Origin: Desulforamulus ruminis DSM 2154
GTDB taxonomy: Bacteria > Bacillota > Desulfotomaculia > Desulfotomaculales > Desulfotomaculaceae
DNA length: 64,000 nucleotides
Reading direction: 5' to 3'
Assembly: GCF_000215085.1 (NCBI RefSeq)
Contig: NC_015589.1
Location: 3,112,120-3,176,119 of the forward strand
Made by a program: the position numbers and the translations under genes. Position 1 is the first letter of the stretch, and each line of letters begins with the position of its first letter. Of this stretch, positions 1 through 64,000 are shown one piece after another. The notes beneath the pieces are model-generated. The model searched no databases. It was given only the letters and a program-made list of their open reading frames with translations, and was not told the origin of the DNA.

Positions 1-284
1 CCCTTTTCACGACGGGGCTTGACCCCTTTGCCGGGTTTCACGGTATCCATGTGGGCGCACATTAGAAAAACCGGTCCCTTCCCCCCGTTCCCGGGCAGAT
101 TGGCAATCAGATTGCCGGTTCCCCGGCCCACCTCTACGGCGCCGGCGCCATCTTCAAACACCTCAAGGCCCAGTTGAGTCAGTTTTTCTTTCAGCAAATC
201 GGCCATTTGCCGTTCCGCTCCGGATTCGCTGTCCACCTGGACCAGTTCCATAAACTCGCCAATTAACCTTTCGGAATCAACCAA
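1..284 (-). CDS. M20-family peptidase (PepT-like), N-terminal part
   Basis: This is the first ~94 residues of a zinc metallopeptidase of the M20/peptidase-T-like family; the rest lies beyond the left edge. The translation contains LMCAHMDTV, the family's first metal-ligand motif (HxD). The best start is TTG at 284-282, preceded by a perfect GGAGGTGA at 292-299 with six bases between. Such enzymes are cytoplasmic di/tripeptidases. The gene follows the 2-oxoacid oxidoreductase operon on the same strand, separated by a hairpin, so it is probably transcribed on its own or by readthrough. Family call is good; substrate is unknown. Confidence 0.8.
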   Translation of the reverse strand, partial: MVDSERLIGEFMELVQVDSESGAERQMADLLKEKLTQLGLEVFEDGAGAVEVGRGTGNLIANLPGNGGKGPVFLMCAHMDTVKPGKGVKPRREK

Positions 285-344
285 AAAAGCTCACCTCCAG
301 AATGCAAATTAAAATCTTATGGATTGAAGTCCGTATAAATTTAT

Positions 345-376
345 GCCGGTGGCACATTGTAAATTATACCACCGGC
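345..376 (-). terminator. Hairpin after the oxidoreductase operon
   Basis: An 8-bp perfect stem (GCCGGTGG / CCACCGGC) with a 16-base loop lies 18 bases past the gamma-subunit stop. It is followed on the minus strand by an AT-rich but not pure T tract, so termination may be leaky into the peptidase gene. Confidence 0.5.
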
Positions 377-393
377 TGTTAAAAGATATTTTA

Positions 394-942
394 CTATAAA
401 TTGGCTGTTTTGGCTAGCTGAGCCCCTTTTTCCAGAGCCAGTTGGTTCACCGGAATCAGGCGGTGATGCCGGGAAGGAAGTACTTTTTTCAACGATTCCA
501 CCACCGCTTCGATGGATACAATCTTGGTCAGTTCAATGAGCACGCCCAGAATCACATTGTTGGCTACTTTGCCGTTGCCCAATTCTTCCGCAATGCGGTT
601 GGCCGGTATTTCCATCACCTTTACATCGGTGCGCTTTACCTTTTGCTCCACCAGGGAGGAATTGACCAGAATCAAGCCCCCCGGAACCACGGTATTTTCA
701 AATTTATCCAGGGAGGGGCGGTTCATGATAATCAGCGTGGTGGGTTCCGTCACCAAAGGGGAACTGATGGGTTCATCGGAAATGGTGATCCCGCAGTTGG
801 CGGTACCGCCTCTCATTTCCGGTCCGTAGGAAGGAATCCAGGCTACCTGCTTCCCTTCCAGCATCCCGGCATAAGCCAGTAATTGTCCGGTGGACAGGAC
901 CCCCTGACCGCCAAAACCCGCAATTAAAATCTCCTGCAGCAT
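394..942 (-). CDS. 2-oxoacid:ferredoxin oxidoreductase, gamma subunit
   Basis: This is the 182-aa gamma subunit of a four-gene 2-oxoacid:acceptor oxidoreductase. The N-terminal FGGQGVLSTGQ glycine-rich stretch (about residues 9-19) and the Y.PEMRGGT motif (about 39-47) are typical of the family. The enzyme oxidatively decarboxylates a 2-oxoacid to its acyl-CoA and reduces ferredoxin in the cytoplasm. ATG at 942 directly abuts the beta-subunit stop (TAG at 943-945). Last gene of the order delta (ferredoxin), alpha, beta, gamma. Sequence alone does not separate VOR (branched-chain) from KOR (2-oxoglutarate). Confidence 0.9.
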   Translation of the reverse strand: MLQEILIAGFGGQGVLSTGQLLAYAGMLEGKQVAWIPSYGPEMRGGTANCGITISDEPISSPLVTEPTTLIIMNRPSLDKFENTVVPGGLILVNSSLVEQKVKRTDVKVMEIPANRIAEELGNGKVANNVILGVLIELTKIVSIEAVVESLKKVLPSRHHRLIPVNQLALEKGAQLAKTANL

Positions 943-1692
943 CTATTTCACCTCCGCCGGTTCCTTGTACACCCCAAGGGGGTAGTACGGGATCATGTTT
1001 TCAGCCAGCCACTGGATGGATTCCTTTGGCGAGAGCCCCCAGTTGGTGGGGCAGGTGGAAAGGACTTCAATCAAAGTAAAGCCCAGTCCGGCCTGCTGAA
1101 TCTCAAAGGCCTTGCGGATGGCCTTTTTGGCCTGCAGAATGTGTTTGGGGTCATGGACCGAGACCCGGGCCACGTAGGCTGCACCGTCCAGGGTGGAAAG
1201 CATTTCACAAATGCGCACCGGCAGCCCGTTCCGTTCCTTCTCCCGGCCCTGGGGGGTGGTGGTGGTCTTTTGACCCGGCAGGGTGGTGGGAGCCATCTGC
1301 CCCCCGGTCATGCCGTACACGGCATTGTTGACAAAAATGGTGGAAATCTTTTCGCCCCGGGCTGCGGCGTGAACAATTTCCGCCGTACCAATGGAAGCCA
1401 GATCGCCGTCCCCCTGATAGGTAAATACCATCCGGTCCGGCAGACAGCGCTTGACCCCTGTGGCCACCGCCGGCGCACGTCCATGGGAGGCCTGGAACAT
1501 GTCCACATTAAAATAATCATAGGCAAACACCGAGCAGCCCACCGGGCAAACCCCCACGGTATGGTCCCCGATGGCCATTTCATCAATCACTTCCGCCACC
1601 AAGCGGTGGATGATGCCGTGGGTACAGCCGGGACAGTAGTGGAATTGCTTATCGGTCAGGGCCTGGGGCCTCTTGCAAACAACCTTGGCCAT
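943..1692 (-). CDS. 2-oxoacid:ferredoxin oxidoreductase, beta subunit (TPP-binding)
   Basis: The 249-aa beta subunit carries the thiamine diphosphate site: the HYCPGCTHG motif near residues 18-26 and GDGDLASIG (about 94-102) followed by NNAVYGMTGGQ, the TPP/Mg motif of this superfamily. The many cysteines (CPGC, CPVGC) fit a subunit that also holds an FeS cluster. It overlaps the alpha subunit by one base (1692), indicating translational coupling. It works with the alpha subunit to decarboxylate the 2-oxoacid and pass electrons to ferredoxin. Confidence 0.92.
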   Translation of the reverse strand: MAKVVCKRPQALTDKQFHYCPGCTHGIIHRLVAEVIDEMAIGDHTVGVCPVGCSVFAYDYFNVDMFQASHGRAPAVATGVKRCLPDRMVFTYQGDGDLASIGTAEIVHAAARGEKISTIFVNNAVYGMTGGQMAPTTLPGQKTTTTPQGREKERNGLPVRICEMLSTLDGAAYVARVSVHDPKHILQAKKAIRKAFEIQQAGLGFTLIEVLSTCPTNWGLSPKESIQWLAENMIPYYPLGVYKEPAEVK

Positions 1693-2759
1693 TACTGTGC
1701 ACCCCCTGCCATTAATTTTTTCACTTCCGCAAAAACATCCTTGGCCAAAGGCACCATACCGCCGCTGCGGCCATAGAAACCAACCGGTTTCCTGCCGTTT
1801 ACGGCCAGTTTTACATCTTCAACCATCTGCCCCATGCTCATTTCCACGCAAAGGAATTGTCCGGCCTGTTCAGCGGCCTTGGCATAAACTTCGGACGGGA
1901 AGGGCCACAGGGTAATGGGACGAATCAATCCGGCTTTAATGCCTTCAGCCCGGGCCTTATCCACCACGGATTTGGCAATGCGGGCCGCCGTACCAAAACC
2001 GGTCAGGACGATTTCGGCATCCTCCAGCCGGTATTCTTCCCAGCGGGTTTCCCGTTGGGTTATGGTTTCATATTTGGCAAACAATTTTTTATTTAAGTCC
2101 TCGCAGGCTTCCGGAACAATATACAAGGAATTAATGATATTGGGGGCGGTTCTTCCCTTTAAGCCTCCGGCTGCCCAAGGCTTGGCCGGAATTTCCGGTA
2201 ATGTGACCTCCTCGTCCAGTTCCACCGGTTCCATCATTTGGCCCAAAATACCGTCTCCCACTACCATGACCGGTGTCCGGTATTGATCGGCCAGTCCAAA
2301 GGACAATCCCATCAGGTCTATAATTTCCTGAACCGAAGCGGGAGCCAGAACAATTAGGCGGTAATCACCGTGACCGCCGCCTTTGACCGACTGAAAATAA
2401 TCCGATTGAGCCGGAGCAATGTTGCCCAGCCCGGGGCCGCCGCGCATGACATTCACAATCACACAGGGGAGTTCCGCCCCCACCAGATAAGATATTCCTT
2501 CCTGCATCAAGCTAATGCCCGGGCTGGAGGAGGAGGTCATGGTGCGGAAACCCGCTCCGGCAGCGCCATAAACCATATTAATAGAGGAAGTTTCACTTTC
2601 CGCCTGTAAAAAGACGCCTCCCACTTCCGGCATGCGTTTGGCCAGATAATGGGGCAGTTCACTTTGGGGGGTAATGGGATAACCAAAGAAGTGGCGGCAG
2701 CCGGCCCGTATGGCGCCTTCGCCAATGGCTTCGTTTCCCTTCATCAGCACCTTGCTCAA
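1692..2759 (-). CDS. 2-oxoacid:ferredoxin oxidoreductase, alpha subunit (VorB/KorA)
   Basis: The 355-aa alpha subunit has the N-terminal GNEAIGEGAIRAGCRHFFGYPITPQ region typical of VorB/KorA and a C-terminal domain II. The start is TTG at 2759; it overlaps the ferredoxin stop (TTGA) and is preceded by AAGGAGG ten bases upstream. Length matches the usual ~350 residues. Genes named VorB in Clostridia look like this, which favours a branched-chain 2-oxoacid substrate, but 2-oxoglutarate is not excluded. In a strict anaerobe it would link amino-acid degradation or biosynthesis to the ferredoxin pool. Confidence 0.9.
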   Translation of the reverse strand: MSKVLMKGNEAIGEGAIRAGCRHFFGYPITPQSELPHYLAKRMPEVGGVFLQAESETSSINMVYGAAGAGFRTMTSSSSPGISLMQEGISYLVGAELPCVIVNVMRGGPGLGNIAPAQSDYFQSVKGGGHGDYRLIVLAPASVQEIIDLMGLSFGLADQYRTPVMVVGDGILGQMMEPVELDEEVTLPEIPAKPWAAGGLKGRTAPNIINSLYIVPEACEDLNKKLFAKYETITQRETRWEEYRLEDAEIVLTGFGTAARIAKSVVDKARAEGIKAGLIRPITLWPFPSEVYAKAAEQAGQFLCVEMSMGQMVEDVKLAVNGRKPVGFYGRSGGMVPLAKDVFAEVKKLMAGGAQ

Positions 2760-2974
2760 GCCTGTTTCTCCTCCTTCTCCACCTCAATGATTACATCGGG
2801 ACACATCCGGGCACACATGGCGCAGCCTTTGCACCGGCCCATCTCCACCACGGTAGCCGGGTGAAAACCCATGGCATTGTAATGCTCTGCCAGGATAATA
2901 ATTTTTTCGGGACAAACCGTGATGCACAACTCGCAGCCCTTACACCGTTCCTCCCGGAATGTTACAGTGGCCAA
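2756..2974 (-). CDS. 2[4Fe-4S] ferredoxin subunit of the 2-oxoacid oxidoreductase
   Basis: This 72-aa protein has two complete CxxCxxCxxxCP clusters (CKGCELCITVCP and CKGCAMCARMCP), so it should bind two [4Fe-4S] clusters. It is the delta subunit, first gene of the oxidoreductase operon, and its stop overlaps the next start. It carries electrons from the catalytic subunits to free ferredoxin. Start ATG at 2974. Confidence 0.93.
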   Translation of the reverse strand: MATVTFREERCKGCELCITVCPEKIIILAEHYNAMGFHPATVVEMGRCKGCAMCARMCPDVIIEVEKEEKQA

Positions 2975-3036
2975 GATTTATTCCCCTCCTTCGTTGATTA
3001 GTCTGTAACTAACCGGACTGCCCTTGGCCGTCCGAG

Positions 3037-3732
3037 CTAATCTGCACTGAATGCTTCCTCCCAGGGGGTCTTCATGTAAAAATCCAGGGGCAGCACCGGC
3101 ACACCGGGCAGCAGGATCTCCATCTCAGGAGCCAGGTCCCGGCGGGAAGCTAAAAAGACCACCGGCAGACCCAGGCGATCCCCGATGGCGGCAACCCGGT
3201 GGTAACCCTCCAGCATGACCGACGTATCCGTCTGCCTGCCCAGGTTGGTATTACTGATCAACCCTGTAACTTTTAGACGGGAGTTTTTTTCAATTCCCTG
3301 CATCATTTTAACCACACCCTCAAAATCCCTGGTAAAGGGACGGCAGGTGTTTACCACAAACCATAAATCATAACGTTCCTCCGGCAGGTAGGGCTTAAAC
3401 ATCCCCAGCGCAATGGCACCCACTTCATCGCCGCCTACATCACAAACACAATATCCTTCCCGGGACTGCATGGCCCCGCGGATGGCCGGGGTAAGGGCCG
3501 GAACATCGGCGTTGACCAGATGCCCCGGCGGGCAAACCACTTTTAATCCCTGGCTGGCCAGATTATCTTTGGCCAGACGGGTACGGAAATAAGGATTAAT
3601 AATATCCAGATCCACCAGGGAAACCTTTTCTCCCCTTTGCTGCAGCATACGGGAGAAGTTAATGGAAATCTCGGTTTTGCCGCTGCCCAGATTGGCTGTA
3701 AAAATTGTTACTGGTTTTATGTTAACTTTCAT
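3037..3732 (-). CDS. P-loop ATP-binding protein, ParA/CobQ-like
   Basis: A 231-aa protein of unknown role. It has a Walker A-like NLGSGKTEIS near the N-terminus, a VDLDIINPYFRTR segment resembling the deviant Walker A' of ParA/MinD/CobQ ATPases, and CDVGGDE as a probable Walker B. I chose ATG at 3732 rather than the upstream ATG at 3744 because GGAGG lies inside the latter's first codons, five bases before 3732. It sits upstream of the oxidoreductase operon on the same strand (62-base gap), possibly co-transcribed. No membrane segments are visible. Confidence 0.75.
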   Translation of the reverse strand: MKVNIKPVTIFTANLGSGKTEISINFSRMLQQRGEKVSLVDLDIINPYFRTRLAKDNLASQGLKVVCPPGHLVNADVPALTPAIRGAMQSREGYCVCDVGGDEVGAIALGMFKPYLPEERYDLWFVVNTCRPFTRDFEGVVKMMQGIEKNSRLKVTGLISNTNLGRQTDTSVMLEGYHRVAAIGDRLGLPVVFLASRRDLAPEMEILLPGVPVLPLDFYMKTPWEEAFSAD

Positions 3733-3801
3733 CCTTGCCTCCATAAGCTTAACTTATAAAACATTCGTCTAAAAATTCAAAAAACCTCCCTCTGACAGGC
3801 T

Positions 3802-3834
3802 AAAAAAATTAACCAGCCGGGGAAGCCTTGGTTA
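3802..3834 (-). terminator. Terminator of the steA-glycosyltransferase operon
   Basis: Stem TAACCA/TGGTTA, extended by imperfect pairing, overlaps the stop codon of the family-4 glycosyltransferase. It is followed on the minus strand by a seven-T run, as expected for an intrinsic terminator. Confidence 0.7.
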
Positions 3835-4668
3835 GCTTCGGCCCAACTGGTCCAGATAATTTAACAGCCTGTTTCTTTCAATAATTTTGGTCAGACTAAA
3901 TTTTTCCGTAAACAAGTGGAATACAACTAAAAAGACCAAGTAGCCTATTTTAACCGGTCCCTCCAATATCAACACGGTCATAATGCCCAGGGTCGCCCCC
4001 AAGGCATTGGAACCGGTATCCCCCATCATGGCTCCGGCCCGGAGGTCCGTGGGCAAATAGGCCAGCAGGGCTCCGGCCGTAATCATGCCCCAGGCCAGAT
4101 TTCGGTCCGGCCAATGGGTAACCAGCAGCAGAACCAACGCCAGCAGGTAGCCTTTACCGGCCCTTCCGGGCCGCAGGTCCAGCAGATTGATGGCATTCAC
4201 CGAAAGACCGATGACCAGGGTATTCACTGCCAATTCCTGCCAGCTCCTGCTGATGGCGGCAGAGATGACCAGGGCCATGAGCCCTCCGGCCAACAGTTTC
4301 AACCCACCGGTGGTCACTTCTCCCCGGAACAGCTTTTTCAAATGTCCCTTTAACCCGCTGTCCGCCCGGGAACCAAATACATCATCCACCAAACCCAGCA
4401 GGGTCATGGCTCCCAAGGCCAGCAGGTAGATCAAACCATTTACGGCATATAGGCCGGGCTGCCAGAAAATCAACATGCCGCCGGGAAGAAGCGCCCCTAA
4501 GAAAAATAAAAGCCCCACTCCTACAGGAATGTGGTCTCCCCGAAAGTTAGGCCTTACAAAACCTGCCCCGGTGATGATGTTCATTACACCGTTCAGGGCC
4601 AACCTGGTCAACCCAAAGGCTACCACGGCGGGTACAACCAGGGGGATCCAGCTAAGTTTCTGGAACAT
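3832..4668 (-). CDS. MraY/WecA-like family-4 glycosyltransferase (polyprenyl-phosphate sugar phosphotransferase)
   Basis: A 278-aa integral membrane protein with about eight hydrophobic helices. Family-4 motifs are visible: LLGLVDDVFGSR (the aspartate-pair motif), NAINLLDLRPGRAGKGY, and MMGDTGSNALGATLG (the GDxGS motif). Family members transfer a sugar-phosphate from UDP-sugar to undecaprenyl phosphate at the inner membrane face. It is shorter than MraY (~320 aa). Last gene of the steA cluster, suggesting a lipid-linked envelope precursor used at division or sporulation. Substrate unknown. Confidence 0.82.
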   Translation of the reverse strand: MFQKLSWIPLVVPAVVAFGLTRLALNGVMNIITGAGFVRPNFRGDHIPVGVGLLFFLGALLPGGMLIFWQPGLYAVNGLIYLLALGAMTLLGLVDDVFGSRADSGLKGHLKKLFRGEVTTGGLKLLAGGLMALVISAAISRSWQELAVNTLVIGLSVNAINLLDLRPGRAGKGYLLALVLLLVTHWPDRNLAWGMITAGALLAYLPTDLRAGAMMGDTGSNALGATLGIMTVLILEGPVKIGYLVFLVVFHLFTEKFSLTKIIERNRLLNYLDQLGRS

Positions 4669-4742
4669 GAAAACACCTCGTGTTGATTAACCGTTATTCC
4701 TTCTTCATGAGCTTTAAATTAGTTATGTCAACTTGTTTCAAA

Positions 4743-5471
4743 TTAATTTACGCCTTTTCTGGAAAGGCCGTATTGAAAAAAGCATCCCGTCAGCACCCGG
4801 GCCACATGCACAAACTGTTTTCCCCGGTGCATAAAGCCCTTTAAATCCCTGCCGGTCTCCGCATGGGTCATCTGGGTGGGAACCTCTAAAACTCGGAACC
4901 CCGCCCGGGCAACCTTGATGGTCAGGGCCACTTCCACCCCGTAGCCGGAAGCAAAGGGCACAACTTTGGCCAGCACCGCCCGGTTCATGGCCCGCTGGCC
5001 GGAAAGGGGCGCTTGGCTCTCCAAGCCTGCAAAATAATGAATGCCACAACAAGCCAGGTTGCGAACCAAACCAAAGCCGCCCTTTTTCTTGGCCCTGGGA
5101 AACCGGGCGATGGTCATATCTGCAGTATTTTCCAAAACAGGCATAATTAAACCCCTGGCTTCGCTGGAACTCAAACCCAGGTCCCCGTCCAGGAGAACCA
5201 CTACCTCTCCGGCGGCTTCCCGGATGCCAATATTTAAAGCCCCGCCCTTGCCCACGTTGTGAGGCAGGGTGATAACCCGGGCTCCGGCCTCCCTGGCCAA
5301 ATCCGCCGTTCCGTCGGAGGAGGCGTCATCCACCACAATAATCTCGTCCACTTCTGCAATGGACCGTACTCCCCTCACCGTATCCCCGATACGTGCCGCT
5401 TCATTGTACGCCGGAATTACCGCCGACACCCTGATTGCCTTGGCCAGCGCCCCCACCTCCTGTCTGATCAA
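4743..5471 (-). CDS. Family-2 glycosyltransferase
   Basis: A GT-A glycosyltransferase (up to 242 aa) with SAVIPAYNEAARI at the N-terminus, EIIVVDDASSDGTA, and the DxD motif in VLLDGDLG. It resembles dolichol-phosphate-sugar synthase-like enzymes. No membrane helix is evident. The given start is a TTG at 5471, which overlaps the SteB-like gene by 71 bases; no downstream start (GTG codons near 5456 and 5429) has a well-spaced ribosome binding site, so the true start is unsettled. Its place between steB and a family-4 transferase suggests both act on one glycolipid or glycan. Confidence 0.82.
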   Translation of the reverse strand: MIRQEVGALAKAIRVSAVIPAYNEAARIGDTVRGVRSIAEVDEIIVVDDASSDGTADLAREAGARVITLPHNVGKGGALNIGIREAAGEVVVLLDGDLGLSSSEARGLIMPVLENTADMTIARFPRAKKKGGFGLVRNLACCGIHYFAGLESQAPLSGQRAMNRAVLAKVVPFASGYGVEVALTIKVARAGFRVLEVPTQMTHAETGRDLKGFMHRGKQFVHVARVLTGCFFQYGLSRKGVN

Positions 5472-6333
5472 GGGGCGGCATCAGCTCTTTGGCAGTGGAT
5501 TTTACCCCGTAATGTCCCGGTTTCCCGGCGATACACATGACCAGGGCCAACTGCCCCGGAACAGTCTCTACGTTATCAACGGTACTAACCCTCTTCTTCT
5601 GATAATCTTTCATATAAGAAAAGGATACGTCCGTTTCCTCAACGCCATAGATGGGCAGTTTTTGCTGTAAGAAATAATCCATCATGGGATAGTCAACCAG
5701 TTCTGTTTTAACCAGGGCCTGATCCTGGCTGCCGCCGATGAATATAATTCCGTCCACCGGCACACCATAATCTCCGGATAATTTCAACAGCTCCGCCTGA
5801 GCCAGTGTATTCAGCAATACCTGTTTCTCACCGGTTAAGATGCCCCGGGCGGTTTCAGTGGCAAGATGCTTTACCATATCGTTATCATTGGTATTTTCAA
5901 GTCCTAAATCACCGATTAACCGGTCCTTGCGCCCTGTCAGGTCAAAACCGTCCAAAATGGTGGTGACCGACTGAACCGTTGCCCCGGCCATGGATAGGGT
6001 ATTGACCAAATCATCCCGGAAGCCGTAACCATTGGCCTCCACAATGGCCAGTCTTTTACCGGCCAGCTTGCCGGCAACCAGGGGCGGCAGCACTTGTTTT
6101 TCAAACTGTTTCTGGATGTTATTATCAATTTCCAGGCTATTGGCCCGGGCCTGAACCGCTTCATTCTTTTGGCGCAAATCTTCCAGTTGGATTTCAAGCT
6201 TGTCCGCCATTTGTTTTTGGCGCTCTGCAATGGCCTCGTTGCCCAATACGGCGCTACCAACCACAATACCAATACCAAGGGCCAAAAATACGGCCACCAG
6301 GGAAGCAATATGGTAGCGGTAATCAACGATCAA
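5401..6333 (-). CDS. SteB/MctB-like protein ('copper transporter' family)
   Basis: A 310-aa single-pass membrane protein: MIVDYRYHIASLVAVFLALGIGIVVGS is the conserved start of the family annotated as copper transporter/MctB in actinobacteria, followed by a coiled coil (about residues 35-70, rich in Q, E and K) and an external domain. A steA-mctB pair is known in actinobacteria, and SteA/SteB act in septation of Corynebacterium. A copper role in this organism is unsupported. Start ATG at 6333, 12 bases after steA ends. Confidence 0.82.
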   Translation of the reverse strand: MIVDYRYHIASLVAVFLALGIGIVVGSAVLGNEAIAERQKQMADKLEIQLEDLRQKNEAVQARANSLEIDNNIQKQFEKQVLPPLVAGKLAGKRLAIVEANGYGFRDDLVNTLSMAGATVQSVTTILDGFDLTGRKDRLIGDLGLENTNDNDMVKHLATETARGILTGEKQVLLNTLAQAELLKLSGDYGVPVDGIIFIGGSQDQALVKTELVDYPMMDYFLQQKLPIYGVEETDVSFSYMKDYQKKRVSTVDNVETVPGQLALVMCIAGKPGHYGVKSTAKELMPPLDQTGGGGAGQGNQGVGGNSGVQ

Positions 6334-6345
6334 AGATATTCCCTC

Positions 6346-7467
6346 CTAAATTCCCAAGAAAAATCGAACATTTAAAATGAATAACTTAAACAGTTCCCGG
6401 GTGGGGGGGGCTGTGGCAATTACCACCACCAGCGGAACCAATCCGGCCAGCAATATTTGCCCCACATATTTCATTTTAACACGGTTTTTATAGAGTTGAC
6501 TTACTCCCTTGGCGTCCACCAGGACACCGCCTACCTTTAAACGAACCAGAAAAGTGCTGGCCATCCCTTTGCGGCCCTTTTCCAAAAAGTCCAGCATATT
6601 AGAGTGAGCGCCAACCGCCACGATCAGCTCGGTATCCTTTTCATAAGCCAGCATCATGGCAATGTCTTCACTGGTTCCCGGGGCGGGAAAAATTTTAGCT
6701 TGCAATCCCAAAGACTCGATTCTTTCCATTCCCGGCGCCCGGCCATCCGGATAGGCATGGACCACCAATTCAGCGCCGCTGCACAGGGCCTTATCGGTAA
6801 TACTATCCATATCTCCAATAATCATATGGGGTGTGTAGCCAAACTCCAAAAGAGCGTCGGCTCCTCCGTCAACCCCGATCAATACCGGATGCACCTCATC
6901 AATATAAGACTTAATGGCCATTAAGTCCTGTTTATAATTATGTCCACGTACAACAATTAACGTATGTTTGCCTTTAAATATGGTGGACACGTCAGGCATT
7001 TTTAGGCCGCCACAAACAAAATCAACCTCATTGCGGGCATAATCCAGTGTATTATGAATAAAACGCGACAAGACCCGGTCCATACGGCTCCGGGATTTTT
7101 CCATATGCTCTTTCACTTGTCGCAGATCCAGCCAGACCCCTGCACCAATTACCTGGCCCTTATGTAAAACAAGATTATCCCGTATCTCCAGTTCGTCTTC
7201 CTCAACCACTTTTTCCATGATGTCTTGTCCAACGGCATCAAGAACCGGAATGCCTGCTTCCAGAAGGGTAATGGGCCCAAGATTGGGATAATCATCGCTC
7301 AAGGAAGAAACGGCGTTCACAACCAGCTTCACCTTTGCTGCAATCAGTGAATCCGCAGCCACTTTATCTAAATCCGCATGACAGATCACAGCAATTTCAT
7401 GAGGATGAATCCTTTTCGCTAAATCCTTTGTTCTTTTATCAACCCTGGCGATAGCCTTCATATTCAT
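6346..7467 (-). CDS. steA: SteA-like cytokinetic protein with thiamine-pyrophosphokinase-like fold
   Basis: This 373-aa protein matches the SteA family (DUF115/TPK-like): HTLIVVRGHNYKQDL, GVDGGADALLEFGYTPHMIIGDMDSITD and the C-terminal hydrophobic helices (about the last 60 residues) anchoring it to the membrane. I start at ATG 7467, placed eight bases after AAGGTGGTGA; a GTG at 7482 lies inside that ribosome binding site. First gene of a four-gene operon with a strong promoter at 7495-7523. SteA acts at the division ring in Corynebacterium; function here is inferred from family and synteny. Confidence 0.85.
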   Translation of the reverse strand: MNMKAIARVDKRTKDLAKRIHPHEIAVICHADLDKVAADSLIAAKVKLVVNAVSSLSDDYPNLGPITLLEAGIPVLDAVGQDIMEKVVEEDELEIRDNLVLHKGQVIGAGVWLDLRQVKEHMEKSRSRMDRVLSRFIHNTLDYARNEVDFVCGGLKMPDVSTIFKGKHTLIVVRGHNYKQDLMAIKSYIDEVHPVLIGVDGGADALLEFGYTPHMIIGDMDSITDKALCSGAELVVHAYPDGRAPGMERIESLGLQAKIFPAPGTSEDIAMMLAYEKDTELIVAVGAHSNMLDFLEKGRKGMASTFLVRLKVGGVLVDAKGVSQLYKNRVKMKYVGQILLAGLVPLVVVIATAPPTRELFKLFILNVRFFLGI

Positions 7468-7494
7468 GCCCTGTATCACCACCTTACCAACTTC

Positions 7495-7523
7495 ATTCTA
7501 ATGTTATAAATACGTTAAGTCAA
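7495..7523 (-). promoter_or_regulatory. Sigma-A promoter of the steA operon
   Basis: TTGACT (7518-7523) and TAGAAT (7495-7500) are separated by exactly 17 bases on the minus strand, close to the vegetative consensus. Transcription should start near 7488, about 20 bases before the steA ATG. Confidence 0.75.
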
Positions 7524-7872
7524 GTATACCCACCGATATTCAATGTTATTATTTTTCATTTTAGGTAAATTTTTCTAAATAATTTAAAGTTAAATGGATT
7601 TGATTCCCTTTTTTATTTCCAAACACTCTTTAGCTCAAAATACGCTGTCCTTTTCATTCTTTAGGGGCTAATAAAAAAATGGTATATATTGCCCTTAAGG
7701 ATTGGCTGTTTTCTTATAATTTCCTTCCTGATGGTGCTAATTAAAAAAATTATTATCATTAGCCAAATGAAAATTACCTTTTAGTTACTCAATAACCACA
7801 TAAATTACATTTAAATTTATTACTAATTAATTTATCATGTAGTTATAAACGTTATAGAGAAGGAGGATTTTT
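7524..7872. other. AT-rich intergenic stretch without recognisable gene
   Basis: This divergent spacer between steA and the small plus-strand gene is strongly AT-rich, with many TTTAA/ATTAA tracts. A TATAAT-like box is seen near 7714-7719 on the plus strand but lacks a convincing -35. No RNA motif or credible reading frame was found, apart from the ribosome binding site of the next gene at its right end. Confidence 0.5.
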
Positions 7873-8067
7873 ATGAACAAAGAAACCACCAATCAATTTA
7901 CGCTTCCTCCGGGTATGGTTAACCTGCTTTCTCATATTAAGAACAGCGATACTCATTATACTCCCCTGTTCTCCCGTTATTCTCCCAACACAAACCTGTC
8001 GGTGGTAAGAAGGGGAGGCAATATTTTCGGCAAACTTTTTCAAATCACCAGCCGGAGACCCAACTAA
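7873..8067 (+). CDS. Small hypothetical protein (64 aa)
   Basis: A 64-residue protein I do not recognise. Support for coding is an AAGGAGG ribosome binding site six bases before the ATG, a separate AT-rich upstream region, and an intrinsic terminator 22 bases after the stop. It is hydrophilic, contains no cysteine, signal peptide or membrane helix, and ends in a basic tail (ITSRRPN). One of only two plus-strand genes in the window. Possibly a small sporulation or DNA-binding protein, but that is a guess. Confidence 0.6.
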   Translation: MNKETTNQFTLPPGMVNLLSHIKNSDTHYTPLFSRYSPNTNLSVVRRGGNIFGKLFQITSRRPN

Positions 8068-8089
8068 AAACAGCATGATTTACAACTGA

Positions 8090-8111
8090 AGGCTGCCTTT
8101 AAAGGCAGCCT
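8090..8111. terminator. Bidirectional hairpin between convergent genes
   Basis: A perfect 11-bp palindrome (AGGCTGCCTTT / AAAGGCAGCCT) lies between the small plus-strand gene and the convergent membrane-protein operon ending at 8133. The following T content is modest. Confidence 0.6.
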
Positions 8112-8132
8112 CTAATGTTTCTTTATGGTTAA

Positions 8133-8588
8133 TTACCAGGCAACCGCACCATTTACCTGTAAATTCTTTATGAAGGCAAGGGCGATAATCAGCAGTACGG
8201 GTTCCAAAAAGTTAAAGAAGTAAAAAACGTAGAATAACCAATTTGTTGCTCCGTTCTGAGGCGGAACAATTACAAGGATATTTATGATTATGGCTGCTAA
8301 ACTAATCAGGAAAAATCCACCGACCCATTGAAACAAAGGACCGGGAAAAAGTCTATATTTTATAATCGAGGTCCGTAAGCCATAGTAATAAAGCCAAGCC
8401 ATTATTAACAACTCAAGAAGAAACATATAGGACAGAATCGAATTCGCAGTCAATAAATGGGGCTCCCGGGCAAACAGGACCATAGGAACAATGGTACCCA
8501 GCGTAAAGGCCAGTATCATAAAGAAAATAACGGCAGGCTTAAACACCGTAAGAAAGTTTACTTTATCCCTGGTAATTAAACACAGCAA
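8133..8588 (-). CDS. Hypothetical integral membrane protein
   Basis: A ~151-aa protein of unknown family with four predicted hydrophobic helices (about residues 17-37, 48-68, 87-107 and 118-142). Its reading frame overlaps the end of the preceding gene by 26 bases, suggesting translational coupling, and the start (TTG 8588) is uncertain because no clear ribosome binding site is visible. It is the last gene of three small membrane-protein genes. No catalytic motif seen. Confidence 0.6.
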   Translation of the reverse strand: MLCLITRDKVNFLTVFKPAVIFFMILAFTLGTIVPMVLFAREPHLLTANSILSYMFLLELLIMAWLYYYGLRTSIIKYRLFPGPLFQWVGGFFLISLAAIIINILVIVPPQNGATNWLFYVFYFFNFLEPVLLIIALAFIKNLQVNGAVAW

Positions 8589-8961
8589 AAACCATCAGCA
8601 TCATCGCCAAAAGATTGCCTAGATGCACAACCATCGTGTTGGCCCTTTGCATATATAGCAGAAGGTTTTTCCCTTCTGCAAAGGGATCGTGATTTACAAA
8701 TAACCTAAACAGCATATTTTCCCCCATCAATGCCACCATAAGCAGCAGAGCGGCGGCAAGCCACTTAAAAAACAAATCCTCTTTCTTTTTGGTGAGTTGC
8801 CAGGCAAGCATTGCTCCTATAGCATAAAGCAAAAAAATAATAAGGTTAATCATAGTAAATAATTCAAAGGTATTCGTCAGTCTGGCCCAAACTCCCCCTT
8901 TGGAAAGGATGACGTACAGCCCGCAAAGAATACCCACCCCCACAGACACCTTGCTTTTCAT
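8563..8961 (-). CDS. Hypothetical integral membrane protein
   Basis: A ~132-aa protein with about four hydrophobic helices and no recognised domain. Of the possible starts I prefer ATG 8961 or the TTG nine bases upstream, since GGGGGTG lies five bases before that TTG; the frame is open further to 9036 but would overlap the previous gene. Middle gene of the three-gene membrane cluster. Confidence 0.62.
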   Translation of the reverse strand: MKSKVSVGVGILCGLYVILSKGGVWARLTNTFELFTMINLIIFLLYAIGAMLAWQLTKKKEDLFFKWLAAALLLMVALMGENMLFRLFVNHDPFAEGKNLLLYMQRANTMVVHLGNLLAMMLMVFAVFNYQG

Positions 8962-9001
8962 ATCATTCAATCCAACACCCCCAAGAAAGTATCCGGGTCT
9001 T

Positions 9002-9211
9002 TTAGTGGCCAAAGTGGCCAAATAGGATCCAGGCAATGATTAATAACCTTAGACTCTGCCAAAAAGTTATTTCCTTTAATCCAAAAATCTGTGGAATGGT
9101 AGAATTCCACAACAGCAGCAGTACCAGCGACAGCAGCAGGATCACACCGATGAGCATAAGAATGGCTGTTGGTACCAAATGGGTCATCAAGGGAAAACTT
9201 AAAGAATCCAA
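9002..9211 (-). CDS. Small membrane protein with LWN...FGL..I.FWQ motif
   Basis: A 69-aa protein starting at TTG 9211 behind AGGAGGTGG. It has one long hydrophobic helix (about residues 13-35), then an LWNSTIPQIFGLKEITFWQSL segment and a second helix ending in a His/Gly tail. This WN-P-FGL-I-FWQ pattern recurs in short bacterial membrane proteins of unknown function. First gene of the small membrane cluster. Confidence 0.62.
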   Translation of the reverse strand: MDSLSFPLMTHLVPTAILMLIGVILLLSLVLLLLWNSTIPQIFGLKEITFWQSLRLLIIAWILFGHFGH

Positions 9212-9306
9212 AATACCACCTCCTAGATTATTTAATTGAGCATTATAGTTAAATTCAATATATAAATTGCATATAATTTCTAGTTATTTTATTAAATTCC
9301 TTTTAA

Positions 9307-9360
9307 ATTCCATCAAAAAGAAAAGGAGTGTTCTGAGACACTCCTGCTTTTTGATGGAAT
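9307..9360. terminator. Long hairpin terminator after the chemoreceptor gene
   Basis: A long two-part stem (ATTCCATCAAAAAG...CTTTTTGATGGAAT enclosing AGGAGTGT...ACACTCCT) begins two bases after the chemoreceptor stop. The A/T arms give T tracts on both strands, so it can terminate the chemoreceptor transcript. Confidence 0.75.
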
Positions 9361-9362
9361 GA

Positions 9363-10556
9363 TTAAGCAATTTTAGACCCTAATAAAATGAACTTCTCCA
9401 ATATTTCTGCGGATGCTTTCACAACCTGTTCCGCGTTTTCAATGGTACAATCATTGGATAAAGCCTGAGCCGCGTCGTGAACCCGTTTATGCGGATCATC
9501 AATCTCTATAAATTCCCGTATATCTTTATATTGATAGTAGCTGGCATGATACCATTGACCAAAGGCACATTCTTTATGGCTTGTTAATTTCTCTCCTTTC
9601 CCTGCGGCCATTAAAGACTTTCTTATAAAATTAGCATGATCATTTAAACGTCCGGCCAGTATGCTAAGAATGCACTGGTCTTCTTCCAACTGATTAAAGT
9701 GCGTACGCAGGGTATTTTGTAAATGATGAATATCCTGAGTAATGGCATCTCCAAAATCTATAATGTTAACCAGTGTGTTGGAAATTCTAGCTAAATTTTC
9801 GGTGGCCACGGCCTGCTGATTCATGGCTGTTGAGATTTGGTCAACGGCATTGGCCGATTGTTCAATTTCATTCATGCTTTTGGTCATTTTTTGGGCCACC
9901 CAGTTTGAGTCGGCAAGATATTGATTAAATATTTTCGATACTGCCAGTACCGATTTCTCCGTGGTAACGGCTTTCTGATTCATTTCTTCGGAAATAAATT
10001 TTACTTTTTTAACCGCTTCCTGGGTTTGACCGGCCAGTTTCCTAACTTCGTCGGCAACTACCGAAAAACCCCTGCCGTTTTCCCCGGCCCTGGCAGCTTC
10101 TATGGCGGCATTTAAGGCCAGAAGATTGGTCATCTCGGCAATGTCGGATACATTATCATTGATAAAATTAATTTTGTTAATTTGTTCCTTTAATTCTGTG
10201 GCGTCTTTAACCATTGAATCCAAAGTATTGGTTAGATCTTCCTTTTGAACTGACAGTTCATTTAGTTTGCTTACGTTATCCAGGGAATCCGCCTTAATCT
10301 CCGTGGTCCTGGCATTAATCTCCTGGATGGATGCCGATACCTGCTGGCTGGTTGCGGCGGTCTCCTGACTGGTTGCCGCAACATCACCGGCCTTTTGCAC
10401 TACCCCCTGTAAAATAAGATTGGTTCTAAAAGCCGACAATTCCGAATGGGCTAAGGCAAAATTTAACAGGGCTGAAGTAAAATTAGTTTTCGCTTTAAGG
10501 TTACTAATTACCGTGTTTGTATTCCTTACGCTTTCCCCAGACACCAACTTAAACAT
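9363..10556 (-). CDS. Soluble methyl-accepting chemotaxis protein with C-terminal CZB domain
   Basis: A 397-aa chemoreceptor without membrane helices. Residues ~55-270 form the coiled-coil signalling domain with the hairpin tip ([38 protein letters not shown]). The C-terminus (about 295-375) is a CZB zinc-binding domain: HANFIRKSL, the ECAFGQWYH motif, and DPHKRVHD provide the His3Cys ligands. Such proteins work in the cytoplasm with CheA/CheW and can sense zinc or oxidants such as hypochlorite. The order (signalling domain first, CZB last) is usual for CZB receptors. The ATG follows a GGGGGG site. Single-gene unit. Confidence 0.9.
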
Positions 10557-10725
10557 GAAACCCCCCCGACTTTAAAGTATTTTTTAAGTAATGTTCTATA
10601 TTTTTGTTTCTGATATAATTTAGTGTATTTATTCTATTTATTTTAAATATTACCTTTATAGTAGAATCAACAATTTATAGGATGAACAAACATATGGCTG
10701 TTAAATTTGCTAGGTTTATAGGTAC

Positions 10726-10764
10726 AAAAAATAATTCCTGTCGAAATAAACAGGAATTATTTTT
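10726..10764. other. Terminator-like hairpin between divergent genes
   Basis: A near-perfect stem AAAAATAATTCCTG / CAGGAATTATTTTT sits in the 338-base spacer between the divergently transcribed chemoreceptor and DUF1003 genes, where no upstream gene needs a terminator. Another stretch (about 10790-10845) has GGTTT/AAACC and two GGCC boxes that could pair. It may be the end of an unannotated small RNA or part of a leader; no known riboswitch was recognised. Confidence 0.4.
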
Positions 10765-10894
10765 CACGGCTTAATCCCTCGGTTTAAGGCCATATCTTTC
10801 TCCCCGGCAAGAAACCATAAAGGCCTTTTGTGAATATATTAAACTAATAATCGGAGACTATTAGAAACCCATATATCATCGGAGGAGAAATAGA

Positions 10895-11404
10895 ATGTTT
10901 TCTAAAGGTAAACATACCCGGGACATCAATTTTCAGAAAATTAACCAAAGAATTGAACACATTGTAGATAATTATGAGAATCAAATTATTAAGCATATTA
11001 ATAGTGAATACCAAACTCAAACCAAATGGTCTGATCGTTTAGCCGATAAAATTGCTGCTTTTGGTGGTAGCTGGGGCTTTATTCTCTTTTTTGCTGTTTT
11101 TTTAATTGTATGGATGACTTGGAACATGCTTAGTTTCACCACACATTTTGATGACCCGCCGTTTATTCTCCTGAACCTAATTCTTTCATTTGTTGCTTCT
11201 TTTCAAGCACCGATCATTTTAATGAGCCAAAATCGTCAATCAGCCAGGGATAAACACGAAGCGGTTATTGATTTTGCCATTAACTTCAAAGCTGAGCAAG
11301 AAATTGATGATATTCACAGGGATCTTCATGAGGTAGAAAATAAAATTGAGGATATTAGAAAAATGCTTTTAAAATTGGAAAAGAATAATGAAACGAATAA
11401 ATAA
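10895..11404 (+). CDS. DUF1003 family membrane protein
   Basis: A 169-aa protein of the DUF1003 family: a hydrophilic N-terminus, the conserved DRLADKIAAFGGSWGFILFF segment, two membrane helices (about residues 62-82 and 92-112), the motif FQAPIILMSQNRQSARDKHEA, and a C-terminal coiled coil. Function is unknown; the family is widespread. The ATG follows GGAGGAG at seven bases. It is separately transcribed on the plus strand and ends in a perfect palindromic terminator shared with spo0A. Confidence 0.85.
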   Translation: MFSKGKHTRDINFQKINQRIEHIVDNYENQIIKHINSEYQTQTKWSDRLADKIAAFGGSWGFILFFAVFLIVWMTWNMLSFTTHFDDPPFILLNLILSFVASFQAPIILMSQNRQSARDKHEAVIDFAINFKAEQEIDDIHRDLHEVENKIEDIRKMLLKLEKNNETNK

Positions 11405-11407
11405 AAG

Positions 11408-11439
11408 ACACCCTTATATTGGTACCAATATAAGGGTGT
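11408..11439. terminator. Perfect 32-bp palindromic bidirectional terminator
   Basis: Sixteen-base arms (ACACCCTTATATTGGT and its exact complement) lie between the convergent DUF1003 and spo0A genes, three bases after the former's stop. The arms provide T-rich ends on either side. Confidence 0.75.
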
Positions 11440-11455
11440 TTACGTAAAAATTAAT

Positions 11456-12232
11456 TTAGCTTACCTTAGCCTCAATGCGCAATTTATCGGCAACCATGGC
11501 GATAAATTCACTATTCGTAGGTTTGCCCCGTTCCAGATTAATGGTGTAACCGAAAAATTTAGTCATCATTTCAATGTTTCCTCTGTCCCAGGCCAGTTCA
11601 ATGGCGTGCCGAATGGCTCTTTCCACACGACTGGGTGTGGTTTGGTATTTCTGGGCAATGAGAGGATAAAGTTCCTTGGTTACAGCTCCCAAAAGATTGA
11701 CTTCATTAATCACAGATAAAATGGCTTCCCTCAGGTAATGATAACCTTTAATATGAGCGGGTACGCCCATCTCGTGAATAATGTTGGTGACGGCCACATC
11801 GAGATTCCTGGGTTTGCTGGTAGAAATGTATTGCGTTACGGCAACCCCCTCCGCCAACTGCCGGATGCGTGTTGCCAATACGGAAAAATCAAAGGGTTTA
11901 AGAATATAATAATCGGCGCCTAGTTCCACCGCTCTTTGTGTAATACTTTCCTGACCAAAAGCAGTCAACATAATCACCTTTGGCTTATGATTAACCACGC
12001 CGGATGAAATCTTTTCCAATACGCCGATTCCGTCCAAATGCGGCATGATGATATCAAGAACCACTACATCGGGAGCTTGTTGCTGGATAATTTCCAAGGC
12101 TTCTAAGCCATTGTTGGCAATGCCGGCCAACATGAAATCCTCCTGTTGATTAATAAATTCTTTCAACAACTCACAGAATTCTCTGTTATCATCTGCAATT
12201 AATACCTTAATAGCCTTTCTAATCATTTTCAA
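11456..12232 (-). CDS. spo0A: Sporulation master regulator Spo0A
   Basis: A 258-aa response regulator. The receiver domain has the acidic pair D14-D15, phospho-acceptor D60 (VVLDIIMP), T90 and K112; the C-terminal effector domain carries the near-invariant [17 protein letters not shown] and [17 protein letters not shown] segments that bind 0A boxes. Phosphorylated Spo0A commits the cell to sporulation. I keep the TTG start at 12232 (AGGAGG seven bases upstream); an ATG two codons later is possible. Gene order recN-spoIVB-spo0A is conserved in sporeformers. A sigma-H-like promoter and 0A box lie just upstream. Confidence 0.97.
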
Positions 12233-12303
12233 GACCCCGCCTCCTACTTTTCTCTTTTTCTTTTTTGTTCCATTTTTTGGGATTCTACTTTATGCGTCTA
12301 TAC

Positions 12304-12331
12304 ATTCGACAGGCGGGGTGTAAAGTCCTCC
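12304..12331 (-). promoter_or_regulatory. Sigma-H-like promoter of spo0A
   Basis: On the minus strand GGAGGACTT (12323-12331) and GTCGAAT (12304-12310) are 12 bases apart, matching the sigma-H pattern RnAGGAwWW - 11/12 - RnnGAAT with one mismatch. Predicted start is near 12297, about 65 bases before the TTG. In Bacillus subtilis spo0A is also switched to a sigma-H promoter at sporulation onset. Confidence 0.6.
12305..12311 (-). promoter_or_regulatory. Spo0A box (TGTCGAA) in the spo0A promoter
   Basis: An exact TGTCGAA on the minus strand overlaps the -10 element of the sigma-H-like promoter. Its position suggests autoregulation by Spo0A~P; overlap with the -10 box would favour repression, though this is inference. 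Confidence 0.6.
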
Positions 12332-12414
12332 TCCAAAAACGGAAAAAATTAGTAATCAGGTTAAAATAAATAAAATAAGCATAAATTCAACAATTATCTT
12401 AATTCTTGTTTATT

Positions 12415-13752
12415 TTAACAGGCTATGTTTGCTCTAGCGTCAAATTCTTGCATTTTTCTTTCACCAACATGTTTATTTAGCACCCCGGAATCGTATAACA
12501 TCCATTCCGCCAGAACACCATAGCCCCGTTGCGGGTCATTGACAAACACGTGGGTAACGGCTCCCACCAGCTTGCCTTTTTGAATAATGGGGCTTCCGGA
12601 CATCCCCTGAATAATCCCTCCGGTTTTCGCCAAAAGACGGGAATCGGTTATTTTGAGAACAATTCCTTTGCCGTCCGCCTTGGCCTGAGAATTGACCTGA
12701 AGGATTTCAATGGTAAATTTTTCTATTTTGCCCCCCTGTAGTACTGTATAAATTTCCGCAGGACCCTCGGCTACCTCTTGAGCTAAGGCCACCGGAATAC
12801 TTTCTTTAGAGTAAAGATTTTGGGGGATTTCTGCCACTTTGCCAAAAATTCCGCAATTGGTATTTCTGGTAATAATGCCGGAGATGTCGCTTTGACCCAT
12901 AAACATACCGATTTTTTCACCGGGATGGCCTCTTTTGCCCATGCGTATTCCCTGGATCGAAGCGCCCACAATTTTTCCTTTGGCCAGATCAATGGGCTGC
13001 CCGGTATCAATATCACTGATGACATGGCCCAAAGCGCCATAGGACTTACTTTCCGGATGGAAAAAGGTCATGGTGCCTACTCCGGCAGTGCTGTCCCGGA
13101 CAAAAAGTCCCACCCGGTAGCGTTTGGTCTCTGAACAAAATATGGGCTTGATATTTACTTTATAGATTTGTCCTTTGACTTTATCTTTAAATTCCATGGG
13201 AATGGGTTTACCGGTACCGCCAATTTTGTTGATAAGATTACGCACCTGCATTTCATTCTCTACCTTTTGTCCATCCACTTTAAGCAGGGTATCGCCTAAT
13301 TGCACACCCGCTTCCTTGGCCGGATTATGTTCAATACCCTTTTCATCGAATATGGCTGATCGTCCTACCACCATGACACCCTCGGACTCCAGCATAATCC
13401 CAATGGCCTGACCTCCCGGAATAACTCTAATTTCCGGAACGACACTAAGTACCATGTTTCTAAGGGGAATGAACCCGAATAATTTTACCTGAACTTCCAG
13501 TTCACCGGGAGTGGACGCTACCGGCGCTGTTTGCCCCAGGTGAAAAGAGGGTGGTTTCAGCCCTTCTATATTAAATTGAAAATTTTGTGCCAGCGCTTTG
13601 GGAACACTAAAATTTAAATTTAAAGGTTGACCCACCACCACACGTTGGTGAGCCGGCATATTTACCAGTGTTTGAAACGGGAGCTGAAAACAGAGGCCCA
13701 AGAACAATATCGCCGCAAACAATGCCGGCGTCTTGTGTTTCCGGTAGTCCAA
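12415..13752 (-). CDS. spoIVB: SpoIVB signalling serine peptidase
   Basis: A 445-aa SpoIVB (S55 family). It has an N-terminal membrane anchor (about residues 9-30), a PDZ domain (about 120-190, with GIEHNPAKEAGVQLGDTLLKVDG) and the peptidase domain with HVISD and the catalytic GMSGSPII. It is secreted from the forespore into the intermembrane space and triggers SpoIVFB cleavage of pro-sigma-K. The start is TTG 13752 behind AGGAGGGG. A 13-codon frame behind AAAGGAGGTG ends directly at this TTG, but its spacing is poor. An inverted repeat CTTGAT/ATCAAG lies 31 bases upstream. Downstream neighbour is spo0A. Confidence 0.95.
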   Translation of the reverse strand: MDYRKHKTPALFAAILFLGLCFQLPFQTLVNMPAHQRVVVGQPLNLNFSVPKALAQNFQFNIEGLKPPSFHLGQTAPVASTPGELEVQVKLFGFIPLRNMVLSVVPEIRVIPGGQAIGIMLESEGVMVVGRSAIFDEKGIEHNPAKEAGVQLGDTLLKVDGQKVENEMQVRNLINKIGGTGKPIPMEFKDKVKGQIYKVNIKPIFCSETKRYRVGLFVRDSTAGVGTMTFFHPESKSYGALGHVISDIDTGQPIDLAKGKIVGASIQGIRMGKRGHPGEKIGMFMGQSDISGIITRNTNCGIFGKVAEIPQNLYSKESIPVALAQEVAEGPAEIYTVLQGGKIEKFTIEILQVNSQAKADGKGIVLKITDSRLLAKTGGIIQGMSGSPIIQKGKLVGAVTHVFVNDPQRGYGVLAEWMLYDSGVLNKHVGERKMQEFDARANIAC

Positions 13753-13980
13753 TTACAGCCCCTCCTTTTGTTTTATAAAAACTTGATGAATCAAGCACCT
13801 CCTTTATCATTTTTAAAAGAATGAGAAAAAGCGATATTTTTAAATCTATCCGTCGTAATCTTAAGATTCGCTTATTTATTTGCTTTTACTCATGCTATTT
13901 CTGCCTTAAATTGCCCAAAATAGAGTTTTTGCGCCCTCAAGTGTCCTATGTAAGTTTTGTTTTTTCTTCCTAAAACTTTT

Positions 13981-14034
13981 GACTGAAAAAACAAAAAAAC
14001 AGGACATAGCAGCTTAAAGCCGCGATGTCCTGTT
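13981..14034 (-). terminator. Intrinsic terminator of the recN operon
   Basis: Stem AACAGGACAT/ATGTCCTGTT (13998-14034) followed on the minus strand by a T-rich run (two tracts broken by one G) just downstream of recN. It closes the long xseA-recN transcription unit and separates it from spoIVB. The rest of the spacer to spoIVB (13753-13980) is AT-rich; I saw no clear sigma-G promoter. Confidence 0.85.
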
Positions 14035-14050
14035 CTAAAAAATAAAAAAT

Positions 14051-15745
14051 TTATTTTTTAAAATTGGCCGAGATATTTAACATTTGTTGCGCATGGTTTT
14101 TGACAACCTCGGTAATTTCCCGTCCAGCCAGCATGCGGGCCAATTCTTCCACCCGCTGCTCTTGTTCCAGAGCTTCCACAAAGGTTTGCGTATGACCGTT
14201 CACAATCTCTTTACGGATTAAATAATGATTATCGGCAAAACAGGCTACCTGGGGCGCATGGGTTACGCAGATAACCTGGCGTCCCCGGGCAATCTGGGCT
14301 AACTTTTCGCCAATGGCCTGTAAGGCTTTCCCGCCCACACCGGTATCCACTTCATCAAAAATCAACGTGGGAACTTCGTCCACCCCGGCTAAAAGCACTT
14401 TTAAAGCCAGCATCATCCTGGACAGTTCGCCGCCGGAAGCAATCTTTTGCAACGCCCGGAAAGGCTCTCCGCGGTTGGGAGCAATGAGGAATTCAATTTC
14501 TTCCCCGCCGTGCAGGGACAAATCTGCCATTTCGGTGATGCCTACCTTGAACTCCACTCCGCCCATCTCTAAATGCTTCAGTTCTCTGCCCACGTTCTCC
14601 GCCAACTGTTGGGCGGCTTTCCTGCGAAGCTTGGTCAGCCGGGACGCCGCCTGCCGCCATTCCTGCTCCAGGGACTCTATGACTGCTTTTAAATCGCCGG
14701 TTCTTTCCTTATGACCGGACAGCCGCTCAATTTCCGCCCCGGCGCTTTCTTTAAAATCCAGGATTTCCCGGATACAGGAACCATACTTGTATTTTAATTG
14801 TTTGATTAACGAAAGACGGTGCTCGATTTGATCCAGTCTTTCCGGGTTGTATTCGGCCTGCTCCCGGTAGGAGGAGATCTCCCTGGAGGCATCTTCAATC
14901 TGGTAAAGGGCGGTTTCCAGGTTTCCCAGCAATCCCTCCAGCTTTGGATCAAGGGCCTGCAGTTCCCGGAGCAGGGCAATGGCCTTCCCTACCGACTCCA
15001 CTGCCGGAGTATCCCCTGCTTCCCCGCCATAAAGGGATTCATAAGCCTCGCCGGCCAGGCGCGAAATCTTTTCGGCATTGACCAGGAGGAGCCTTTCGTT
15101 TAACAGCTCCTCTTCCTCTTCCTCCATCAATTCCGCCTTTTCAATTTCCGCTACCTGGAACTGCAGCATATCCAAACGCCGGGCCATTTCCCTGGCATTC
15201 CCCTGCAGTTCCTTTAGTTCACGGGAAGCCTCCCGCCACCGGGTATAAATCTCCTTGACCTCCTGAGCCTGACCCAGGAGTTCCTGGCCACCCAGCCGGT
15301 CCAGCAGCCCACGATGGCGATCCTGATTCAACAGTGTCTGCTGCTCATGCTGGCCCAGCATATCCACAAGCCCTGAACCCACTTCACGGTATACACTGAG
15401 GCTGACCAGCCGCCCGTTTACCCGGCAGTGATTTTTTCCGTTTTGGCTGATATCCCGGGAAAGCATCAGAAGCTGGTCTTCATCGAGATCTAAGCCAAGC
15501 TCCTCCATACGGGTTGTCATCCAGGGCAGCCCGGAAAGGTCAAAGGCGGCCTGAATGGTGGCTTTTTCCCGTCCCGAGCGGATAAAATCCGCCGAAGCCC
15601 GGCTGCCTAAGGCTACCTGCAGGGCATCAATGAGCATGGATTTGCCGGCTCCGGTCTCACCGGTGACAATGTTTAGACCCGAAGAGAAATGAACCTCCAC
15701 ATCATCCAGCAGGGCAAAGTTCCTGATATACAGTGACTGGAGCAC
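14051..15745 (-). CDS. recN: DNA repair ATPase RecN
   Basis: A 564-aa SMC-like repair protein. Walker A GETGAGKS (29-36), long central coiled coils (about 155-365), the ABC signature LASGGELSRMMLALK and Walker B TLIFDEVDTGVGG, then the D-loop/H-loop VTHAPQVACFADNHY. RecN acts early at double-strand breaks. Starts at GTG 15745 behind AGGGGG. Six bases separate it from argR, a conserved pairing in Firmicutes. Confidence 0.97.
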   Translation of the reverse strand: MLQSLYIRNFALLDDVEVHFSSGLNIVTGETGAGKSMLIDALQVALGSRASADFIRSGREKATIQAAFDLSGLPWMTTRMEELGLDLDEDQLLMLSRDISQNGKNHCRVNGRLVSLSVYREVGSGLVDMLGQHEQQTLLNQDRHRGLLDRLGGQELLGQAQEVKEIYTRWREASRELKELQGNAREMARRLDMLQFQVAEIEKAELMEEEEEELLNERLLLVNAEKISRLAGEAYESLYGGEAGDTPAVESVGKAIALLRELQALDPKLEGLLGNLETALYQIEDASREISSYREQAEYNPERLDQIEHRLSLIKQLKYKYGSCIREILDFKESAGAEIERLSGHKERTGDLKAVIESLEQEWRQAASRLTKLRRKAAQQLAENVGRELKHLEMGGVEFKVGITEMADLSLHGGEEIEFLIAPNRGEPFRALQKIASGGELSRMMLALKVLLAGVDEVPTLIFDEVDTGVGGKALQAIGEKLAQIARGRQVICVTHAPQVACFADNHYLIRKEIVNGHTQTFVEALEQEQRVEELARMLAGREITEVVKNHAQQMLNISANFKK

Positions 15746-15750
15746 AGCAT

Positions 15751-16209
15751 CTACCCCCTTGCTAAGTCCTGGAACCGCTGTACAATGCCCGGGGTGGCTT
15801 CCTTGGGCTTAATAATAATTAAAATGGTATCGTCCCCTGCCACCGTGCCGATAATTTCCGGCCAATGGGTGTGGTCAATGGCGGACGCCATACCCTGAGC
15901 TTCCCCGGGAGGTGTTTTAATAATGATTAGGTTTTCACTGGAGTTAATGTCACTGAGGGATCGTCGAATCAGCCTTTTAAGCCGGTCGTCGTTTCCCCGT
16001 CGCATGACCGGTTGATCCGGGGAAGCATAATAAGAGGTATTGTTTTCCCCGGGAATCTTGATTAGGCTTAATTCCTTGATATCCCGGGATACCGTGGCCT
16101 GAGTCACCTCAAACCCCTCGGACCGGAGAGCCGCAGCAAGTTCCTCCTGGGTTTCAACTCTTCTGTCACGAACCAGTTCCAGAATTTTATTCTGGCGCTG
16201 TGCCTTCAC
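15751..16209 (-). CDS. argR: Arginine repressor ArgR/AhrC
   Basis: A 152-aa regulator: N-terminal winged helix (residues 1-70, with [15 protein letters not shown]) and C-terminal oligomerisation/arginine-binding domain with [14 protein letters not shown]. Arginine-bound hexamers repress biosynthetic and activate catabolic arginine genes. The GTG start (16209) lies inside the end of mnmM, a 23-base overlap. It sits between mnmM and recN as in many Firmicutes, although no arginine genes are nearby. Confidence 0.96.
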
Positions 16210-16789
16210 GCTTCGCCACCGCCTTTTCTATCATGATTACCCCCGGCGCTGTGGCAGGCCGGTTGAGCAAATTCACCTTAATAACCCGAAATTGTTGTGC
16301 CGCCAGCCCGGACATCTTTTGTTCCACCGCTTCTTTTTCCTGGTCCCCGCCGCAATGGCCCGGGTAGACAACCACTACCAGGCGTCCTCCGGGAACCAGC
16401 AGGTCCAGGGCCTGCTCCAAGGCCTGCAGGGTTGTCTCTGTACGGGTAATCATCCCGTGGTCTCCCCCCGGAAGATAACCTAAATTAAAAATAGCGGCCC
16501 GGATGGGAGAGGTAACGTATTTTTTAATATGCTGGTGTCCATCCAGCACCAGACGGATCCGATCATCCCAAACCCCTGCGGCATTCAGCCTGGTTTGGGT
16601 GTTTTCCAAAGCCTGACTTTGGATATCAAAGGCCGTGACTTTGCCCCCGGGGCCCACTAACCGCGCCAGCGCCAGGGTATCATGGCCATTGCCCATGGTA
16701 CCGTCCAGCGCCGCATCCCCGGGTCTCAATACTTCTTCAATAAAGTAATGCCCCAGTTTAGCCGCCGCAAACCAGTTAATCGATGCCAC
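16187..16789 (-). CDS. mnmM: Class I SAM methyltransferase, MnmM/YtqB family
   Basis: A 200-aa protein of the family once called rRNA methylase. The SAM-binding start [29 protein letters not shown] and the [15 protein letters not shown] motif (NLGYLPG is diagnostic) are clear. Bacillus subtilis YtqB/MnmM methylates nm5(s2)U34 of tRNA. It overlaps nadK by 14 bases and argR by 23, indicating tight coupling. The role is by homology. Confidence 0.85.
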
Positions 16790-17642
16790 GCTGCCACTCC
16801 TTCAATTTTTCTCTCAACACCGAATAAAAACTGGTCTTTTTAATTTTAACAAACCTTGCTTTTACCGGAGCCTTTTTAATTAAGACACGGTCATGGTTTT
16901 GCAGGGAGAAGCCGTACTGCCCGTCCATGGTTAACCGGACGTCCCCCACACAAGGCAGCACTTCTATTTCCACTTCACTGTCCGGAGAAATGACAATGGG
17001 ACGATTGGACAGGGAGTGAGGGCAAATGGGCGTGATCAACAAGACGTGCACATCCGGTGAAATGATCGGCCCTCCCGCCGATAAGGAGTAGGCCGTTGAA
17101 CCGGTGGGACTGGCCACGATCACCCCGTCGGCGGCAAAACCGCCCACCAATTCCTCGTTGACCCGGATATTTAAGCGCACCATTCTGGAAAAGGAACCTT
17201 TGGCTACCACCGCATCGTTTAGACCTATGGAGCAGTCAACCCTTTGCCCCTCCCGCATAACCACGGCTTCCAGCATCATTCTTTCTTCAACGGTATATTG
17301 TCCGGCAATTAAAGCCTGCATTTTCTCCGTAAGATCCGGCATATCAATCTCCGTTAAGAATCCCAGCCTGCCGAGATTCACCCCAAATATGGGCGTTCCG
17401 GATGAGGCCGTTTGCCGGGCACAATTCAGCAATGTGCCATCTCCACCCCAAACCATAATACAGTCGCACATTTGGGCTAACTCCCGGGTGGCCATTCCTT
17501 CGCCGGGGCATCCCAGCAAGGCAGCGGTTTCTAAATTAAGTAATACATTAATTTTTTGATTTTTTAGCCAAGCAATAAGATCCATCAAAATTCCTGCAAT
17601 GTTGCCTTTATTGCTGTTGACCACCAGACCGATGGTGTTCAA
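16776..17642 (-). CDS. nadK: NAD kinase
   Basis: A 288-aa ATP-NAD kinase making NADP+. It has GGDGTLLN near residue 66, the NLGRLGFLTEI segment and the GSTAYSLSAGGPIISP motif. Length is normal for Firmicutes. It overlaps the preceding gene by four bases (ATGA-type) and sits in the recN-dxs operon, as in related genomes. Confidence 0.96.
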   Translation of the reverse strand: MNTIGLVVNSNKGNIAGILMDLIAWLKNQKINVLLNLETAALLGCPGEGMATRELAQMCDCIMVWGGDGTLLNCARQTASSGTPIFGVNLGRLGFLTEIDMPDLTEKMQALIAGQYTVEERMMLEAVVMREGQRVDCSIGLNDAVVAKGSFSRMVRLNIRVNEELVGGFAADGVIVASPTGSTAYSLSAGGPIISPDVHVLLITPICPHSLSNRPIVISPDSEVEIEVLPCVGDVRLTMDGQYGFSLQNHDRVLIKKAPVKARFVKIKKTSFYSVLREKLKEWQRGID

Positions 17643-18166
17643 CGAAGGTAGCCTCCTTTAAACATCATTAGGACAAAGATAACTCCTGCCAAAAAGCTTG
17701 CAAAATAAGGAACAAATTTTACGCTCTTAGGGGATGGATGAGCCACTTGGAATTCCATCCGGTAAAGCTTCTTTTGATCCATATCCAGAACCAGTACCCC
17801 GTCCGTTTGATAAACCAGATAATATTCCAGGAGCTGTCTGCGGATTTCCGGGGAATTCGGCTGTTGCGCCACCTGACCGGTTTTCACATCCACCACAAAG
17901 ACCTCTTTGCCCTTTTGGACTATCAGATCGGCTTGAATGTGACTTTTGTGAGATTTACCATTGATCTTGGTGACCACCGGCACCCGTTCCTGGACAGAAA
18001 GAATTTTGTACCCTTCTGAGGAAAGGAATTTTCGGGCGGCCAGTTCCGCCTTACCGGCTTTCAATACCCGGCGCCGAGAGGCGGCAGATTGAAACAATTT
18101 AATCATATTATAGAGCAAAAACCCACCAATGAGTATGCCCAGTACAAAAAGATCCCCCGGGAACAA
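17639..18166 (-). CDS. Membrane-anchored protein with PD-(D/E)XK nuclease-like core
   Basis: A 175-aa protein of unknown function. Hydrophobic helices at residues ~5-24 and ~150-168 bracket a soluble core. In the core HIQADLIVQKGKEVFVVDVKTGQ has the D...(D/E)xK arrangement of restriction-endonuclease-like folds, and an ELAARKFLSSEGYKIL segment resembles the helix that precedes it in such proteins. It may be a membrane-tethered nuclease or an inactive relative. It lies between tlyA and nadK, overlapping nadK by four bases, so it belongs to the operon. Confidence 0.72.
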   Translation of the reverse strand: MFPGDLFVLGILIGGFLLYNMIKLFQSAASRRRVLKAGKAELAARKFLSSEGYKILSVQERVPVVTKINGKSHKSHIQADLIVQKGKEVFVVDVKTGQVAQQPNSPEIRRQLLEYYLVYQTDGVLVLDMDQKKLYRMEFQVAHPSPKSVKFVPYFASFLAGVIFVLMMFKGGYLR

Positions 18167-18203
18167 AAAATCACCTCGCTTGGACTAGCCTCATGCTGAT
18201 TTT

Positions 18204-18330
18204 CTTTGAGGTCCTGTTGCTGGCCTAATATGTTTTTCTCTAGGGTCCTGTTATTAGTATTAAGTATGTTTCTCAGGCATTTGCTTGGAACCCATAAGAA
18301 ATACTTCTACGCAGCTACAGGATCCAATAG
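18204..18330. repeat. Intergenic hairpin repeat, copy A
   Basis: Between tlyA and the nuclease-like gene, GAGGTCCTGTTGCTG (18208-18222) and CAGCTACAGGATC (18312-18324) form imperfect inverted arms, with an internal GGGTCCTGTTATTAG. The same words occur in the element at 35850-36003 inside the spoIIIA operon. No protein is encoded. It is likely a small non-autonomous or REP-like repeat. Confidence 0.6.
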
Positions 18331-18379
18331 GAATCCCCTTAAGGAACACCCCCAAGGCCGGACCACAAAGGAATACCCT

Positions 18380-19186
18380 CTAGCTAAGCTCCCGGTGCGC
18401 TCTGGCTACCACCTCATCACAATCCGTTATAAGTTCTTGGGGAGAATGGCCTTTTAGGAAATAAAGAAGGTATTCAATATTTCCTTCGGGTCCCCGCACC
18501 GGTGAAAAATCCAGTCCCCCCACCTGCCACCCCAGATGGTCTACCACGCCAATCACCTTTTCAATGACGTCCCGGTGTACCTCCGGTTCCCGGACAACCC
18601 CCTTCTTGCCCACTCTTTCCTTGCCTGCTTCAAATTGCGGCTTGATGAGAGCGATGCCCTCGGTCACCGGAAGGGTAAGCATGGCCACCCGGGGCAGAAC
18701 CAGGGCCAGGGAAATAAAGGAAACATCCACTGTGACAAAATCCGGTCTTTCTTCCAATGCTTCCGGTTCTAAATAGCGAATGTTGGTGCGTTCCAAGGAA
18801 ACCACCCGGGGATCGGAACGAAGCTTCCAGGCCAACTGTCCGTAGCCAACGTCCACGGCATACACCCGTTTCGCTCCGTTTTGCAGCGCGCAATCGGTAA
18901 ATCCGCCGGTGGAAGCGCCAATATCCAACACCACCCGGTCTTGCAGATTGATTTGAAAGGCTTGAAGGGCCTTCTCCAGTTTCAGCCCTCCCCGGCTTAC
19001 GTAAGGCAGGGGATTTCCCTGTATCTCAATCTTGGTTCCGGGTTTAACCGGGTGGCCGGGTTTGTCCACCCTCTGCCCGTCAAGAAAAACCAGTCCCGCC
19101 ATCACGGCGGCCCGGGCCTTTTCCCGGCTGCTAAAAAAGTTGTTATTCACCAGATATACATCCAAACGTTCTTTGGTTATGGCCAA
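18380..19186 (-). CDS. tlyA: TlyA-family rRNA 2'-O-methyltransferase
   Basis: A ~268-aa protein with an N-terminal S4 RNA-binding domain (KERLDVYLVNNNFFSSREKARAAVMAGLVFLDGQRVDKPG) and a FtsJ-like SAM domain (VVLDIGASTGGFTDCALQNGAKRVYAVDVGYGQL). Family members 2'-O-methylate cytidines of rRNA. The frame is open to 19258, but I place the start at TTG 19186, eight bases after GGAGG, because family members begin just before the S4 domain. Follows dxs by about 100 bases. Confidence 0.9.
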   Translation of the reverse strand: MAITKERLDVYLVNNNFFSSREKARAAVMAGLVFLDGQRVDKPGHPVKPGTKIEIQGNPLPYVSRGGLKLEKALQAFQINLQDRVVLDIGASTGGFTDCALQNGAKRVYAVDVGYGQLAWKLRSDPRVVSLERTNIRYLEPEALEERPDFVTVDVSFISLALVLPRVAMLTLPVTEGIALIKPQFEAGKERVGKKGVVREPEVHRDVIEKVIGVVDHLGWQVGGLDFSPVRGPEGNIEYLLYFLKGHSPQELITDCDEVVARAHRELS

Positions 19187-19287
19187 GGTTTCGTCCTCCA
19201 GAAACTTTCCATAGAAAATCCGCTCGGTCCATAAATAGACGCGGGCAGCACGGTTCATCCATACTGCCCGGCCTGTTGAGGATCCTT

Positions 19288-21198
19288 TTACCGCCGAAGA
19301 GCTTTAAATTTAAACTCTTTTTTAACACCGGAACTCCGGTTGAGTACGGTTTTGACAATTTCTTCTGCGTTTAAGCCCAGATTTGCTTTTAAAATACCGG
19401 GTTTGCCATGCTCCACGAAACTGTCGGGAATTCCCAGCCGTTTTACCTTACAGTCGGCAAGGCCGGCCGATTCAAGCAACTCCAGGACGGCGCTGCCAAA
19501 ACCGCCCATTAATACATGTTCTTCAATGGTAACAACATTCCGGGTTAACCGGGCATAAGTCAAAATCAATTCCCGGTCTAGGGGCTTGATAAAGCGGGGA
19601 TTGACCACCGCCGCCCGTACCCCTTCGGCTGCCAGCGCATCCGCAGCCTTCAGGGCTTCTTCTACCAGGTTGCCCACCGCCAGCAGCAGTACGTCTTCGC
19701 CTTTCCGCAAGACCTCTCCCTTACCCAGGGGCAGGGCTTTTAATTCCCGGTCCAGTTCAATCCCTGTACCGGCTCCCCGGGGATAACGCACAGCCATGGG
19801 CCCCGGGTGCAGAATGGCGGTATGCAAAGCGTGCTGCAGTTCATTTTCATCCTTAGGCGCCACAATAACCAGATTGGGTATGTTTCTTAAAAAGGAAAGA
19901 TCGAATACCCCGTGGTGCGTAGGCCCGTCGTCACCAACCAGCCCCGCCCGGTCTAAGGCAAAGGTTACCGGCAGGTTCTGCAGGCAGACATCATGGAGCA
20001 CCTGATCGTAGGCCCGCTGCATAAAGGTGGAATAGATGGCGGTTACCGGTCTGTAACCGCTTGCCGCCAGGCCCGCGGCCATGGTAATGGCATGCTGTTC
20101 GGCAATCCCCACATCAAAATACCGGGCAGGGTATTCTTTGGCAAACAGGTTTAAACCGGTACCGCCGGGCATGGCGGCAGTAATGCCGACAATTTTTTCA
20201 TTGTCCCGGGCCAGTTTTACCAGGGTTTTGCCAAAAACCTCCGTATAGCTGGGCGGCCCGCCTTCCGCCTTTTTAATGTTGCCGGTTTCCACGTCAAAAG
20301 GTCCCACTCCATGGAAGCGATCCGGATTGCTTTCCGCCGGTTTATATCCCCTGCCCTTTTGAGTCAGCACATGGACCAACACCGGCCCATTGGCCGATTT
20401 GGCCTGCTGCAGCAGGGTCATGACCGCCTTGAGGTCATGTCCGTCCACCGGTCCCAAATAAGTAAAACCCAATTCCTCAAAGAACATTCCCGGGACAACC
20501 AAATATTTCAAACCATCCTTTAACCGGTCCACCACTTTCAATAGTTTAGCGCCGTGAGGGATTTTGTGTAAAAGGTCGGCGATTTCATCCTTGCTGCGAT
20601 AGTACTTGGGGTCGGTGCGGAGGCGGCTTAAATAACCGGACAGGGCTCCCACGTTGGGTGCAATGGACATTTCATTATCATTTAGCACCACAATTAAATT
20701 CTTCTGCAGGTGCCCGGCATGATTTAACGCCTCAAAGGCCATGCCCCCGGTCATGGAGCCGTCCCCGATCACCGCCACCACGGAGTATTCTTCACCTTTT
20801 AAATCTCTGGCCAGGGCCATCCCCAGGGCCGCGGAAATGGAGGTGCTGCTGTGGCCGGTGCCAAAAGCGTCATGAACGCTCTCATCGGGCCGGGGAAACC
20901 CACTGATTCCTCCGTACTGGCGCAGGGTGCCAAACTGGGACTGCCGGCCGGTAAGCAATTTGTGAACATAGCTCTGATGACCCACATCCCAGATGATCCG
21001 GTCAACAGAAGTGTTGAAAACTCTGTGCAGAGCCAGGGTTAGTTCCACCACCCCCAGATTGGGAGCCAGGTGCCCCCCGGTCACCGCCACCGTTTCCACA
21101 ATTTTTTCCCGGATTTCCTGCGCCAGGATTTGTAACTGCGGAATTTTTAAATTTTGCAAATCCTGGGGACTATAGATGGTTTTCAATATCGACGTCAA
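19288..21198 (-). CDS. dxs: 1-deoxy-D-xylulose-5-phosphate synthase
   Basis: A 636-aa thiamine diphosphate enzyme catalysing the first step of the MEP isoprenoid pathway from pyruvate and glyceraldehyde-3-phosphate. Motifs: [13 protein letters not shown], the [14 protein letters not shown] segment, [18 protein letters not shown] (TPP site) and [18 protein letters not shown]. Start TTG 21198. Close to ispA, so precursor and prenyl chain synthesis share an operon, with OLE RNA and oapA in between. Confidence 0.97.
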
Positions 21199-21213
21199 GC
21201 TCGTACACCCTCT

Positions 21214-21795
21214 TTATGATCTGGCCCGGCTTTTCTTACCCACACTACGGCCAGTCAGTTTTTCCCAGTAGGCTAAAATTCTACCTACAAAAAATATTAC
21301 ATCATTGCACCGTTCCAAAGCTACTGTTTTTCCCAAAGCTTTTCCTGAAACCGTAATGGAAGCAATGAAGGCGGTGATTAAAATGTTGGCCACCGCGGCA
21401 TCCACCCCTGGATTGTTCATTATAATTTTAACCACAATGGAGATCCCTAAAGCACCACTGACGGTGTTCACAATATCCCCAATGACATCATTGGTAATAT
21501 TGGCCACTTTATCGGCGTTGCGTAACAAAAAAACACCTTCTTTAGCCCCGCTTACACGTTTGGCGGCTTTGGCGTGAAAAGGTGCCTCCTGGGCTGCGGT
21601 AACTGCCGTTCCGATGATATCGGCAAGTATACCGATGAGTATAATGGTTAATAATCCTATAAAGGATATAAGTACGCTATTTACAATTCTTGTGAGGGCT
21701 TCAGAGGCGACGGAAAAGAGTACCGCTAAAATGAAGGAACCAAAAAACACAAAAATCAAATATTTTTTGGAAAGATTGGATTTATGGTTGCCCAA
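21214..21795 (-). CDS. oapA: OLE-associated membrane protein OapA
   Basis: A ~193-aa membrane protein with four hydrophobic helices (roughly residues 11-31, 36-60, 110-130 and 140-160). A lysine/arginine-rich central loop (HAKAAKRVSGAKEGVFLLRNADKVANI) and a basic C-terminus could contact RNA. Its place directly downstream of the OLE RNA and upstream of dxs is that of OapA, which binds OLE and anchors it to the membrane in Bacillus halodurans. I prefer the TTG start at 21795 (AGGAG seven bases upstream) over ATG 21810, which lacks a ribosome binding site. Confidence 0.85.
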   Translation of the reverse strand: MGNHKSNLSKKYLIFVFFGSFILAVLFSVASEALTRIVNSVLISFIGLLTIILIGILADIIGTAVTAAQEAPFHAKAAKRVSGAKEGVFLLRNADKVANITNDVIGDIVNTVSGALGISIVVKIIMNNPGVDAAVANILITAFIASITVSGKALGKTVALERCNDVIFFVGRILAYWEKLTGRSVGKKSRARS

Positions 21796-21833
21796 AAAAA
21801 TTCTCCTCATAACGAATCTATGTATGAAATTTG

Positions 21834-22420
21834 AATAAGTGACAGCAGACCAGGTAAATGTTGTGGCTTAGGTCCAGCAGGTTTTCCCATAACGGTACCG
21901 GATGTCGCCAAACCGGCGGTTTCCCATTAAACCGTATCTGAGGCGTCACCGCGCTCAGGGCTAGATTACCACTTAGTCCACACTTTAATCCCTGGCCTGC
22001 CCCGGCGGCAGCCGAACAGCCTAGGAGTTTTCCCCGACAGCATCCATCTTTCTTAGACTCTTTTGCAGCAAGGGTTTCATCCCACAATCACAAATTACGG
22101 GCCCGTATTCTGTGATCGTACCAGAGGAATCCACCGGTGCCACTTCAAGTCAGGCTACACTGCACGCAGCTTCCTACCACATGCAGGTTCACAACCAAGC
22201 CGTAGTTTGTCGTCTCCAACGCTCCACATACTTGGGTCTCCACGGGGACGGGGTCAATGCCCACATGCCATTGCAGGTTGCCCTTTCCCCTTAACTCCCA
22301 GTACCAGCCCCCAACTGGGCGTCGAAAGCCAGCGCCAGGAACTTCATCGTTGTGCCCTTAACGGATTTTTAGGCCCGCCTTCAGAAAGTGAATGCTGACT
22401 AGAATACTGTATCACTTATT
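21834..22420 (-). ncRNA. ole: OLE RNA (ornate large extremophilic RNA)
   Basis: A ~590-nt GC-rich stretch without a credible reading frame lies between ispA and oapA, exactly where OLE RNA is encoded in anaerobic and extremophilic Firmicutes. Its ends pair: AATAAGTGA at the 5' end (22412-22420) is complementary to TCACTTATT at the 3' end (21834-21842), a 9-bp closing helix continued by CAG/CTG. A sigma-A promoter sits just upstream (22447-22475). OLE forms a membrane ribonucleoprotein with OapA and is linked to Mg2+, cold and ethanol stress. I could not compare with the family's secondary-structure model. Confidence 0.85.
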
Positions 22421-22446
22421 ATTTAGGAATTTTTTACACGTTATGC

Positions 22447-22475
22447 ATTATAACATGTTCATGTTCAAGTCTCAA
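22447..22475 (-). promoter_or_regulatory. Sigma-A promoter of the OLE RNA
   Basis: TTGAGA (22470-22475) and TATAAT (22447-22452) are 17 bases apart on the minus strand, a near-consensus promoter. Predicted start near 22440, some 20 bases before the closing helix. It would let OLE, oapA, dxs and downstream genes be transcribed independently of ispA. Confidence 0.75.
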
Positions 22476-22573
22476 ACAGCTTAACTAACTATCCTAGACC
22501 CAGCCACTGAATGGCAGGCGATTTTTGCGGTTCTATGTCTCCTTCTCAAACCGGCGATGGCTCTGGCTTCGTT

Positions 22574-23464
22574 TTAATGATCTCTATTGATGATAAAATG
22601 CATGATGGAACGTAAAAATTCCCCTTTGGGGCCAAAAATTTTAAGAGCAGCCACCGCTTCCTCAGCAGCCAAGCCGGCCATTTTCCTGGCCTTTTCCATC
22701 CCATACAGGGCCGGATAGGTGGCTTTTTGATTTTTGACATCGCTGCCAACAGGTTTGCCGATTTTTTCTTGCTCGCCTTCAATATCCAGTAAATCGTCTT
22801 TAATTTGAAAGGCTAAACCCATTTGTTCCGCATAAACGGTTAACGCCTGAAGCTGTTCTTCCGAGGCCCCGTTTAAAATGGCGCCCGATCGGATAGCCGC
22901 CCTAAAAAGGGCGCCCGTTTTGTGGCGGTGGATGTACTCCAGCACCGAAGCCTCCACTTTTTTGTTTTCCGACAGGGTGTCCACCACCTGTCCGCCGATT
23001 AATCCCTGGGAACCCGCAGCCTGAGCGATTTCCACAACCACCCGGTTCACCGCTTGCGGGGAAAATTTCCCGGCACTTTGACCCATTAGCTCAAAGGCGG
23101 TGGTTAAAAGGGCGTCGCCGGCCAAAATCGCCATGGCTTCTCCATATACCTTGTGGTTGGTGGGCCTCCCCCGGCGGAAATCATCATTATCCATGGCCGG
23201 CAGATCATCGTGCACCAAGGAATAAGTATGAATCAGTTCCAGGGCGCAGGCCACCGGCATGGCAGAGGCGGCACCGGCCTCGTCCCCCACCGCCTCTGCA
23301 GCGGCCAGCACCAGGATGGGTCTTAATCGTTTGCCGCCGGCAAAGACACTGTAGCGCATGGCCTCGTGAATCACCGCCGGATGCTCATGATCCGGGGGCA
23401 GATACTTCTCCAGGGCCTCATCCACCAGCCGGGCTCTTCTTTTTAATTCCTCTTTTATATTCAC
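22574..23464 (-). CDS. ispA: Farnesyl/geranyl diphosphate synthase (IspA family)
   Basis: A 296-aa trans-prenyltransferase condensing IPP with allylic diphosphates. Both aspartate-rich motifs are present: [14 protein letters not shown] (first, DDxx(xx)D) and the second in KDDLLDIEG, plus GGKRLRP. I start at GTG 23464, which overlaps the xseB stop (GTGA) and follows GGAGG; the frame is open to 23557 but that would lie inside xseB. Provides C15/C20 prenyl chains downstream of dxs. Confidence 0.94.
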
Positions 23465-23700
23465 TTGCCTTTTCCTCCCGGTAAAGTTGCAGGCTCCTCG
23501 CTTACACTGCCATCGGCCAGTAAGACGCTGATCTTTTGCTCCGCTGCGGCCAAACAATGGTTGCAGTATTTAGAAAGGTTTATTCCTTCGGCAAAGAGTT
23601 CCAGCGCCTGGTCCAGGGGCAGTTGGCTGTTTTCCATTTCCCTGACCACTTCTTCCAGGCGGGTTAATGCCTCTTCAAAGGTCATTTCTTGCGAACCCAT
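23461..23700 (-). CDS. xseB: Exodeoxyribonuclease VII small subunit
   Basis: A 79-aa Xse[52 protein letters not shown] is the complete family pattern. It is the small subunit of the single-strand-specific exonuclease VII with XseA. Here folD and fchA separate it from xseA. Its stop overlaps the ispA GTG. Confidence 0.95.
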
Positions 23701-23715
23701 GTTTAACCCCCATTA

Positions 23716-24348
23716 TCATTTCATTCTTGTTTTCACGGTTTCCAGGACGTTTCTGCAAAGCTCTTCTCCCCGCAGGGCCAGTCTCTCTTTTTCCGCAGCC
23801 AGATGGTAGACCACCTGCCGGTCTTGAAGGTAGGGCAAATTGGCCTCAACCATCACTAAGGCCCCTTTTAAAGAAGCTTCCAGCAGGTGCGTCCCTACGC
23901 CCACATCGCTGATGGCCAGCTTGCTGCCCAGGGAAGCCAGCCGGGCGGCCAGTTCAAGATTCTCCACACAGGCTGCCGCAATGTCCAAGGGCACCCCGGC
24001 GGATAAAAGGGCCGCCTGCTGCTTGCTTTTCTCCCTTGCCGCCTTTTGTTCTTCCGTCTCCCTGGGCATAGCCAGGGCCGCCATAAACTGCTGAAAGGCC
24101 TCCATATCCTGCCGGGCCAGATCCTGCAATTTTTCCCGTTGCCCTTCTATGGCCCCGAGGATTTCCTGAATTTCCACCTCTACATCCCGGTACTTTTCTT
24201 TACCGCTGGTAATCCGGGCCACCATGGCCAGCAGCCCGCAAGCAAGGCCGCCGGTCATGGCGCAGACGCCTCCGCCTCCCGGTTCCGGCTCTGCCGAAGC
24301 GGTCCGGTCAAACAATTCCTTTACGGTCCACTGCAGATAATTTAACAT
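23716..24348 (-). CDS. fchA: Formimidoyl-THF cyclodeaminase-like protein (FchA family)
   Basis: A ~210-aa protein of the FTCD C-terminal family, with PGGGGVCAMTGGLACGLLAMVARIT near the N-terminus and a helical body. In one-carbon metabolism FchA-type proteins act as methenyl-THF cyclohydrolase or formimino-THF cyclodeaminase. I start at ATG 24348, which overlaps the folD stop and follows AGAGG; an in-frame start at 24369 lies inside folD. The folD pairing supports a folate role; which of the two reactions is unclear. Confidence 0.86.
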   Translation of the reverse strand: MLNYLQWTVKELFDRTASAEPEPGGGGVCAMTGGLACGLLAMVARITSGKEKYRDVEVEIQEILGAIEGQREKLQDLARQDMEAFQQFMAALAMPRETEEQKAAREKSKQQAALLSAGVPLDIAAACVENLELAARLASLGSKLAISDVGVGTHLLEASLKGALVMVEANLPYLQDRQVVYHLAAEKERLALRGEELCRNVLETVKTRMK

Positions 24349-25220
24349 GAAACCTCTGCTTCCTCCCATTTCCTGGCCTGTTCCTGCAATTGAATGCCCT
24401 TTACCAGGTTCTTCAGCATTAAAACGGTGGTCAGGCTGCCTACGCCTCCCGGTACAGGAGTAATGGCTCCGGCCACTTCCTTTAGGTTGGCAAAGTCCAC
24501 ATCACCCATGATTTGTCCGTCCACTTCACAAATTCCTGCGTCCACCACAACCGCTCCGGGTTTAATCATGCCGGCGGCAATCAAGCCGGGCTTACCCACG
24601 GCGGAAACAACAATATCCCCTTGCCGGGTAAAGTCCGCTAAGTTGCGGGTGCCGGTGTGGCAGACGGACACCGTGGCGTTTTCCGCCAGGGCCATAAAAA
24701 CCAGGGGTTTTCCTACGGTCTCACCTCTGCCCACAATGACCATGTGTTTGCCCGCCAGGGTAATTCCGGATCTTTTCATGATTTCCAGACAGCTTAAGGG
24801 GGTGGCCGGCTGCAGGCAGACGCCGCCGCTGATTAGATGTCCCCGGTTAAAGGGATGCAGGCCGTCCACATCCTTTAAAGGCGAAACCGCTTCCATCACC
24901 CGCTGTTTATTGATGTGCTTGGGCAGGGGCATCATCATTAAAATTCCGTGCACCAGAGGATCACTGTTTAGTTCTTCAATTTTAAGCTTTACATCCAATT
25001 CACAGGCGCTTTCCGGCAGGTCATGCTGTTCAAAGATCACTCCGGCCTTGCTGCTAACTTTATTTAAAAATTTAGCATAAGCCAGGGAAGCCGGATCAGT
25101 GCCTACAATGAGCACCGCCAGCTTGGGGTTAATTCCTCTTTCCTGCAACTGAAGCAGTTCATTTTTAAGTTCTTCCCGGAGAATATCGGCAACTTTCTTG
25201 CCATCCAGTATTTGAGTCAT
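24342..25220 (-). CDS. folD: Methylene-THF dehydrogenase/methenyl-THF cyclohydrolase FolD
   Basis: A 292-aa bifunctional folate enzyme. Motifs: DPASLAYAKFLNKVSSKAG (with the catalytic lysine), PLPKHINKQRVMEAVSPLKDVDGLHPFN, and the NADP-binding IVGRGETVGKPLVFM. It interconverts methylene- and formyl-THF and in acetogenic or sulfate-reducing relatives also serves the methyl branch of the Wood-Ljungdahl pathway. Start ATG 25220. Confidence 0.96.
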   Translation of the reverse strand: MTQILDGKKVADILREELKNELLQLQERGINPKLAVLIVGTDPASLAYAKFLNKVSSKAGVIFEQHDLPESACELDVKLKIEELNSDPLVHGILMMMPLPKHINKQRVMEAVSPLKDVDGLHPFNRGHLISGGVCLQPATPLSCLEIMKRSGITLAGKHMVIVGRGETVGKPLVFMALAENATVSVCHTGTRNLADFTRQGDIVVSAVGKPGLIAAGMIKPGAVVVDAGICEVDGQIMGDVDFANLKEVAGAITPVPGGVGSLTTVLMLKNLVKGIQLQEQARKWEEAEVSC

Positions 25221-25257
25221 GGGTCTCTCCTATCCTGCAAAATAATGCTGTCATGTG

Positions 25258-26454
25258 TTATTGATGTACTTCCTCCACCGAGCAATCCGCACAGCCTGAA
25301 TTTAGCCGTACTTGCACCCGTTGCCCGATGGTCAGGGATCCGGCGTCCGTGACGACCTTTCCCTCGGGCGTGCTGCAGATGCTGTAACCCCGGGCCAGGG
25401 TGGCTAAGGGGCTTAATACTTGCAATTTGCCCGCCAAATGAGACAGGGCGGCGGATTTATCCGCCAGGCTTAGTTTTGTCCCCCGCTCCAGGCTGGAAGT
25501 GAGTGCATCCAGCGCCTGCTGCCGGTTGCCGGTAATTAAGTAGGGACGCTGTAAGGTTTGCTGATTGGCCGCCAGGGCCAGCCGCTGCCGCTTACGTTCC
25601 ACAAGATTCAACAGGCCCTTTTCCATCTGCTGCTTTATGGCGGATAGATAGCGCGTCATGTCCCCATGGTCGGGCACCACCATCTCCGCCGCGGCGGAAG
25701 GGGTTGGCGCCCTTAAATCCGCCACCATGTCGGCAATGGTATAGTCCGTTTCATGCCCTACGGCAGAAATGACGGGAATCCTTGAACCGGCAATGGCCCA
25801 GGCCACTTCTTCGGTGTTAAAGGCCCATAGTTCCTCCAGAGAACCGCCGCCACGGCCCATGATAAGCACATCCACGTCCGGCAGGCGGTTCAACTGCTCC
25901 ATGGCCCGGCAAATATCCGGCGGCGCACCTTGTCCCTGAACCAACACCGGTGCAACAATCACTTGCAGCCCCGGCCAGCGGCGGCGAAGAATCTTCAGCA
26001 TATCCTGCAGGGCCGCTCCCGTAGGAGAGGTCACAATCCCAACGGTTCCGGGAATGCGGGGTAGAGGGCGCTTTCGCTCCGCTGCAAATAGCCCCTGGGC
26101 GGCCAGCTTTTGTTTCATCTGTTCAAAAGCAATGTAAAGGGCTCCGATCCCCTCGGGTTCCATCTCCTCGGCATAAAGCTGGTAACTGCCGTCCCGTTCA
26201 TAGACGGAAAGATAGCCCCGAATAATCACCGACATGCCGTTTTCCGGGCGAAAAACCAGGTTTCTGGCTCTGGAGCGGAACATCACGGTTTTTAAACAGG
26301 AATCCCGGTCTTTCAGGGTCAGGTAAATGTGCCCGGAAGTATGGAGTTTAAAGTTTGATATTTCCCCCTTTACCCATACGTTGGCCAAAAGAGGGTCCCT
26401 GGCAAACTTTTCTTTTATGTATTGGGTCAATTCCGAAACGGAAAGTATACGCAT
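25258..26454 (-). CDS. xseA: Exodeoxyribonuclease VII large subunit
   Basis: A ~398-aa XseA. The N-terminal OB fold (ILSVSELTQYIKEKFARDPLLANVWVKGEISNF) is followed by the catalytic domain with GIVTSPTGAALQDML, IMGRGGGSLEELWAFN and SAVGHETDYTIADMVADLRAPTPSAAAEM. I choose ATG 26454 (AAAGGA eight bases upstream) over the TTG at 26472. First gene of the long xseA-recN run; its promoter is not obvious in the repeat-containing spacer upstream. Confidence 0.95.
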   Translation of the reverse strand: MRILSVSELTQYIKEKFARDPLLANVWVKGEISNFKLHTSGHIYLTLKDRDSCLKTVMFRSRARNLVFRPENGMSVIIRGYLSVYERDGSYQLYAEEMEPEGIGALYIAFEQMKQKLAAQGLFAAERKRPLPRIPGTVGIVTSPTGAALQDMLKILRRRWPGLQVIVAPVLVQGQGAPPDICRAMEQLNRLPDVDVLIMGRGGGSLEELWAFNTEEVAWAIAGSRIPVISAVGHETDYTIADMVADLRAPTPSAAAEMVVPDHGDMTRYLSAIKQQMEKGLLNLVERKRQRLALAANQQTLQRPYLITGNRQQALDALTSSLERGTKLSLADKSAALSHLAGKLQVLSPLATLARGYSICSTPEGKVVTDAGSLTIGQRVQVRLNSGCADCSVEEVHQ

Positions 26455-26481
26455 GTCCCATTTCCTTTCCAAGCCCCTAAG

Positions 26482-26645
26482 AATAGAACGCGGATTTCAA
26501 ATGCAATTCATCCAATATTGAGAAGTTTTCAAACTGAAAACGGATAAAGCTTAATAAAGAATTTTCATTTTTTATTTTAAATTCATTCTTCACGACTTCC
26601 CTCATTGGTATTATATAAAGCAAGGTAAAAAATCCGCGTTCTATT
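26482..26645. repeat. Intergenic inverted-repeat element with 16-bp perfect arms
   Basis: AATAGAACGCGGATTT (26482-26497) and its exact complement (26630-26645) bracket 132 bases of AT-rich DNA upstream of xseA. The same word, with one change, begins the palindromic element at 50165. It has MITE-like form but no target duplication was confirmed. A 64-codon minus-strand frame inside it is probably not a gene. Confidence 0.6.
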
Positions 26646-26745
26646 GGTTTTTCTCCTTTGTTTTGGCGCATGACCTTTTGTATCTTTGTTTTCGTCTTTA
26701 CAGCCCGGTGGTCTTTGTCCGGTCCATTCCCAGGACCCGTAAGTC

Positions 26746-26788
26746 AAAGTGTACCGCCCCTTCGGTTCTGGAGGAGACGGTACACTTT
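26746..26788 (-). terminator. Hairpin downstream of nfnB
   Basis: An 11-bp perfect stem (AAAGTGTACCG/CGGTACACTTT) lies 18 bases past the nfnB stop. No T run follows on the minus strand, so its terminator role is tentative. Confidence 0.4.
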
Positions 26789-26805
26789 TATGCTTTCCTA
26801 TTATA

Positions 26806-28212
26806 TTACAATTTTTTAGGCCCTTTGGCCATTAAATATTGGTGAATATTCTCAGCCGCAACACGACCGGCCCCCATGGCCTTGATGACGGTAGCGGCCC
26901 CGGTTACCACGTCGCCGCCGGCGTAAACCCCTTCTTTGGAGGTTTTTCCGGTTTCATCCGCCACGATATTGCCCCGTTTGTTGGTTTCCAAGTCCGGCGT
27001 GGTCTTGGTTAACAGGGGGTTGGGACCCTGTCCGATGGCTACAATGACCACATCCAGGGGCAGCACAAACTCCGAACCGGGGATGGGCACCGGCTTCCGG
27101 CGTCCGGAAGCATCGGGTTCGCCCAGTTCCATTTTGATGCATTCCAAGCCGGTTAACCAGCCCTCCTCGTTGCCTAAATACTTGGTGGGATTGGTTAGGA
27201 ACATAAACTGAATGCCTTCTTCTTCGGCGTGCTCCACTTCCTCCAGACGGGCAGGCAGCTCGTCCCTGGAACGGCGGTAAACAATATAGACATCCTCGGC
27301 GCCCAGACGCAGGGCGGTTCTGGCGGCATCCATGGCCACGTTGCCGCCGCCCAGGACCGCAACCTTCTTGCCTACTTTAATGGGGGTGTCGCATTCCGGG
27401 AAGCAGTAGGCGCGCATTAAGTTGGACCGGGTCAGAAACTCGTTGGCCGAATAAACGCCATTGTAATTTTCACCGGGCAGGTTCATAAAGTAAGGGGTCC
27501 CTGCGCCGGTGCCCAGAAAGGCGGCGTCAAAGCCTTCTTCCTTCAGCAGTTCATCCAGGGAGGCAATTTGACCGATGATGGCGTTGGTTTCAATCTTAAC
27601 GCCCATTTTTTTAAGGTTGGCAATTTCCTTCTGCACAATTTCTTTGGGCAGCCGGAATTGAGGAATCCCGTACATCAATACGCCGCCGGGAGTATGCAGG
27701 GCCTCAAACATGGTCACATCGTGTCCCAGGCGGGCCAGATCCGCGGCACAGGCCAGGCCCGCCGGGCCGGAACCCACAATGGCTACTTTATATCCGGTGG
27801 GTTCAGCCTGTTCCACCGGCTCGTCCTTGTGCATGACATAATCGCCCACAAAGCGTTCCAAACGACCGATGGCCACCGGCTCATTCTTTTTGCCCACAAT
27901 ACAAAATTTTTCGCACTGGTGTTCCTGGGGGCAAACCCGCCCGCATACCGCGGGCAGGGCATTGGTCCGTTTAATGACCTTGGCCGCTTCGTCAAATTTT
28001 CCTTCCTTGACCAGGGCAATAAATTGCGGAATATCCACACCAACGGGACAGCCCTGCCGGCAAAAGGGTTTCTTACAGCTTAAGCAGCGTCCTGCCTCGG
28101 CCATGGCCACTTCCTCGCTATAGCCCAGAGCTACTTCACTGAAATTTTTGGCCCGGACCTGGGGGTCCTGATGGGGCATGGGATGTTTTTTAGGGATAAT
28201 TTGTTTAGCCAT
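26806..28212 (-). CDS. nfnB: NfnB / glutamate-synthase-small-subunit-like flavoprotein
   Basis: A 468-aa GltD-like protein. It has an N-terminal FeS region (CLSCKKPFCRQGCPVGVDIP and CGRVCPQEHQCEKFC), then FAD (VAIVGSGPAGLACAADLARLGHDVTMFE) and NAD(P) (KVAVLGGGNVAMDAARTALRLGA) domains. Paired with the upstream FNR-like subunit it forms NfnAB, the electron-bifurcating ferredoxin:NADP transhydrogenase of anaerobes. ATG 28212 overlaps the nfnA stop and follows GGAGGAGG. A glutamate synthase role is unlikely, as no GltB gene is present. Confidence 0.9.
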   Translation of the reverse strand: MAKQIIPKKHPMPHQDPQVRAKNFSEVALGYSEEVAMAEAGRCLSCKKPFCRQGCPVGVDIPQFIALVKEGKFDEAAKVIKRTNALPAVCGRVCPQEHQCEKFCIVGKKNEPVAIGRLERFVGDYVMHKDEPVEQAEPTGYKVAIVGSGPAGLACAADLARLGHDVTMFEALHTPGGVLMYGIPQFRLPKEIVQKEIANLKKMGVKIETNAIIGQIASLDELLKEEGFDAAFLGTGAGTPYFMNLPGENYNGVYSANEFLTRSNLMRAYCFPECDTPIKVGKKVAVLGGGNVAMDAARTALRLGAEDVYIVYRRSRDELPARLEEVEHAEEEGIQFMFLTNPTKYLGNEEGWLTGLECIKMELGEPDASGRRKPVPIPGSEFVLPLDVVIVAIGQGPNPLLTKTTPDLETNKRGNIVADETGKTSKEGVYAGGDVVTGAATVIKAMGAGRVAAENIHQYLMAKGPKKL

Positions 28213-29056
28213 GGCATTTACCTCCTCCACCGCAGCCACAGCTACCACGGGTAAAGGCCTGCTGTTCTTCGGGTTTGTATTTACGGGAACGCATCAACTG
28301 CTCGGCAAAGTCCACTTTATGGCCGTCAAACTCCGGACCGTCAACACAAACAAATTTAGTCTCGCCGCCCACAGTCACCCGACAGGCGCCGCACATGCCC
28401 GTACCATCCACCATAATGGAGTTTAAACTGACCATGGTTTTAATTTCATATTCCCTGGTTAACTCGGCGATAGCCCGCATCATGGGCAGGGGGCCGATGG
28501 CCACCACCAATTGGGGATTTCCTTCGTTTTGTATATACTCTTTTAACACATCCGTCACAAAACCCTGGCGGACATAGGAACCATCGTCGGTAGTCAACAG
28601 CACTTCGTCGCATACTTCTCTCATCCGCTCTTCCCAGAAGATGAGGTCCTTGTTGCGGGCTCCCATGATGCAAACCACTTTATTGCCGGCGTTTTTCATT
28701 TCCCGGGCAATGGGGTAAATGGGCGCCACACCGACGCCGCCGGCCACCATAACCACGGTGCCAAACTTTTCTACGTGGGAAGGAACGCCAAGGGGCCCCA
28801 CAAAATCCTGAACGGCGTCACCGGCATTCAATTGGGCCAGTTTCCTGGTGGAGTGGCCGGCTTCAGCAAAAACAATGGTGATGGTGCCCTTTTCAGCGTC
28901 AAAATCTGCAATGGTTAAAGGAATTCTCTCTCCCACCTCATCCACCCGCAGGATGATAAACTGACCCGCCTTGGCTTTTTTAGCAACCCTGGGAGCCAGA
29001 ATGTCATATTCATGAACATTCGGGGACAAGGTCCTTTTGGACATAATCTTGTACAA
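28205..29056 (-). CDS. nfnA: NfnA, ferredoxin-NADP reductase-like subunit
   Basis: A 283-aa FNR-superfamily flavoprotein: GERIPLTIADFD (flavin site), VAGGVGVAPIYPIAREMKNAG (NAD site), and a C-terminal cysteine cluster (CGACRVTVGGETKFVC) for a [2Fe-2S] centre. With NfnB it couples NADH and reduced ferredoxin to NADP+ reduction. Start taken as TTG 29056 behind GGAGAGG; ATG four codons later is possible. Immediately precedes nfnB. Confidence 0.9.
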   Translation of the reverse strand: MYKIMSKRTLSPNVHEYDILAPRVAKKAKAGQFIILRVDEVGERIPLTIADFDAEKGTITIVFAEAGHSTRKLAQLNAGDAVQDFVGPLGVPSHVEKFGTVVMVAGGVGVAPIYPIAREMKNAGNKVVCIMGARNKDLIFWEERMREVCDEVLLTTDDGSYVRQGFVTDVLKEYIQNEGNPQLVVAIGPLPMMRAIAELTREYEIKTMVSLNSIMVDGTGMCGACRVTVGGETKFVCVDGPEFDGHKVDFAEQLMRSRKYKPEEQQAFTRGSCGCGGGGKCHG

Positions 29057-29091
29057 CCTGTTTCCTCCTCTCCTACATGCAGGAAAAATAT

Positions 29092-29535
29092 TTAATTCAT
29101 TGGCAATTCCGGAAGAATTGCCTCCGCTTTGGTATCGCTTTCTTCTTCGATAATTTTTCCCAGTATGCCGTTAACAAACCGGCCGGAATCCGGCCCCCCG
29201 AAAATCTTGGCCAATTCCACGGCCTCGTTAACCGATACGCTGGCCGGAATATCCTCCCGGAAATTCATTTCATAAAGGGCCAGCCGCATAATGTTCCTGT
29301 CTACACTGGCCATGCGGTTTAACTGCCATTCTTTGCTGACCCTGCGGATCATTTGATCAATTTCATCTATGTGTTCCAGGGTGCCCCTAACTAATTCTCG
29401 CGCAAACTCCAATTCCTGGGAACCTGCCCCAAACTCCTCTGCAGTGTTCCTCAGGGCAAAATCCGGTTCGTTTTTGCCCACATCAATGGCAAATAATACC
29501 TGCAGCGCAGTTTCCCTGGATTGCCTTCTACCCAA
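29092..29535 (-). CDS. nusB: Transcription antitermination factor NusB
   Basis: A 147-aa NusB: RRQSRETALQVLFAIDVG at the start and the conserved MASVDRNIMRLALYEMNFREDIPASVSVNEAVELAKIFGGPDSGRFVNGILGKI. It binds boxA RNA with NusE in rRNA antitermination. The gene is preceded by the DUF2273/amaP/asp23 genes and followed by nfnA. Confidence 0.96.
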   Translation of the reverse strand: MGRRQSRETALQVLFAIDVGKNEPDFALRNTAEEFGAGSQELEFARELVRGTLEHIDEIDQMIRRVSKEWQLNRMASVDRNIMRLALYEMNFREDIPASVSVNEAVELAKIFGGPDSGRFVNGILGKIIEEESDTKAEAILPELPMN

Positions 29536-29613
29536 GTTAGGACCTCCTCAGTTCATTTCTCTTCTGTCTAGTTTTACCCGCCAGGCCGTTTATGTTGCAT
29601 CCCGGCGGATATT

Positions 29614-29835
29614 CTACCAACGGTCCCGAAAAAGTCTTGAAAAAATCCTCCGGAAATCAAGGCTCTCGTCCACCCCTTTGCCTACAAAATAACCGGCGCA
29701 GACACAGAGGGTCACAAAGATCGCCTTAAAAAGCCCGTAGTTAATGGCGAACCAGCCGAATACCAGTCCCAGAACCACTCCCATGGCCTTTCCCCGGTGA
29801 TTTTTTATGATATCTTCCAGTAATTTCGTCAGCAT
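29614..29835 (-). CDS. DUF2273 small membrane protein
   Basis: A 73-aa protein with two hydrophobic helices (about residues 18-36 and 38-54) matching the DUF2273 family (KNHRGKAMGVVLGLVFGWFAINYGLFKAIFV). Genes of this family commonly sit between amaP and nusB next to asp23, as here, suggesting a part in membrane anchoring of Asp23-family proteins. Function not established. Confidence 0.85.
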   Translation of the reverse strand: MLTKLLEDIIKNHRGKAMGVVLGLVFGWFAINYGLFKAIFVTLCVCAGYFVGKGVDESLDFRRIFSRLFRDRW

Positions 29836-29858
29836 ACTTTCTCCCTCTTTTTACCGGG

Positions 29859-30395
29859 CTATTCCACCCGGGGGCGGGTCGTTGAAATATTGTCCACCAT
29901 AATCTTAATTTCGTTCACGGTAATCCCGGTGGTTTCCACCAGATATTCCTGAACCCGGTGTTGAATTTGCCGGCTGATTTCGGGAATACTGATATCCGGA
30001 GCCACTACGGCACGGATATAAAGGCCAATGCCTTCCCGGGTTTGCACAACCCGGGGGGTAACCTCCTTAACCCCGTGGATCTGATAAACCACCTTTTTCA
30101 CCAGATTTTCGATGGTCATTAAGGAAATACGAACCTGACCCAGCATGTAATCATGCACCACCGCTTTGCCGTCCCGGGAACGGGTAAGGGCCACCCACAG
30201 GAGGCGCAATCCCGCAATGAATAGCAAGCCCATGACGATCAGCAGGTAGACCTGGTCTTCCCTGTTGGACGGGGTCTGCCAGAGAAGATACAGGGGACGC
30301 TGCCACCAGCCGGAAGCAGCAACCAGTATCAATGCGCAAACAAGGGTCATCAGTAAAGAATAAACCGCCAGCAGGCCACGATCAAAGGGGCTCAT
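29859..30395 (-). CDS. amaP: Alkaline shock response membrane anchor protein AmaP
   Basis: A 178-aa protein with two N-terminal membrane helices (about residues 7-28 and 48-66) and a C-terminal Asp23-like domain. AmaP anchors Asp23 to the membrane in staphylococci. The best start is ATG 30395; the frame is open to a GTG at 30416 that lies inside the GGAGGGGG site. Part of the asp23-amaP-DUF2273-nusB order. Confidence 0.85.
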   Translation of the reverse strand: MSPFDRGLLAVYSLLMTLVCALILVAASGWWQRPLYLLWQTPSNREDQVYLLIVMGLLFIAGLRLLWVALTRSRDGKAVVHDYMLGQVRISLMTIENLVKKVVYQIHGVKEVTPRVVQTREGIGLYIRAVVAPDISIPEISRQIQHRVQEYLVETTGITVNEIKIMVDNISTTRPRVE

Positions 30396-30454
30396 AGGCC
30401 AACATTCCCCCTCCACTATAGAAAGCTTTAGATATATCTATCAAGGGCAGAACT

Positions 30455-30495
30455 AAAAAAATATAAAAGGCGGAACCAACGGTAAGATGGTTCCG
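30455..30495 (-). terminator. Terminator after asp23
   Basis: Stem CGGAACCA/TGGTTCCG (30471-30495), then on the minus strand a T-rich tail ending in seven T. It suggests asp23 is partly uncoupled from amaP downstream. Confidence 0.7.
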
Positions 30496-30515
30496 TAATT
30501 CCTTTCATTCATCTA

Positions 30516-30926
30516 TCATCTCACGCGGAGACTTTCATCTTCTTTAGTTTCGGTGGTGCCAAAGGTCACTCCCTGCACGTGGACATTGACCTCTACCACC
30601 GAAAGGCCGGTCATGCCTTCAATGGCCTGTTTCACATTGACCTGAATTTGTGAAGCCACATCGGGGATACGAACGCCATATTCAACAATCACGAACAAAT
30701 CAATGGCTGCTTCTTTTTCCCCAACTTCCACTTTAACCCCTTTGGATAGATTTTTGCGGCCCAGCATTTCGGCAATACCGCCGCCCAATCCACCGCTCAT
30801 CCCGGCCACACCGGGTACTTCGGTGGCGGCCATACCGGCGATTACGCCCACCACATCATCGGAAATACGGATCCCTCCCAGACCTTCCTGAGAGCTGGAA
30901 ACCACAATATCCCGCTTGTTATCCAT
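30516..30926 (-). CDS. Asp23/Gls24 family envelope stress protein
   Basis: A 136-aa Asp23/Gls24 protein: IRISDDVVGVIAGMAATEVPGVAGMSGG near the start and the VKVEVGEKEAAIDLFVIVEYGVRIPDVASQIQVNVKQAIEGMTGLSVVEVNVHVQGV core. Starts at ATG 30926, five bases after GGAGGTGA. Transcribed from its own promoter at 30966-30995; the following hairpin may limit readthrough. Confidence 0.92.
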   Translation of the reverse strand: MDNKRDIVVSSSQEGLGGIRISDDVVGVIAGMAATEVPGVAGMSGGLGGGIAEMLGRKNLSKGVKVEVGEKEAAIDLFVIVEYGVRIPDVASQIQVNVKQAIEGMTGLSVVEVNVHVQGVTFGTTETKEDESLRVR

Positions 30927-30965
30927 CTGCTTCACCTCCAAACATTACCAGCAACATTCATTAGC

Positions 30966-30995
30966 ATTATAACATATCCTGGTAAGTTACGGCAA
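30966..30995 (-). promoter_or_regulatory. Sigma-A promoter of asp23
   Basis: TTGCCG (30990-30995) and TATAAT (30966-30971), 18 bases apart on the minus strand, lie just after the accC stop and 40 bases before the asp23 start. Confidence 0.65.
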
Positions 30996-31000
30996 CTTGC

Positions 31001-32350
31001 TTACTGGTCCGGAAGAATTCGCCGCTGAATAAAGTTTGTATAAACTTCACCCCGGCGGAAAAAGGCATTGTTTAAAACCTTATGGTGAAAAGGAATGGTA
31101 GTGGGCACACCTTGAATGACAAATTCATTCAAAGCCCTTTGCATGCGCTTGATGGCTTCCTCCCGATCCCTGCCCCAAACGATTAACTTGCCAATCATGG
31201 AGTCATAAAAAGGAGGAATTTTATAACCGGTAAAGGCGGCGCTGTCCACCCGGACACCGGGCCCCCCGGGCGGATGGTAAATTTCAATGGTTCCGGGATG
31301 GGGCATAAAGTTTTTATCCGGATCTTCCGCATTAATCCGGCATTCTATGGCCCAGCCGTCAATACGAATTTCCGTCTGGCCGTACCCCAGGGCTTCCCCT
31401 GCGGCAATACGGAGCTGCTCTTTGACTAAGTCAATGCCGGTAATTAACTCGGTGACCGGATGTTCCACCTGAATCCGGGTGTTCATTTCGATAAAATAAA
31501 ATTTATTGTGCTTATCCAGCAGGAATTCAACGGTGCCGGCATTGTGATAACCTACCGCCCGGGCTGCCTTGACCGCCATTTCTCCCATTTTACGGCGCAG
31601 AGAAGGGGTTAGGGCGGTGGAAGGAGCCTCTTCAATCACCTTTTGATTGCGGCGCTGCACGGAGCAATCCCGTTCCCCCAGATAGACAATGTTTCCTTCC
31701 TTGTCTCCCAGGATTTGGAATTCAATATGTCGGGGCTGTTCCACGTATTTTTCCAGATAGACATCCCCGTTGCCAAAGGCAGCCAGGGCTTCGGCCCGGG
31801 CGGTGCTCAGGGCCTTTAACAAATCGTCCTCACTGTGCGCCACGCGCATCCCGCGCCCGCCGCCGCCGGCAGAGGCTTTAATCAACACCGGGTAACCAAT
31901 TTCCTTGGCCACCTTGACCGCCTCTTCATCCTCTTGAATGGCGCCTTCGGAGCCGGGAACCACCGGTATGCCGGACTCAATCATGGTGGTTCGGGCCAGA
32001 GATTTGTTGCCCATAAATTCAATGGCGTGGGTGGAGGGCCCGATAAAGGTAATTCCGCAATCCTCACAGATTTCCGCAAAGTTGGCGTTTTCCGCCAGGA
32101 ACCCATAGCCGGGGTGAATGGCTTCCGCCCCGGAAACCTCTGCGGCGCTGATGATATTGGTGATATTTAAGTAGCTTTTGGCCGAGGGGGCCGGTCCGAT
32201 GCAATAGGCTTCATCCGCCAGGCGAACCGGGAGACTGTCCCGATCGGCTTCGGAATAAACAATCACGGTTTTTATGTTAAGCTCCTGACAGGCCCGAATT
32301 ACCCTCAGAGCAATCTCACCCCGGTTAGCAATCAGTATTTTTTTAAACAT
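31001..32350 (-). CDS. accC: Biotin carboxylase subunit (AccC/PycA)
   Basis: A 449-aa biotin carboxylase with the ATP-grasp fold: [39 protein letters not shown], the [17 protein letters not shown] segment, and [14 protein letters not shown] with catalytic Glu/Arg residues. It carboxylates the biotin on the AccB domain encoded by the adjacent gene. With the fused carboxyltransferase it should form a two-subunit pyruvate carboxylase; it could also serve acetyl-CoA carboxylase. Starts ten bases after the fusion gene ends. Confidence 0.94.
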
Positions 32351-32359
32351 GTACTCTCC

Positions 32360-32833
32360 CTACTTCTTCTTAATCAGGAACAGGGTCTGTCCAAACTCCA
32401 CAGGCTGCCCGTTTTCTACCAGAATATCCACAATTTCGCCGGCCGCTTCGGCCTCGATCTCGTTCATTAATTTCATAGCCTCAATAATACAAAGAGTGCG
32501 GCCCGGTTCCACCACGTCGCCGACATTCACGAAGGGGTCGGCATCCGGCGCGGAAGCCCGGTAAAAGGTTCCTACCATGGGTGCTGTAACAGGAATTAAA
32601 TTTTCCGCAACCGCCGGGGCTGCCGCAGGAGCCGCCGGAGGCGCAACCGGTTCCTCCACCGTCTTGACGGCAGCGGGCGTTTCTGTCGGCTCGGCAGCCG
32701 GACCCGTCCTGACAGACGATACTTTCCCGCCCTTGCGGATGGATACTTTAACGCCGTCACTTTCCAAATCAATTTCGGTAATATCCGTCTGATCTAATAC
32801 CTTAATTAATTCCTTTAACTCATTAAGGTTCAC
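32360..32833 (-). CDS. accB: Possible internally started AccB (biotin carboxyl carrier protein)
   Basis: Inside the fusion gene, GTG at 32831-32833 is preceded at eight bases by AAGGAGG (complement at 32842-32848), as good a ribosome binding site as any in the window. It begins exactly where free AccB proteins begin ([12 protein letters not shown]) and would give a 157-aa protein of normal AccB length. So this frame may be translated alone as well as in the fusion. Nothing in the sequence proves the internal start is used. Confidence 0.5.
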
Positions 32834-34258
32834 GTTATTGGCCTCCTTGGTCCTCTTGATGGCATTTACGTCCGCCGGCGCGCCCGGTTTAATGGAAACA
32901 CTCTTCCGGTGCGGACCGGTCTCTCCCCTTTTGCGGGCCTCAAAAAATTTACGGGCCACCTGGGGAAATAAGGCGTAGGATAATACATCTTCTTGGCTAA
33001 TGGCTAAATCTTTAATCTCTTCTCTTAGTTTGTCCAGTTTGGGTTCCAGCAAGTCGGCCGGGCGACAGGTGATCATCTCCTTGCCCCCAAGCACATTGCG
33101 GCTTACCGAAGGGTCAATGGTGGCCGGCGGCCGGCCGTAATAGCCCTGGACATAAAGCTTCACTTCACCGGGAATCAGCTTATAGCGCTGTCCGGTGAGA
33201 ACATTCAAAACCGCCTGGGTGCCGACGATTTGGCTGGTGGGCGTTACTAAGGGCGGATAGCCCAGTTCTTCCCGAACCCGGGGAATCTCTTCCAGCACCT
33301 CATCCAAACGGTGCAGGGCCTTTTGTTCTTCCAACTGGGACACCAGATTGGAAATCATCCCCCCGGGAACCTGGTGTTCAAATACCCTCATGTCGTTAAT
33401 GCGGGTAACACCCCGCTGCTGGCCCAACCCCTTGCGGAGTTCCTCAAAATACTGAGCGATCTCAAACAAGGAGCGGAGACTTAAACCGGTATCATAGGGG
33501 GTTCCCTTTAAGGCCCGAACCACGGTTTCAACCGGCGGCTGGGACGCGCCGAAGGCCATGGGCACCGACGCGGTGTCCACCACGTCCACACCGGCTTCCG
33601 CCGCCTTAAGGTAAGCCCCCACGGCCATGCCCCCAATATAGTGGCAGTGCAGATGAATCGGTATGTTTAAATGAGCCTTGAACAGTTTAACTAACTCGTA
33701 GGCTTTAAAGGGAGCCAGCAGGCCTGCCATATCCTTGATGCAGATGGAGTCCGCTCCCATTTCCTCCAGCCGCAGGGCGGTTTCCAGATAGTGCTCCGTG
33801 GTATGAACCGGGCTCACGGTGTATACCACCGTGGCCTGGGCGTGAGCGCCGGCCTTTTTGGTTATTTGAATGGATTTCTCCATGTTGCGGATATCGTTAA
33901 GCGCATCAAAAATACGAATGATGTCCATGCCGTTTTCCACAACTTTGTGAATAAATGCTTCCAGAATGTCATCCGGGTAATGCATGTAGCCCACCAAGGA
34001 CTGTCCCCGGAGAAGCATTTGTAAGGGCGTATTTTTAACCTGTTTTTTGATCAAGCGGAGGCGCTCCCAGGGGTCTTCATTTAGAAAGCGCAAACAAACG
34101 TCAAAGGTAGCGCCGCCCCAAACCTCCAGAGAGTGGTAACCCATTTGATCCAGTTTCTCTGCAATTGGAAGCATATCCTCGGTAGCCATGCGCGTGGCCC
34201 ACAGGCTCTGGTGGCCGTCCCGCAGGCTGGTATCCGTAATTCTTAAGCGGTGAGTCAT
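32360..34258 (-). CDS. Pyruvate/oxaloacetate carboxyltransferase fused to AccB biotin carrier
   Basis: A 632-aa fusion. Residues 1-~455 are the PycB/OadA-type carboxyltransferase ([17 protein letters not shown], the metal-site LHLHCHY region, and [15 protein letters not shown]). From residue 476 the sequence is AccB-like ([30 protein letters not shown]), then an Ala/Pro linker (about 530-560) and the biotinyl domain [11 protein letters not shown]...EAMKLMNEI, lysine being the biotin site. The usual PycB has a PycB-type biotinyl domain, not the whole AccB, so this joins two normally separate genes. With AccC it likely makes oxaloacetate for anaplerosis. Confidence 0.9.
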
Positions 34259-34294
34259 ACATTTACTCCTCCCCCGGACATAAACAACAGAAAA

Positions 34295-34325
34295 CTCAGG
34301 TTATTATGAAAGTAAACAACCTGAG
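34295..34325 (-). promoter_or_regulatory. Leader hairpin upstream of the carboxyltransferase gene
   Basis: A perfect 8-bp stem (CTCAGGTT/AACCTGAG) with a 15-base loop lies 37 bases before the start codon. There is no T run, so it may act on mRNA stability or as an operator. A TATATAAT box lies further upstream (near 34375) without a well-spaced -35. Confidence 0.35.
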
Positions 34326-34440
34326 CGGGTCCGTCAGTTGCCGTAAAAAAAATGGATTAAACTATACTTAGATTATATAGAAGGAGCAGGCGTTTGGCTA
34401 CCAAGGGATGACAAGTATACAATATTCTATAGCAGTGAAT

Positions 34441-34471
34441 AAAAAGCCTTTTTCATTTAAGTATGCTTTTT
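34441..34471 (-). terminator. Weak terminator after the spoIIIA operon
   Basis: A short stem AAAAAGC/GCTTTTT about 60 bases beyond spoIIIAH, followed by T residues on the minus strand. It is the only candidate end for the operon. Confidence 0.4.
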
Positions 34472-34528
34472 AAATCAAATTATAACAATTGCTGGAAGGA
34501 AAGGCAAACACCAAAAAATCAAGTTTCT

Positions 34529-35176
34529 TTACATCTTTGGGATAATGACAATACTTTGTGCTCCCACACCGGTACTGCGGGACACCAAATCGGTAATTTT
34601 TATGGCATCCTCCTGGGAAAGGGTCTTGGCCTGAATGACCACGGTGACGGTTTTCCCTTCCAAAAATACCACCGCATCCTGATAACCCTTGGCCCGGATT
34701 AAACTTTCCACCTCCAGTTCTTTCTGCAAATTATTGCTGATGACATACAACTGGTCCTGGGCCTTCTTGCGGCTTTCCCCGTCGGAATTGGTGTTATTAA
34801 TGATTTCCCGCAGCAGTTGAATTTGATAGCCCCGGCTCCGTTCCCTCTCCAGACGGTACTCTACAAAGAAACCCGAACCTTTTACGCCGGCCGCAGCCTC
34901 TTGCTGGTTATTTTTTTCCTGAACCTGCACAGCGGGACCCGAGGGTTTGTTGTCCGGTTTCACCAGCTCGTCGGAGGCTTTATCCATTCCTTCCGTTGTG
35001 TTGCCTTGCTCACCGGACAGGCTGCCGCCGCTCCCTTGTTTCTCCGGGGCGGTCTGATCCACCGGCGGCTTGATCCGGCCCGTTACTTCCTTTAAATCAC
35101 CCTCTCGCCATCCTGCCACCAGCAGCCCGATGCCCAATAGGGTTAATAAACCTAAAAGCACAAAACGCCTGGACAT
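34529..35176 (-). CDS. spoIIIAH: Stage III sporulation protein AH
   Basis: A 215-aa SpoIIIAH: an N-terminal membrane helix (residues 5-22), a low-complexity linker, then the C-terminal YscJ/FliF-like ring-building domain (FFVEYRLERERSRGYQIQLLREIINN...AVVFLEGKTVTVVIQAKTLSQEDAIKITDLVSRSTG). It spans the mother-cell side and meets SpoIIQ across the engulfment septum to form the feeding-tube channel. Last gene of the spoIIIA operon. Confidence 0.95.
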   Translation of the reverse strand: MSRRFVLLGLLTLLGIGLLVAGWREGDLKEVTGRIKPPVDQTAPEKQGSGGSLSGEQGNTTEGMDKASDELVKPDNKPSGPAVQVQEKNNQQEAAAGVKGSGFFVEYRLERERSRGYQIQLLREIINNTNSDGESRKKAQDQLYVISNNLQKELEVESLIRAKGYQDAVVFLEGKTVTVVIQAKTLSQEDAIKITDLVSRSTGVGAQSIVIIPKM

Positions 35177-35179
35177 TTT

Positions 35180-35815
35180 TTACTCACCTGCCTTTTTGGC
35201 CATAACAATGACCTTTTGAGGTTCAATTCCCAGCGCCACCTGCGTGGCCCGGAACAGTTCCGCCTTAACCGCCGGATCGCCGGCCCCCCGGGCCACCACC
35301 AGCACCCCGGCTACTTCAGGAGCAATTTCCCGGCTTAATACGGGGGTTTCCTCACCGTTGCGGGTCACCAGCACCAACTGCCCGGTATCCGTATCCTCGG
35401 TTAAGGTTCGAGTTCCGCCGGACTGGTCCCGTTCCTGAGTGGTTTTTTTGCCGGTAGTGGTATTGATGGCATATTCGGTTTGGGTGGAACTCTCCAGCCG
35501 GACGGTTACTTGAACATCCCCGGCACCCTCCACCTGCTGCAGCATATCCCGGATTTTATTGGCCAGATATTCTTCCTCCGCGGCCATGGCCCTTTTATCC
35601 GGCGACTGCTGTATATTTTGCGGCTGGTCTGTCGAAGTCTTTTGCTGAACCGACGGCGGCAGGGTCTGCCCGGCCGGATCCTTCCCGGAAGCGCCCCAAA
35701 GAATTAGCCCCACGCCCAGAAGGGCCCCCACCGCCAACAGTTTCATTTTCTTCGCCTGTTCCTTCTTGGGGCCGTCTCCTTCTCCGTCACTCATGATCTT
35801 TTTTAACCAGCTCAT
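35180..35815 (-). CDS. spoIIIAG: Stage III sporulation protein AG
   Basis: A 211-aa SpoIIIAG with one N-terminal helix (about residues 25-42) and the ring-building domain (YLANKIRDMLQQVEGAGDVQVTVRLESS...VLSREIAPEVAGVLVVARGAGDPAVKAELFRATQVALGIEP). Secretin-like ring component of the SpoIIIA-SpoIIQ channel. ATG follows AAAGGAGG. A 200-base spacer holding a hairpin repeat separates it from spoIIIAF. Confidence 0.95.
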   Translation of the reverse strand: MSWLKKIMSDGEGDGPKKEQAKKMKLLAVGALLGVGLILWGASGKDPAGQTLPPSVQQKTSTDQPQNIQQSPDKRAMAAEEEYLANKIRDMLQQVEGAGDVQVTVRLESSTQTEYAINTTTGKKTTQERDQSGGTRTLTEDTDTGQLVLVTRNGEETPVLSREIAPEVAGVLVVARGAGDPAVKAELFRATQVALGIEPQKVIVMAKKAGE

Positions 35816-35849
35816 CCTGAAACCTCCTTTTCGGTCTGATTCTGCTTTT

Positions 35850-36003
35850 CTTTGGGGTCAGTTGTTAGACTTATGTGCCTTTCATTGGGGTCCTGTTGCT
35901 AGCCTTGTGGGAGTTTTTTGGAGGTCCTGCTACTGGCTATTACTAAAATGCGACTACAGGACCCCAAATGGATGCCCGTTAGTCTAACAACTAGACCCTA
36001 AAG
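35850..36003. repeat. Intergenic hairpin repeat, copy B, inside the spoIIIA operon
   Basis: Nested inverted repeats fill the spoIIIAF-AG spacer. The outer arms (35850-35871 and 35981-36003) are CTTTGGGGTC(A)GTTGTTAGACT and a near-exact complement; the inner arms pair CATTGGGGTCCTGT (35883-35896) with ACAGGACCCCAAATG (35956-35970). Words GGTCCTGTTGCT(A/G)GCCT and CTACAGGA(C/T)CC recur in copy A at 18204. As RNA it would form a long hairpin between two co-transcribed genes. Confidence 0.7.
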
Positions 36004-36021
36004 AATAATTTATAAGGCAAG

Positions 36022-36678
36022 TCAGGGTTTTGCCTCCACCACCTTCACCTTGTCCACCGGCAGGTTATAAAAGTTGGCCACCGTTTGGGCCAGTTCCCGG
36101 GCCCCTTTGTCCACCACCGCGGCCTGCTTGCTTGGAGGTTGTTCTTGGGCAGGTTTGGAGCCCACCGTAATTTCTACCGGATCCACTTTGGGTACGGTAG
36201 TTTCTCCCGCTCCCTGCCCCCCGTCTGCCGGCTCCCGGGAGATCTCCAAGACCACGCCGGTTAGCCGTCCAAAGTCCGGGTCTTGGGGATTGCTAGCGGT
36301 CTGGACCTTGGCCCCGGTTACATTCATCTCTCCGTTCAACCGGGCCAGGGCCATCACTTGCTTTTCCAAACCCAGTTGGTATTCTTCCACCGCACGCTGC
36401 TTCTGGTTTCCGGCCATTTTCTGCCCATCCTGTAAAATTTTTTCCAATCCAACCTCCGGTTGATTTTGGTTCAAAGCCGGCAGTTCAATCTTCAAATCCT
36501 GCCGCAGCAAACCGGCTCCCGCCTCCAGCACAACCACAATGATCACCAGACCCATAATCATCTTTACATAACCGTACATTTCGTTGTTGGGCAGCATCAT
36601 TTCCAGAAATACCACCAGCACGGTCATGATTATCAGAACCTGCACCAGCATCTTGATACTTTCCAAAATGCTTACCAC
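36022..36678 (-). CDS. spoIIIAF: Stage III sporulation protein AF
   Basis: A ~218-aa SpoIIIAF: two N-terminal membrane helices (about residues 8-24 and 33-53) and a soluble domain ending in TVANFYNLPVDKVKVVEA. Assigned partly by order. The start could be GTG 36678 or the TTG at 36666, which is better spaced from AGGAGAGG. Five bases after spoIIIAE. Confidence 0.92.
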   Translation of the reverse strand: MVSILESIKMLVQVLIIMTVLVVFLEMMLPNNEMYGYVKMIMGLVIIVVVLEAGAGLLRQDLKIELPALNQNQPEVGLEKILQDGQKMAGNQKQRAVEEYQLGLEKQVMALARLNGEMNVTGAKVQTASNPQDPDFGRLTGVVLEISREPADGGQGAGETTVPKVDPVEITVGSKPAQEQPPSKQAAVVDKGARELAQTVANFYNLPVDKVKVVEAKP

Positions 36679-36683
36679 CTCTC

Positions 36684-37859
36684 CTAGCGCAGCATGGTCA
36701 TTAAGTCCCCCATTCCCACCACAATGGTAATGGCAAAGAAGAACAACAAGCCCACCATGGCTACCGCCGCAAAAATTCCCAGCAGACTATTGCCCAATGC
36801 CGTCAGGCAGTCGGCCATTTGTTTATCCCCCACCGGCTGAATCAGCGCGCCGGCCAGTTTGTAGACAAAAGCCACGGCAAAAATTTTTAACATGGGTAAA
36901 ATGGTTAGCGTAAAAATAACCACCACGCCGGCAATGCCCACTGCGTTTTTAATCAACAGGGAAGATCCGATGACGGCGTCCAAGGCGTCGGAAAACATCC
37001 CTCCCACCACCGGTATAAAGGCGTCGGTGGCGAACTTGGCCGTGCGGATGGCAATGCCGTCGGTAACCGAACCCGCAACCCCCTTAAGGGCCAGCAGGCC
37101 GAGAAAAACCGTTGAACACAGCCCCATCACCGCCATGCCGACAGTTTTCATCAGGTCCGCCAGCCTGGAAACCTGGAATCGTTCGGATAAATTACTTAAG
37201 ATGGTGAGCACCGCTGAAAAAAAGATCAAAGGGAAGATGATGACCTTAACCACCGTGCCAATGGCGGCGATGGCCCCAAAAATGATGGGATGAAAGATGG
37301 CGGTGGAAGCGACGCCGCCCATGGCTGCCAGCAGTGTTAGCAAAAGAGGCAGCAGCGCCTGCATAAAATGCACCATGTTGTCCACTGCTTCCCGTCCAAT
37401 ATTTAAGGCCAGGGCAAAGCTGCCTACGGCTAGGCTCACCAGCACCATATAGCTCACCGCATAGGCCAGTTTTCCGGTGGTCCCCCGGTCAAAGGCGCTC
37501 ATTAAATTCTGCAGAACAGCGCAAATGACGGCCAGAACCACCAGTTTACCCAGCAAAGAGGCGTTGGCCACCACTTCTTTAAAAAGATATTTCAGGAGGC
37601 CGGTCAAAATATCCGAAAGCTGCCAGCTAAAATCACCCTTGATCAACTGGCTCACCATTTCCTGAAATCCGAAATGAGGAATTGCTCCTTCCACCTCCTG
37701 GTTGAGGTGTTCCACAAACTCCTCCAGCTTGTTCATTTCCAGTTCCGCCACCTGACCCTCCGGAGTGACCGTTTCGGGTGCCGCCAGCCCGGGAACAGGG
37801 TAGAGGCAGAAACAAACCATAAACAGGGTGAAAATAATTCTTGCCAACCTTATCCCCAC
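36684..37859 (-). CDS. spoIIIAE: Stage III sporulation protein AE
   Basis: A ~391-aa polytopic protein with a signal-like N-terminus and about eight membrane helices, the largest membrane subunit of the SpoIIIA complex (compare export-gate proteins). GGMFSDALDAVIGSSLLIKNAVGIAG is typical. The start may be GTG 37859 or TTG 37847, the latter six bases after GGTGGGG. Confidence 0.94.
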   Translation of the reverse strand: MGIRLARIIFTLFMVCFCLYPVPGLAAPETVTPEGQVAELEMNKLEEFVEHLNQEVEGAIPHFGFQEMVSQLIKGDFSWQLSDILTGLLKYLFKEVVANASLLGKLVVLAVICAVLQNLMSAFDRGTTGKLAYAVSYMVLVSLAVGSFALALNIGREAVDNMVHFMQALLPLLLTLLAAMGGVASTAIFHPIIFGAIAAIGTVVKVIIFPLIFFSAVLTILSNLSERFQVSRLADLMKTVGMAVMGLCSTVFLGLLALKGVAGSVTDGIAIRTAKFATDAFIPVVGGMFSDALDAVIGSSLLIKNAVGIAGVVVIFTLTILPMLKIFAVAFVYKLAGALIQPVGDKQMADCLTALGNSLLGIFAAVAMVGLLFFFAITIVVGMGDLMTMLR

Positions 37860-37860
37860 C

Positions 37861-38247
37861 TTAAGGCACCAATTTCATCAGGGACTGCAGAACAGCCACG
37901 ATAATGGGTACCGCCATGATCAAAACAACGACTTTGGCCGCAAACTCAATTTTAGAGGCCAGCGCTCCCTCCCCGGCGTCCCGGCAGATTTGTGAGCCAA
38001 AATCAGAAATATAGGCAATGCCGACAATCTTCAAAATGGTGCCCATATAAACCATGCTTACGTTGGCCTGTCCGGCCAGATCCCGCAGAACGGTAAACAC
38101 AGCGGCAATCTGCGGCATCATGACTAGAAAAATGATAATGCCGGCGGTCATGCTCAGCAGCGTAGCCATGGGCGGTTTTTGTACCCGTAAAATAATGGCC
38201 AGTATACAAACCACCAGACCAAGGCCCACAATTTGTAAAATTTCCAC
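37861..38247 (-). CDS. spoIIIAD: Stage III sporulation protein AD
   Basis: A 128-aa membrane protein with four helices, of the SpoIIIAC/AD family. I start at GTG 38247, four bases after AGGTGG; the frame stays open to 38280, which would give a longer, unlikely N-terminus. Co-transcribed between spoIIIAC and AE. Confidence 0.94.
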   Translation of the reverse strand: MEILQIVGLGLVVCILAIILRVQKPPMATLLSMTAGIIIFLVMMPQIAAVFTVLRDLAGQANVSMVYMGTILKIVGIAYISDFGSQICRDAGEGALASKIEFAAKVVVLIMAVPIIVAVLQSLMKLVP

Positions 38248-38287
38248 TTTGCCACCTCTCAATCCGGCCTGTCCTGCCAAGTGGATT

Positions 38288-38488
38288 TTAAAACAACTTG
38301 AATACCGATTTTACTTGATCAAACAAGTTTCCCAGCAGTTGAACCACCCAGAACAAAACCACCGTTAAGCCCCCCAGGGTAGCCAGCACGGCGTAATCTT
38401 CTTTTTTGTATTCCTTCAATACGGTGGTCAATACAGCCGTAAGGAGACCCACACCCGCAATCTTAAAAATCAGATCAATGTTGTTCAT
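38288..38488 (-). CDS. spoIIIAC: Stage III sporulation protein AC
   Basis: A 66-aa protein with two membrane helices: IDLIFKIAGVGLLTAVLTTVLKEYKKEDYAVLATLGGLTVVLFWVV is the standard SpoIIIAC pattern. ATG follows AAAGGGGAAG. Part of the channel basal platform. Confidence 0.95.
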   Translation of the reverse strand: MNNIDLIFKIAGVGLLTAVLTTVLKEYKKEDYAVLATLGGLTVVLFWVVQLLGNLFDQVKSVFKLF

Positions 38489-38503
38489 CTTTCTTCCCCT
38501 TTC

Positions 38504-39022
38504 TTAGATCAAGATTAAAACCACGGTAAGTCCCCCCAGGAAACCTAAATAATGATAGACCCGGGTGTTCCTGGCAGAGTCCTCCTCGGCCTTGGCCTGT
38601 TCCAGCTTTAATTGTTCCCTGGCCAGGGATAAATGCTTGATCTGGTCTTCCCGGTCCGATATGCCCAGGCTGTTGCCCAACTCCAGCAGCACCGTCCGGT
38701 CCGACCGGTTGAGGGCAGACCGGGGGTAATACTCCTCCAGAGCCATAGCCCAGGCCTCCCGGGCTGTTTTTCCTCTCATGGTCAGCAGCTCCCGCCCGGT
38801 GCCGCCGAACAGGGGAGACACCCGCTGGTCGCACCGTTCAGCCACATAGGTTAAAGCATCCGGCAGAGGCGTGGCGCCATAGGAGATCTCGGTTTCCAAT
38901 AGCTGCAGGGCGTTTTGCAGGGCCCGGATCTCTCCCGGCCGGCGTCTGTAATTGCTGGCCACGGTCATTCCCATTAAGCTGCAGGAAAAGATCACCATTA
39001 ACGCTCCCAGCAGTTTCAGCAT
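38504..39022 (-). CDS. spoIIIAB: Stage III sporulation protein AB
   Basis: A 172-aa SpoIIIAB (GspF-like fold): LGALMVIFSCSLMGMTVASNYRRRPGEIRALQNALQLLETEISYGATPLPDAL at the N-terminus and a C-terminal helix LGFLGGLTVVLILI. Its ATG overlaps the spoIIIAA stop, indicating coupling. Confidence 0.95.
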   Translation of the reverse strand: MLKLLGALMVIFSCSLMGMTVASNYRRRPGEIRALQNALQLLETEISYGATPLPDALTYVAERCDQRVSPLFGGTGRELLTMRGKTAREAWAMALEEYYPRSALNRSDRTVLLELGNSLGISDREDQIKHLSLAREQLKLEQAKAEEDSARNTRVYHYLGFLGGLTVVLILI

Positions 39023-40029
39023 AACATCACCTCCAACGGCTGCATGGAACGGCCGTCCATAATGCCTTCCACAGTTCCCACTCCCCTAGAGCGCCCTAGA
39101 AACACAAATCGCTCAATGGCTTTAATACGAAATAAATACTGCAACGCCGGGCGGTCCGCCAGTTCTTCCAAGGACGAACCATGGACGGTGGTTAAAACTT
39201 TCACCCCGGCATTTAACACTTCTTCCAAAGCTGCCACATCCTCCTGGCGTCCAATTTCATCGGTGGCAATCACCACCGGGCCCATGGACCTCAGCAGCAT
39301 CATCATTCCCGCCGCCTTGGGGCAGGCATCCAGAACATCCGTCCTGGGTCCCACATCCCGTTGGGGCACGCCCCGGTAACAGCCGGCAATCTCCGAACGC
39401 TCGTCCACCACACCCACATTAACGCCCGGAAAGGCCAGCTCCGGCACTCCTTCACTAAGTCTCCGGATCAAATCCCTTAAAAGGGTGGTTTTGCCGCAGC
39501 GGGGCGGGGATACCAGCATGGTGTGATAGAACTTTCCGTCCGGTGCAATTAAATAAGGCAACACCCTGTCGGCCACTCCCGGTACGGCCCGGGAGATGCG
39601 GAAATTAAATCCCGAGATATATTTAATGTTTTTTACTCTGCCCTGCTCCGTCAACACCTTGCCGGTAATACCAACCCGGTGACCCCCCGGCAAAGTAATA
39701 AATCCATTTCTTAGTTCTTCTTCCAGAGCGTAGAGGGAACTCCGGCTGACCAGATGCGTTACCCTCTCAATGTCTTCCCCGTCAATCCGGTAGGCCTCGG
39801 CTGAATTCCGGGACAGGCTGCCCTCAGGGGTAACATAACCGTCTCCCCTGGCAAGGCCCAGCATCAGGGGACGTCCCTGCCGCACCCTGATTTCCTCCAA
39901 GGTATTTTGGATATCCGGAGGCAGGCTGCTTAAGAGTTGACGCAGGTTTAGGGGCAGTATCTCCAAAACCTCTTTCAGAGGCGCCCCTGGCACCGCTGCT
40001 TTGGTTGAAATGGGTTTCAAAACCGACAT
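39016..40029 (-). CDS. spoIIIAA: Stage III sporulation protein AA (ATPase)
   Basis: A 337-aa secretion-type ATPase of the SpoIIIA complex. It contains Walker A PPRCGKTTLLRDLI, VVDERSEIAGCYRG (Walker B-like) and VIATDEIGRQEDVAALEEVLNAGVKVLTTVHG. First gene of the operon; transcription is expected to be under sigma-E in the mother cell, and a fitting promoter is seen at 40051-40080. ATG behind GGGGAGGG. Confidence 0.96.
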   Translation of the reverse strand: MSVLKPISTKAAVPGAPLKEVLEILPLNLRQLLSSLPPDIQNTLEEIRVRQGRPLMLGLARGDGYVTPEGSLSRNSAEAYRIDGEDIERVTHLVSRSSLYALEEELRNGFITLPGGHRVGITGKVLTEQGRVKNIKYISGFNFRISRAVPGVADRVLPYLIAPDGKFYHTMLVSPPRCGKTTLLRDLIRRLSEGVPELAFPGVNVGVVDERSEIAGCYRGVPQRDVGPRTDVLDACPKAAGMMMLLRSMGPVVIATDEIGRQEDVAALEEVLNAGVKVLTTVHGSSLEELADRPALQYLFRIKAIERFVFLGRSRGVGTVEGIMDGRSMQPLEVMLC

Positions 40030-40050
40030 AGTTTGTCCCTCCCCTGTTCT

Positions 40051-40080
40051 ATAGATATGGATTGCCTCACCAATTTATTC
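40051..40080 (-). promoter_or_regulatory. Candidate sigma-E promoter of spoIIIA
   Basis: On the minus strand GAATAAA (40074-40080) and CATATCTAT (40051-40059) are 14 bases apart, compatible with sigma-E -35 and -10 elements. The position 20-50 bases before spoIIIAA and the known sigma-E control of this operon in Bacillus support it; the match is not perfect. Confidence 0.4.
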
Positions 40081-40146
40081 CAGATATTCCCTCCAGCCAA
40101 AAGAAAACTTGTCCTAGGTCAATCCCGGCTAAGGGCTCTAAAAAGG

Positions 40147-40175
40147 CAAAAAAATAAGGACACCTTACGGTGTCC
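40147..40175 (-). terminator. Terminator of the stalk-domain protein gene
   Basis: Stem GGACACC/GGTGTCC with a GTAA loop, then TTATTTTTTT on the minus strand: a textbook intrinsic terminator isolating spoIIIA from the upstream gene. Confidence 0.88.
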
Positions 40176-40187
40176 CTAAAAAATCGG

Positions 40188-41810
40188 TTAGTTTGTGGTT
40201 ATCCTTACTTCTTCCCCCACCAGTTCAATACTGCAGCCCAGTTCCTCGGCTACAAACCGGATGGGCACCAGGGTCCGTCCGTCCCTGAGCAGGGGCGGGG
40301 CATCCAGCGTCTTGCTGCGGCCGTTTACCGTGTAATGCTCTTTGCCAATATACATGATAATGTACCGGTTGTCTTTTACGATATGCACTTCGTCGCCACC
40401 CATGGCCGTGACTTTGCAGCCCAGGGCCTCGGCCAGGTTCCTGACCGGCACCATGGTTCGCTTATCCTTGATGAAAGGCTGAACATCAAAATAAAGCGTT
40501 CTGCCGTTTAAGGCCACACGAACACTCTTTTCCCGGTCAAAGATGCCGGTGATGCTCATTTTTTGCTCCTGGATCTCCTGGGGCTTTAAGGCATCCATAT
40601 CGGCACTGTTTTCCGGTGTTAGAACAGGGATTTCCACTTTGATATCGGGCTCCGCCTTTGCTTTGGACCTCACTCCCAGGCTCAGGTCCGATGCCTCCTG
40701 CCCGTCTTTAACCTTTAAGTTCATGCTTGCGGTAGATTCGGTAGCGGTTTTGGAATAATCATAAAAATTTTTAAGATTGAAATCCGCTGTTTTATCGCTG
40801 ATTTCAAATTGCAAACCTAAATCAATCGTCCCCTGCACCCGGTCGTCTTTCCGGTTTCGCTCATTCTGGAGGGTCAATAAACCGGCAGGACCTCCCGGTT
40901 GAGCATTTAATTTCAGCCTCAGTTGGGTGGAGCTTAAACCATCGGCGTTCTCCGGGACATTTATGACCAGAGACTCCAGTTGTATTCCCGTGATGTTAAA
41001 AAACAGACCGATTTCATCCGGAGTAGGGTAACTGAGAGTCTCTAACCCTTTCAACATCTCAGCTTTGTACTCAGCCTCGGTTTTAGATGGATCCGCAGAC
41101 AAGGCTACTTTGGCCATAACCCCGGCAAAGGTCTCGGGGTCCTTTTTTATTTTCTGCAGCAGCGCATGAATGGTTTTTTCCAGTGCCTCTTGATTCAGTT
41201 CGAGAGTAATCTCCCCGTTGCGGCTGCGGATGTACTGATCGGGAATGGCCTCTACAAAAAAGCCATAGAGCCCCTTTAATTCAGTTATCATGGCCAGCGA
41301 CCGCTGTTGGGACTGATTGAAGGACCATAACTGGGCCATTTCAGGATCTTTTATGTCGTAATAAAGATATTGAGGCAAAGTTTCCGGCAATTCAAGGGTG
41401 GGCACAAGTTCCTGCAGGGATTGAAAGGTCTCTCTGGGAATAATCACCTTGGTATCGTCCAAATAGAAATTTCCCCGGTACTCCTTCCCTTCTACCGTAA
41501 GGGTATAAGAGAAACTCATTTTATTGGCCGGGACATTCATCCGGTAGTCCAATTGAATTTCGGCGCCATTTATCCGCTTGGCCATCTGTTGGTCCTGGGG
41601 TTTCGTTAGGAACCCGGCTTCCAAATGATGAACTTTAAAGGCTAGGGAACCGGAAGCCGTCTGATTTATCTGGTTATCCAGGTCAGCCAGAGTCAGGTCA
41701 AAGCGGTCGATTAAAATTTTTTTCTCCCTTGAAAGGGTTTCCGCGCCAACCGGTAAAACCCCGCTGAAGGAAAACAACAAAACTAAAATAAAAACCAAAT
41801 ATTTCTTCAA
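40188..41810 (-). CDS. Secreted protein with copper-amine-oxidase-like stalk domain
   Basis: A 540-aa exported protein. The N-terminus (MKKYLVFILVLLFSFSGVLPVGAETL) is a signal peptide cut after about residue 23. The middle (30-420) is a large, unrecognised domain. The C-terminus (about 430-540) is a pair of stalk repeats of the copper amine oxidase N-terminal-like family: FIKDKRTMVPVRNLAEALGC and LLRDGRTLVPIRFVAEELGC. These domains are abundant in Peptococcaceae surface proteins. Start TTG 41810 behind GGGGG. Function unknown. Confidence 0.82.
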   Translation of the reverse strand: MKKYLVFILVLLFSFSGVLPVGAETLSREKKILIDRFDLTLADLDNQINQTASGSLAFKVHHLEAGFLTKPQDQQMAKRINGAEIQLDYRMNVPANKMSFSYTLTVEGKEYRGNFYLDDTKVIIPRETFQSLQELVPTLELPETLPQYLYYDIKDPEMAQLWSFNQSQQRSLAMITELKGLYGFFVEAIPDQYIRSRNGEITLELNQEALEKTIHALLQKIKKDPETFAGVMAKVALSADPSKTEAEYKAEMLKGLETLSYPTPDEIGLFFNITGIQLESLVINVPENADGLSSTQLRLKLNAQPGGPAGLLTLQNERNRKDDRVQGTIDLGLQFEISDKTADFNLKNFYDYSKTATESTASMNLKVKDGQEASDLSLGVRSKAKAEPDIKVEIPVLTPENSADMDALKPQEIQEQKMSITGIFDREKSVRVALNGRTLYFDVQPFIKDKRTMVPVRNLAEALGCKVTAMGGDEVHIVKDNRYIIMYIGKEHYTVNGRSKTLDAPPLLRDGRTLVPIRFVAEELGCSIELVGEEVRITTN

Positions 41811-41880
41811 TTACAGAACCCCCTTAAACTTTCCTTGTATGCGAGGTTCTGCACCGGGAACCTTTTCTCCTCCCTGTTTA

Positions 41881-41911
41881 CAAAAAAAGGACTTAGGTCA
41901 GTATGGTCCTT
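41881..41911 (-). promoter_or_regulatory. Attenuator-like hairpin upstream of the stalk-domain gene
   Basis: Stem AAGGAC/GTCCTT followed on the minus strand by seven T lies between the previous gene's own terminator and the stalk-domain gene, about 75 bases before its start. A second stem (ATGGGC/GCCCAT) lies just upstream (about 41937-41957). No known riboswitch recognised. Confidence 0.4.
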
Positions 41912-41987
41912 CACAGATTCAAGCCCTGAAAGAGCAGGATGGGCAGTAATCACGCCCATAACATGTCTCCCCTTTTGATAGTTGCAC

Positions 41988-42023
41988 AAAAAAGGAGACG
42001 GCGCCCTCGATGGCGCCGCCTCC
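41988..42023 (-). terminator. Terminator of the CoA-disulfide reductase gene
   Basis: A strong GC-rich stem (GGAGGCGGCGCC/GGCGCCGTCTCC on the minus strand, one mismatch) with a six-T run begins 15 bases after the stop codon. Confidence 0.9.
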
Positions 42024-42037
42024 TAAAAATCCTTCAA

Positions 42038-43732
42038 TTAATCCATATCAAAGGGCCAGCCTTCCATGCCGGCTTCCATAAACTTAACGTCCTTAAATCC
42101 GGCGCCCTCCAGAATGCGGGCGGCCTCGTAAGCCCGGGAGCCCATAACGCAAACCGTCACCACTTCTTTGTCTTTGGGCACCTGATCCAGCTTTTCCCTC
42201 AGTTCTCCCAGGGTGAGCTGTTGAACCCGCTGGTCCTGAATGTTGCGCATGTTAAACTGCTGGGGCGTCCGAACATCCAACAGCACAAAATCCTCGCCCC
42301 GTTCCAGTTTTTCCTGAACTTCTTGGGCCGTGTAGGTTTTGGCCACACCGTCCAGCTTATTTTTCAGGGTATTGCCGCAGTGGATAATGGGATCAATGGG
42401 AGTGGAGAAAGGCGGCGCATAGCCCAGGTCAAGGTTCAGCAGGTCATCCAGGGTTCCGCCATAGTAGAGCTGGGTGGCCACCACATCAATGCGCTTGGCA
42501 ATTTCCCCTTTGCCCAGCCCCTGGGCGCCCAGAATTTTCCCGGTCTTTTTATCCACAATCATTTTGAAGATCACTTTGCTGCTGCTGGGATGGTAATGGG
42601 TCATGTCAAAGGTGGAAATCAGGGCGGTTTCAACATCGTATCCCAGATCCCGGGCCTGCTTTTCTCCCAGGCCTGTCCGGGCAATGTTTAAACCCATGCA
42701 GTGGAGCACGCCGGTACCCAGCACCCCTTTAAAGGTGGATTTGCCGCCGTTAACATTATCTCCCACAATGCGGCCCTGGCGGTTGGCGTAGGTGGCCATG
42801 GGAGCAAACACCTTTTTGCCGCTGAGCAGGTGCGTATTTTCCACACAGTCGCCCAGAGCGTAAATATCCGCATCACTGGTCTGCATATATTCATTGACGC
42901 TGATGGCGCCGGTTTCACCAATGGCCAGGCCGGCCTCCTGGGCCAGTTTTACGTTGGGACGAACCCCCACGGCCAGAATCACCATCTCCGCGTCAATCTC
43001 GCCCTTATCGGTAATCACTTTGGTAACCCGGCCGTCTTCCCCTTCCAGCCGCAGCACCTTTTCGCCGAAACGTCCTTCCAGACCCTGCTCGTATAGATTT
43101 TTATACAGCAGTTGCCCCAGGTCCGCATCCAAAATACCGGGCAGCAGCGTTTCTTTGAATTCCACCACGGTCACCGCACGCATGGGGCTGAATACCGAAT
43201 CCAGCGCCTCCATACCGATGAAGCCGGAGCCAATAATAACCACGTCATTGGCCTCCCCGGCCTCCATGGCTTCTTTAATCCGTACCGCGTCGGTAAGGTG
43301 GTTCAAGCGGTAGACGCCCTTTAATCCCAGGTTTTCAATGGGAGGGGTAATGGGGTTGGAGCCGATTCCCAGAACCAGCTTATCGTATTCAAAAATCTGC
43401 TCTTCCCCGGTATCCACATTGCGGGCCAGGACTTTTTTGTCCGCCCGGTTAATGGTGACGGCCTCCATACCGGTCAGCACATCCACGCCCCGCTCTGCTT
43501 TAAAGAATTCCGGGTCACGCTTTACACCGTAGGCGGTGGAATAAAGATGATCAAACTCGTGAATTTGCCCCGATAGATAGTAAGGCATACCGCAGCCGGC
43601 GTAGGATATGTATTTTCCCTTTTCCAGAATGGTAATCTGCGCTTCAGGATTCAAACGGCGGGCTCTGGCAGCGGTTTTAGGGCCGGCGGCCACGCCCCCG
43701 ATGATCAGAATTTTTTGACTGGCCAAATTCAT
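42038..43732 (-). CDS. CoA-disulfide reductase-like flavoprotein fused to rhodanese
   Basis: A 564-aa two-part protein. Residues 1-~450 form a pyridine nucleotide-disulfide oxidoreductase with FAD motif GGVAAGPKTAARARR and the single active-site cysteine C47 in YAGCGMPYY, as in CoA-disulfide reductases and NADH oxidases. The C-terminal ~95 residues are a rhodanese domain with active cysteine in VTVCVMGSRAYEA. Such fusions handle CoA persulfide/polysulfide and oxidative stress. Monocistronic by its own terminator. Exact substrate is unknown. Confidence 0.9.
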   Translation of the reverse strand: MNLASQKILIIGGVAAGPKTAARARRLNPEAQITILEKGKYISYAGCGMPYYLSGQIHEFDHLYSTAYGVKRDPEFFKAERGVDVLTGMEAVTINRADKKVLARNVDTGEEQIFEYDKLVLGIGSNPITPPIENLGLKGVYRLNHLTDAVRIKEAMEAGEANDVVIIGSGFIGMEALDSVFSPMRAVTVVEFKETLLPGILDADLGQLLYKNLYEQGLEGRFGEKVLRLEGEDGRVTKVITDKGEIDAEMVILAVGVRPNVKLAQEAGLAIGETGAISVNEYMQTSDADIYALGDCVENTHLLSGKKVFAPMATYANRQGRIVGDNVNGGKSTFKGVLGTGVLHCMGLNIARTGLGEKQARDLGYDVETALISTFDMTHYHPSSSKVIFKMIVDKKTGKILGAQGLGKGEIAKRIDVVATQLYYGGTLDDLLNLDLGYAPPFSTPIDPIIHCGNTLKNKLDGVAKTYTAQEVQEKLERGEDFVLLDVRTPQQFNMRNIQDQRVQQLTLGELREKLDQVPKDKEVVTVCVMGSRAYEAARILEGAGFKDVKFMEAGMEGWPFDMD

Positions 43733-43803
43733 TTCCTCCCTTTCCTAGCAAAAATTTCAACAATTTTATTATAACTCCAATATGACAATAAATTCAATGT
43801 CCC

Positions 43804-43861
43804 TTTTCCGGTCAAGACCGGAAAACTAATCCCCGGCTACCGGAATGGCCGGTCTCCGGGG
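43804..43861 (-). terminator. Double hairpin after aroF
   Basis: Two stems follow aroF: CCCCGG/CCGGGG (43831-43861) and the near-palindrome TTTTCCGGTC/GACCGGAAAA (43804-43825). The second lacks a long T run beyond its arm, but together they likely end the aroF transcript. Confidence 0.55.
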
Positions 43862-43894
43862 ACTGATTAAGAGGGTTTCGCCTGGCAGCGCAAG

Positions 43895-44908
43895 CTAAAG
43901 GGTTTTTCCAATGGCTTGGGCCACCGGACGGGCAGACTCCATTAACTGTAAGAATTGTTCCGGATTAAGGGACTGGGGTCCGTCGCACAGGGCCTTGGCC
44001 GGGTTTGGGTGCATCTCCACCAAAAGTCCGTCTGCTCCGGCAGCCACAGCGGCCAGGGTCATGGGCAGCACCAGTTCCCGCTTGCCGGTGGCATGGCTGG
44101 GGTCCACCACAACCGGCAGGTGGCTCAGGGACTTCACCAGCGGTATGGCGCTTAAATCCAGAGTATTGCGGGTATAAGTTTCAAAGGTGCGAATGCCCCG
44201 TTCACATAATATAACGGACTGGTTTCCTTCGGACATAATATATTCTGCCGCCATCAGCCATTCCTCAATGGTGGCTGAAAGGCCTCTTTTCAGCAAAATG
44301 GGTTTGTTGGATTGACCTGCGGCTTTCAGCAGCCGGAAGTTTTGCATGTTCCGGGTGCCGATTTGTAAAATATCAATGTAGGCGGTGGCCCGCTCTAAAC
44401 TATCTTCATCAATGACTTCACTGACGGTAACCAAACCGGTTTGTTCCGATACTTCGGCCAGCAGTTTCAAGCCCTCTTCTTCCATGCCCTGGAAGCTGTA
44501 GGGAGACGTACGGGGTTTAAAAGCCCCTCCCCGCAAAAACCTGGCCCCTGCCCGGCGGGCCGCCTGAGCGGCTTTCATCAATTGTTCCCGGCTCTCCACG
44601 GCGCAAGGTCCGGCGATTACCGCCACCTGATCGGCTCCAATGGTAACACCCCGAACCTTGATGACGGTATTTTCCTCGCTGACTTCCCGGCTGGCCAGCT
44701 TAAAGGGCTTCATGATGGGAACCACTTTCTCCACGCCCGGCAGTGCTTCCAATCCCAGAGATTCGATAGCCCGGCGGTCTCCCACCGCGGCCACCACCGT
44801 ACGTTTGGCCCCGTAAATAACCTGAGCCCGAAAACCCATGGCCGTTAAGCGGGAATCCACTTCCGCCACCTGTTCCTCTTTAGCCTGGGGGTACATTACA
44901 ACAACCAT
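43895..44908 (-). CDS. aroF: 3-deoxy-7-phosphoheptulonate synthase (DAHP synthase, AroA-beta type)
   Basis: A 337-aa DAHP synthase of the TIM-barrel type with an N-terminal ferredoxin-like regulatory domain (about residues 1-75). The core has GADQVAVIAGPCAVESREQLMKAA, FLRGGAFKPRTSPYSFQG, KRGLSATIEEWLMAAEYI and VVDPSHATGKRELV. It condenses PEP and erythrose-4-phosphate in the first shikimate step. A tandem T-box leader upstream makes it respond to uncharged tRNA. aroB and aroQ lie elsewhere in the window. Confidence 0.95.
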   Translation of the reverse strand: MVVVMYPQAKEEQVAEVDSRLTAMGFRAQVIYGAKRTVVAAVGDRRAIESLGLEALPGVEKVVPIMKPFKLASREVSEENTVIKVRGVTIGADQVAVIAGPCAVESREQLMKAAQAARRAGARFLRGGAFKPRTSPYSFQGMEEEGLKLLAEVSEQTGLVTVSEVIDEDSLERATAYIDILQIGTRNMQNFRLLKAAGQSNKPILLKRGLSATIEEWLMAAEYIMSEGNQSVILCERGIRTFETYTRNTLDLSAIPLVKSLSHLPVVVDPSHATGKRELVLPMTLAAVAAGADGLLVEMHPNPAKALCDGPQSLNPEQFLQLMESARPVAQAIGKTL

Positions 44909-45093
44909 TGATCATCCCTCCACTTTTTTATGTTCTGTAAAGTTGATTAAGGGACGAAAGTAAAAACTTCCGCGGTACCACCCTTATTGGCCAAAAAGCC
45001 CGGCTCAGCAGGGTACGGGACCGTTCCTTGCCGTGATTCCTCTCCGCCGGGTGGGTCTGGCAGGAACCCTTTCAGCAGCATTTCTGCCCTGAA
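44909..45093 (-). ncRNA. Second, partial T-box unit of the aroF leader
   Basis: AGGGTGGTACCGCG (complement at 44971-44984), the T-box consensus, occurs a second time 160 bases after the first. The preceding segment repeats the stem II/III-like words of unit 1 (TCCCGTAC, GAGCC...GGGCT) but I find no AG-bulge stem I. A TTTCGTCCC arm follows, but its GGGACGAAA partner is missing; instead TCCCT could pair with the AGGGA of the aroF ribosome binding site. Confidence 0.65.
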
Positions 45094-45389
45094 AGTATAA
45101 AAAGCTTTTCATCCCATTCTAGGGACGAAAAGCTTTAAGCTTACCGCGTTACCACCCTCGTTAGCCCGAAAACGGGCTCACCTCGGCAAAGAGTACGGGA
45201 ACTGTGTCCGATACCCCCTTCCCGGTAACGTGGGAATGACGGCCTAACCTACTACTGCTTTCAGTCGGCATCTCCGGAGGGAACTTCAATCAGCCATATT
45301 TGAAAACGCTCTCAATCGGTGGCGTTTCCTCCCTGTGAAACTGGGCTCTGACCTACTTTTCTCCTTCATCGACATTGGATTTAGGATTT
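45094..45389 (-). ncRNA. T-box riboswitch (unit 1) in the aroF leader
   Basis: A full T-box: a stem I region with AG-bulge and distal loop words (CAGGGAGGAAACGC...GAGAGCG), the T-box AGGGTGGTAACGCG (complement at 45145-45158), and a strong terminator AAAGCTTTTCGTCCC/GGGATGAAAAGCTTT (45101-45136) with a T run. Binding of uncharged tRNA should favour the antiterminator. I could not assign the specifier codon safely; an aromatic amino acid is expected from the gene controlled. Confidence 0.88.
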
Positions 45390-45395
45390 TTATTT

Positions 45396-45424
45396 ATTTT
45401 ACTCGCAGTTAGGGATTTTGACAA
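45396..45424 (-). promoter_or_regulatory. Sigma-A promoter of the aroF T-box leader
   Basis: TTGTCA (45419-45424) and TAAAAT (45396-45401), 17 bases apart on the minus strand. Predicted start near 45389, giving a leader of about 480 nt. Confidence 0.7.
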
Positions 45425-45456
45425 GGGGAAACAATAATTTTTTACCGAAAACCCAA

Positions 45457-45479
45457 AAGGACAGTAAAATACTGTCCTT
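45457..45479 (-). terminator. Terminator of the CD1247-domain gene
   Basis: A 10-bp perfect stem (AAGGACAGTA/TACTGTCCTT) with a three-base loop, ten bases past the stop, then TTTTGGGTTTT on the minus strand. Confidence 0.75.
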
Positions 45480-45488
45480 CATAAAAGG

Positions 45489-45938
45489 CTATGAATGGTT
45501 GTCGTGATTTGGCTGACTGCGCTTGTTCTCCAGCAGCTCGGCTTCATCCCCGCTGGCATAGGCGTCGTCATTGACAAATACAACTTCATCACAGTTAGGG
45601 CAGGTAACTTCAATAATATCGTCATCTTCCAGGATATCGGAGTGGAACATGACCGTTTCACCACAGCCGGGACAGTCAACCTCCACATAGTCCTCCTGGT
45701 CTTCATCACAATCACATTCCGTAAGGTCTTCTTCCAGGGTGTAAAGATCTTCGTCGATGGTTTCAACATAATCTTCCAACTGTCCCTGAGCCTCTTCCAG
45801 GCCTTCAACAGTCCGGGCAAAATCCTGCAACACACCAAGAATACCGTGGAACAGTTTTCCCTCTTTGCTGCTTTGGGAAATATCCATACCCTCAGCCAAT
45901 CCCTGGAGATAGGCCACTCTTGATCGCAAACTATCCAT
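45489..45938 (-). CDS. CD1247-type N-terminal domain protein with zinc ribbon
   Basis: A 149-aa acidic protein. The N-terminal ~70 residues (SLRSRVAYLQGLAEGMDISQSSKEGKLFHGILGVLQDFA) match the clostridial CD1247 N-terminal domain; the C-terminal half has CPGC...CPNC, a zinc ribbon, amid many Asp/Glu. Function unknown; a DNA/RNA polymerase-associated role can only be guessed. ATG follows AAGGGGG. It is the last gene after efp and pepP on this strand. Confidence 0.75.
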   Translation of the reverse strand: MDSLRSRVAYLQGLAEGMDISQSSKEGKLFHGILGVLQDFARTVEGLEEAQGQLEDYVETIDEDLYTLEEDLTECDCDEDQEDYVEVDCPGCGETVMFHSDILEDDDIIEVTCPNCDEVVFVNDDAYASGDEAELLENKRSQPNHDNHS

Positions 45939-46026
45939 GGTTCAAACCCCCTTTACTTTGTGTGGCATCCGGTCACACAACAGTATTCTTTCTCCTATCC
46001 GGGGGTTTTATACATATTATGGAATC

Positions 46027-46584
46027 TTAGACCCGTTTCACATAGTTGCTGGTACGGGTGTCGATTTGCAGTTTATCGCCCACATTAATAAAGAAGGGAA
46101 CATTGACCACAGCACCGGTTTCCAGGGTTGCCGGCTTGCCGCCGCCGGAAGCCGTATCTCCTTTAATACCGGGTGCGGTTTCGGTAACTTCCAGTTCCAC
46201 CACATTGGGCAGATCCACGCCGATAATGGTTCCCTTAAAGGAAAGAATGGTCAGGTTCATATTTTCTTTGAGCCATTTTATGGCGTCTCCCAATTCTTCT
46301 TTGGACACCGCAAACTGGTCGTAGGTTTCTACGTTCATGACGTTGTAGTTTTCCCCGTCACTGTACAGATACTGCACTTCCTGACGTTCAACCCGGGCCG
46401 GGTTCAGTTTTTCGTTGGGGTTGAAGGTCCTTTCAATCACCGCTCCGTTTTGCATGTTTCTCATCTTGGTGCGTACAAAGGCAGCGCCCTTGCCCGGTTT
46501 AACGTGCTGGAAATCAATAATCTGATAAACATTGTTATCAATCTCAACCGTTAAACCCGTTTTAAAATCACTTGTAGAAATCAC
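46027..46584 (-). CDS. efp: Elongation factor P
   Basis: A 185-aa EF-P with three beta-barrel domains. The first has [16 protein letters not shown], whose lysine at the PGKGAA loop tip is the site that reaches the ribosomal P site and can be modified; the C-terminus ends [10 protein letters not shown]. It relieves stalling at polyproline. It follows pepP by about 25 bases, a conserved Firmicute pair. Confidence 0.97.
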
Positions 46585-46609
46585 CTGGATCGCCCTCCTA
46601 AAGCATAAT

Positions 46610-47680
46610 TTAAATGGCCAGCAATTGGTCTTTGGGCGCAGAGGTCAGGATTTCACACCCCTCCGGAGTAACCAGAACACTGTCCTCAATACGCACTCCA
46701 CCCCAACCGGGCAGGTAAATACCGGGCTCAACCGTAACCACCATGCCCGGCTCTAAAATGGTCTCATCGGTGGCAGCCAGCCTGGGTTTTTCGTGAATGG
46801 CCAAGCCTACTCCGTGTCCGGTGCTGTGCCCGAAAAATTCACCGTAACCCTTGGCCACGATAACCCTGCGGGCCGCCTCATCCACCTCTCTGGCTTTTAC
46901 TCCTTGTTTCACGGCGGCCAAACCGGCTCGTTGCGCTTCTAATACAATCTGATATATTTCTTTTTGTTTCTCATCCGGCGTTCCCAGTACCACCGTACGG
47001 GTCATATCCGAATGGTAACCTTGATAAACACAGCCAAAATCCATGGTCAGCAGATCCCCTGCCTGCAAAATGCGTTGCGAAGCCACCCCGTGGGGCAGTG
47101 CGGACCGGGGACCGGAGGCCATAATGGTCTCAAAGGCCACTCCCGAAGCCCCCTGCCGTCGCATATAGAATTCCAGCTCCAGGGCCAAATCCCACTCGCT
47201 GACACCCGGTTTAACATATTTTAAAATATGGGCCAAAGCCTGATCCCCGATGGCCATGGCCTGCCGGAGGGGCTCCATTTCCCCGGGGTTTTTTACCATT
47301 CTTAACTCTTCGATCAGCTCCCGGGAGGACTCCAGCTTCACTCCCGGCAGTTTCTCCTGCAGTTCCTGAAATTGTTTAACCGTGAGATGATTTTCTTCAA
47401 TATACAGTTTTTGGCCTTGATATTTAATGATTAACTCCGCAGCGGCTGCCAACAGGGGTCCCTCGGCCTTTACAATACGGTAGTGGGGACATTGCTGCTG
47501 AGCCTGCCCGGTGTAACGGAAATCCGTTAAAAAGTCGGCGGTTGCCAGGCCAATCAATAAGACTCCGGTGGAGCCGGTAAAGCCGCTGAGATAATATCGA
47601 TTCTCCGGTTTGCTCACCAGGAGGTACGGTATCTCTTTTTCAGCCATCCGCTGCCGGAGAGAAGCCAAGGTCTGTTTCAT
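46610..47680 (-). CDS. pepP: Xaa-Pro aminopeptidase (M24)
   Basis: A 356-aa creatinase-fold metallopeptidase. The N-terminal domain (1-~125) precedes the catalytic pita-bread domain with metal ligands in [38 protein letters not shown] and [28 protein letters not shown]. It removes N-terminal residues preceding proline in the cytoplasm. Overlaps aroQ by four bases. Confidence 0.93.
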
Positions 47681-48126
47681 TTCGTTTTCCTCCCGGACCG
47701 GGCCAGAGCCACTGCGGCCCGCAAACCCAGCAGGTAACTGTCCGGCCCCAAGCCGGCGATTTGGCCTGCGGCTACCGGTGCAATCACCGATTGATGGCGA
47801 AACTCCTCCCGGGCGTGGATATTGGATAAATGAACTTCCACCACAGGAATTTCAATGGAGGCCACCGCATCCCGCAGGGCAATGCTGTAATGGGTAAAGG
47901 CCCCGGGATTAAAAACCACCGCCTTGGCGGTTTCCACCGCCAAATGCAAAAGGTCGATCAGTTCTCCTTCGTGGTTGGATTGAAAAAATTCCACTTCCAC
48001 CTTTAAATCATCGGCCAGTTGTTTAATCCGGTCATAAATCTGTTCCAAGGTTAGGGACCCGTAAATTTCCGGCTCCCGCTTCCCTAACCGGTTTAAATTG
48101 GGGCCGTTTAAAATTAAAATTTTCAT
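47677..48126 (-). CDS. aroQ: Type II 3-dehydroquinate dehydratase
   Basis: A 149-aa shikimate-pathway enzyme. [22 protein letters not shown] carries the active-site loop, with [25 protein letters not shown] and [31 protein letters not shown] completing the signature. ATG at 48126 follows GGGGAG; the longer frame from 48180 has no ribosome binding site. Promoter at 48181-48210. Confidence 0.96.
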
Positions 48127-48180
48127 GATTTCTTCTCCCCAATGGCTGACAAACCTGTCAAAGCCACAGTACCGACACAC

Positions 48181-48210
48181 ATTTTACCATATTTCCCGTA
48201 TCCTTGCCAA
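48181..48210 (-). promoter_or_regulatory. Sigma-A promoter of aroQ-pepP-efp
   Basis: TTGGCA (48205-48210) and TAAAAT (48181-48186), 18 bases apart on the minus strand, 55 bases before aroQ. A palindrome TGACA-N4-TGTCA (48147-48160) lies in the untranslated leader and could be an operator. Confidence 0.6.
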
Positions 48211-48235
48211 GCCCCATAAAACAGGCCGCCTCTCT

Positions 48236-48255
48236 CTCCGGAGCATGATCCGGAG
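48236..48255 (-). terminator. Hairpin between tldE and aroQ
   Basis: A 7-bp perfect stem CTCCGGA/TCCGGAG with a six-base loop lies about 36 bases after tldE. No T run follows, so a terminator role is tentative. Confidence 0.35.
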
Positions 48256-48290
48256 TATTCCGACGGCCAGGCCAGCAGATTTTGTTTCGA

Positions 48291-49640
48291 TTAACTTCCG
48301 CTTAGAGACATGGAGGATACCCGAAGGGTAGGCGCCCCTTTGCCGCCAAAAAACTCCAGGTCGGAGCCCACCGCATCCACCGCCCCCAGCAGGTCCATAA
48401 TGTTGCCCGCAATGGCCACCCCCCGCACCGGGCGGGTTAATTCACCCTTTTCAATCCAGATGCCCGATGCACCCACGGAAAAATCCCCGGAGATGGGATT
48501 GGCGGTGTGCATGCCCATCACTTCCGTAACATAAAGGCCCTTGGGTACTTCTTTGATCAATTGCTCCGGGGACTTTTCTCCGGCCCGGATAAAGAAATTG
48601 GTGCTCCCCACTTCCGGAGTGGATTTAAAGGAACTCCGGACGCCGTTCCCCGTTGAGCTCACACCCTCTTTAGCCGCGGTGTAGGTATTGTGTAAAAAGC
48701 CTTTTAACTGCCCTTGGTCAATTAAAACCGTTTCCGAGGTGGGGACTCCTTCCCCGTCAAAGGGTGCGGAGGCAATGCCCCCGGGCAGTCTCCCGTCATC
48801 CACCACGGTAATCAGCGGACTGGCCACCGCCTGGTTTACTTTACCGGCAAAAAGGGACCGGCCCTTTTGCACGGCCTCGGCGGATAAGGCCGGAGACAGC
48901 AGACCCAGGAAGTTGGTGGCAATGTAGGGGTCCAGCACCACGGCCGCCTTCTGGGTTCCCACCGGCTTGGCCCCCAGCATGCGAACAGCCCGTTGCGCGG
49001 CCTGCCGGCCAATGAAAACCGGGTCTAAATCCGCAAATTTGAGACCATATTTGATGGCAAAGCCGGTCTGGCTTTCCTCTCCTTCACCGGCCACCAGGGC
49101 CAGGTAAAGTCCGCAGTAAGAACCCTGGTAACTGGCGGACAGGCCCAGGGAATTCACAATGTTTACTTCTATTTCGGCATCCTGATAGCTGGAACTTTCG
49201 ATAATTTTGACCCTGGGATCAAAGGCCCGGGCACTGTTCTCCATTTCCACCGCCAGGCTGATTTTCTTTTCAACCTCGGCGGCACGAATGGCCGGGTCAT
49301 AAATTTCCATCTGAGGATAGGATCCCGACACCCGGGGCAGGGCATAAAACTCATCGGGCTCGGTATTTTTACCGTTGGCCAAAGCCTGCTGCACCAATTG
49401 ATCCAACCCGTCCCCGGCAAAATCCGTGGTAAAGGCGAACCCCACTTGGCCGCCGGAAATCACCCGGAGACCCAGGCCGCGATCCTCGGCCAGCTTCATA
49501 GTCTCCACCTCTCCATCGCGAATATCGATGGATAATTCTTTACCGCTCAACAGGTAAGCCTCAACCATGGCGGCACCCTTATTTTTAGCCCTTTGCACCG
49601 CGTCTTCCGCGATGGACAAATATTTATTTGAGGAACTCAA
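48291..49640 (-). CDS. tldE: TldE/PmbA-family metallopeptidase partner
   Basis: A ~449-aa protein of the TldD/PmbA family, the TldE partner without the HExxxH motif: VETMKLAEDRGLGLRVISGGQVGFAFTTDF and MHTANPISGDFSVGASGIWIEKGELTRPVRGVAIAGNIMDLLGAVDAVG. TldD/TldE form a heterodimer that degrades unfolded peptides or matures RiPPs. I choose TTG 49640, nine bases after AAGGAGA; an ATG four codons earlier overlaps that site. The tldD partner lies upstream at 50346. Confidence 0.92.
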   Translation of the reverse strand: MSSSNKYLSIAEDAVQRAKNKGAAMVEAYLLSGKELSIDIRDGEVETMKLAEDRGLGLRVISGGQVGFAFTTDFAGDGLDQLVQQALANGKNTEPDEFYALPRVSGSYPQMEIYDPAIRAAEVEKKISLAVEMENSARAFDPRVKIIESSSYQDAEIEVNIVNSLGLSASYQGSYCGLYLALVAGEGEESQTGFAIKYGLKFADLDPVFIGRQAAQRAVRMLGAKPVGTQKAAVVLDPYIATNFLGLLSPALSAEAVQKGRSLFAGKVNQAVASPLITVVDDGRLPGGIASAPFDGEGVPTSETVLIDQGQLKGFLHNTYTAAKEGVSSTGNGVRSSFKSTPEVGSTNFFIRAGEKSPEQLIKEVPKGLYVTEVMGMHTANPISGDFSVGASGIWIEKGELTRPVRGVAIAGNIMDLLGAVDAVGSDLEFFGGKGAPTLRVSSMSLSGS

Positions 49641-49725
49641 GGTCGGCATTCTCCTTTCCATACATCATAAGTATTCTTCTCTAAAATACAAAATATTCCT
49701 CCCGGCGGGGTAAATGTTCGTAAAG

Positions 49726-49750
49726 GCAAAAACCGCCTGAACGGCGGTTT
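49726..49750 (-). terminator. Terminator of the YabG-N-like gene
   Basis: Stem AAACCGCC/GGCGGTTT with TTTTT on the minus strand overlaps the stop codon of the small gene and separates it from tldE. Confidence 0.75.
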
Positions 49751-49961
49751 AATGAACAAAGTTTTGAGTTAGTGCAAAAAGCTTCCTGGCTGAAACCGGA
49801 TTTAGTTCCTGCACCGAGGCCTCCACAATTAAGTTCGGGTCCAGCAAAGCCAGTATAGCCACCTTTTCTCCAGTCCGTTGATTGGTGTAAAATCCCAAAA
49901 CGCAAAATTGCATGTCCTCACCGTAAATTTTTCTTGTTACAATATCCCCTATTTTCACCAC
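49749..49961 (-). CDS. Small protein resembling the N-terminal domain of YabG
   Basis: A 70-aa protein. KIGDIVTRKIYGEDMQFCVLGFYTNQRTGEKVAILALLDPNLIVEASVQEL resembles the SH3/KOW-like N-terminal domain of the sporulation protease YabG (…IGD.V.RKSY…). The protease domain is absent, so it is either a standalone domain or a remnant. Start GTG 49961, six bases after GGGGGG. It has its own terminator, which supports a real gene. Confidence 0.6.
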   Translation of the reverse strand: MVKIGDIVTRKIYGEDMQFCVLGFYTNQRTGEKVAILALLDPNLIVEASVQELNPVSARKLFALTQNFVH

Positions 49962-50164
49962 CCATTACCCCCCAGGTTCAGCAGTCTAGCACCGTCAGAA
50001 ACAGCCCTCTATCCGTTCTACATTAACATATGATGTCTTTAGAAAAGTTGTGTCTGGCCAGCGGCGGGTCTTTCATGGTGTATCTAGGGGAAACAGCCAT
50101 TTTAAGTCATTGGCTCTATAATAATGAAAATGGCATTAAAACAAAGTCTCTTATTTTATCACAG

Positions 50165-50271
50165 AATAATAGAACACGGATTTAACGGATTATACGGATT
50201 TACGCGGATATTAAATAAAATTTTAAACATCCGTGAGATCCGTGGAAATCTGTTAAATCCATGTTCTTATT
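50165..50271. repeat. Palindromic 'GAACACGGATTTAACGGAT' element
   Basis: Long imperfect inverted arms (50165-50210 and 50229-50271) of the CGGAT-rich type lie between the YabG-N-like gene and tldD. The left arm starts AATAATAGAACACGGATTT, sharing AATAGAAC(A/G)CGGATTT with the element at 26482. The remainder of the 384-base spacer (49962-50345) holds no gene I can support. Confidence 0.7.
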
Positions 50272-50345
50272 CCTATTAACCGGTTTTTCGTTGTTTACCG
50301 GTCTGTCTTTGGCCCGCATTTAAAAAGTAGTTTCGCAACATTCCC

Positions 50346-51776
50346 CTATATTCTTCTGATTCTTTTAATGGTAGGATGATGATCGTCTCCGTGAGCGGTT
50401 CCACCCACCACCATTTCCGGAATATGCATGGTGGGCTGGGCGTCCGAGACCGGCGCTCCCTGGCCATCCTTGCCGCAGGTACCGATGGTGAAGCCTAAAT
50501 CGGAACCCACCATATCCACGATTTTCAGAACCTCCGGGCCATTTCCGGTAAGGGTGGCCCCCCGGACCATGGGTCCGATTTCCCCGTCTTTAATTAAATA
50601 GCCCTCGGCCACGTCAAAGACAAAGTCCCCGGTGGTGGTGTTCACCTGGCCTCCGCCCATTTTCTTCACCAGCAGTCCCCTTTGGGTTTCCCGGATAATT
50701 TTCTCCGGTTCCATGCTGCCCGGGGCAATAAAGGTATTGCCCATGCGGGGGATGGGTTTATGCTGGTAGGATTCCCTGCGTCCGTGCCCGTTGGAATCCC
50801 GGCCCTCTTTGGCGGCTGTCAGACGGTCGTATAAATAATCGGTGAGCATCCCCTTTTCAATGAGGGTCACCTTCCGGGAGGGCACCCCCTCATCATCAAA
50901 CCGGTAGGAACCGTAGCGATCCGGCAGGGTGGCGTCATCCACCACGGTAACCAGCTCCGAAGCCACCTGCTGCCCTTTTTTATCGGCATAGACCGAAAGA
51001 TGGCGCTGGGTCAGATCCGCCTCCAGGCCGTGTCCGCAGGCCTCGTGGACCATGGTTCCCCCGGCTTCGCCGGCCATCACCACCGGCATTTTGCCCGCAG
51101 GGGCAGGCCGGGCCGTTAACATCCGGACAGCCCGGCCCGCAGCCTGCCTGGCAATCTCTTCAGGATTATACCGTTCAAACAGTTCAAAACCGCAGAGGCT
51201 GCCGGCGGCATCGTAGCCGGTCTGAATGGTTTCTCCGTCGGAAGCCACCACATTTACAACCATGCGGGTTCTGATTCTTTCATCTTCCACATAGTTGCCG
51301 TTGCTGTTGGCCATGACCACCTGCTGCACCGAATCCCCGTAGCCTACAATCACCTGCTTGATTTTTTGCTCATCCACCGACCGGGCGGCCTTTTCCGCTG
51401 CTTTGACAATAGAGACCTTTTCCTCGGTTTTAATGTCTTCCGGACGTTGCTTAAACTCAAAATTGACCAGGGGCTGAATGGCGGTGAGATCGATGTTAAC
51501 ATCCTTCTTCCCGCCTTTGGCGGCATGGCTGGCAATCTGAGCCGCCTCCGCCAGACCCTTTTTGCTGATGTCATTGGTATAGGCATAGGCGGTGGCTTCT
51601 CCGGAAAGGACCCGGATCCCCGCTCCGGCGTCCAGACCCGATTGAACCCTTTCAATTTTTCCCGCTTCCATGCCAATTCCTGTGGCCCGTTTTTGCTCGA
51701 CAAAAATATCCGCAAAGTCGCCGCCGTTGGACAGGGCAACCCCCAATACTTCCTTTAAAATTTGTTGATCTACCAA
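50346..51776 (-). CDS. tldD: TldD-family zinc metalloprotease
   Basis: A 476-aa TldD with the catalytic motif HEACGHGLEAD (HExxxH) at about residue 240, DDATLPDRYGSYRFDDEGVP and the C-terminal GNGPEVLKIVDMVGSDLGFTIGTCGKDGQGAPVSDAQPT. It pairs with TldE encoded downstream; the two genes are interrupted here by a palindromic repeat and a small gene. Start GTG or ATG class at 51776 with AGGAGGGA upstream. Confidence 0.94.
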   Translation of the reverse strand: MVDQQILKEVLGVALSNGGDFADIFVEQKRATGIGMEAGKIERVQSGLDAGAGIRVLSGEATAYAYTNDISKKGLAEAAQIASHAAKGGKKDVNIDLTAIQPLVNFEFKQRPEDIKTEEKVSIVKAAEKAARSVDEQKIKQVIVGYGDSVQQVVMANSNGNYVEDERIRTRMVVNVVASDGETIQTGYDAAGSLCGFELFERYNPEEIARQAAGRAVRMLTARPAPAGKMPVVMAGEAGGTMVHEACGHGLEADLTQRHLSVYADKKGQQVASELVTVVDDATLPDRYGSYRFDDEGVPSRKVTLIEKGMLTDYLYDRLTAAKEGRDSNGHGRRESYQHKPIPRMGNTFIAPGSMEPEKIIRETQRGLLVKKMGGGQVNTTTGDFVFDVAEGYLIKDGEIGPMVRGATLTGNGPEVLKIVDMVGSDLGFTIGTCGKDGQGAPVSDAQPTMHIPEMVVGGTAHGDDHHPTIKRIRRI

Positions 51777-51893
51777 GCAAATCCCTCCTAAAGAAGATCC
51801 TGGTATTATATTAGTCTTTTACCCATTTATTGTCTACTTTCCCGGGGATGTTTATACAAATAAGGCTTGAAGAAAAAGGAGGGCTTTCAAACT

Positions 51894-52712
51894 CTAGCCG
51901 TTTCCGGCGTTATTCCGGACCCAAACCGGCTCTGGAGAAACCGGAACGCCCTCGGAGGAAGGCAGCGGCTCCTCTTCATTATAAGGGATCAGCAGGGGAT
52001 ACAATAAATATTGGGCATTGGGATTGGGCAAGACCTTAAAAGGATTATTCCTGCCAAATTGCCACTGTTGAATGTCTTCCAGGAACAGCCTGCCCCTGGG
52101 TGAGGGCTCCGAATAAAGCATCAGGATCAGACGGACTCCCACATAACCCTCATGGGCCCTGATTAAGTCAAGAATATTATCTGTTGAAAAGGATACCTTC
52201 AATCCTTCAGATTCTATTTCGTCAATCGAAGATGAAAAAATAAAGATTTCCCGCAGTTCGGTGAGATTGACTTGGTTTTCTAAAAAATCCAGCACCGCAA
52301 TTATTTGATTATAGTCCCCGGTCATGATCATTTCCACCGGCAGAGCCCAGTATTCCGGATGCTTTTGAATGCCCAGCGGGTTAAAGGTGTACACCATTAC
52401 TTTTTCCTCTTTGACTTTGCGGTCCAGATTCACAATGAAGAGGCCGTCCTGCATAGTGGCCGTAAATTTATTCTTCACATCCCCGAATTGTGCTTTGGCT
52501 TCGTTCAGGGATTGGGTTTCCCGCTCCAGTTGCTGACTTCTTTCTGCAAATACGCCAACCTTTTGCCGCGCCTCTGCCAGATCCCCGCGAACCAAGCTAT
52601 AGGCTTTAATCTGGGGGAATAAAATGAACCAGAAAATAAGAGCGACCAGAAAAAAGGGCAAAAAAATCATCAGTATTTTTTTATCCCTGGGGGTAAGCTG
52701 CAATTTCATCAT
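51894..52712 (-). CDS. pilO: Type IV pilus inner-membrane protein PilO-like
   Basis: A 272-aa bitopic protein: N-terminal helix (about residues 14-33), a coiled coil (35-75), then a ferredoxin-like periplasm-side domain (VMVYTFNPLGIQKHPEYWALPVEMIMTGDYNQIIAVLDFLENQ). PilO pairs with PilN on the cytoplasmic PilM. Its ATG overlaps the pilN stop. Last gene of the pilus cluster. Confidence 0.85.
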   Translation of the reverse strand: MMKLQLTPRDKKILMIFLPFFLVALIFWFILFPQIKAYSLVRGDLAEARQKVGVFAERSQQLERETQSLNEAKAQFGDVKNKFTATMQDGLFIVNLDRKVKEEKVMVYTFNPLGIQKHPEYWALPVEMIMTGDYNQIIAVLDFLENQVNLTELREIFIFSSSIDEIESEGLKVSFSTDNILDLIRAHEGYVGVRLILMLYSEPSPRGRLFLEDIQQWQFGRNNPFKVLPNPNAQYLLYPLLIPYNEEEPLPSSEGVPVSPEPVWVRNNAGNG

Positions 52713-53389
52713 GGCTGACCCTCCTTCAGGAAAGCCATTGCATGATAAGTATATCTCCCCTCTTCATTCATAGTTATTTTTTCTAAGCGAACTTCGGAAA
52801 AATAACTCATTTGATTCAGGCTGAAGATAAACTTTCCAATTTCCTCCATAGAATAACTCCCCCCCAAAATTAACATTTGATTGGGAGAGGATTCCGGCAC
52901 CTCTGCTTCTTCCTTCTGGTTTTCTTTCTCCGTGGGTTGATCAACAGCGTCTTCTTTTTCCGGAGCATCCTTTTCTTCTTTGCTCTGCCCATCCCCGTCA
53001 GAACCTTCTTGCTGCAGAGATCCATCGGTCAGATACAAAGTACTGATCCAAACCCCTTCAGGGACATGGTCGTTTAAATCCAGGAGGAACTTGGGCCAGG
53101 TCTTTCTTTGTTCCAGCAGGCCGTTTAAAACGCTCATCTTCTCCTGGATTTGAATTTTTTCCTGCTGCCTGGCACGAATACGGCTTTCTATTTGTTCCAG
53201 TTGCTCCTGCCGGGGCTGCAGGGCCTGTAATTCTTCCTGAACCGAACGAAGCTGCCACATAAAATAACCGTAAAAGAAACCCAAGCCCCCAACTACCAGG
53301 GCCGATATTATGTAAACCTTCAATTTCTTCAACGTTACCGGCTGTTTGGGCTGAAGTTCCACCGGCAGGAGGTTGATGCGGTAGTTCAC
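52709..53389 (-). CDS. pilN: Type IV pilus assembly protein PilN-like
   Basis: A 226-aa protein beginning NYRINLLPVELQPK, the PilN motif that docks into PilM, followed by a membrane helix (about residues 27-46), a coiled coil and an acidic low-complexity insert (SDGDGQSKEEKDAPEKEDA...). GTG 53389 overlaps the pilM stop (GTGA) with GGAGG seven bases upstream; the frame extends to 53473 inside pilM and is not used. Confidence 0.86.
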   Translation of the reverse strand: MNYRINLLPVELQPKQPVTLKKLKVYIISALVVGGLGFFYGYFMWQLRSVQEELQALQPRQEQLEQIESRIRARQQEKIQIQEKMSVLNGLLEQRKTWPKFLLDLNDHVPEGVWISTLYLTDGSLQQEGSDGDGQSKEEKDAPEKEDAVDQPTEKENQKEEAEVPESSPNQMLILGGSYSMEEIGKFIFSLNQMSYFSEVRLEKITMNEEGRYTYHAMAFLKEGQP

Positions 53390-54435
53390 GACCATACCTC
53401 CCTCAGGGCCAGACCAAAGGCCATGGAAAACTGAGGAGAAAGGGACTGCATTTCGCCGCTGTTCCCCTGCCATTGCGGATAACCGGCCTTTACGGGGATG
53501 CCCAGTTCAAGGGCTAAGATATCCGCCAGTCCCTTCAGTTGACTTCCCCCGCCGGTGATCACCAACTGCTCAATCTGCCACTGCCGCTCCCGGAGCCGGT
53601 AAAAATCCAGTGAGCGCCTGATTTCCGTCACCAGTTCTAAATAGTCCCCTGCTCCGGAGGGAAAGGACTGCTCGCTGGCGGCCCCGGCCTGCTGATAAAC
53701 CTCCGGCAGGCCGCTCCCTTCCCCGGGATCCGGCAGGCCTGCTGTAAATTCCTCCCCCGGAGCGGAATCGGAACGCCCCACCCCCACGCCCAAGGTCCTG
53801 ACATAAGACAGCACATTTTGTTTAATTACAATGAACTGGCAGGTGCGGCTGCCGATATCCACCACCGCCTGAATATTCTTCCTTTCCGGGAACCCATATT
53901 CCCGGTGAAATACCCGCCACAGGCCCAGGGCCGGCAGGTCCACGGCGGTCAGGGTGAGTCCCGCCCGGTCGAAAATTTCGTGAAAACGGTAAACCAAGCT
54001 TCTGGAAACCGCCGCCAGAAGCACGTTCAACTGCAGATAATCCCCCGTGTCACCGGGACTTTTCTCCAGCACCACCGGTCGGACTTCCAGTTCGGCGGTG
54101 GGGATGGGAATCAGTTTTTCCGCCTCCCAAACCATCGCCCGCTGCAATTCATCCTCCGGCATTTGGGGCGTAACGATCTGCCGGATAATCACATGGTGGC
54201 CGCCGATAAAGGAAATGACCCTGCCGCCGTCTATCCCGGCCCTGACTGCGGCCTCCCCGAGAGAGGCCGCAAGCTCCGTTACATTGCCCCGTTCCAGGGC
54301 CTCCAACCCGGGTCCGGGCTGGCTGACCTGCCGGCTGACCTGCAGGGCCTGCCCCTTCTTGGTCAATTGAATGATTTTGATACTGTGGTGGCCCAGATCC
54401 ACCGCGTTAATGCTCCGGCTTTTCCAAAGCTGCAT
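53386..54435 (-). CDS. pilM: Type IV pilus assembly ATPase PilM
   Basis: A 349-aa actin-like PilM: AVDLGHHSIKIIQLTKKG (phosphate-1), the AVVDIGSRTCQFIVIKQNVL motif and VITGGGSQLKGLADILALELGIPV (adenosine). A glycine/glutamate-rich insert (about 222-255) is unusual. Cytoplasmic partner of PilN/PilO. Confidence 0.9.
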   Translation of the reverse strand: MQLWKSRSINAVDLGHHSIKIIQLTKKGQALQVSRQVSQPGPGLEALERGNVTELAASLGEAAVRAGIDGGRVISFIGGHHVIIRQIVTPQMPEDELQRAMVWEAEKLIPIPTAELEVRPVVLEKSPGDTGDYLQLNVLLAAVSRSLVYRFHEIFDRAGLTLTAVDLPALGLWRVFHREYGFPERKNIQAVVDIGSRTCQFIVIKQNVLSYVRTLGVGVGRSDSAPGEEFTAGLPDPGEGSGLPEVYQQAGAASEQSFPSGAGDYLELVTEIRRSLDFYRLRERQWQIEQLVITGGGSQLKGLADILALELGIPVKAGYPQWQGNSGEMQSLSPQFSMAFGLALREVWS

Positions 54436-54453
54436 ATTTTTTCTCCATTGCGC

Positions 54454-54930
54454 TTATTCGTTTTCATCGGGCTTAACTTCAGACAGTCTGACTCTGCTTA
54501 CACGAGAAATGACAACATAATACTTTTTATTCAGCTCTTTCTGCTGAATACCAATGGTTAATCCGGCTCCACTGTTAATGGAGCCGCCGGCGCCGATGGG
54601 CAGGGAAAGGCCGCTTCTCTGTAAAAATTGCACATTGGGGGGTAAGCGTACTGTCTTTAAGATTGTGTTTTTTTTGGTGTCCTTAAGCTGATAAAAGTCG
54701 CCCTGATCAGCGGCGTAAAGATTGATCAAGTAATAGGCCGAGCTTTCCAGCAGGGCTTTTTGCTGCAGCAGTTTGATGTCCGCCACCATCTGCCGGGCGG
54801 CCCTTTCATGACGGTAGGCGCCGATCTCTCTTTGCAGGGAGGGGAGGGTTACTGCCAAAAGAATTCCGATGATGCCCAGTACAATGATCATTTCCACCAG
54901 GGTAAAACCGCCCCGGGAGCTGATTTTCAT
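54454..54930 (-). CDS. Minor pseudopilin (GspH/FimT-like)
   Basis: A 158-aa prepilin with a short leader and the cleavage/methylation motif RGGFTLVEMIIVLGIIGILLAVTLP; the rest resembles GspH/FimT. It would be processed by PilD after Gly and joins the pilus tip complex. Ten to twenty bases precede pilM. Confidence 0.85.
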   Translation of the reverse strand: MKISSRGGFTLVEMIIVLGIIGILLAVTLPSLQREIGAYRHERAARQMVADIKLLQQKALLESSAYYLINLYAADQGDFYQLKDTKKNTILKTVRLPPNVQFLQRSGLSLPIGAGGSINSGAGLTIGIQQKELNKKYYVVISRVSRVRLSEVKPDENE

Positions 54931-55002
54931 AGCCCCTCACCTTTCTGAAGAAAAAATTCGTGAACGGTCCTTTAACTCCTCCAAACCCTTTTGCTAAAAA
55001 TG

Positions 55003-55938
55003 TTAAAACACCGGGTATTTCTCTCTCCAGCGAACCAGCACCGCCCGATAATCTAAGTCAAAGGAATCATTGGGATTTTTCGTTTCCTGGACAAAGGCCT
55101 CAACAACTTGCTGTTCCTCGACCTTCATTTTCTTTGGGTCTTCCCGGAAAACCGTACCGGCCGTAATTTCCCCCAAGGTGTTGCTGTTCCGGCGTTCGAT
55201 AAAATTTTTGGCGTAAATCACCGTCCAAACTTCCTTCTCTCCGGTGCTGCCGGGCAGCACTTCCACCGTTCCCGAACTGATAATGAGGAAAACATTATGC
55301 TTTACTTCCGGCGATTCGCCCGGTCCCGGGTCCTTCTTTTTATATTCCTGCCAGGGGTCGGGGGGTTTCAGATCTCCCTCAATGGTAACGTTGCCGTCCA
55401 CTGCAATCAGCCAGCGACCCCGGTAGATACCGGAAAGGGTGAGGTCCCCCTGGTGGTAATAGGTTCCGGCCAGGTCTTCATTTCCGAGGTCCACCCCGGC
55501 AGTAAAAGATCGCTCCTCTATGTATGTTTGCGGCGTCAGGGACTTTTGCACCGTGGCTGAGAGGATTTTGGCGCTGAGCAGACGTCCCTCTTGATCTTTA
55601 TATTTACCGGTGGATTCAAAATCCCATTTTTCCGCACCGGAGGTTTCCGGGAGATACTTTATCTCAACCTCCTGTTTCGGGTCGTCATTGTTTAAATAAA
55701 AGACTTTTCCCTCGGTTTTGCTCCAACCCCATTCCAAATCCTGCAGTTCCTGCAGGGTCAGCTCCACTCCCGCATCCGCCAGGTACAAGGCTTTGGTCAT
55801 ATTCACTTCATCGGCGCTGCTTTGTCTTTCCTGGTGGGCCACTTGAATAAAAATCCCCGCTAGGATCATCAACAGGGTAGTGATCATAATTACTGCCGGC
55901 AGAGCTGCCCCTTGATTTCCTGAATATCCCTTTTTCAT
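55003..55938 (-). CDS. PilX-like pilus assembly protein
   Basis: A 311-aa protein with a PilX-type start (NQGAALPAVIMITTLLMILAGIFIQVAHQERQSSADEVNMTKALYLADAGVE), in which the class III pilin Glu5 is replaced, and a beta-rich C-terminal domain. Minor component of the pilus tip. One base after the PilW-like gene's stop. Confidence 0.78.
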   Translation of the reverse strand: MKKGYSGNQGAALPAVIMITTLLMILAGIFIQVAHQERQSSADEVNMTKALYLADAGVELTLQELQDLEWGWSKTEGKVFYLNNDDPKQEVEIKYLPETSGAEKWDFESTGKYKDQEGRLLSAKILSATVQKSLTPQTYIEERSFTAGVDLGNEDLAGTYYHQGDLTLSGIYRGRWLIAVDGNVTIEGDLKPPDPWQEYKKKDPGPGESPEVKHNVFLIISSGTVEVLPGSTGEKEVWTVIYAKNFIERRNSNTLGEITAGTVFREDPKKMKVEEQQVVEAFVQETKNPNDSFDLDYRAVLVRWREKYPVF

Positions 55939-55939
55939 G

Positions 55940-56539
55940 CTACCGCTCCCTGAACATTTTCGGTGTGACCTTGGTCAAAACCGTAAACCGGTAGGGATCC
56001 CGGTCGTACTGCCGGGGTACTGTGGTAATTTCTTTCTTGTCTGTATCGTCCTTTTCCCCGGTGATAGTGATAACGACGGTTCCATCCGCCTGCCGGCTGA
56101 ACTTTAAATCCAGGACATGGTTGGCAATGGGATTAACTCCGGCAAAGCCCAGTTCGTTACGAACCGCATATTCAATTTCCCGGTCCGTCCGATCTAGAGA
56201 GTATTTGACTTCCTTCATAATCTCCCGATCATCCTTGGTATCCTTTGTTCCCCGGGTATCCAACTGCACCCGTTTAACCGCAATCCAGCTGGAATCGGTG
56301 AATTGGCCCGCCGGCTGGATTTCCACTGCCTGGCGGATGTCCCGGGAAATGCGGTTGGCAGCCAGACGCAGGTCGTTATGCACGTCGGCCCGGAAGAACT
56401 CCTTCCCGGCCAGCAGGCCGGTTTGATATAAAAAGAAATAAGCTGTCCCTAATAAAACAGACAGCAAACCGGTCACCACCAAAAGCTCCAGCAGTGTTAA
56501 ACCCTTTTCTTCTTTTAATAATCTGATAAGGCGCTTCAT
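55940..56539 (-). CDS. Minor prepilin (PilW-like)
   Basis: A 199-aa prepilin with leader MKRLIRLLKEEKG and the motif G/LTLLELLVVTGLLSVLLGTAYF; the rest has PilW-like features (SRDIRQAVEIQPAGQ). Order PilV-PilW-PilX is the common minor-pilin order. Confidence 0.82.
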   Translation of the reverse strand: MKRLIRLLKEEKGLTLLELLVVTGLLSVLLGTAYFFLYQTGLLAGKEFFRADVHNDLRLAANRISRDIRQAVEIQPAGQFTDSSWIAVKRVQLDTRGTKDTKDDREIMKEVKYSLDRTDREIEYAVRNELGFAGVNPIANHVLDLKFSRQADGTVVITITGEKDDTDKKEITTVPRQYDRDPYRFTVLTKVTPKMFRER

Positions 56540-56548
56540 CGTCTCACC

Positions 56549-56971
56549 TTAGCCTTTGCGCTTAAGTGTGTATAGGGTTACCTTGCCGCGGGCCTGGGAA
56601 CTGCCGGGGTCCTGGTAGTAAACATGAACCGTGAGGCCATAGAAATCGGCGTCCCGTTTCCCTTGGATCACCGGCTCCGGGTCCACCTCAACTTGGTAGA
56701 AATAGTTTTTATAGGCTTGGTATCCGGACTTTCCATCCAGGGGAGAAGCGGCAACCGAGGGACCGGGGTCGCTCCCGGCCAGCCGCTCTTCCAGCACCGC
56801 CTGGGCCAAATTCACCGCGGTAATCTGCTGTTTGGAGGTCCCGGCGGCCAGCCGGCCGGTAATCAGCACATTGGCCACCGCCAGAACCACCATCGCCAGC
56901 AGGGTGGTGGCCACCAAAACCTCCACCAGGGTAAAGCCGCCATTGGTTAAAACTTTTCGCCTGTGGAGCAT
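56549..56971 (-). CDS. Minor prepilin (PilV-like)
   Basis: A 140-aa prepilin with leader MLHRRKVLTNG and G/FTLVEVLVATTLLAMVVLAVANVLITGRLAAG. The signature LAQAVLEERLAG downstream fits the PilV/GspI group. Ten bases separate it from the PilW-like gene. Confidence 0.83.
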   Translation of the reverse strand: MLHRRKVLTNGGFTLVEVLVATTLLAMVVLAVANVLITGRLAAGTSKQQITAVNLAQAVLEERLAGSDPGPSVAASPLDGKSGYQAYKNYFYQVEVDPEPVIQGKRDADFYGLTVHVYYQDPGSSQARGKVTLYTLKRKG

Positions 56972-57011
56972 CTTCCACCACCTGCCGCTTGGTTAACATA
57001 ATATTCCTGTA

Positions 57012-57602
57012 TTAATGGGCCGCCGCTCCGCTCCGGGGCGCATCCTGGGCCGCCACCCAGTTGATCCACTCATTATTCCACTGAATCTTACCGACGGTAG
57101 CACCGTCCCCGTTGTCGATGGTCCGGTCAATCCACTCCGCCTTAGTCGTCCAGTTTTCCACACCGTTCAAAGAGACTTCCACCACAAAATTGTCGTGGCC
57201 GTCAATGCGCCGGTAATCCCACTGGTAATCCTGTTCGCTGGCCAGGTTGCCGGAATTAAAGGGATTGACGGGCCAACGTTCCAGGTAGGGACCGTTCCAG
57301 CCCTCCTTGGCGTTGCTTCCGGCGCCGGTTTCACCGGAGCCGGGTTCCACCAGAAAGTCCTGCATATTGGGCTGGTTCATCGCATAAACCTCGGGGAACC
57401 GACCGGTATCGGCATAATGGTTTAAGGCGGAGGCCTCAATGGCTTTGCAGTCTTGAATTACTTTGGTCAGCTTGGATTTTTCCACCGACTGGAAGGCATT
57501 GGGCGCAATCACCGCCGCCAGAATGCCGATAATAGCAATGACCACCAAGAGCTCCACCAGGGTAAAGCCTTTGTTGCTTTTAACCTGCTTATGATTGTTC
57601 AA
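57012..57602 (-). CDS. Type IV prepilin, PilA-like (paralog 2)
   Basis: A 196-aa prepilin with leader ...KSNKG and G/FTLVELLVVIAIIGILAAVIAPNAFQSVEKSK. It is nearly identical over the first ~35 residues to the neighbouring prepilin at 57648, so the two arose by tandem duplication; the C-terminal domains differ. Starts at TTG 57602, eight bases after AGGGAGG; a TTG at 57623 precedes the site. Confidence 0.88.
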   Translation of the reverse strand: MNNHKQVKSNKGFTLVELLVVIAIIGILAAVIAPNAFQSVEKSKLTKVIQDCKAIEASALNHYADTGRFPEVYAMNQPNMQDFLVEPGSGETGAGSNAKEGWNGPYLERWPVNPFNSGNLASEQDYQWDYRRIDGHDNFVVEVSLNGVENWTTKAEWIDRTIDNGDGATVGKIQWNNEWINWVAAQDAPRSGAAAH

Positions 57603-57647
57603 GGAGCAAACCTCCCTATTCAAAGAATCCGTTGGGAAAAATATTGG

Positions 57648-58163
57648 TTATTCCGTTGAAATGACGAGATAAACCGTAGTTGCAGTATCGCCGTTATACC
57701 TCACAACGCCCGTGGTACCGCTAGCGGTTCCGCCGTCCAGGTCCGCTTCCAAACGGCTTCTAGCGTCAGTGGTCAAATCATCAAGTTCAAGATATTTGTA
57801 GTGGTTTGATATGGATGTATCAGATACAGGCACTCCATTTCTAAAATTATAGTCTCCACCCCACGGATTTCTGGACGGCCATCTTTCCAGATACGGACCG
57901 TTCCAGCCGTCAACATCGGATGTTCTAATAAATCCGTCCGAATCGGCTCCATCTACAGGCCAGACGCCGGTATCCGTATAATAATTTAGCGCCGCGCTTT
58001 TTATTGCTTTAAAATCCGCCTCGGCCGCCGCCACTTTGCCTTTTTCCACCGCTTTAAAGGCATTGGGCGCAATCACCGCCGCCAGGATGCCGATGATGGC
58101 AATGACCACCAGCAGTTCCACCAGGGTAAATCCTTTTTGATTTTTAATTCTTCTTTTTAACAT
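57648..58163 (-). CDS. pilA: Type IV prepilin, PilA-like (paralog 1)
   Basis: A 171-aa prepilin: leader MLKRRIKNQKG, then FTLVELLVVIAIIGILAAVIAPNAFKAVEKGK and a globular part with DAALNYYTDTG-like and WNGPYLERWPS segments shared with its paralog. Probably a major or co-major pilin. The ATG follows AGGGGGAAAG. Downstream of the c-di-GMP-controlled pilC. Confidence 0.88.
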   Translation of the reverse strand: MLKRRIKNQKGFTLVELLVVIAIIGILAAVIAPNAFKAVEKGKVAAAEADFKAIKSAALNYYTDTGVWPVDGADSDGFIRTSDVDGWNGPYLERWPSRNPWGGDYNFRNGVPVSDTSISNHYKYLELDDLTTDARSRLEADLDGGTASGTTGVVRYNGDTATTVYLVISTE

Positions 58164-58200
58164 CCCGCTTTCCCCCTATTTTATTTTTTATGTTAACTAA

Positions 58201-58262
58201 CTGAATTGCCACACAGTTGTCCACCAGGGTAAAGCCCTGTTCCCATTTTTTCTCTTCATAGC
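58201..58262 (-). pseudogene. Vestigial prepilin leader
   Basis: Between pilC and pilA one minus-strand frame reads EKKWEQGFTLVDNCVAIQL. The 17 bases encoding GFTLV (58220-58236) are identical to those in prepilin paralog 2. The frame lacks a good start codon and the hydrophobic helix, so it looks like the scar of a lost prepilin. Confidence 0.5.
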
Positions 58263-58284
58263 CAACCTCCGACAGCTTAATCCC

Positions 58285-59526
58285 TTAACCCAATCCCTGG
58301 GACATGCTGCTGATCATGGGCAGCATCACGGCCAGGATAATAAACCCGACAATGCAGCCCAGGAAAACAATCAACAAAGGTTCAATGACACTGGACAGCC
58401 GGCCCACGACGATACTTACTTCCTTGTCATAATATATTCCAATCCGTTCTAAAAGATCATCCAGAGCCCCGGTTTCCTCCCCCACAGCGATCATACGAGT
58501 CACCATGGGCGGGAAAATCCGGCATTCCTCCAGGGGCTTGGATAGTTCCCGGCCGTCCTGAACACTTTCCTGGGCCTTGCTGAAGGCTTTTTCCACAATG
58601 ATGTTTCCTGAAGATTTTTTAACCACTTCCAGGGCTTGAATGATGGGAACCCCACCCTCCAACAGGGTGCCCAGGGTCCGGCAGAAACGGGCAATAATCA
58701 CCTTCCGGTAGACCGGCCCGAAGAGGGGTATTTTCAGAAGGGCGGAGTCCATTCTTTCCCGGCCCCAGGGGGTGGAGCGGAAGTATTTATACCCCAGCAG
58801 GAGGCATAGAAACAAACCCGGGAGCAGGTACCAGTAATGGGTTAAGAGTCCGCTCACCACCATTACCGCCCGGGTGGGAAGTGGTAAAGGCACGCCCATG
58901 TCTGCAATGACGGCAATAATTCTGGGCAAAACAAAGGTCATCAGAAAAACCAGAGCGACCAGGGCAAAAATCAGTACCACGGCGGGATAGGTCATGGCAG
59001 ATTTTATCTTTTCGTTTAGGTCGTGCTCCCGTTCCAACTGTTCCGCCACCCGCTCAAGAACTTCGTCCAGCACTCCGCCCAGTTCCCCCGCCCTCACCAT
59101 AAACACAAACACTTCCGGGAAGATATGGGGAAACCCGGCAAAGGAATCTGCCAGCGTATTTCCTTCTTCGATGCCGGTCATCACCTGCTCCAAGGCTCCT
59201 TTCAAAACCCCGGACTCTGTTTGGCTGCTGACAATGTTCAAGCAGTGAATTAAGGGAATGCCCGCGTTTAACAGGGTGGAAAGCTGCCGTGCAAAGGTGG
59301 CCAGTTCCTTCAATTTTACCTTTTTCCCGCCAACGGTTATTTTCAGCCGGCCGGTAAAGGCGGGTGAATTTTTGGGTTTTTTCTCCAGCCTCGCTTCGGA
59401 TAGATCGGTTACAAAGACACCCTGTGCACGAATACCGCTGACGGCATCACTGGCGGAAGCAGCCTCCAGCATCCCGCTAACCGCTTTCCCCTCCGGGCTT
59501 CTTCCCTTAAATTCAAAAAAAGGCAT
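58285..59526 (-). CDS. pilC: Type IV pilus inner-membrane platform protein PilC
   Basis: A 413-aa PilC/GspF: two GspF domains (about residues 75-195 and 280-400), each with helices, and motifs FARQLSTLLNAGIPLIHCL and FCRTLGTLLEGGVPIIQALEV. It is the platform that PilB and PilT act on. It begins a second pilus transcription unit behind a promoter and a c-di-GMP-I riboswitch. ATG behind GAGGTGAT. Confidence 0.93.
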   Translation of the reverse strand: MPFFEFKGRSPEGKAVSGMLEAASASDAVSGIRAQGVFVTDLSEARLEKKPKNSPAFTGRLKITVGGKKVKLKELATFARQLSTLLNAGIPLIHCLNIVSSQTESGVLKGALEQVMTGIEEGNTLADSFAGFPHIFPEVFVFMVRAGELGGVLDEVLERVAEQLEREHDLNEKIKSAMTYPAVVLIFALVALVFLMTFVLPRIIAVIADMGVPLPLPTRAVMVVSGLLTHYWYLLPGLFLCLLLGYKYFRSTPWGRERMDSALLKIPLFGPVYRKVIIARFCRTLGTLLEGGVPIIQALEVVKKSSGNIIVEKAFSKAQESVQDGRELSKPLEECRIFPPMVTRMIAVGEETGALDDLLERIGIYYDKEVSIVVGRLSSVIEPLLIVFLGCIVGFIILAVMLPMISSMSQGLG

Positions 59527-59543
59527 AGATCACCTCGGCAATA

Positions 59544-59573
59544 CATAATAAAAAATCCCAAGCAGATGCTTGG
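59544..59573 (-). terminator. Riboswitch expression-platform terminator
   Basis: Stem CCAAGCA/TGCTTGG (59558-59573) followed on the minus strand by GATTTTTTATT, between the c-di-GMP aptamer and the pilC ribosome binding site. Confidence 0.85.
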
Positions 59574-59582
59574 AATTTCAAA

Positions 59583-59662
59583 ATTTCGGCAGCCCGGCCG
59601 CCACATGAAAATGAGGCCCGTGGCTTTGCGTCCCTAACTTTCGCTAGGTTTGCCTTTTCGTA
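59583..59662 (-). ncRNA. Cyclic di-GMP-I (GEMM) riboswitch aptamer
   Basis: The minus strand reads GGCAAACCTAGC, a GAAA tetraloop, GTTAGG, then GACGCAAAGCCACGGGCC and GGCGGCCGGGCTGCCG: the conserved GEMM-I core with tetraloop P2 and the receptor-bearing P3. It lies between pilT and pilC. The downstream terminator implies transcriptional control of pilC and the prepilins by c-di-GMP; the direction of the response cannot be read safely. Confidence 0.95.
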
Positions 59663-59693
59663 TTTAATTTTTCCAATTATTGCTTATAGACAA

Positions 59694-59722
59694 ATTTTAA
59701 TCATATTCTGGAGCTTCGTCAA
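59694..59722 (-). promoter_or_regulatory. Sigma-A promoter of the pilC riboswitch transcript
   Basis: TTGACG (59717-59722) and TAAAAT (59694-59699), 17 bases apart on the minus strand, about 25 bases before the aptamer. Confidence 0.75.
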
Positions 59723-59738
59723 GAAAATTGCGCCAAAT

Positions 59739-60833
59739 TTATAAATTATGTTTGTTTATTATTTCTATGTCTCCGGCCTTTTCCCCCGCCGCTTCCAGGG
59801 AGACAATCCCCCTTTGCACCAGGCTTCTTAAAGACATATCCAGGGTCTGCATACCATACTTGCCCCCGATCTGGATTTGTGACAAAATCTGGTGTGTTTT
59901 CCCCTCTCGAATCAAATTCCGGATGGCCGGAGTGACCACCATAATTTCCAAGGCTACCACCCGGCCGGTATCATCCCTGCGGGGCAGCAACTGCTGGCAG
60001 ACCACTCCCTGGAGGGTATTGGCCAGTTGGATCCGGATCTGCTGCTGCTGATGGGGCGGAAACACATCAATGATCCGGTCAATGGTCTGAGCGGCGCCGG
60101 TTGTATGCAGGGTAGCCAATACCAAATGTCCGGTTTCGGCGGCGGTAATGGCGGTGCCGATGGTTTCCAGATCCCGCATTTCTCCCACCAGAATCACGTC
60201 CGGGTCTTCCCGCATGGCCGCCCGCAAAGCCTTGGCAAAGGAAAGGGCGTCCAGCCCGATTTCCCTCTGGTTGACAATGCTTTGTTTGTGAAAGTGAAGG
60301 TATTCAATGGGATCTTCCAGGGTGATGATATGGGATTTGGTTTCCGAATTGATGAGATCCACCATGGCGGCCAGGGTGGTGGACTTGCCGCTTCCGCTAG
60401 GCCCGGTGACCAAAACCAGGCCCCTGGGCCTTCTGGCCAGACTGCCAATAACCTCCGGCAGATCCAGCTCACCCAGACTGGGAATCTGGGTGCGGATAAT
60501 GCGCATGGCCATGGCCAGTGAGCCCCGCTGTTTAAAAACATTGACCCGAAAGCGCCCTACCCCGGCAATGGAGTAGGAAAAATCCACCTCTCCCCATTCG
60601 AGATATTTCTGGAACTGGGCCTCATCCATCATGGATTTGCCCAGTTCCAGGGTGTCCGCGGGCAGCAGCTTTTTTTGCAGAAAATCCGTATCCCTGCCCT
60701 TTAAAGCAACCCCTGGATCAAGGGACTGCAGCAAACCGTTAATCCGGAAAATGGCCGGCCGGCCCACGGTAATATGGATATCGGAAGCCCCAATTTCCGA
60801 ACCGACCCGTAGTATGGACTCCATAAGGTTCAT
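59739..60833 (-). CDS. pilT: Type IV pilus retraction ATPase PilT
   Basis: A 364-aa PilT: Walker A TGPSGSGKSTTLAAMVDL, Asp box and Walker B DVILVGEMRDLETIGTA, His box GHLVLATLHT, and the retraction motif AIRNLIREGKTHQ. It depolymerises pili for twitching. Start ATG 60833 overlaps the pilB stop (ATGA). Confidence 0.94.
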   Translation of the reverse strand: MNLMESILRVGSEIGASDIHITVGRPAIFRINGLLQSLDPGVALKGRDTDFLQKKLLPADTLELGKSMMDEAQFQKYLEWGEVDFSYSIAGVGRFRVNVFKQRGSLAMAMRIIRTQIPSLGELDLPEVIGSLARRPRGLVLVTGPSGSGKSTTLAAMVDLINSETKSHIITLEDPIEYLHFHKQSIVNQREIGLDALSFAKALRAAMREDPDVILVGEMRDLETIGTAITAAETGHLVLATLHTTGAAQTIDRIIDVFPPHQQQQIRIQLANTLQGVVCQQLLPRRDDTGRVVALEIMVVTPAIRNLIREGKTHQILSQIQIGGKYGMQTLDMSLRSLVQRGIVSLEAAGEKAGDIEIINKHNL

Positions 60834-62542
60834 GGTTTTTCCTCCCCGGTAAAGGTTACCCGCATCACTTCCGCCAGGGAGGTGACTCCCTCCATGGCTT
60901 TGCGTATGCCGTCCTCCCGCATGGTGATCATTCCTTCCTCTTGGGCCTGGCTTTTAATTTCCTGATCCGAGGCCCGCTGCTTTGTCAACAGCCGGATTTT
61001 TTGTGATATGGGCAAAACCTCCTGCAGACTGGTTCTCCCCTTGTAGCCGATATTGCTGCAGCCTACGCAGCCTTTAGGCCGGTAAAGGGAAACCGGCTGT
61101 TCGGGAGCCAGGCCCAGAAACTCTCGTTCCGGGCTGTCTGCCGGGGGAGAGTACATTTCCTTGCATTGAGGGCAGAGAATCCGCACCAGCCGCTGACAGA
61201 CCACGCCAATGACCGAGGAAGCCACCAAAAAGGGCTCTACCCCCATATCAATTAAACGGGTAACCGCTCCGGTCGCATCATTGGTATGCAGGGTGCTCAA
61301 GACCAAGTGGCCGGTGGTGGCCGCCTTTACGGCAATGGACGCTGTTTCCGCATCCCGGATCTCGCCAATCATAATAATATCGGGGTCCTGACGGAGGATG
61401 GACCGTAAACCGGTGGCAAAGGTAAAACCCGCCTTGGCATTGACCTGGGTTTGATTTACCCCGGGCATCACATACTCCACCGGATCCTCAATGGTAATGA
61501 TGTTGTTCTCTTTTTTATTTAGCTCGTTAATAACCGCGTATAACGAAGTAGTTTTCCCGCTGCCGGTGGGTCCCGTAATTAAGATCATGCCGTAGGAATG
61601 CTGAATCATGCCCTGGAAAACCCGGAGATTGTGGCAATTAAAACCCAATTGTTCAATTTTAAAGACGCTGGCGCTTTTGGCCAGCAGACGCATGACCACT
61701 TTCTCGCCGAAAACCGTGGGCAGGGTGGAGATTCTCAAATCAATCTCCTTGTTGCCATACCTTACCTGAAAACGGCCGTCCTGGGGCAGTCTCTTTTCGG
61801 CAATATCCAGTTGGGCCAGAATTTTAATGCGGGTCACCAGGGAGGAAAGGGCGGAGCGGGGCAGCACATTGTTCTCGTGCAGCAGTCCGTCAATGCGGAA
61901 GCGGACCCGGACCTGCTCTTTCAAGGGCTCGATATGAATATCGCTGGCCCTTTCGTTCACTGCCTGGCGGATGAGCATATTCACCAGACGCACCACCGGG
62001 GAGTCATCCAGGCTGCTATCCTCGCCAAAATTCAAGGTTGGGCTGGTTAAGGAATTAGACTCTTCCTTTTCCGGAGAGCCAAAAGCATCTTGTATAAAGG
62101 ACAGGCCAAATACTTTGTGAATGGCCGCGTCAATTTCCGTCTGAGAGGCAATGACCGGATCCACTTCATAGCCGGTGGCCAGTCGGATATCGTCCAGGGC
62201 CACTACATTTAAAGGGTCAAACATGGCCACAATCATCCGGTTGCCGTCCCGGCTTACCGGAATCACTCCATGCCGCCGGATTAACGACTCGGGCAGGCTT
62301 TTAATCAAAACCGGATCCACCCGCTGTTCCAAAGAAATTTTGGGAATTCCCAACTGCATTTCCAGGGCATTGATGATCTCGGATTCTTTGGCAAAACCCA
62401 GGTTGATCAGTGCCTGACCCAGCCTTTCCCCGGTCTGCTTCTGAATATGTAACGCTTCCGTCAACTGTTCGCCGGTAATGATTTTACTGTCCACCAACAA
62501 ATCGCCCAGGCGTTTTTTAGCCAACCGCAGCTCTCCCATCAT
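60830..62542 (-). CDS. pilB: Type IV pilus extension ATPase PilB
   Basis: A 570-aa PilB/GspE ATPase. The N-terminal MshEN/GSPII_E domains (residues 1-~150) are followed by the catalytic domain with Walker A ITGPTGSGKTTSLYAVI, Walker B PDIIMIGEIRD and a tetracysteine zinc motif (CPQC...CVGC). Domains of the MshEN type can bind c-di-GMP in some PilB proteins; here that is only a possibility. Confidence 0.94.
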   Translation of the reverse strand: MMGELRLAKKRLGDLLVDSKIITGEQLTEALHIQKQTGERLGQALINLGFAKESEIINALEMQLGIPKISLEQRVDPVLIKSLPESLIRRHGVIPVSRDGNRMIVAMFDPLNVVALDDIRLATGYEVDPVIASQTEIDAAIHKVFGLSFIQDAFGSPEKEESNSLTSPTLNFGEDSSLDDSPVVRLVNMLIRQAVNERASDIHIEPLKEQVRVRFRIDGLLHENNVLPRSALSSLVTRIKILAQLDIAEKRLPQDGRFQVRYGNKEIDLRISTLPTVFGEKVVMRLLAKSASVFKIEQLGFNCHNLRVFQGMIQHSYGMILITGPTGSGKTTSLYAVINELNKKENNIITIEDPVEYVMPGVNQTQVNAKAGFTFATGLRSILRQDPDIIMIGEIRDAETASIAVKAATTGHLVLSTLHTNDATGAVTRLIDMGVEPFLVASSVIGVVCQRLVRILCPQCKEMYSPPADSPEREFLGLAPEQPVSLYRPKGCVGCSNIGYKGRTSLQEVLPISQKIRLLTKQRASDQEIKSQAQEEGMITMREDGIRKAMEGVTSLAEVMRVTFTGEEKP

Positions 62543-62553
62543 TCACCCCATCC

Positions 62554-63303
62554 TTAAAAATAACTCAAGTATTTCTCCAGCATGGCCGGACCAAAAAATA
62601 CGGTAATGGCGGTGCCGGCGGCTAAAAAGGGGCCAAAGGGCACCGCTGATTTTAAGCTTTTCTTGCCCCCCAGCACCCAGGCCAGGCCCGCCAGGGAACC
62701 GAGCACAAAAGACAGCAGCAGGGCTACCAGCAGCAACTGCCAACCCAGGTAAATGCCCATGCCGGCAGCCAGCTTGATATCCCCGCCACCCATGCCGCCC
62801 CGGGAGAGGACCGCCAAAGCCAGTAAAAGCCCGCCGCCCAGCAGGCCTCCCAGCAGGCTGGAAAAAAAGGCGTCTTTGAAGAAAAATATCTGGAAAAGCA
62901 AACCCGAGAGGATTAAAAAATAGCTGATTGAGTCTGGAATGATTTGATGGTCAAGATCGATAAGGGAGGCTGTTAACAAAGAGGAAAGCAAAAGAGCATA
63001 AAACAGGGTTTTCAACTGCCAGCCAAAGGTGATGAACAGTAATAGGTAAAGCAGCCCGGTGGTCAATTCCACCAGGGGATATCTGGGGGAAATCTTTGCT
63101 CCACAGCCACTGCATTTTCCCTTAAGCCACAGATAGCTAAGCACGGGAACCAGTTCCCGGGGGCCCAACAGACGCCGGCAGACGGGGCAGTGGGAGGGAG
63201 GAAAGAGAATTGATTGTTCCCTGGGTAATCGGCAAATGCAAACATTCATAAAACTTCCTGCCGCAAGACCGGTCATCAACACCAGCACCAAAAGAAACAG
63301 CAT
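62554..63303 (-). CDS. pilD: Prepilin peptidase PilD
   Basis: A 249-aa membrane aspartyl protease and N-methyltransferase. It has the cytoplasmic zinc site (CPVCRRLL...CSGCGAK), about seven helices, and the catalytic aspartates in SLIDLDHQIIPD and GGGDIKLAAGMG. It cleaves and methylates all six prepilins encoded nearby. First pilus gene after aroB. Confidence 0.94.
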   Translation of the reverse strand: MLFLLVLVLMTGLAAGSFMNVCICRLPREQSILFPPSHCPVCRRLLGPRELVPVLSYLWLKGKCSGCGAKISPRYPLVELTTGLLYLLLFITFGWQLKTLFYALLLSSLLTASLIDLDHQIIPDSISYFLILSGLLFQIFFFKDAFFSSLLGGLLGGGLLLALAVLSRGGMGGGDIKLAAGMGIYLGWQLLLVALLLSFVLGSLAGLAWVLGGKKSLKSAVPFGPFLAAGTAITVFFGPAMLEKYLSYF

Positions 63304-63334
63304 GGTTTCCGTACCTCTCTGGGGGATTTATTTT

Positions 63335-64000
63335 TTATAAATCCAGCACCTTTTTAACTTCCAGCTCATCCAGCCCCCGGATGACTTTACAAGCTCCGAT
63401 TCCTGCGGGTAAAGCAAAAGTCAGTTGATCCCCGGTGGCCTTTTTATCGGCATACATGGATTGCAGCATTTCCAGTGCCCGGCGGTCCGCAGGAAGCTCC
63501 ACCGGCAGTCCCGCACGCAGCAGCAGCCCTTGGATCCGCTCCGCCTCCCCAGGGGTTAGCAGGCCCAGATTCCGGGCCAACCGGGCCTCGATATTCATGC
63601 CGATGGCCACCGCTTCCCCATGCAGGTAGGTACCGTAGCCGCTCTGGTGTTCCACCGCGTGACCGATGGTGTGTCCGCAATTTAAAATGGCTCTCCGGCC
63701 CTGCTCAGTCTCATCCTGCTCTACTACCGCAGCCTTTATTTGGCAGCAGATTTCCACCACCCGGGCCAAAAGCTCCGGGTTCCGCTGCAAAAGCCCGGTT
63801 AGATGCTCTTCCAGCCAGGCAAAAAAAGCGGCGTCCCAGATGATTCCGCACTTAATGACCTCTGCCAGTCCCGCCCTCAGTTCCCGGTCATTTAAGGTCT
63901 GCAGGGTGTGCACATCAATGATGACCCCTTTAGGCTGGTAAAAAGAGCCGATCATATTCTTTCCCCGGGGGTGATTGACCGCCACCTTGCCGCCCACACT
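63335..64000 (-). CDS. aroB: 3-dehydroquinate synthase, C-terminal part
   Basis: The last ~221 codons of AroB; the N-terminus lies beyond the right edge. Visible are SVGGKVAVNHPRGKNMIGSFYQPKGVIID, AGLAEVIKCGIIWD and the zinc-ligand region NCGHTIGHAVEHQSGYGTYLHGEAVAIGM. It makes 3-dehydroquinate, the substrate of aroQ in this window. Immediately upstream of pilD. Confidence 0.95.
   Translation of the reverse strand, partial: SVGGKVAVNHPRGKNMIGSFYQPKGVIIDVHTLQTLNDRELRAGLAEVIKCGIIWDAAFFAWLEEHLTGLLQRNPELLARVVEICCQIKAAVVEQDETEQGRRAILNCGHTIGHAVEHQSGYGTYLHGEAVAIGMNIEARLARNLGLLTPGEAERIQGLLLRAGLPVELPADRRALEMLQSMYADKKATGDQLTFALPAGIGACKVIRGLDELEVKKVLDL

Follow-up and report, generated by a model that had tools for sequence, protein, structure and literature searches.

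The window analysed here, a stretch of 64,000 nucleotides of the Desulforamulus ruminis DSM 2154 genome (contig NC_015589.1, positions 3,112,120 to 3,176,119), carries on its minus strand the genes xseA, folD, an fchA-like gene, xseB and ispA, followed by a gap of 0.78 kb and then by oapA, dxs and tlyA. Same-strand open reading frames (ORFs) continue beyond tlyA down to recN; mnmM scores above its NCBIfam cut-off, and nadK, argR and recN are tentative assignments made by reading the ORFs. The initial annotation had placed an OLE RNA in the gap, within a cluster containing dxs, ispA and folate genes, and this neighbourhood is borne out: isoprenoid, folate and exonuclease VII genes surround it. 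The features are as follows.

25258-26472, minus strand: xseA, from domain scans
24342-25220, minus strand: folD, from domain scans
23716-24369, minus strand: fchA-like gene (FTCD_C) between folD and xseB; NCBIfam FchA score 154, below the cut-off of 275
23461-23700, minus strand: xseB, from domain scans
22574-23557, minus strand: ispA (polyprenyl / farnesyl diphosphate synthase), longest ORF, from ORF reading and domain scans
22447-22475, minus strand: OLE promoter, with -35 TTGAGA at 22475-22470, a 17-nt spacer and the extended -10 TGTTATAAT at 22455-22447
22411-22420, minus strand: 5' arm of the P1 helix, AAUAAGUGAU, from covariation in 143 distinct loci
21823-22431, minus strand: OLE RNA, full-length RF01071 match, model positions 1-616
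22099-22104, minus strand: GGGCCC, a palindrome in the loop of the long P9 hairpin, from the Rfam alignment; the published L9.3 kissing loop (PMC12286853) occupies this position and reads GGCC in the consensus
21834-21843, minus strand: 3' arm of the P1 helix, GUCACUUAUU, from covariation in the same 143 distinct loci
21819-21824, minus strand: UACAUA hexamer, proposed MazF/EndoA site, with a predicted cut U^ACAUA between 21824 and 21823
21214-21795, minus strand: oapA, with a probable TTG start at 21795, Shine-Dalgarno AGGAG at 21807-21803 and DxxxD motif DVIGD
19288-21198, minus strand: dxs, TIGR00204 at 891 bits

The covariance model of OLE (Rfam RF01071, gathering score 50 bits) matched 21823-22431 on the minus strand from model position 1 to 616, with 515.4 bits and an E-value of 2.1e-149; this search was the check set beforehand, and its outcome is significant. 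An E-value of this size excludes chance for the stretch as a whole. Because the model was matched from end to end, the host RNA is not a shortened variant: it shares the family, but not the reduction, of the OLE variant 1 and variant 2 RNAs of the TANB77 and RF39 clades (PMC11332333). The match is the single copy in a single-contig genome of 3.97 Mb. Its fold z-score is -4.67, none of 20 shuffles folding equally well (the MFE fold was compared with part of the published helices). It has 52% GC, and the stretch is indeed noncoding, as the ORFs of at least 60 aa inside it reach at most 111 aa and look chance-like. The full-length match, the adjoining oapA homologue with its DxxxD motif and the gene cluster all support the proposed identity. 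The locus is therefore a full-length member of the known OLE family and not a new kind of RNA. Published work already covers the OLE family and the genes around it, as well as a P1 stem (PMC12265935) and, in Bacillus halodurans, an own promoter (PMC9723947).

For comparison, we collected OLE loci from other genomes. OLE is present in 284 of the 398 genomes sampled in the phylum and in 63 of the 70 sampled in the order, including all seven of the host genus, which makes 332 genomes overall, 15 being shared between the two samples. The main set comprises 190 loci from 189 genomes and 61 families (loci L032-L039 lie outside it); its phylum loci are the best-scoring matches listed, so that low-scoring OLE RNAs are under-sampled, and Bacilli genomes were not sampled as such. 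Counts that depend on anchors at both ends of the RNA used smaller sets. In the first, eight of 99 loci were dropped (no anchors or a short flank, two of them lacking the region) and 91 kept; a further filter removed six with a doubtful 3' anchor and then duplicates, leaving 82. In the large anchored set, 26 of 177 were dropped and 151 kept, of which 143 are distinct; this set served for the hexamer, avoidance, UACAAA and P1 counts. One genome (G409) holds two OLE copies, one of 517.8 bits that adjoins oapA and one of 407.2 bits without oapA (L166, L167), the latter convergent with an rpmA-like gene.

The two ends of the RNA had been proposed to close through a 9-bp helix. This helix is real: AATAAGTGA (22420-22412) forms nine Watson-Crick pairs with TCACTTATT (21842-21834), and an additional U-G pair between 22411 and 21843 extends P1 to 10 bp in the window. 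The number of paired loci at pair positions 0-10 ranges from 91 to 143 among the 143 distinct loci, and ten of these 11 counts lie above the maximum of 500 permutations, which preserve column make-up and not relatedness; pair 2, nearly invariant, ties that maximum. Pairs 11-13 stay within the permutation range in the same loci. The register was read from the first 30 loci and then held fixed. Published OLE models include a stem whose name, P1, points to this outermost helix (PMC12265935). The structure line of RF01071 leaves both P1 ends unpaired, and the covarying helix could be added to the Rfam model.

The near-consensus promoter claimed upstream of the RNA is also present. Its -10 box TATAAT lies at 22452-22447, is preceded by TG and, together with the -35 box, matches the consensus at 11 of 12 positions. 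The bare count of promoter-like sites in the region is unexceptional (four found against 2.7 expected by shuffling). What makes the OLE promoter convincing is its conservation: a perfect TGnTATAAT occurs between -90 and +12 relative to the start of the model at 130 of 187 OLE loci (three of the 190 being skipped in this count) and in 45 of 61 families, against 1/187, 0/186 and 0/186 in equal windows further upstream. Among the 69 of 91 loci with the element, its distance to P1 ranges from 10 to 72 nt, and this varying spacing indicates that TGnTATAAT is a kept element rather than part of a copied block. The start predicted from the promoter, at about 22440, agrees with the 5' end that had been proposed near that position. 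An own promoter of ole has been described in B. halodurans (PMC9723947); in the promoter passages of OLE papers, including PMC10898510 and PMC12054373, we found no statement on its wider conservation. That the extended -10 promoter is so widely conserved shows OLE to be maintained as a transcription unit of its own inside a longer gene cluster. By eye, short repeats (GAACATGAACATG, and GTTAT/ATAAC around the -10) are visible in the spacer and start region (22447-22475) and could represent an operator.

The stretch can with high confidence be called an OLE RNA gene (ole) that has a dedicated promoter and P1; this confidence covers the three points jointly. The opposite reading, in which there is no RNA gene and the gap is an untranslated stretch or a decayed gene between ispA and oapA, gains something from the position within a run of same-strand genes. 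It is already refuted by the full-length match of 515.4 bits, and the covarying P1 and the conserved promoter speak against it as well, so that its probability is negligible.

The partners of OLE are represented in the host. According to published studies of Halalkalibacterium halodurans and cryo-EM work on further OLE RNAs, OLE dimerises and binds OapA at the membrane, and OLE and OapA, with OapB, OapC and bS21, form a stress-responsive RNP. The host locus resembles that of Halalkalibacterium (Bacillus) halodurans in having oapA directly downstream, an own promoter (PMC9723947) and a terminal P1 stem (PMC12265935), and the genome likewise contains OapB-, OapC- and bS21-like genes. The OapA of the window has no Pfam or NCBIfam match; in an iterated HMM search, OapA adjoins OLE in 92 of the 93 loci for which 690 nt or more of downstream DNA were available, and DxxxD is found in 170 of 180 OapA ORFs. 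Loci L192-L198 (families f4 and f143) show no OapA ORF within the 400 nt fetched downstream of OLE, where oapA may lie further off. Elsewhere in the host genome, an OapB-like KOW protein encoded between map- and infA-like genes matches OapB 7k9b (E 2.4e-10), and a bS21 gene is present. An OapC-like protein between rpoC- and rpsL-like ORFs matches YbxF 4lck (E 9.9e-12); it lies below its NCBIfam cut-offs and is assigned by gene position and YbxF similarity.

Two MpfA-type proteins (CNNM, CBS, CorC_HlyC) coexist with OLE in the host (L044:1456-2796, plus strand, and L045:796-2103, minus strand), their genes lying near 1.767 and 1.805 Mb. This is more than the extract of PMC11332333 calls typical, and contrasts with H. 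halodurans, from which the same source calls mpfA absent. The seven OLE-bearing genomes of the genus contain 2, 0, 2, 0, 1, 0 and 2 such proteins (four of seven have them). An anticorrelation of MpfA with OLE is not visible in the order, where CNNM matches over the cut-off occur in 19 of the 63 OLE-bearing genomes and in one of the seven that lack OLE.

Just past P1, the RNA carries an element that the initial annotation did not contain, a new and conserved feature of the OLE 3' boundary: the hexamer UACAUA. Its first base (21824) lies 11 nt from 21835, the 3' end proposed initially. With none of the 190 loci dropped, the 60-nt window spanning the Rfam 3' end contains UACAUA at 62 loci, in 25 of 61 families. 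Six equal windows inside OLE hold 0, 0, 1, 1, 0 and 0, four equal windows downstream hold 8, 3, 0 and 0, and upstream of OLE the counts in seven 37-nt windows range from 0 to 3 of 142. UACAUA is the commonest hexamer of the anchored 3' tail window and is found in 49 of 143 distinct tails, where shuffling predicts 2.2 and none of 300 shuffles gives more than 8, figures to be read with the knowledge that it was noticed in tails before counting, as one of many hexamers that could have stood out, and that both the anchored and the no-drop sets partly overlap the loci where it was first noticed. It is found in none of the 143 distinct leaders. In the 50 motif loci that also have anchors and an OapA match, its distance to the P1 end has a median of 2 nt and a standard deviation of 4.5, against a standard deviation of 37.2 for the distance to OapA. 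The hexamer tracks P1 and not OapA, and therefore belongs to the end of OLE rather than to the start of oapA. The sixth base is also favoured: of 70 UACAU occurrences in OLE tails, 63 have A as the next base. In H. halodurans, the reverse complement of a 3'-end primer for OLE1-637 (PMC12054373) implies UACAUA at nt 619-624. Mean unpaired probability over the 62 loci is 0.66 for the hexamer against 0.53 for surrounding segments; in the window itself, all three foldings predict a weak hairpin in which hexamer bases 1-3 are largely paired (unpaired 0.16-0.26), a point against cleavage at this site.

Several other readings of the hexamer were considered and rejected. As a -10 box of oapA, TACATA lacks a T at position 6, its next base is not fixed and its position is not fixed to oapA. 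Pairing with UAUGUA in the leader is found in none of 48 motif loci. Avoidance of UACAUA inside OLE is too weak (four seen against 6.35 expected).

The host genome encodes only one PF02452 protein, of 116 residues, which over residues 2-115 matches 4me7 and 4mdx, entries named EndoA that we take to be from B. subtilis, at E about 2e-50. By this similarity the host MazF is EndoA-like, and a short ORF beside the gene reads as antitoxin-like. In vivo, B. subtilis EndoA cuts U/ACAU only when A follows (PMC11780869), and the MazF of Symbiobacterium prefers UACAUA (PMC10893535). The OLE hexamer resembles the MazF/EndoA sites of Bacillota (UACAU, UACAUA) in being identical in sequence, in preferring A as sixth base and in occurring in a host with an EndoA-like toxin. 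In the extracts consulted, known sites are discussed in coding transcripts, whereas the host site would end a structured noncoding RNA. The specificity of MazF varies among such bacteria, since the enzyme of Desulforudis audaxviator prefers UACAAA (PMC8634880); this hexamer, tried as a substitute, occurs in none of 94 tails without UACAUA. AACATA is present in seven of these 94 tails against 0.7 expected, and slight activity on AACAUA is reported for Symbiobacterium MazF (PMC10893535).

UACAUA is present at 60 of 168 loci from genomes with a strong PF02452 match and at two of 22 without (p 0.014, uncorrected for relatedness), a strong match being a best E below 1e-29, a cut-off chosen after looking at the order table; at 1e-30 the counts are 60/167 and 2/23 (p 0.008, likewise uncorrected). 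In 52 families all sampled genomes have strong MazF matches, and 23 of these families show UACAUA; three families (three loci) have no strong match in any sampled genome, and none has the hexamer. Family f83 contains two loci with UACAUA but without a strong MazF match.

It is tempting to suggest how these elements might work together. Transcription from the dedicated promoter, starting at about 22440, would run through OLE into oapA, as our scan found no terminator-like site between them on the minus strand. P1 would fold, leaving UACAUA in the linker just past it, and the host EndoA-like MazF could then cut U^ACAUA at 21824/21823 and separate OLE from the oapA mRNA. Such a cut would leave an OLE 3' end 10 nt past P1 and an RNA of about 617 nt in all, little different from the reported ~630 nt of the B. 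halodurans RNA (PMC9723947); the oapA Shine-Dalgarno would stay on the downstream product. P1 may shield the new 3' end from exonucleases. Because MazF is a stress-released toxin, stress could shift the ratio of free OLE RNA to ole-oapA message. A literature search joining OLE RNA and MazF yielded one paper, on a Staphylococcus phage transcriptome, and one joining UACAUA, noncoding RNA and MazF yielded only the B. subtilis study (PMC11780869); in these searches we found no paper that names a MazF site terminating a structured noncoding RNA.

The proposal that MazF/EndoA makes or re-makes the OLE 3' end at UACAUA past P1 in many lineages of Bacillota is put forward tentatively, as falling just short of probable. 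The hexamer is anchored to P1, which would suit any factor acting at the OLE end, and it could signal another endonuclease, or a protein binding there, in place of MazF. UACAUA is missing from 128 of 190 loci, many with strong MazF matches; nine families represented by four loci or more lack it throughout the sample. Its absence from strong-MazF families such as f88, f95, f44 and f22 fits such a factor. So do two published observations: wild-type B. subtilis data show no EndoA cuts (PMC11780869), and OLE is abundant without stress (PMC9723947). Taken together, these two also mean that MazF cannot be the sole maker of the OLE end. On the other hand, the hexamer and its sixth-base preference equal the EndoA/MazF site of B. 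subtilis and Symbiobacterium, and UACAUA is rarer where no strong MazF was found (the 2/22 against 60/168 loci given above, uncorrected for relatedness). We regard a signal for some factor other than MazF as a serious possibility, if still a doubtful one.

The end could also be made by RNase P or another housekeeping nuclease, followed by exonuclease trimming to P1, with no part for UACAUA. Processing of the OLE 3' end in H. halodurans, and earlier work in which RNase P cuts OLE, are cited in PMC11332333, and P1 is general even though most loci lack the hexamer; the OLE literature examined, in extract, settles on no enzyme for this end. Such a route leaves the recurrence of UACAUA in 25 of 61 families unexplained, and we consider it unlikely. 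For cleavage by MazF, the likeliest form is a conditional route to the OLE 3' end, used in some lineages.

Few conserved bacterial RNAs that lack a known biochemical function are as large as OLE. A hexamer fixed to P1 in 25 of 61 sampled families would name a specific enzyme and predict the 3' end to the nucleotide. If cleavage by MazF takes place as proposed, a toxin-antitoxin system would set the amount of free OLE that the ole-oapA transcript yields under stress, and toxin activation would be physically linked to the OLE stress RNP, a link that we did not find in the literature searched.
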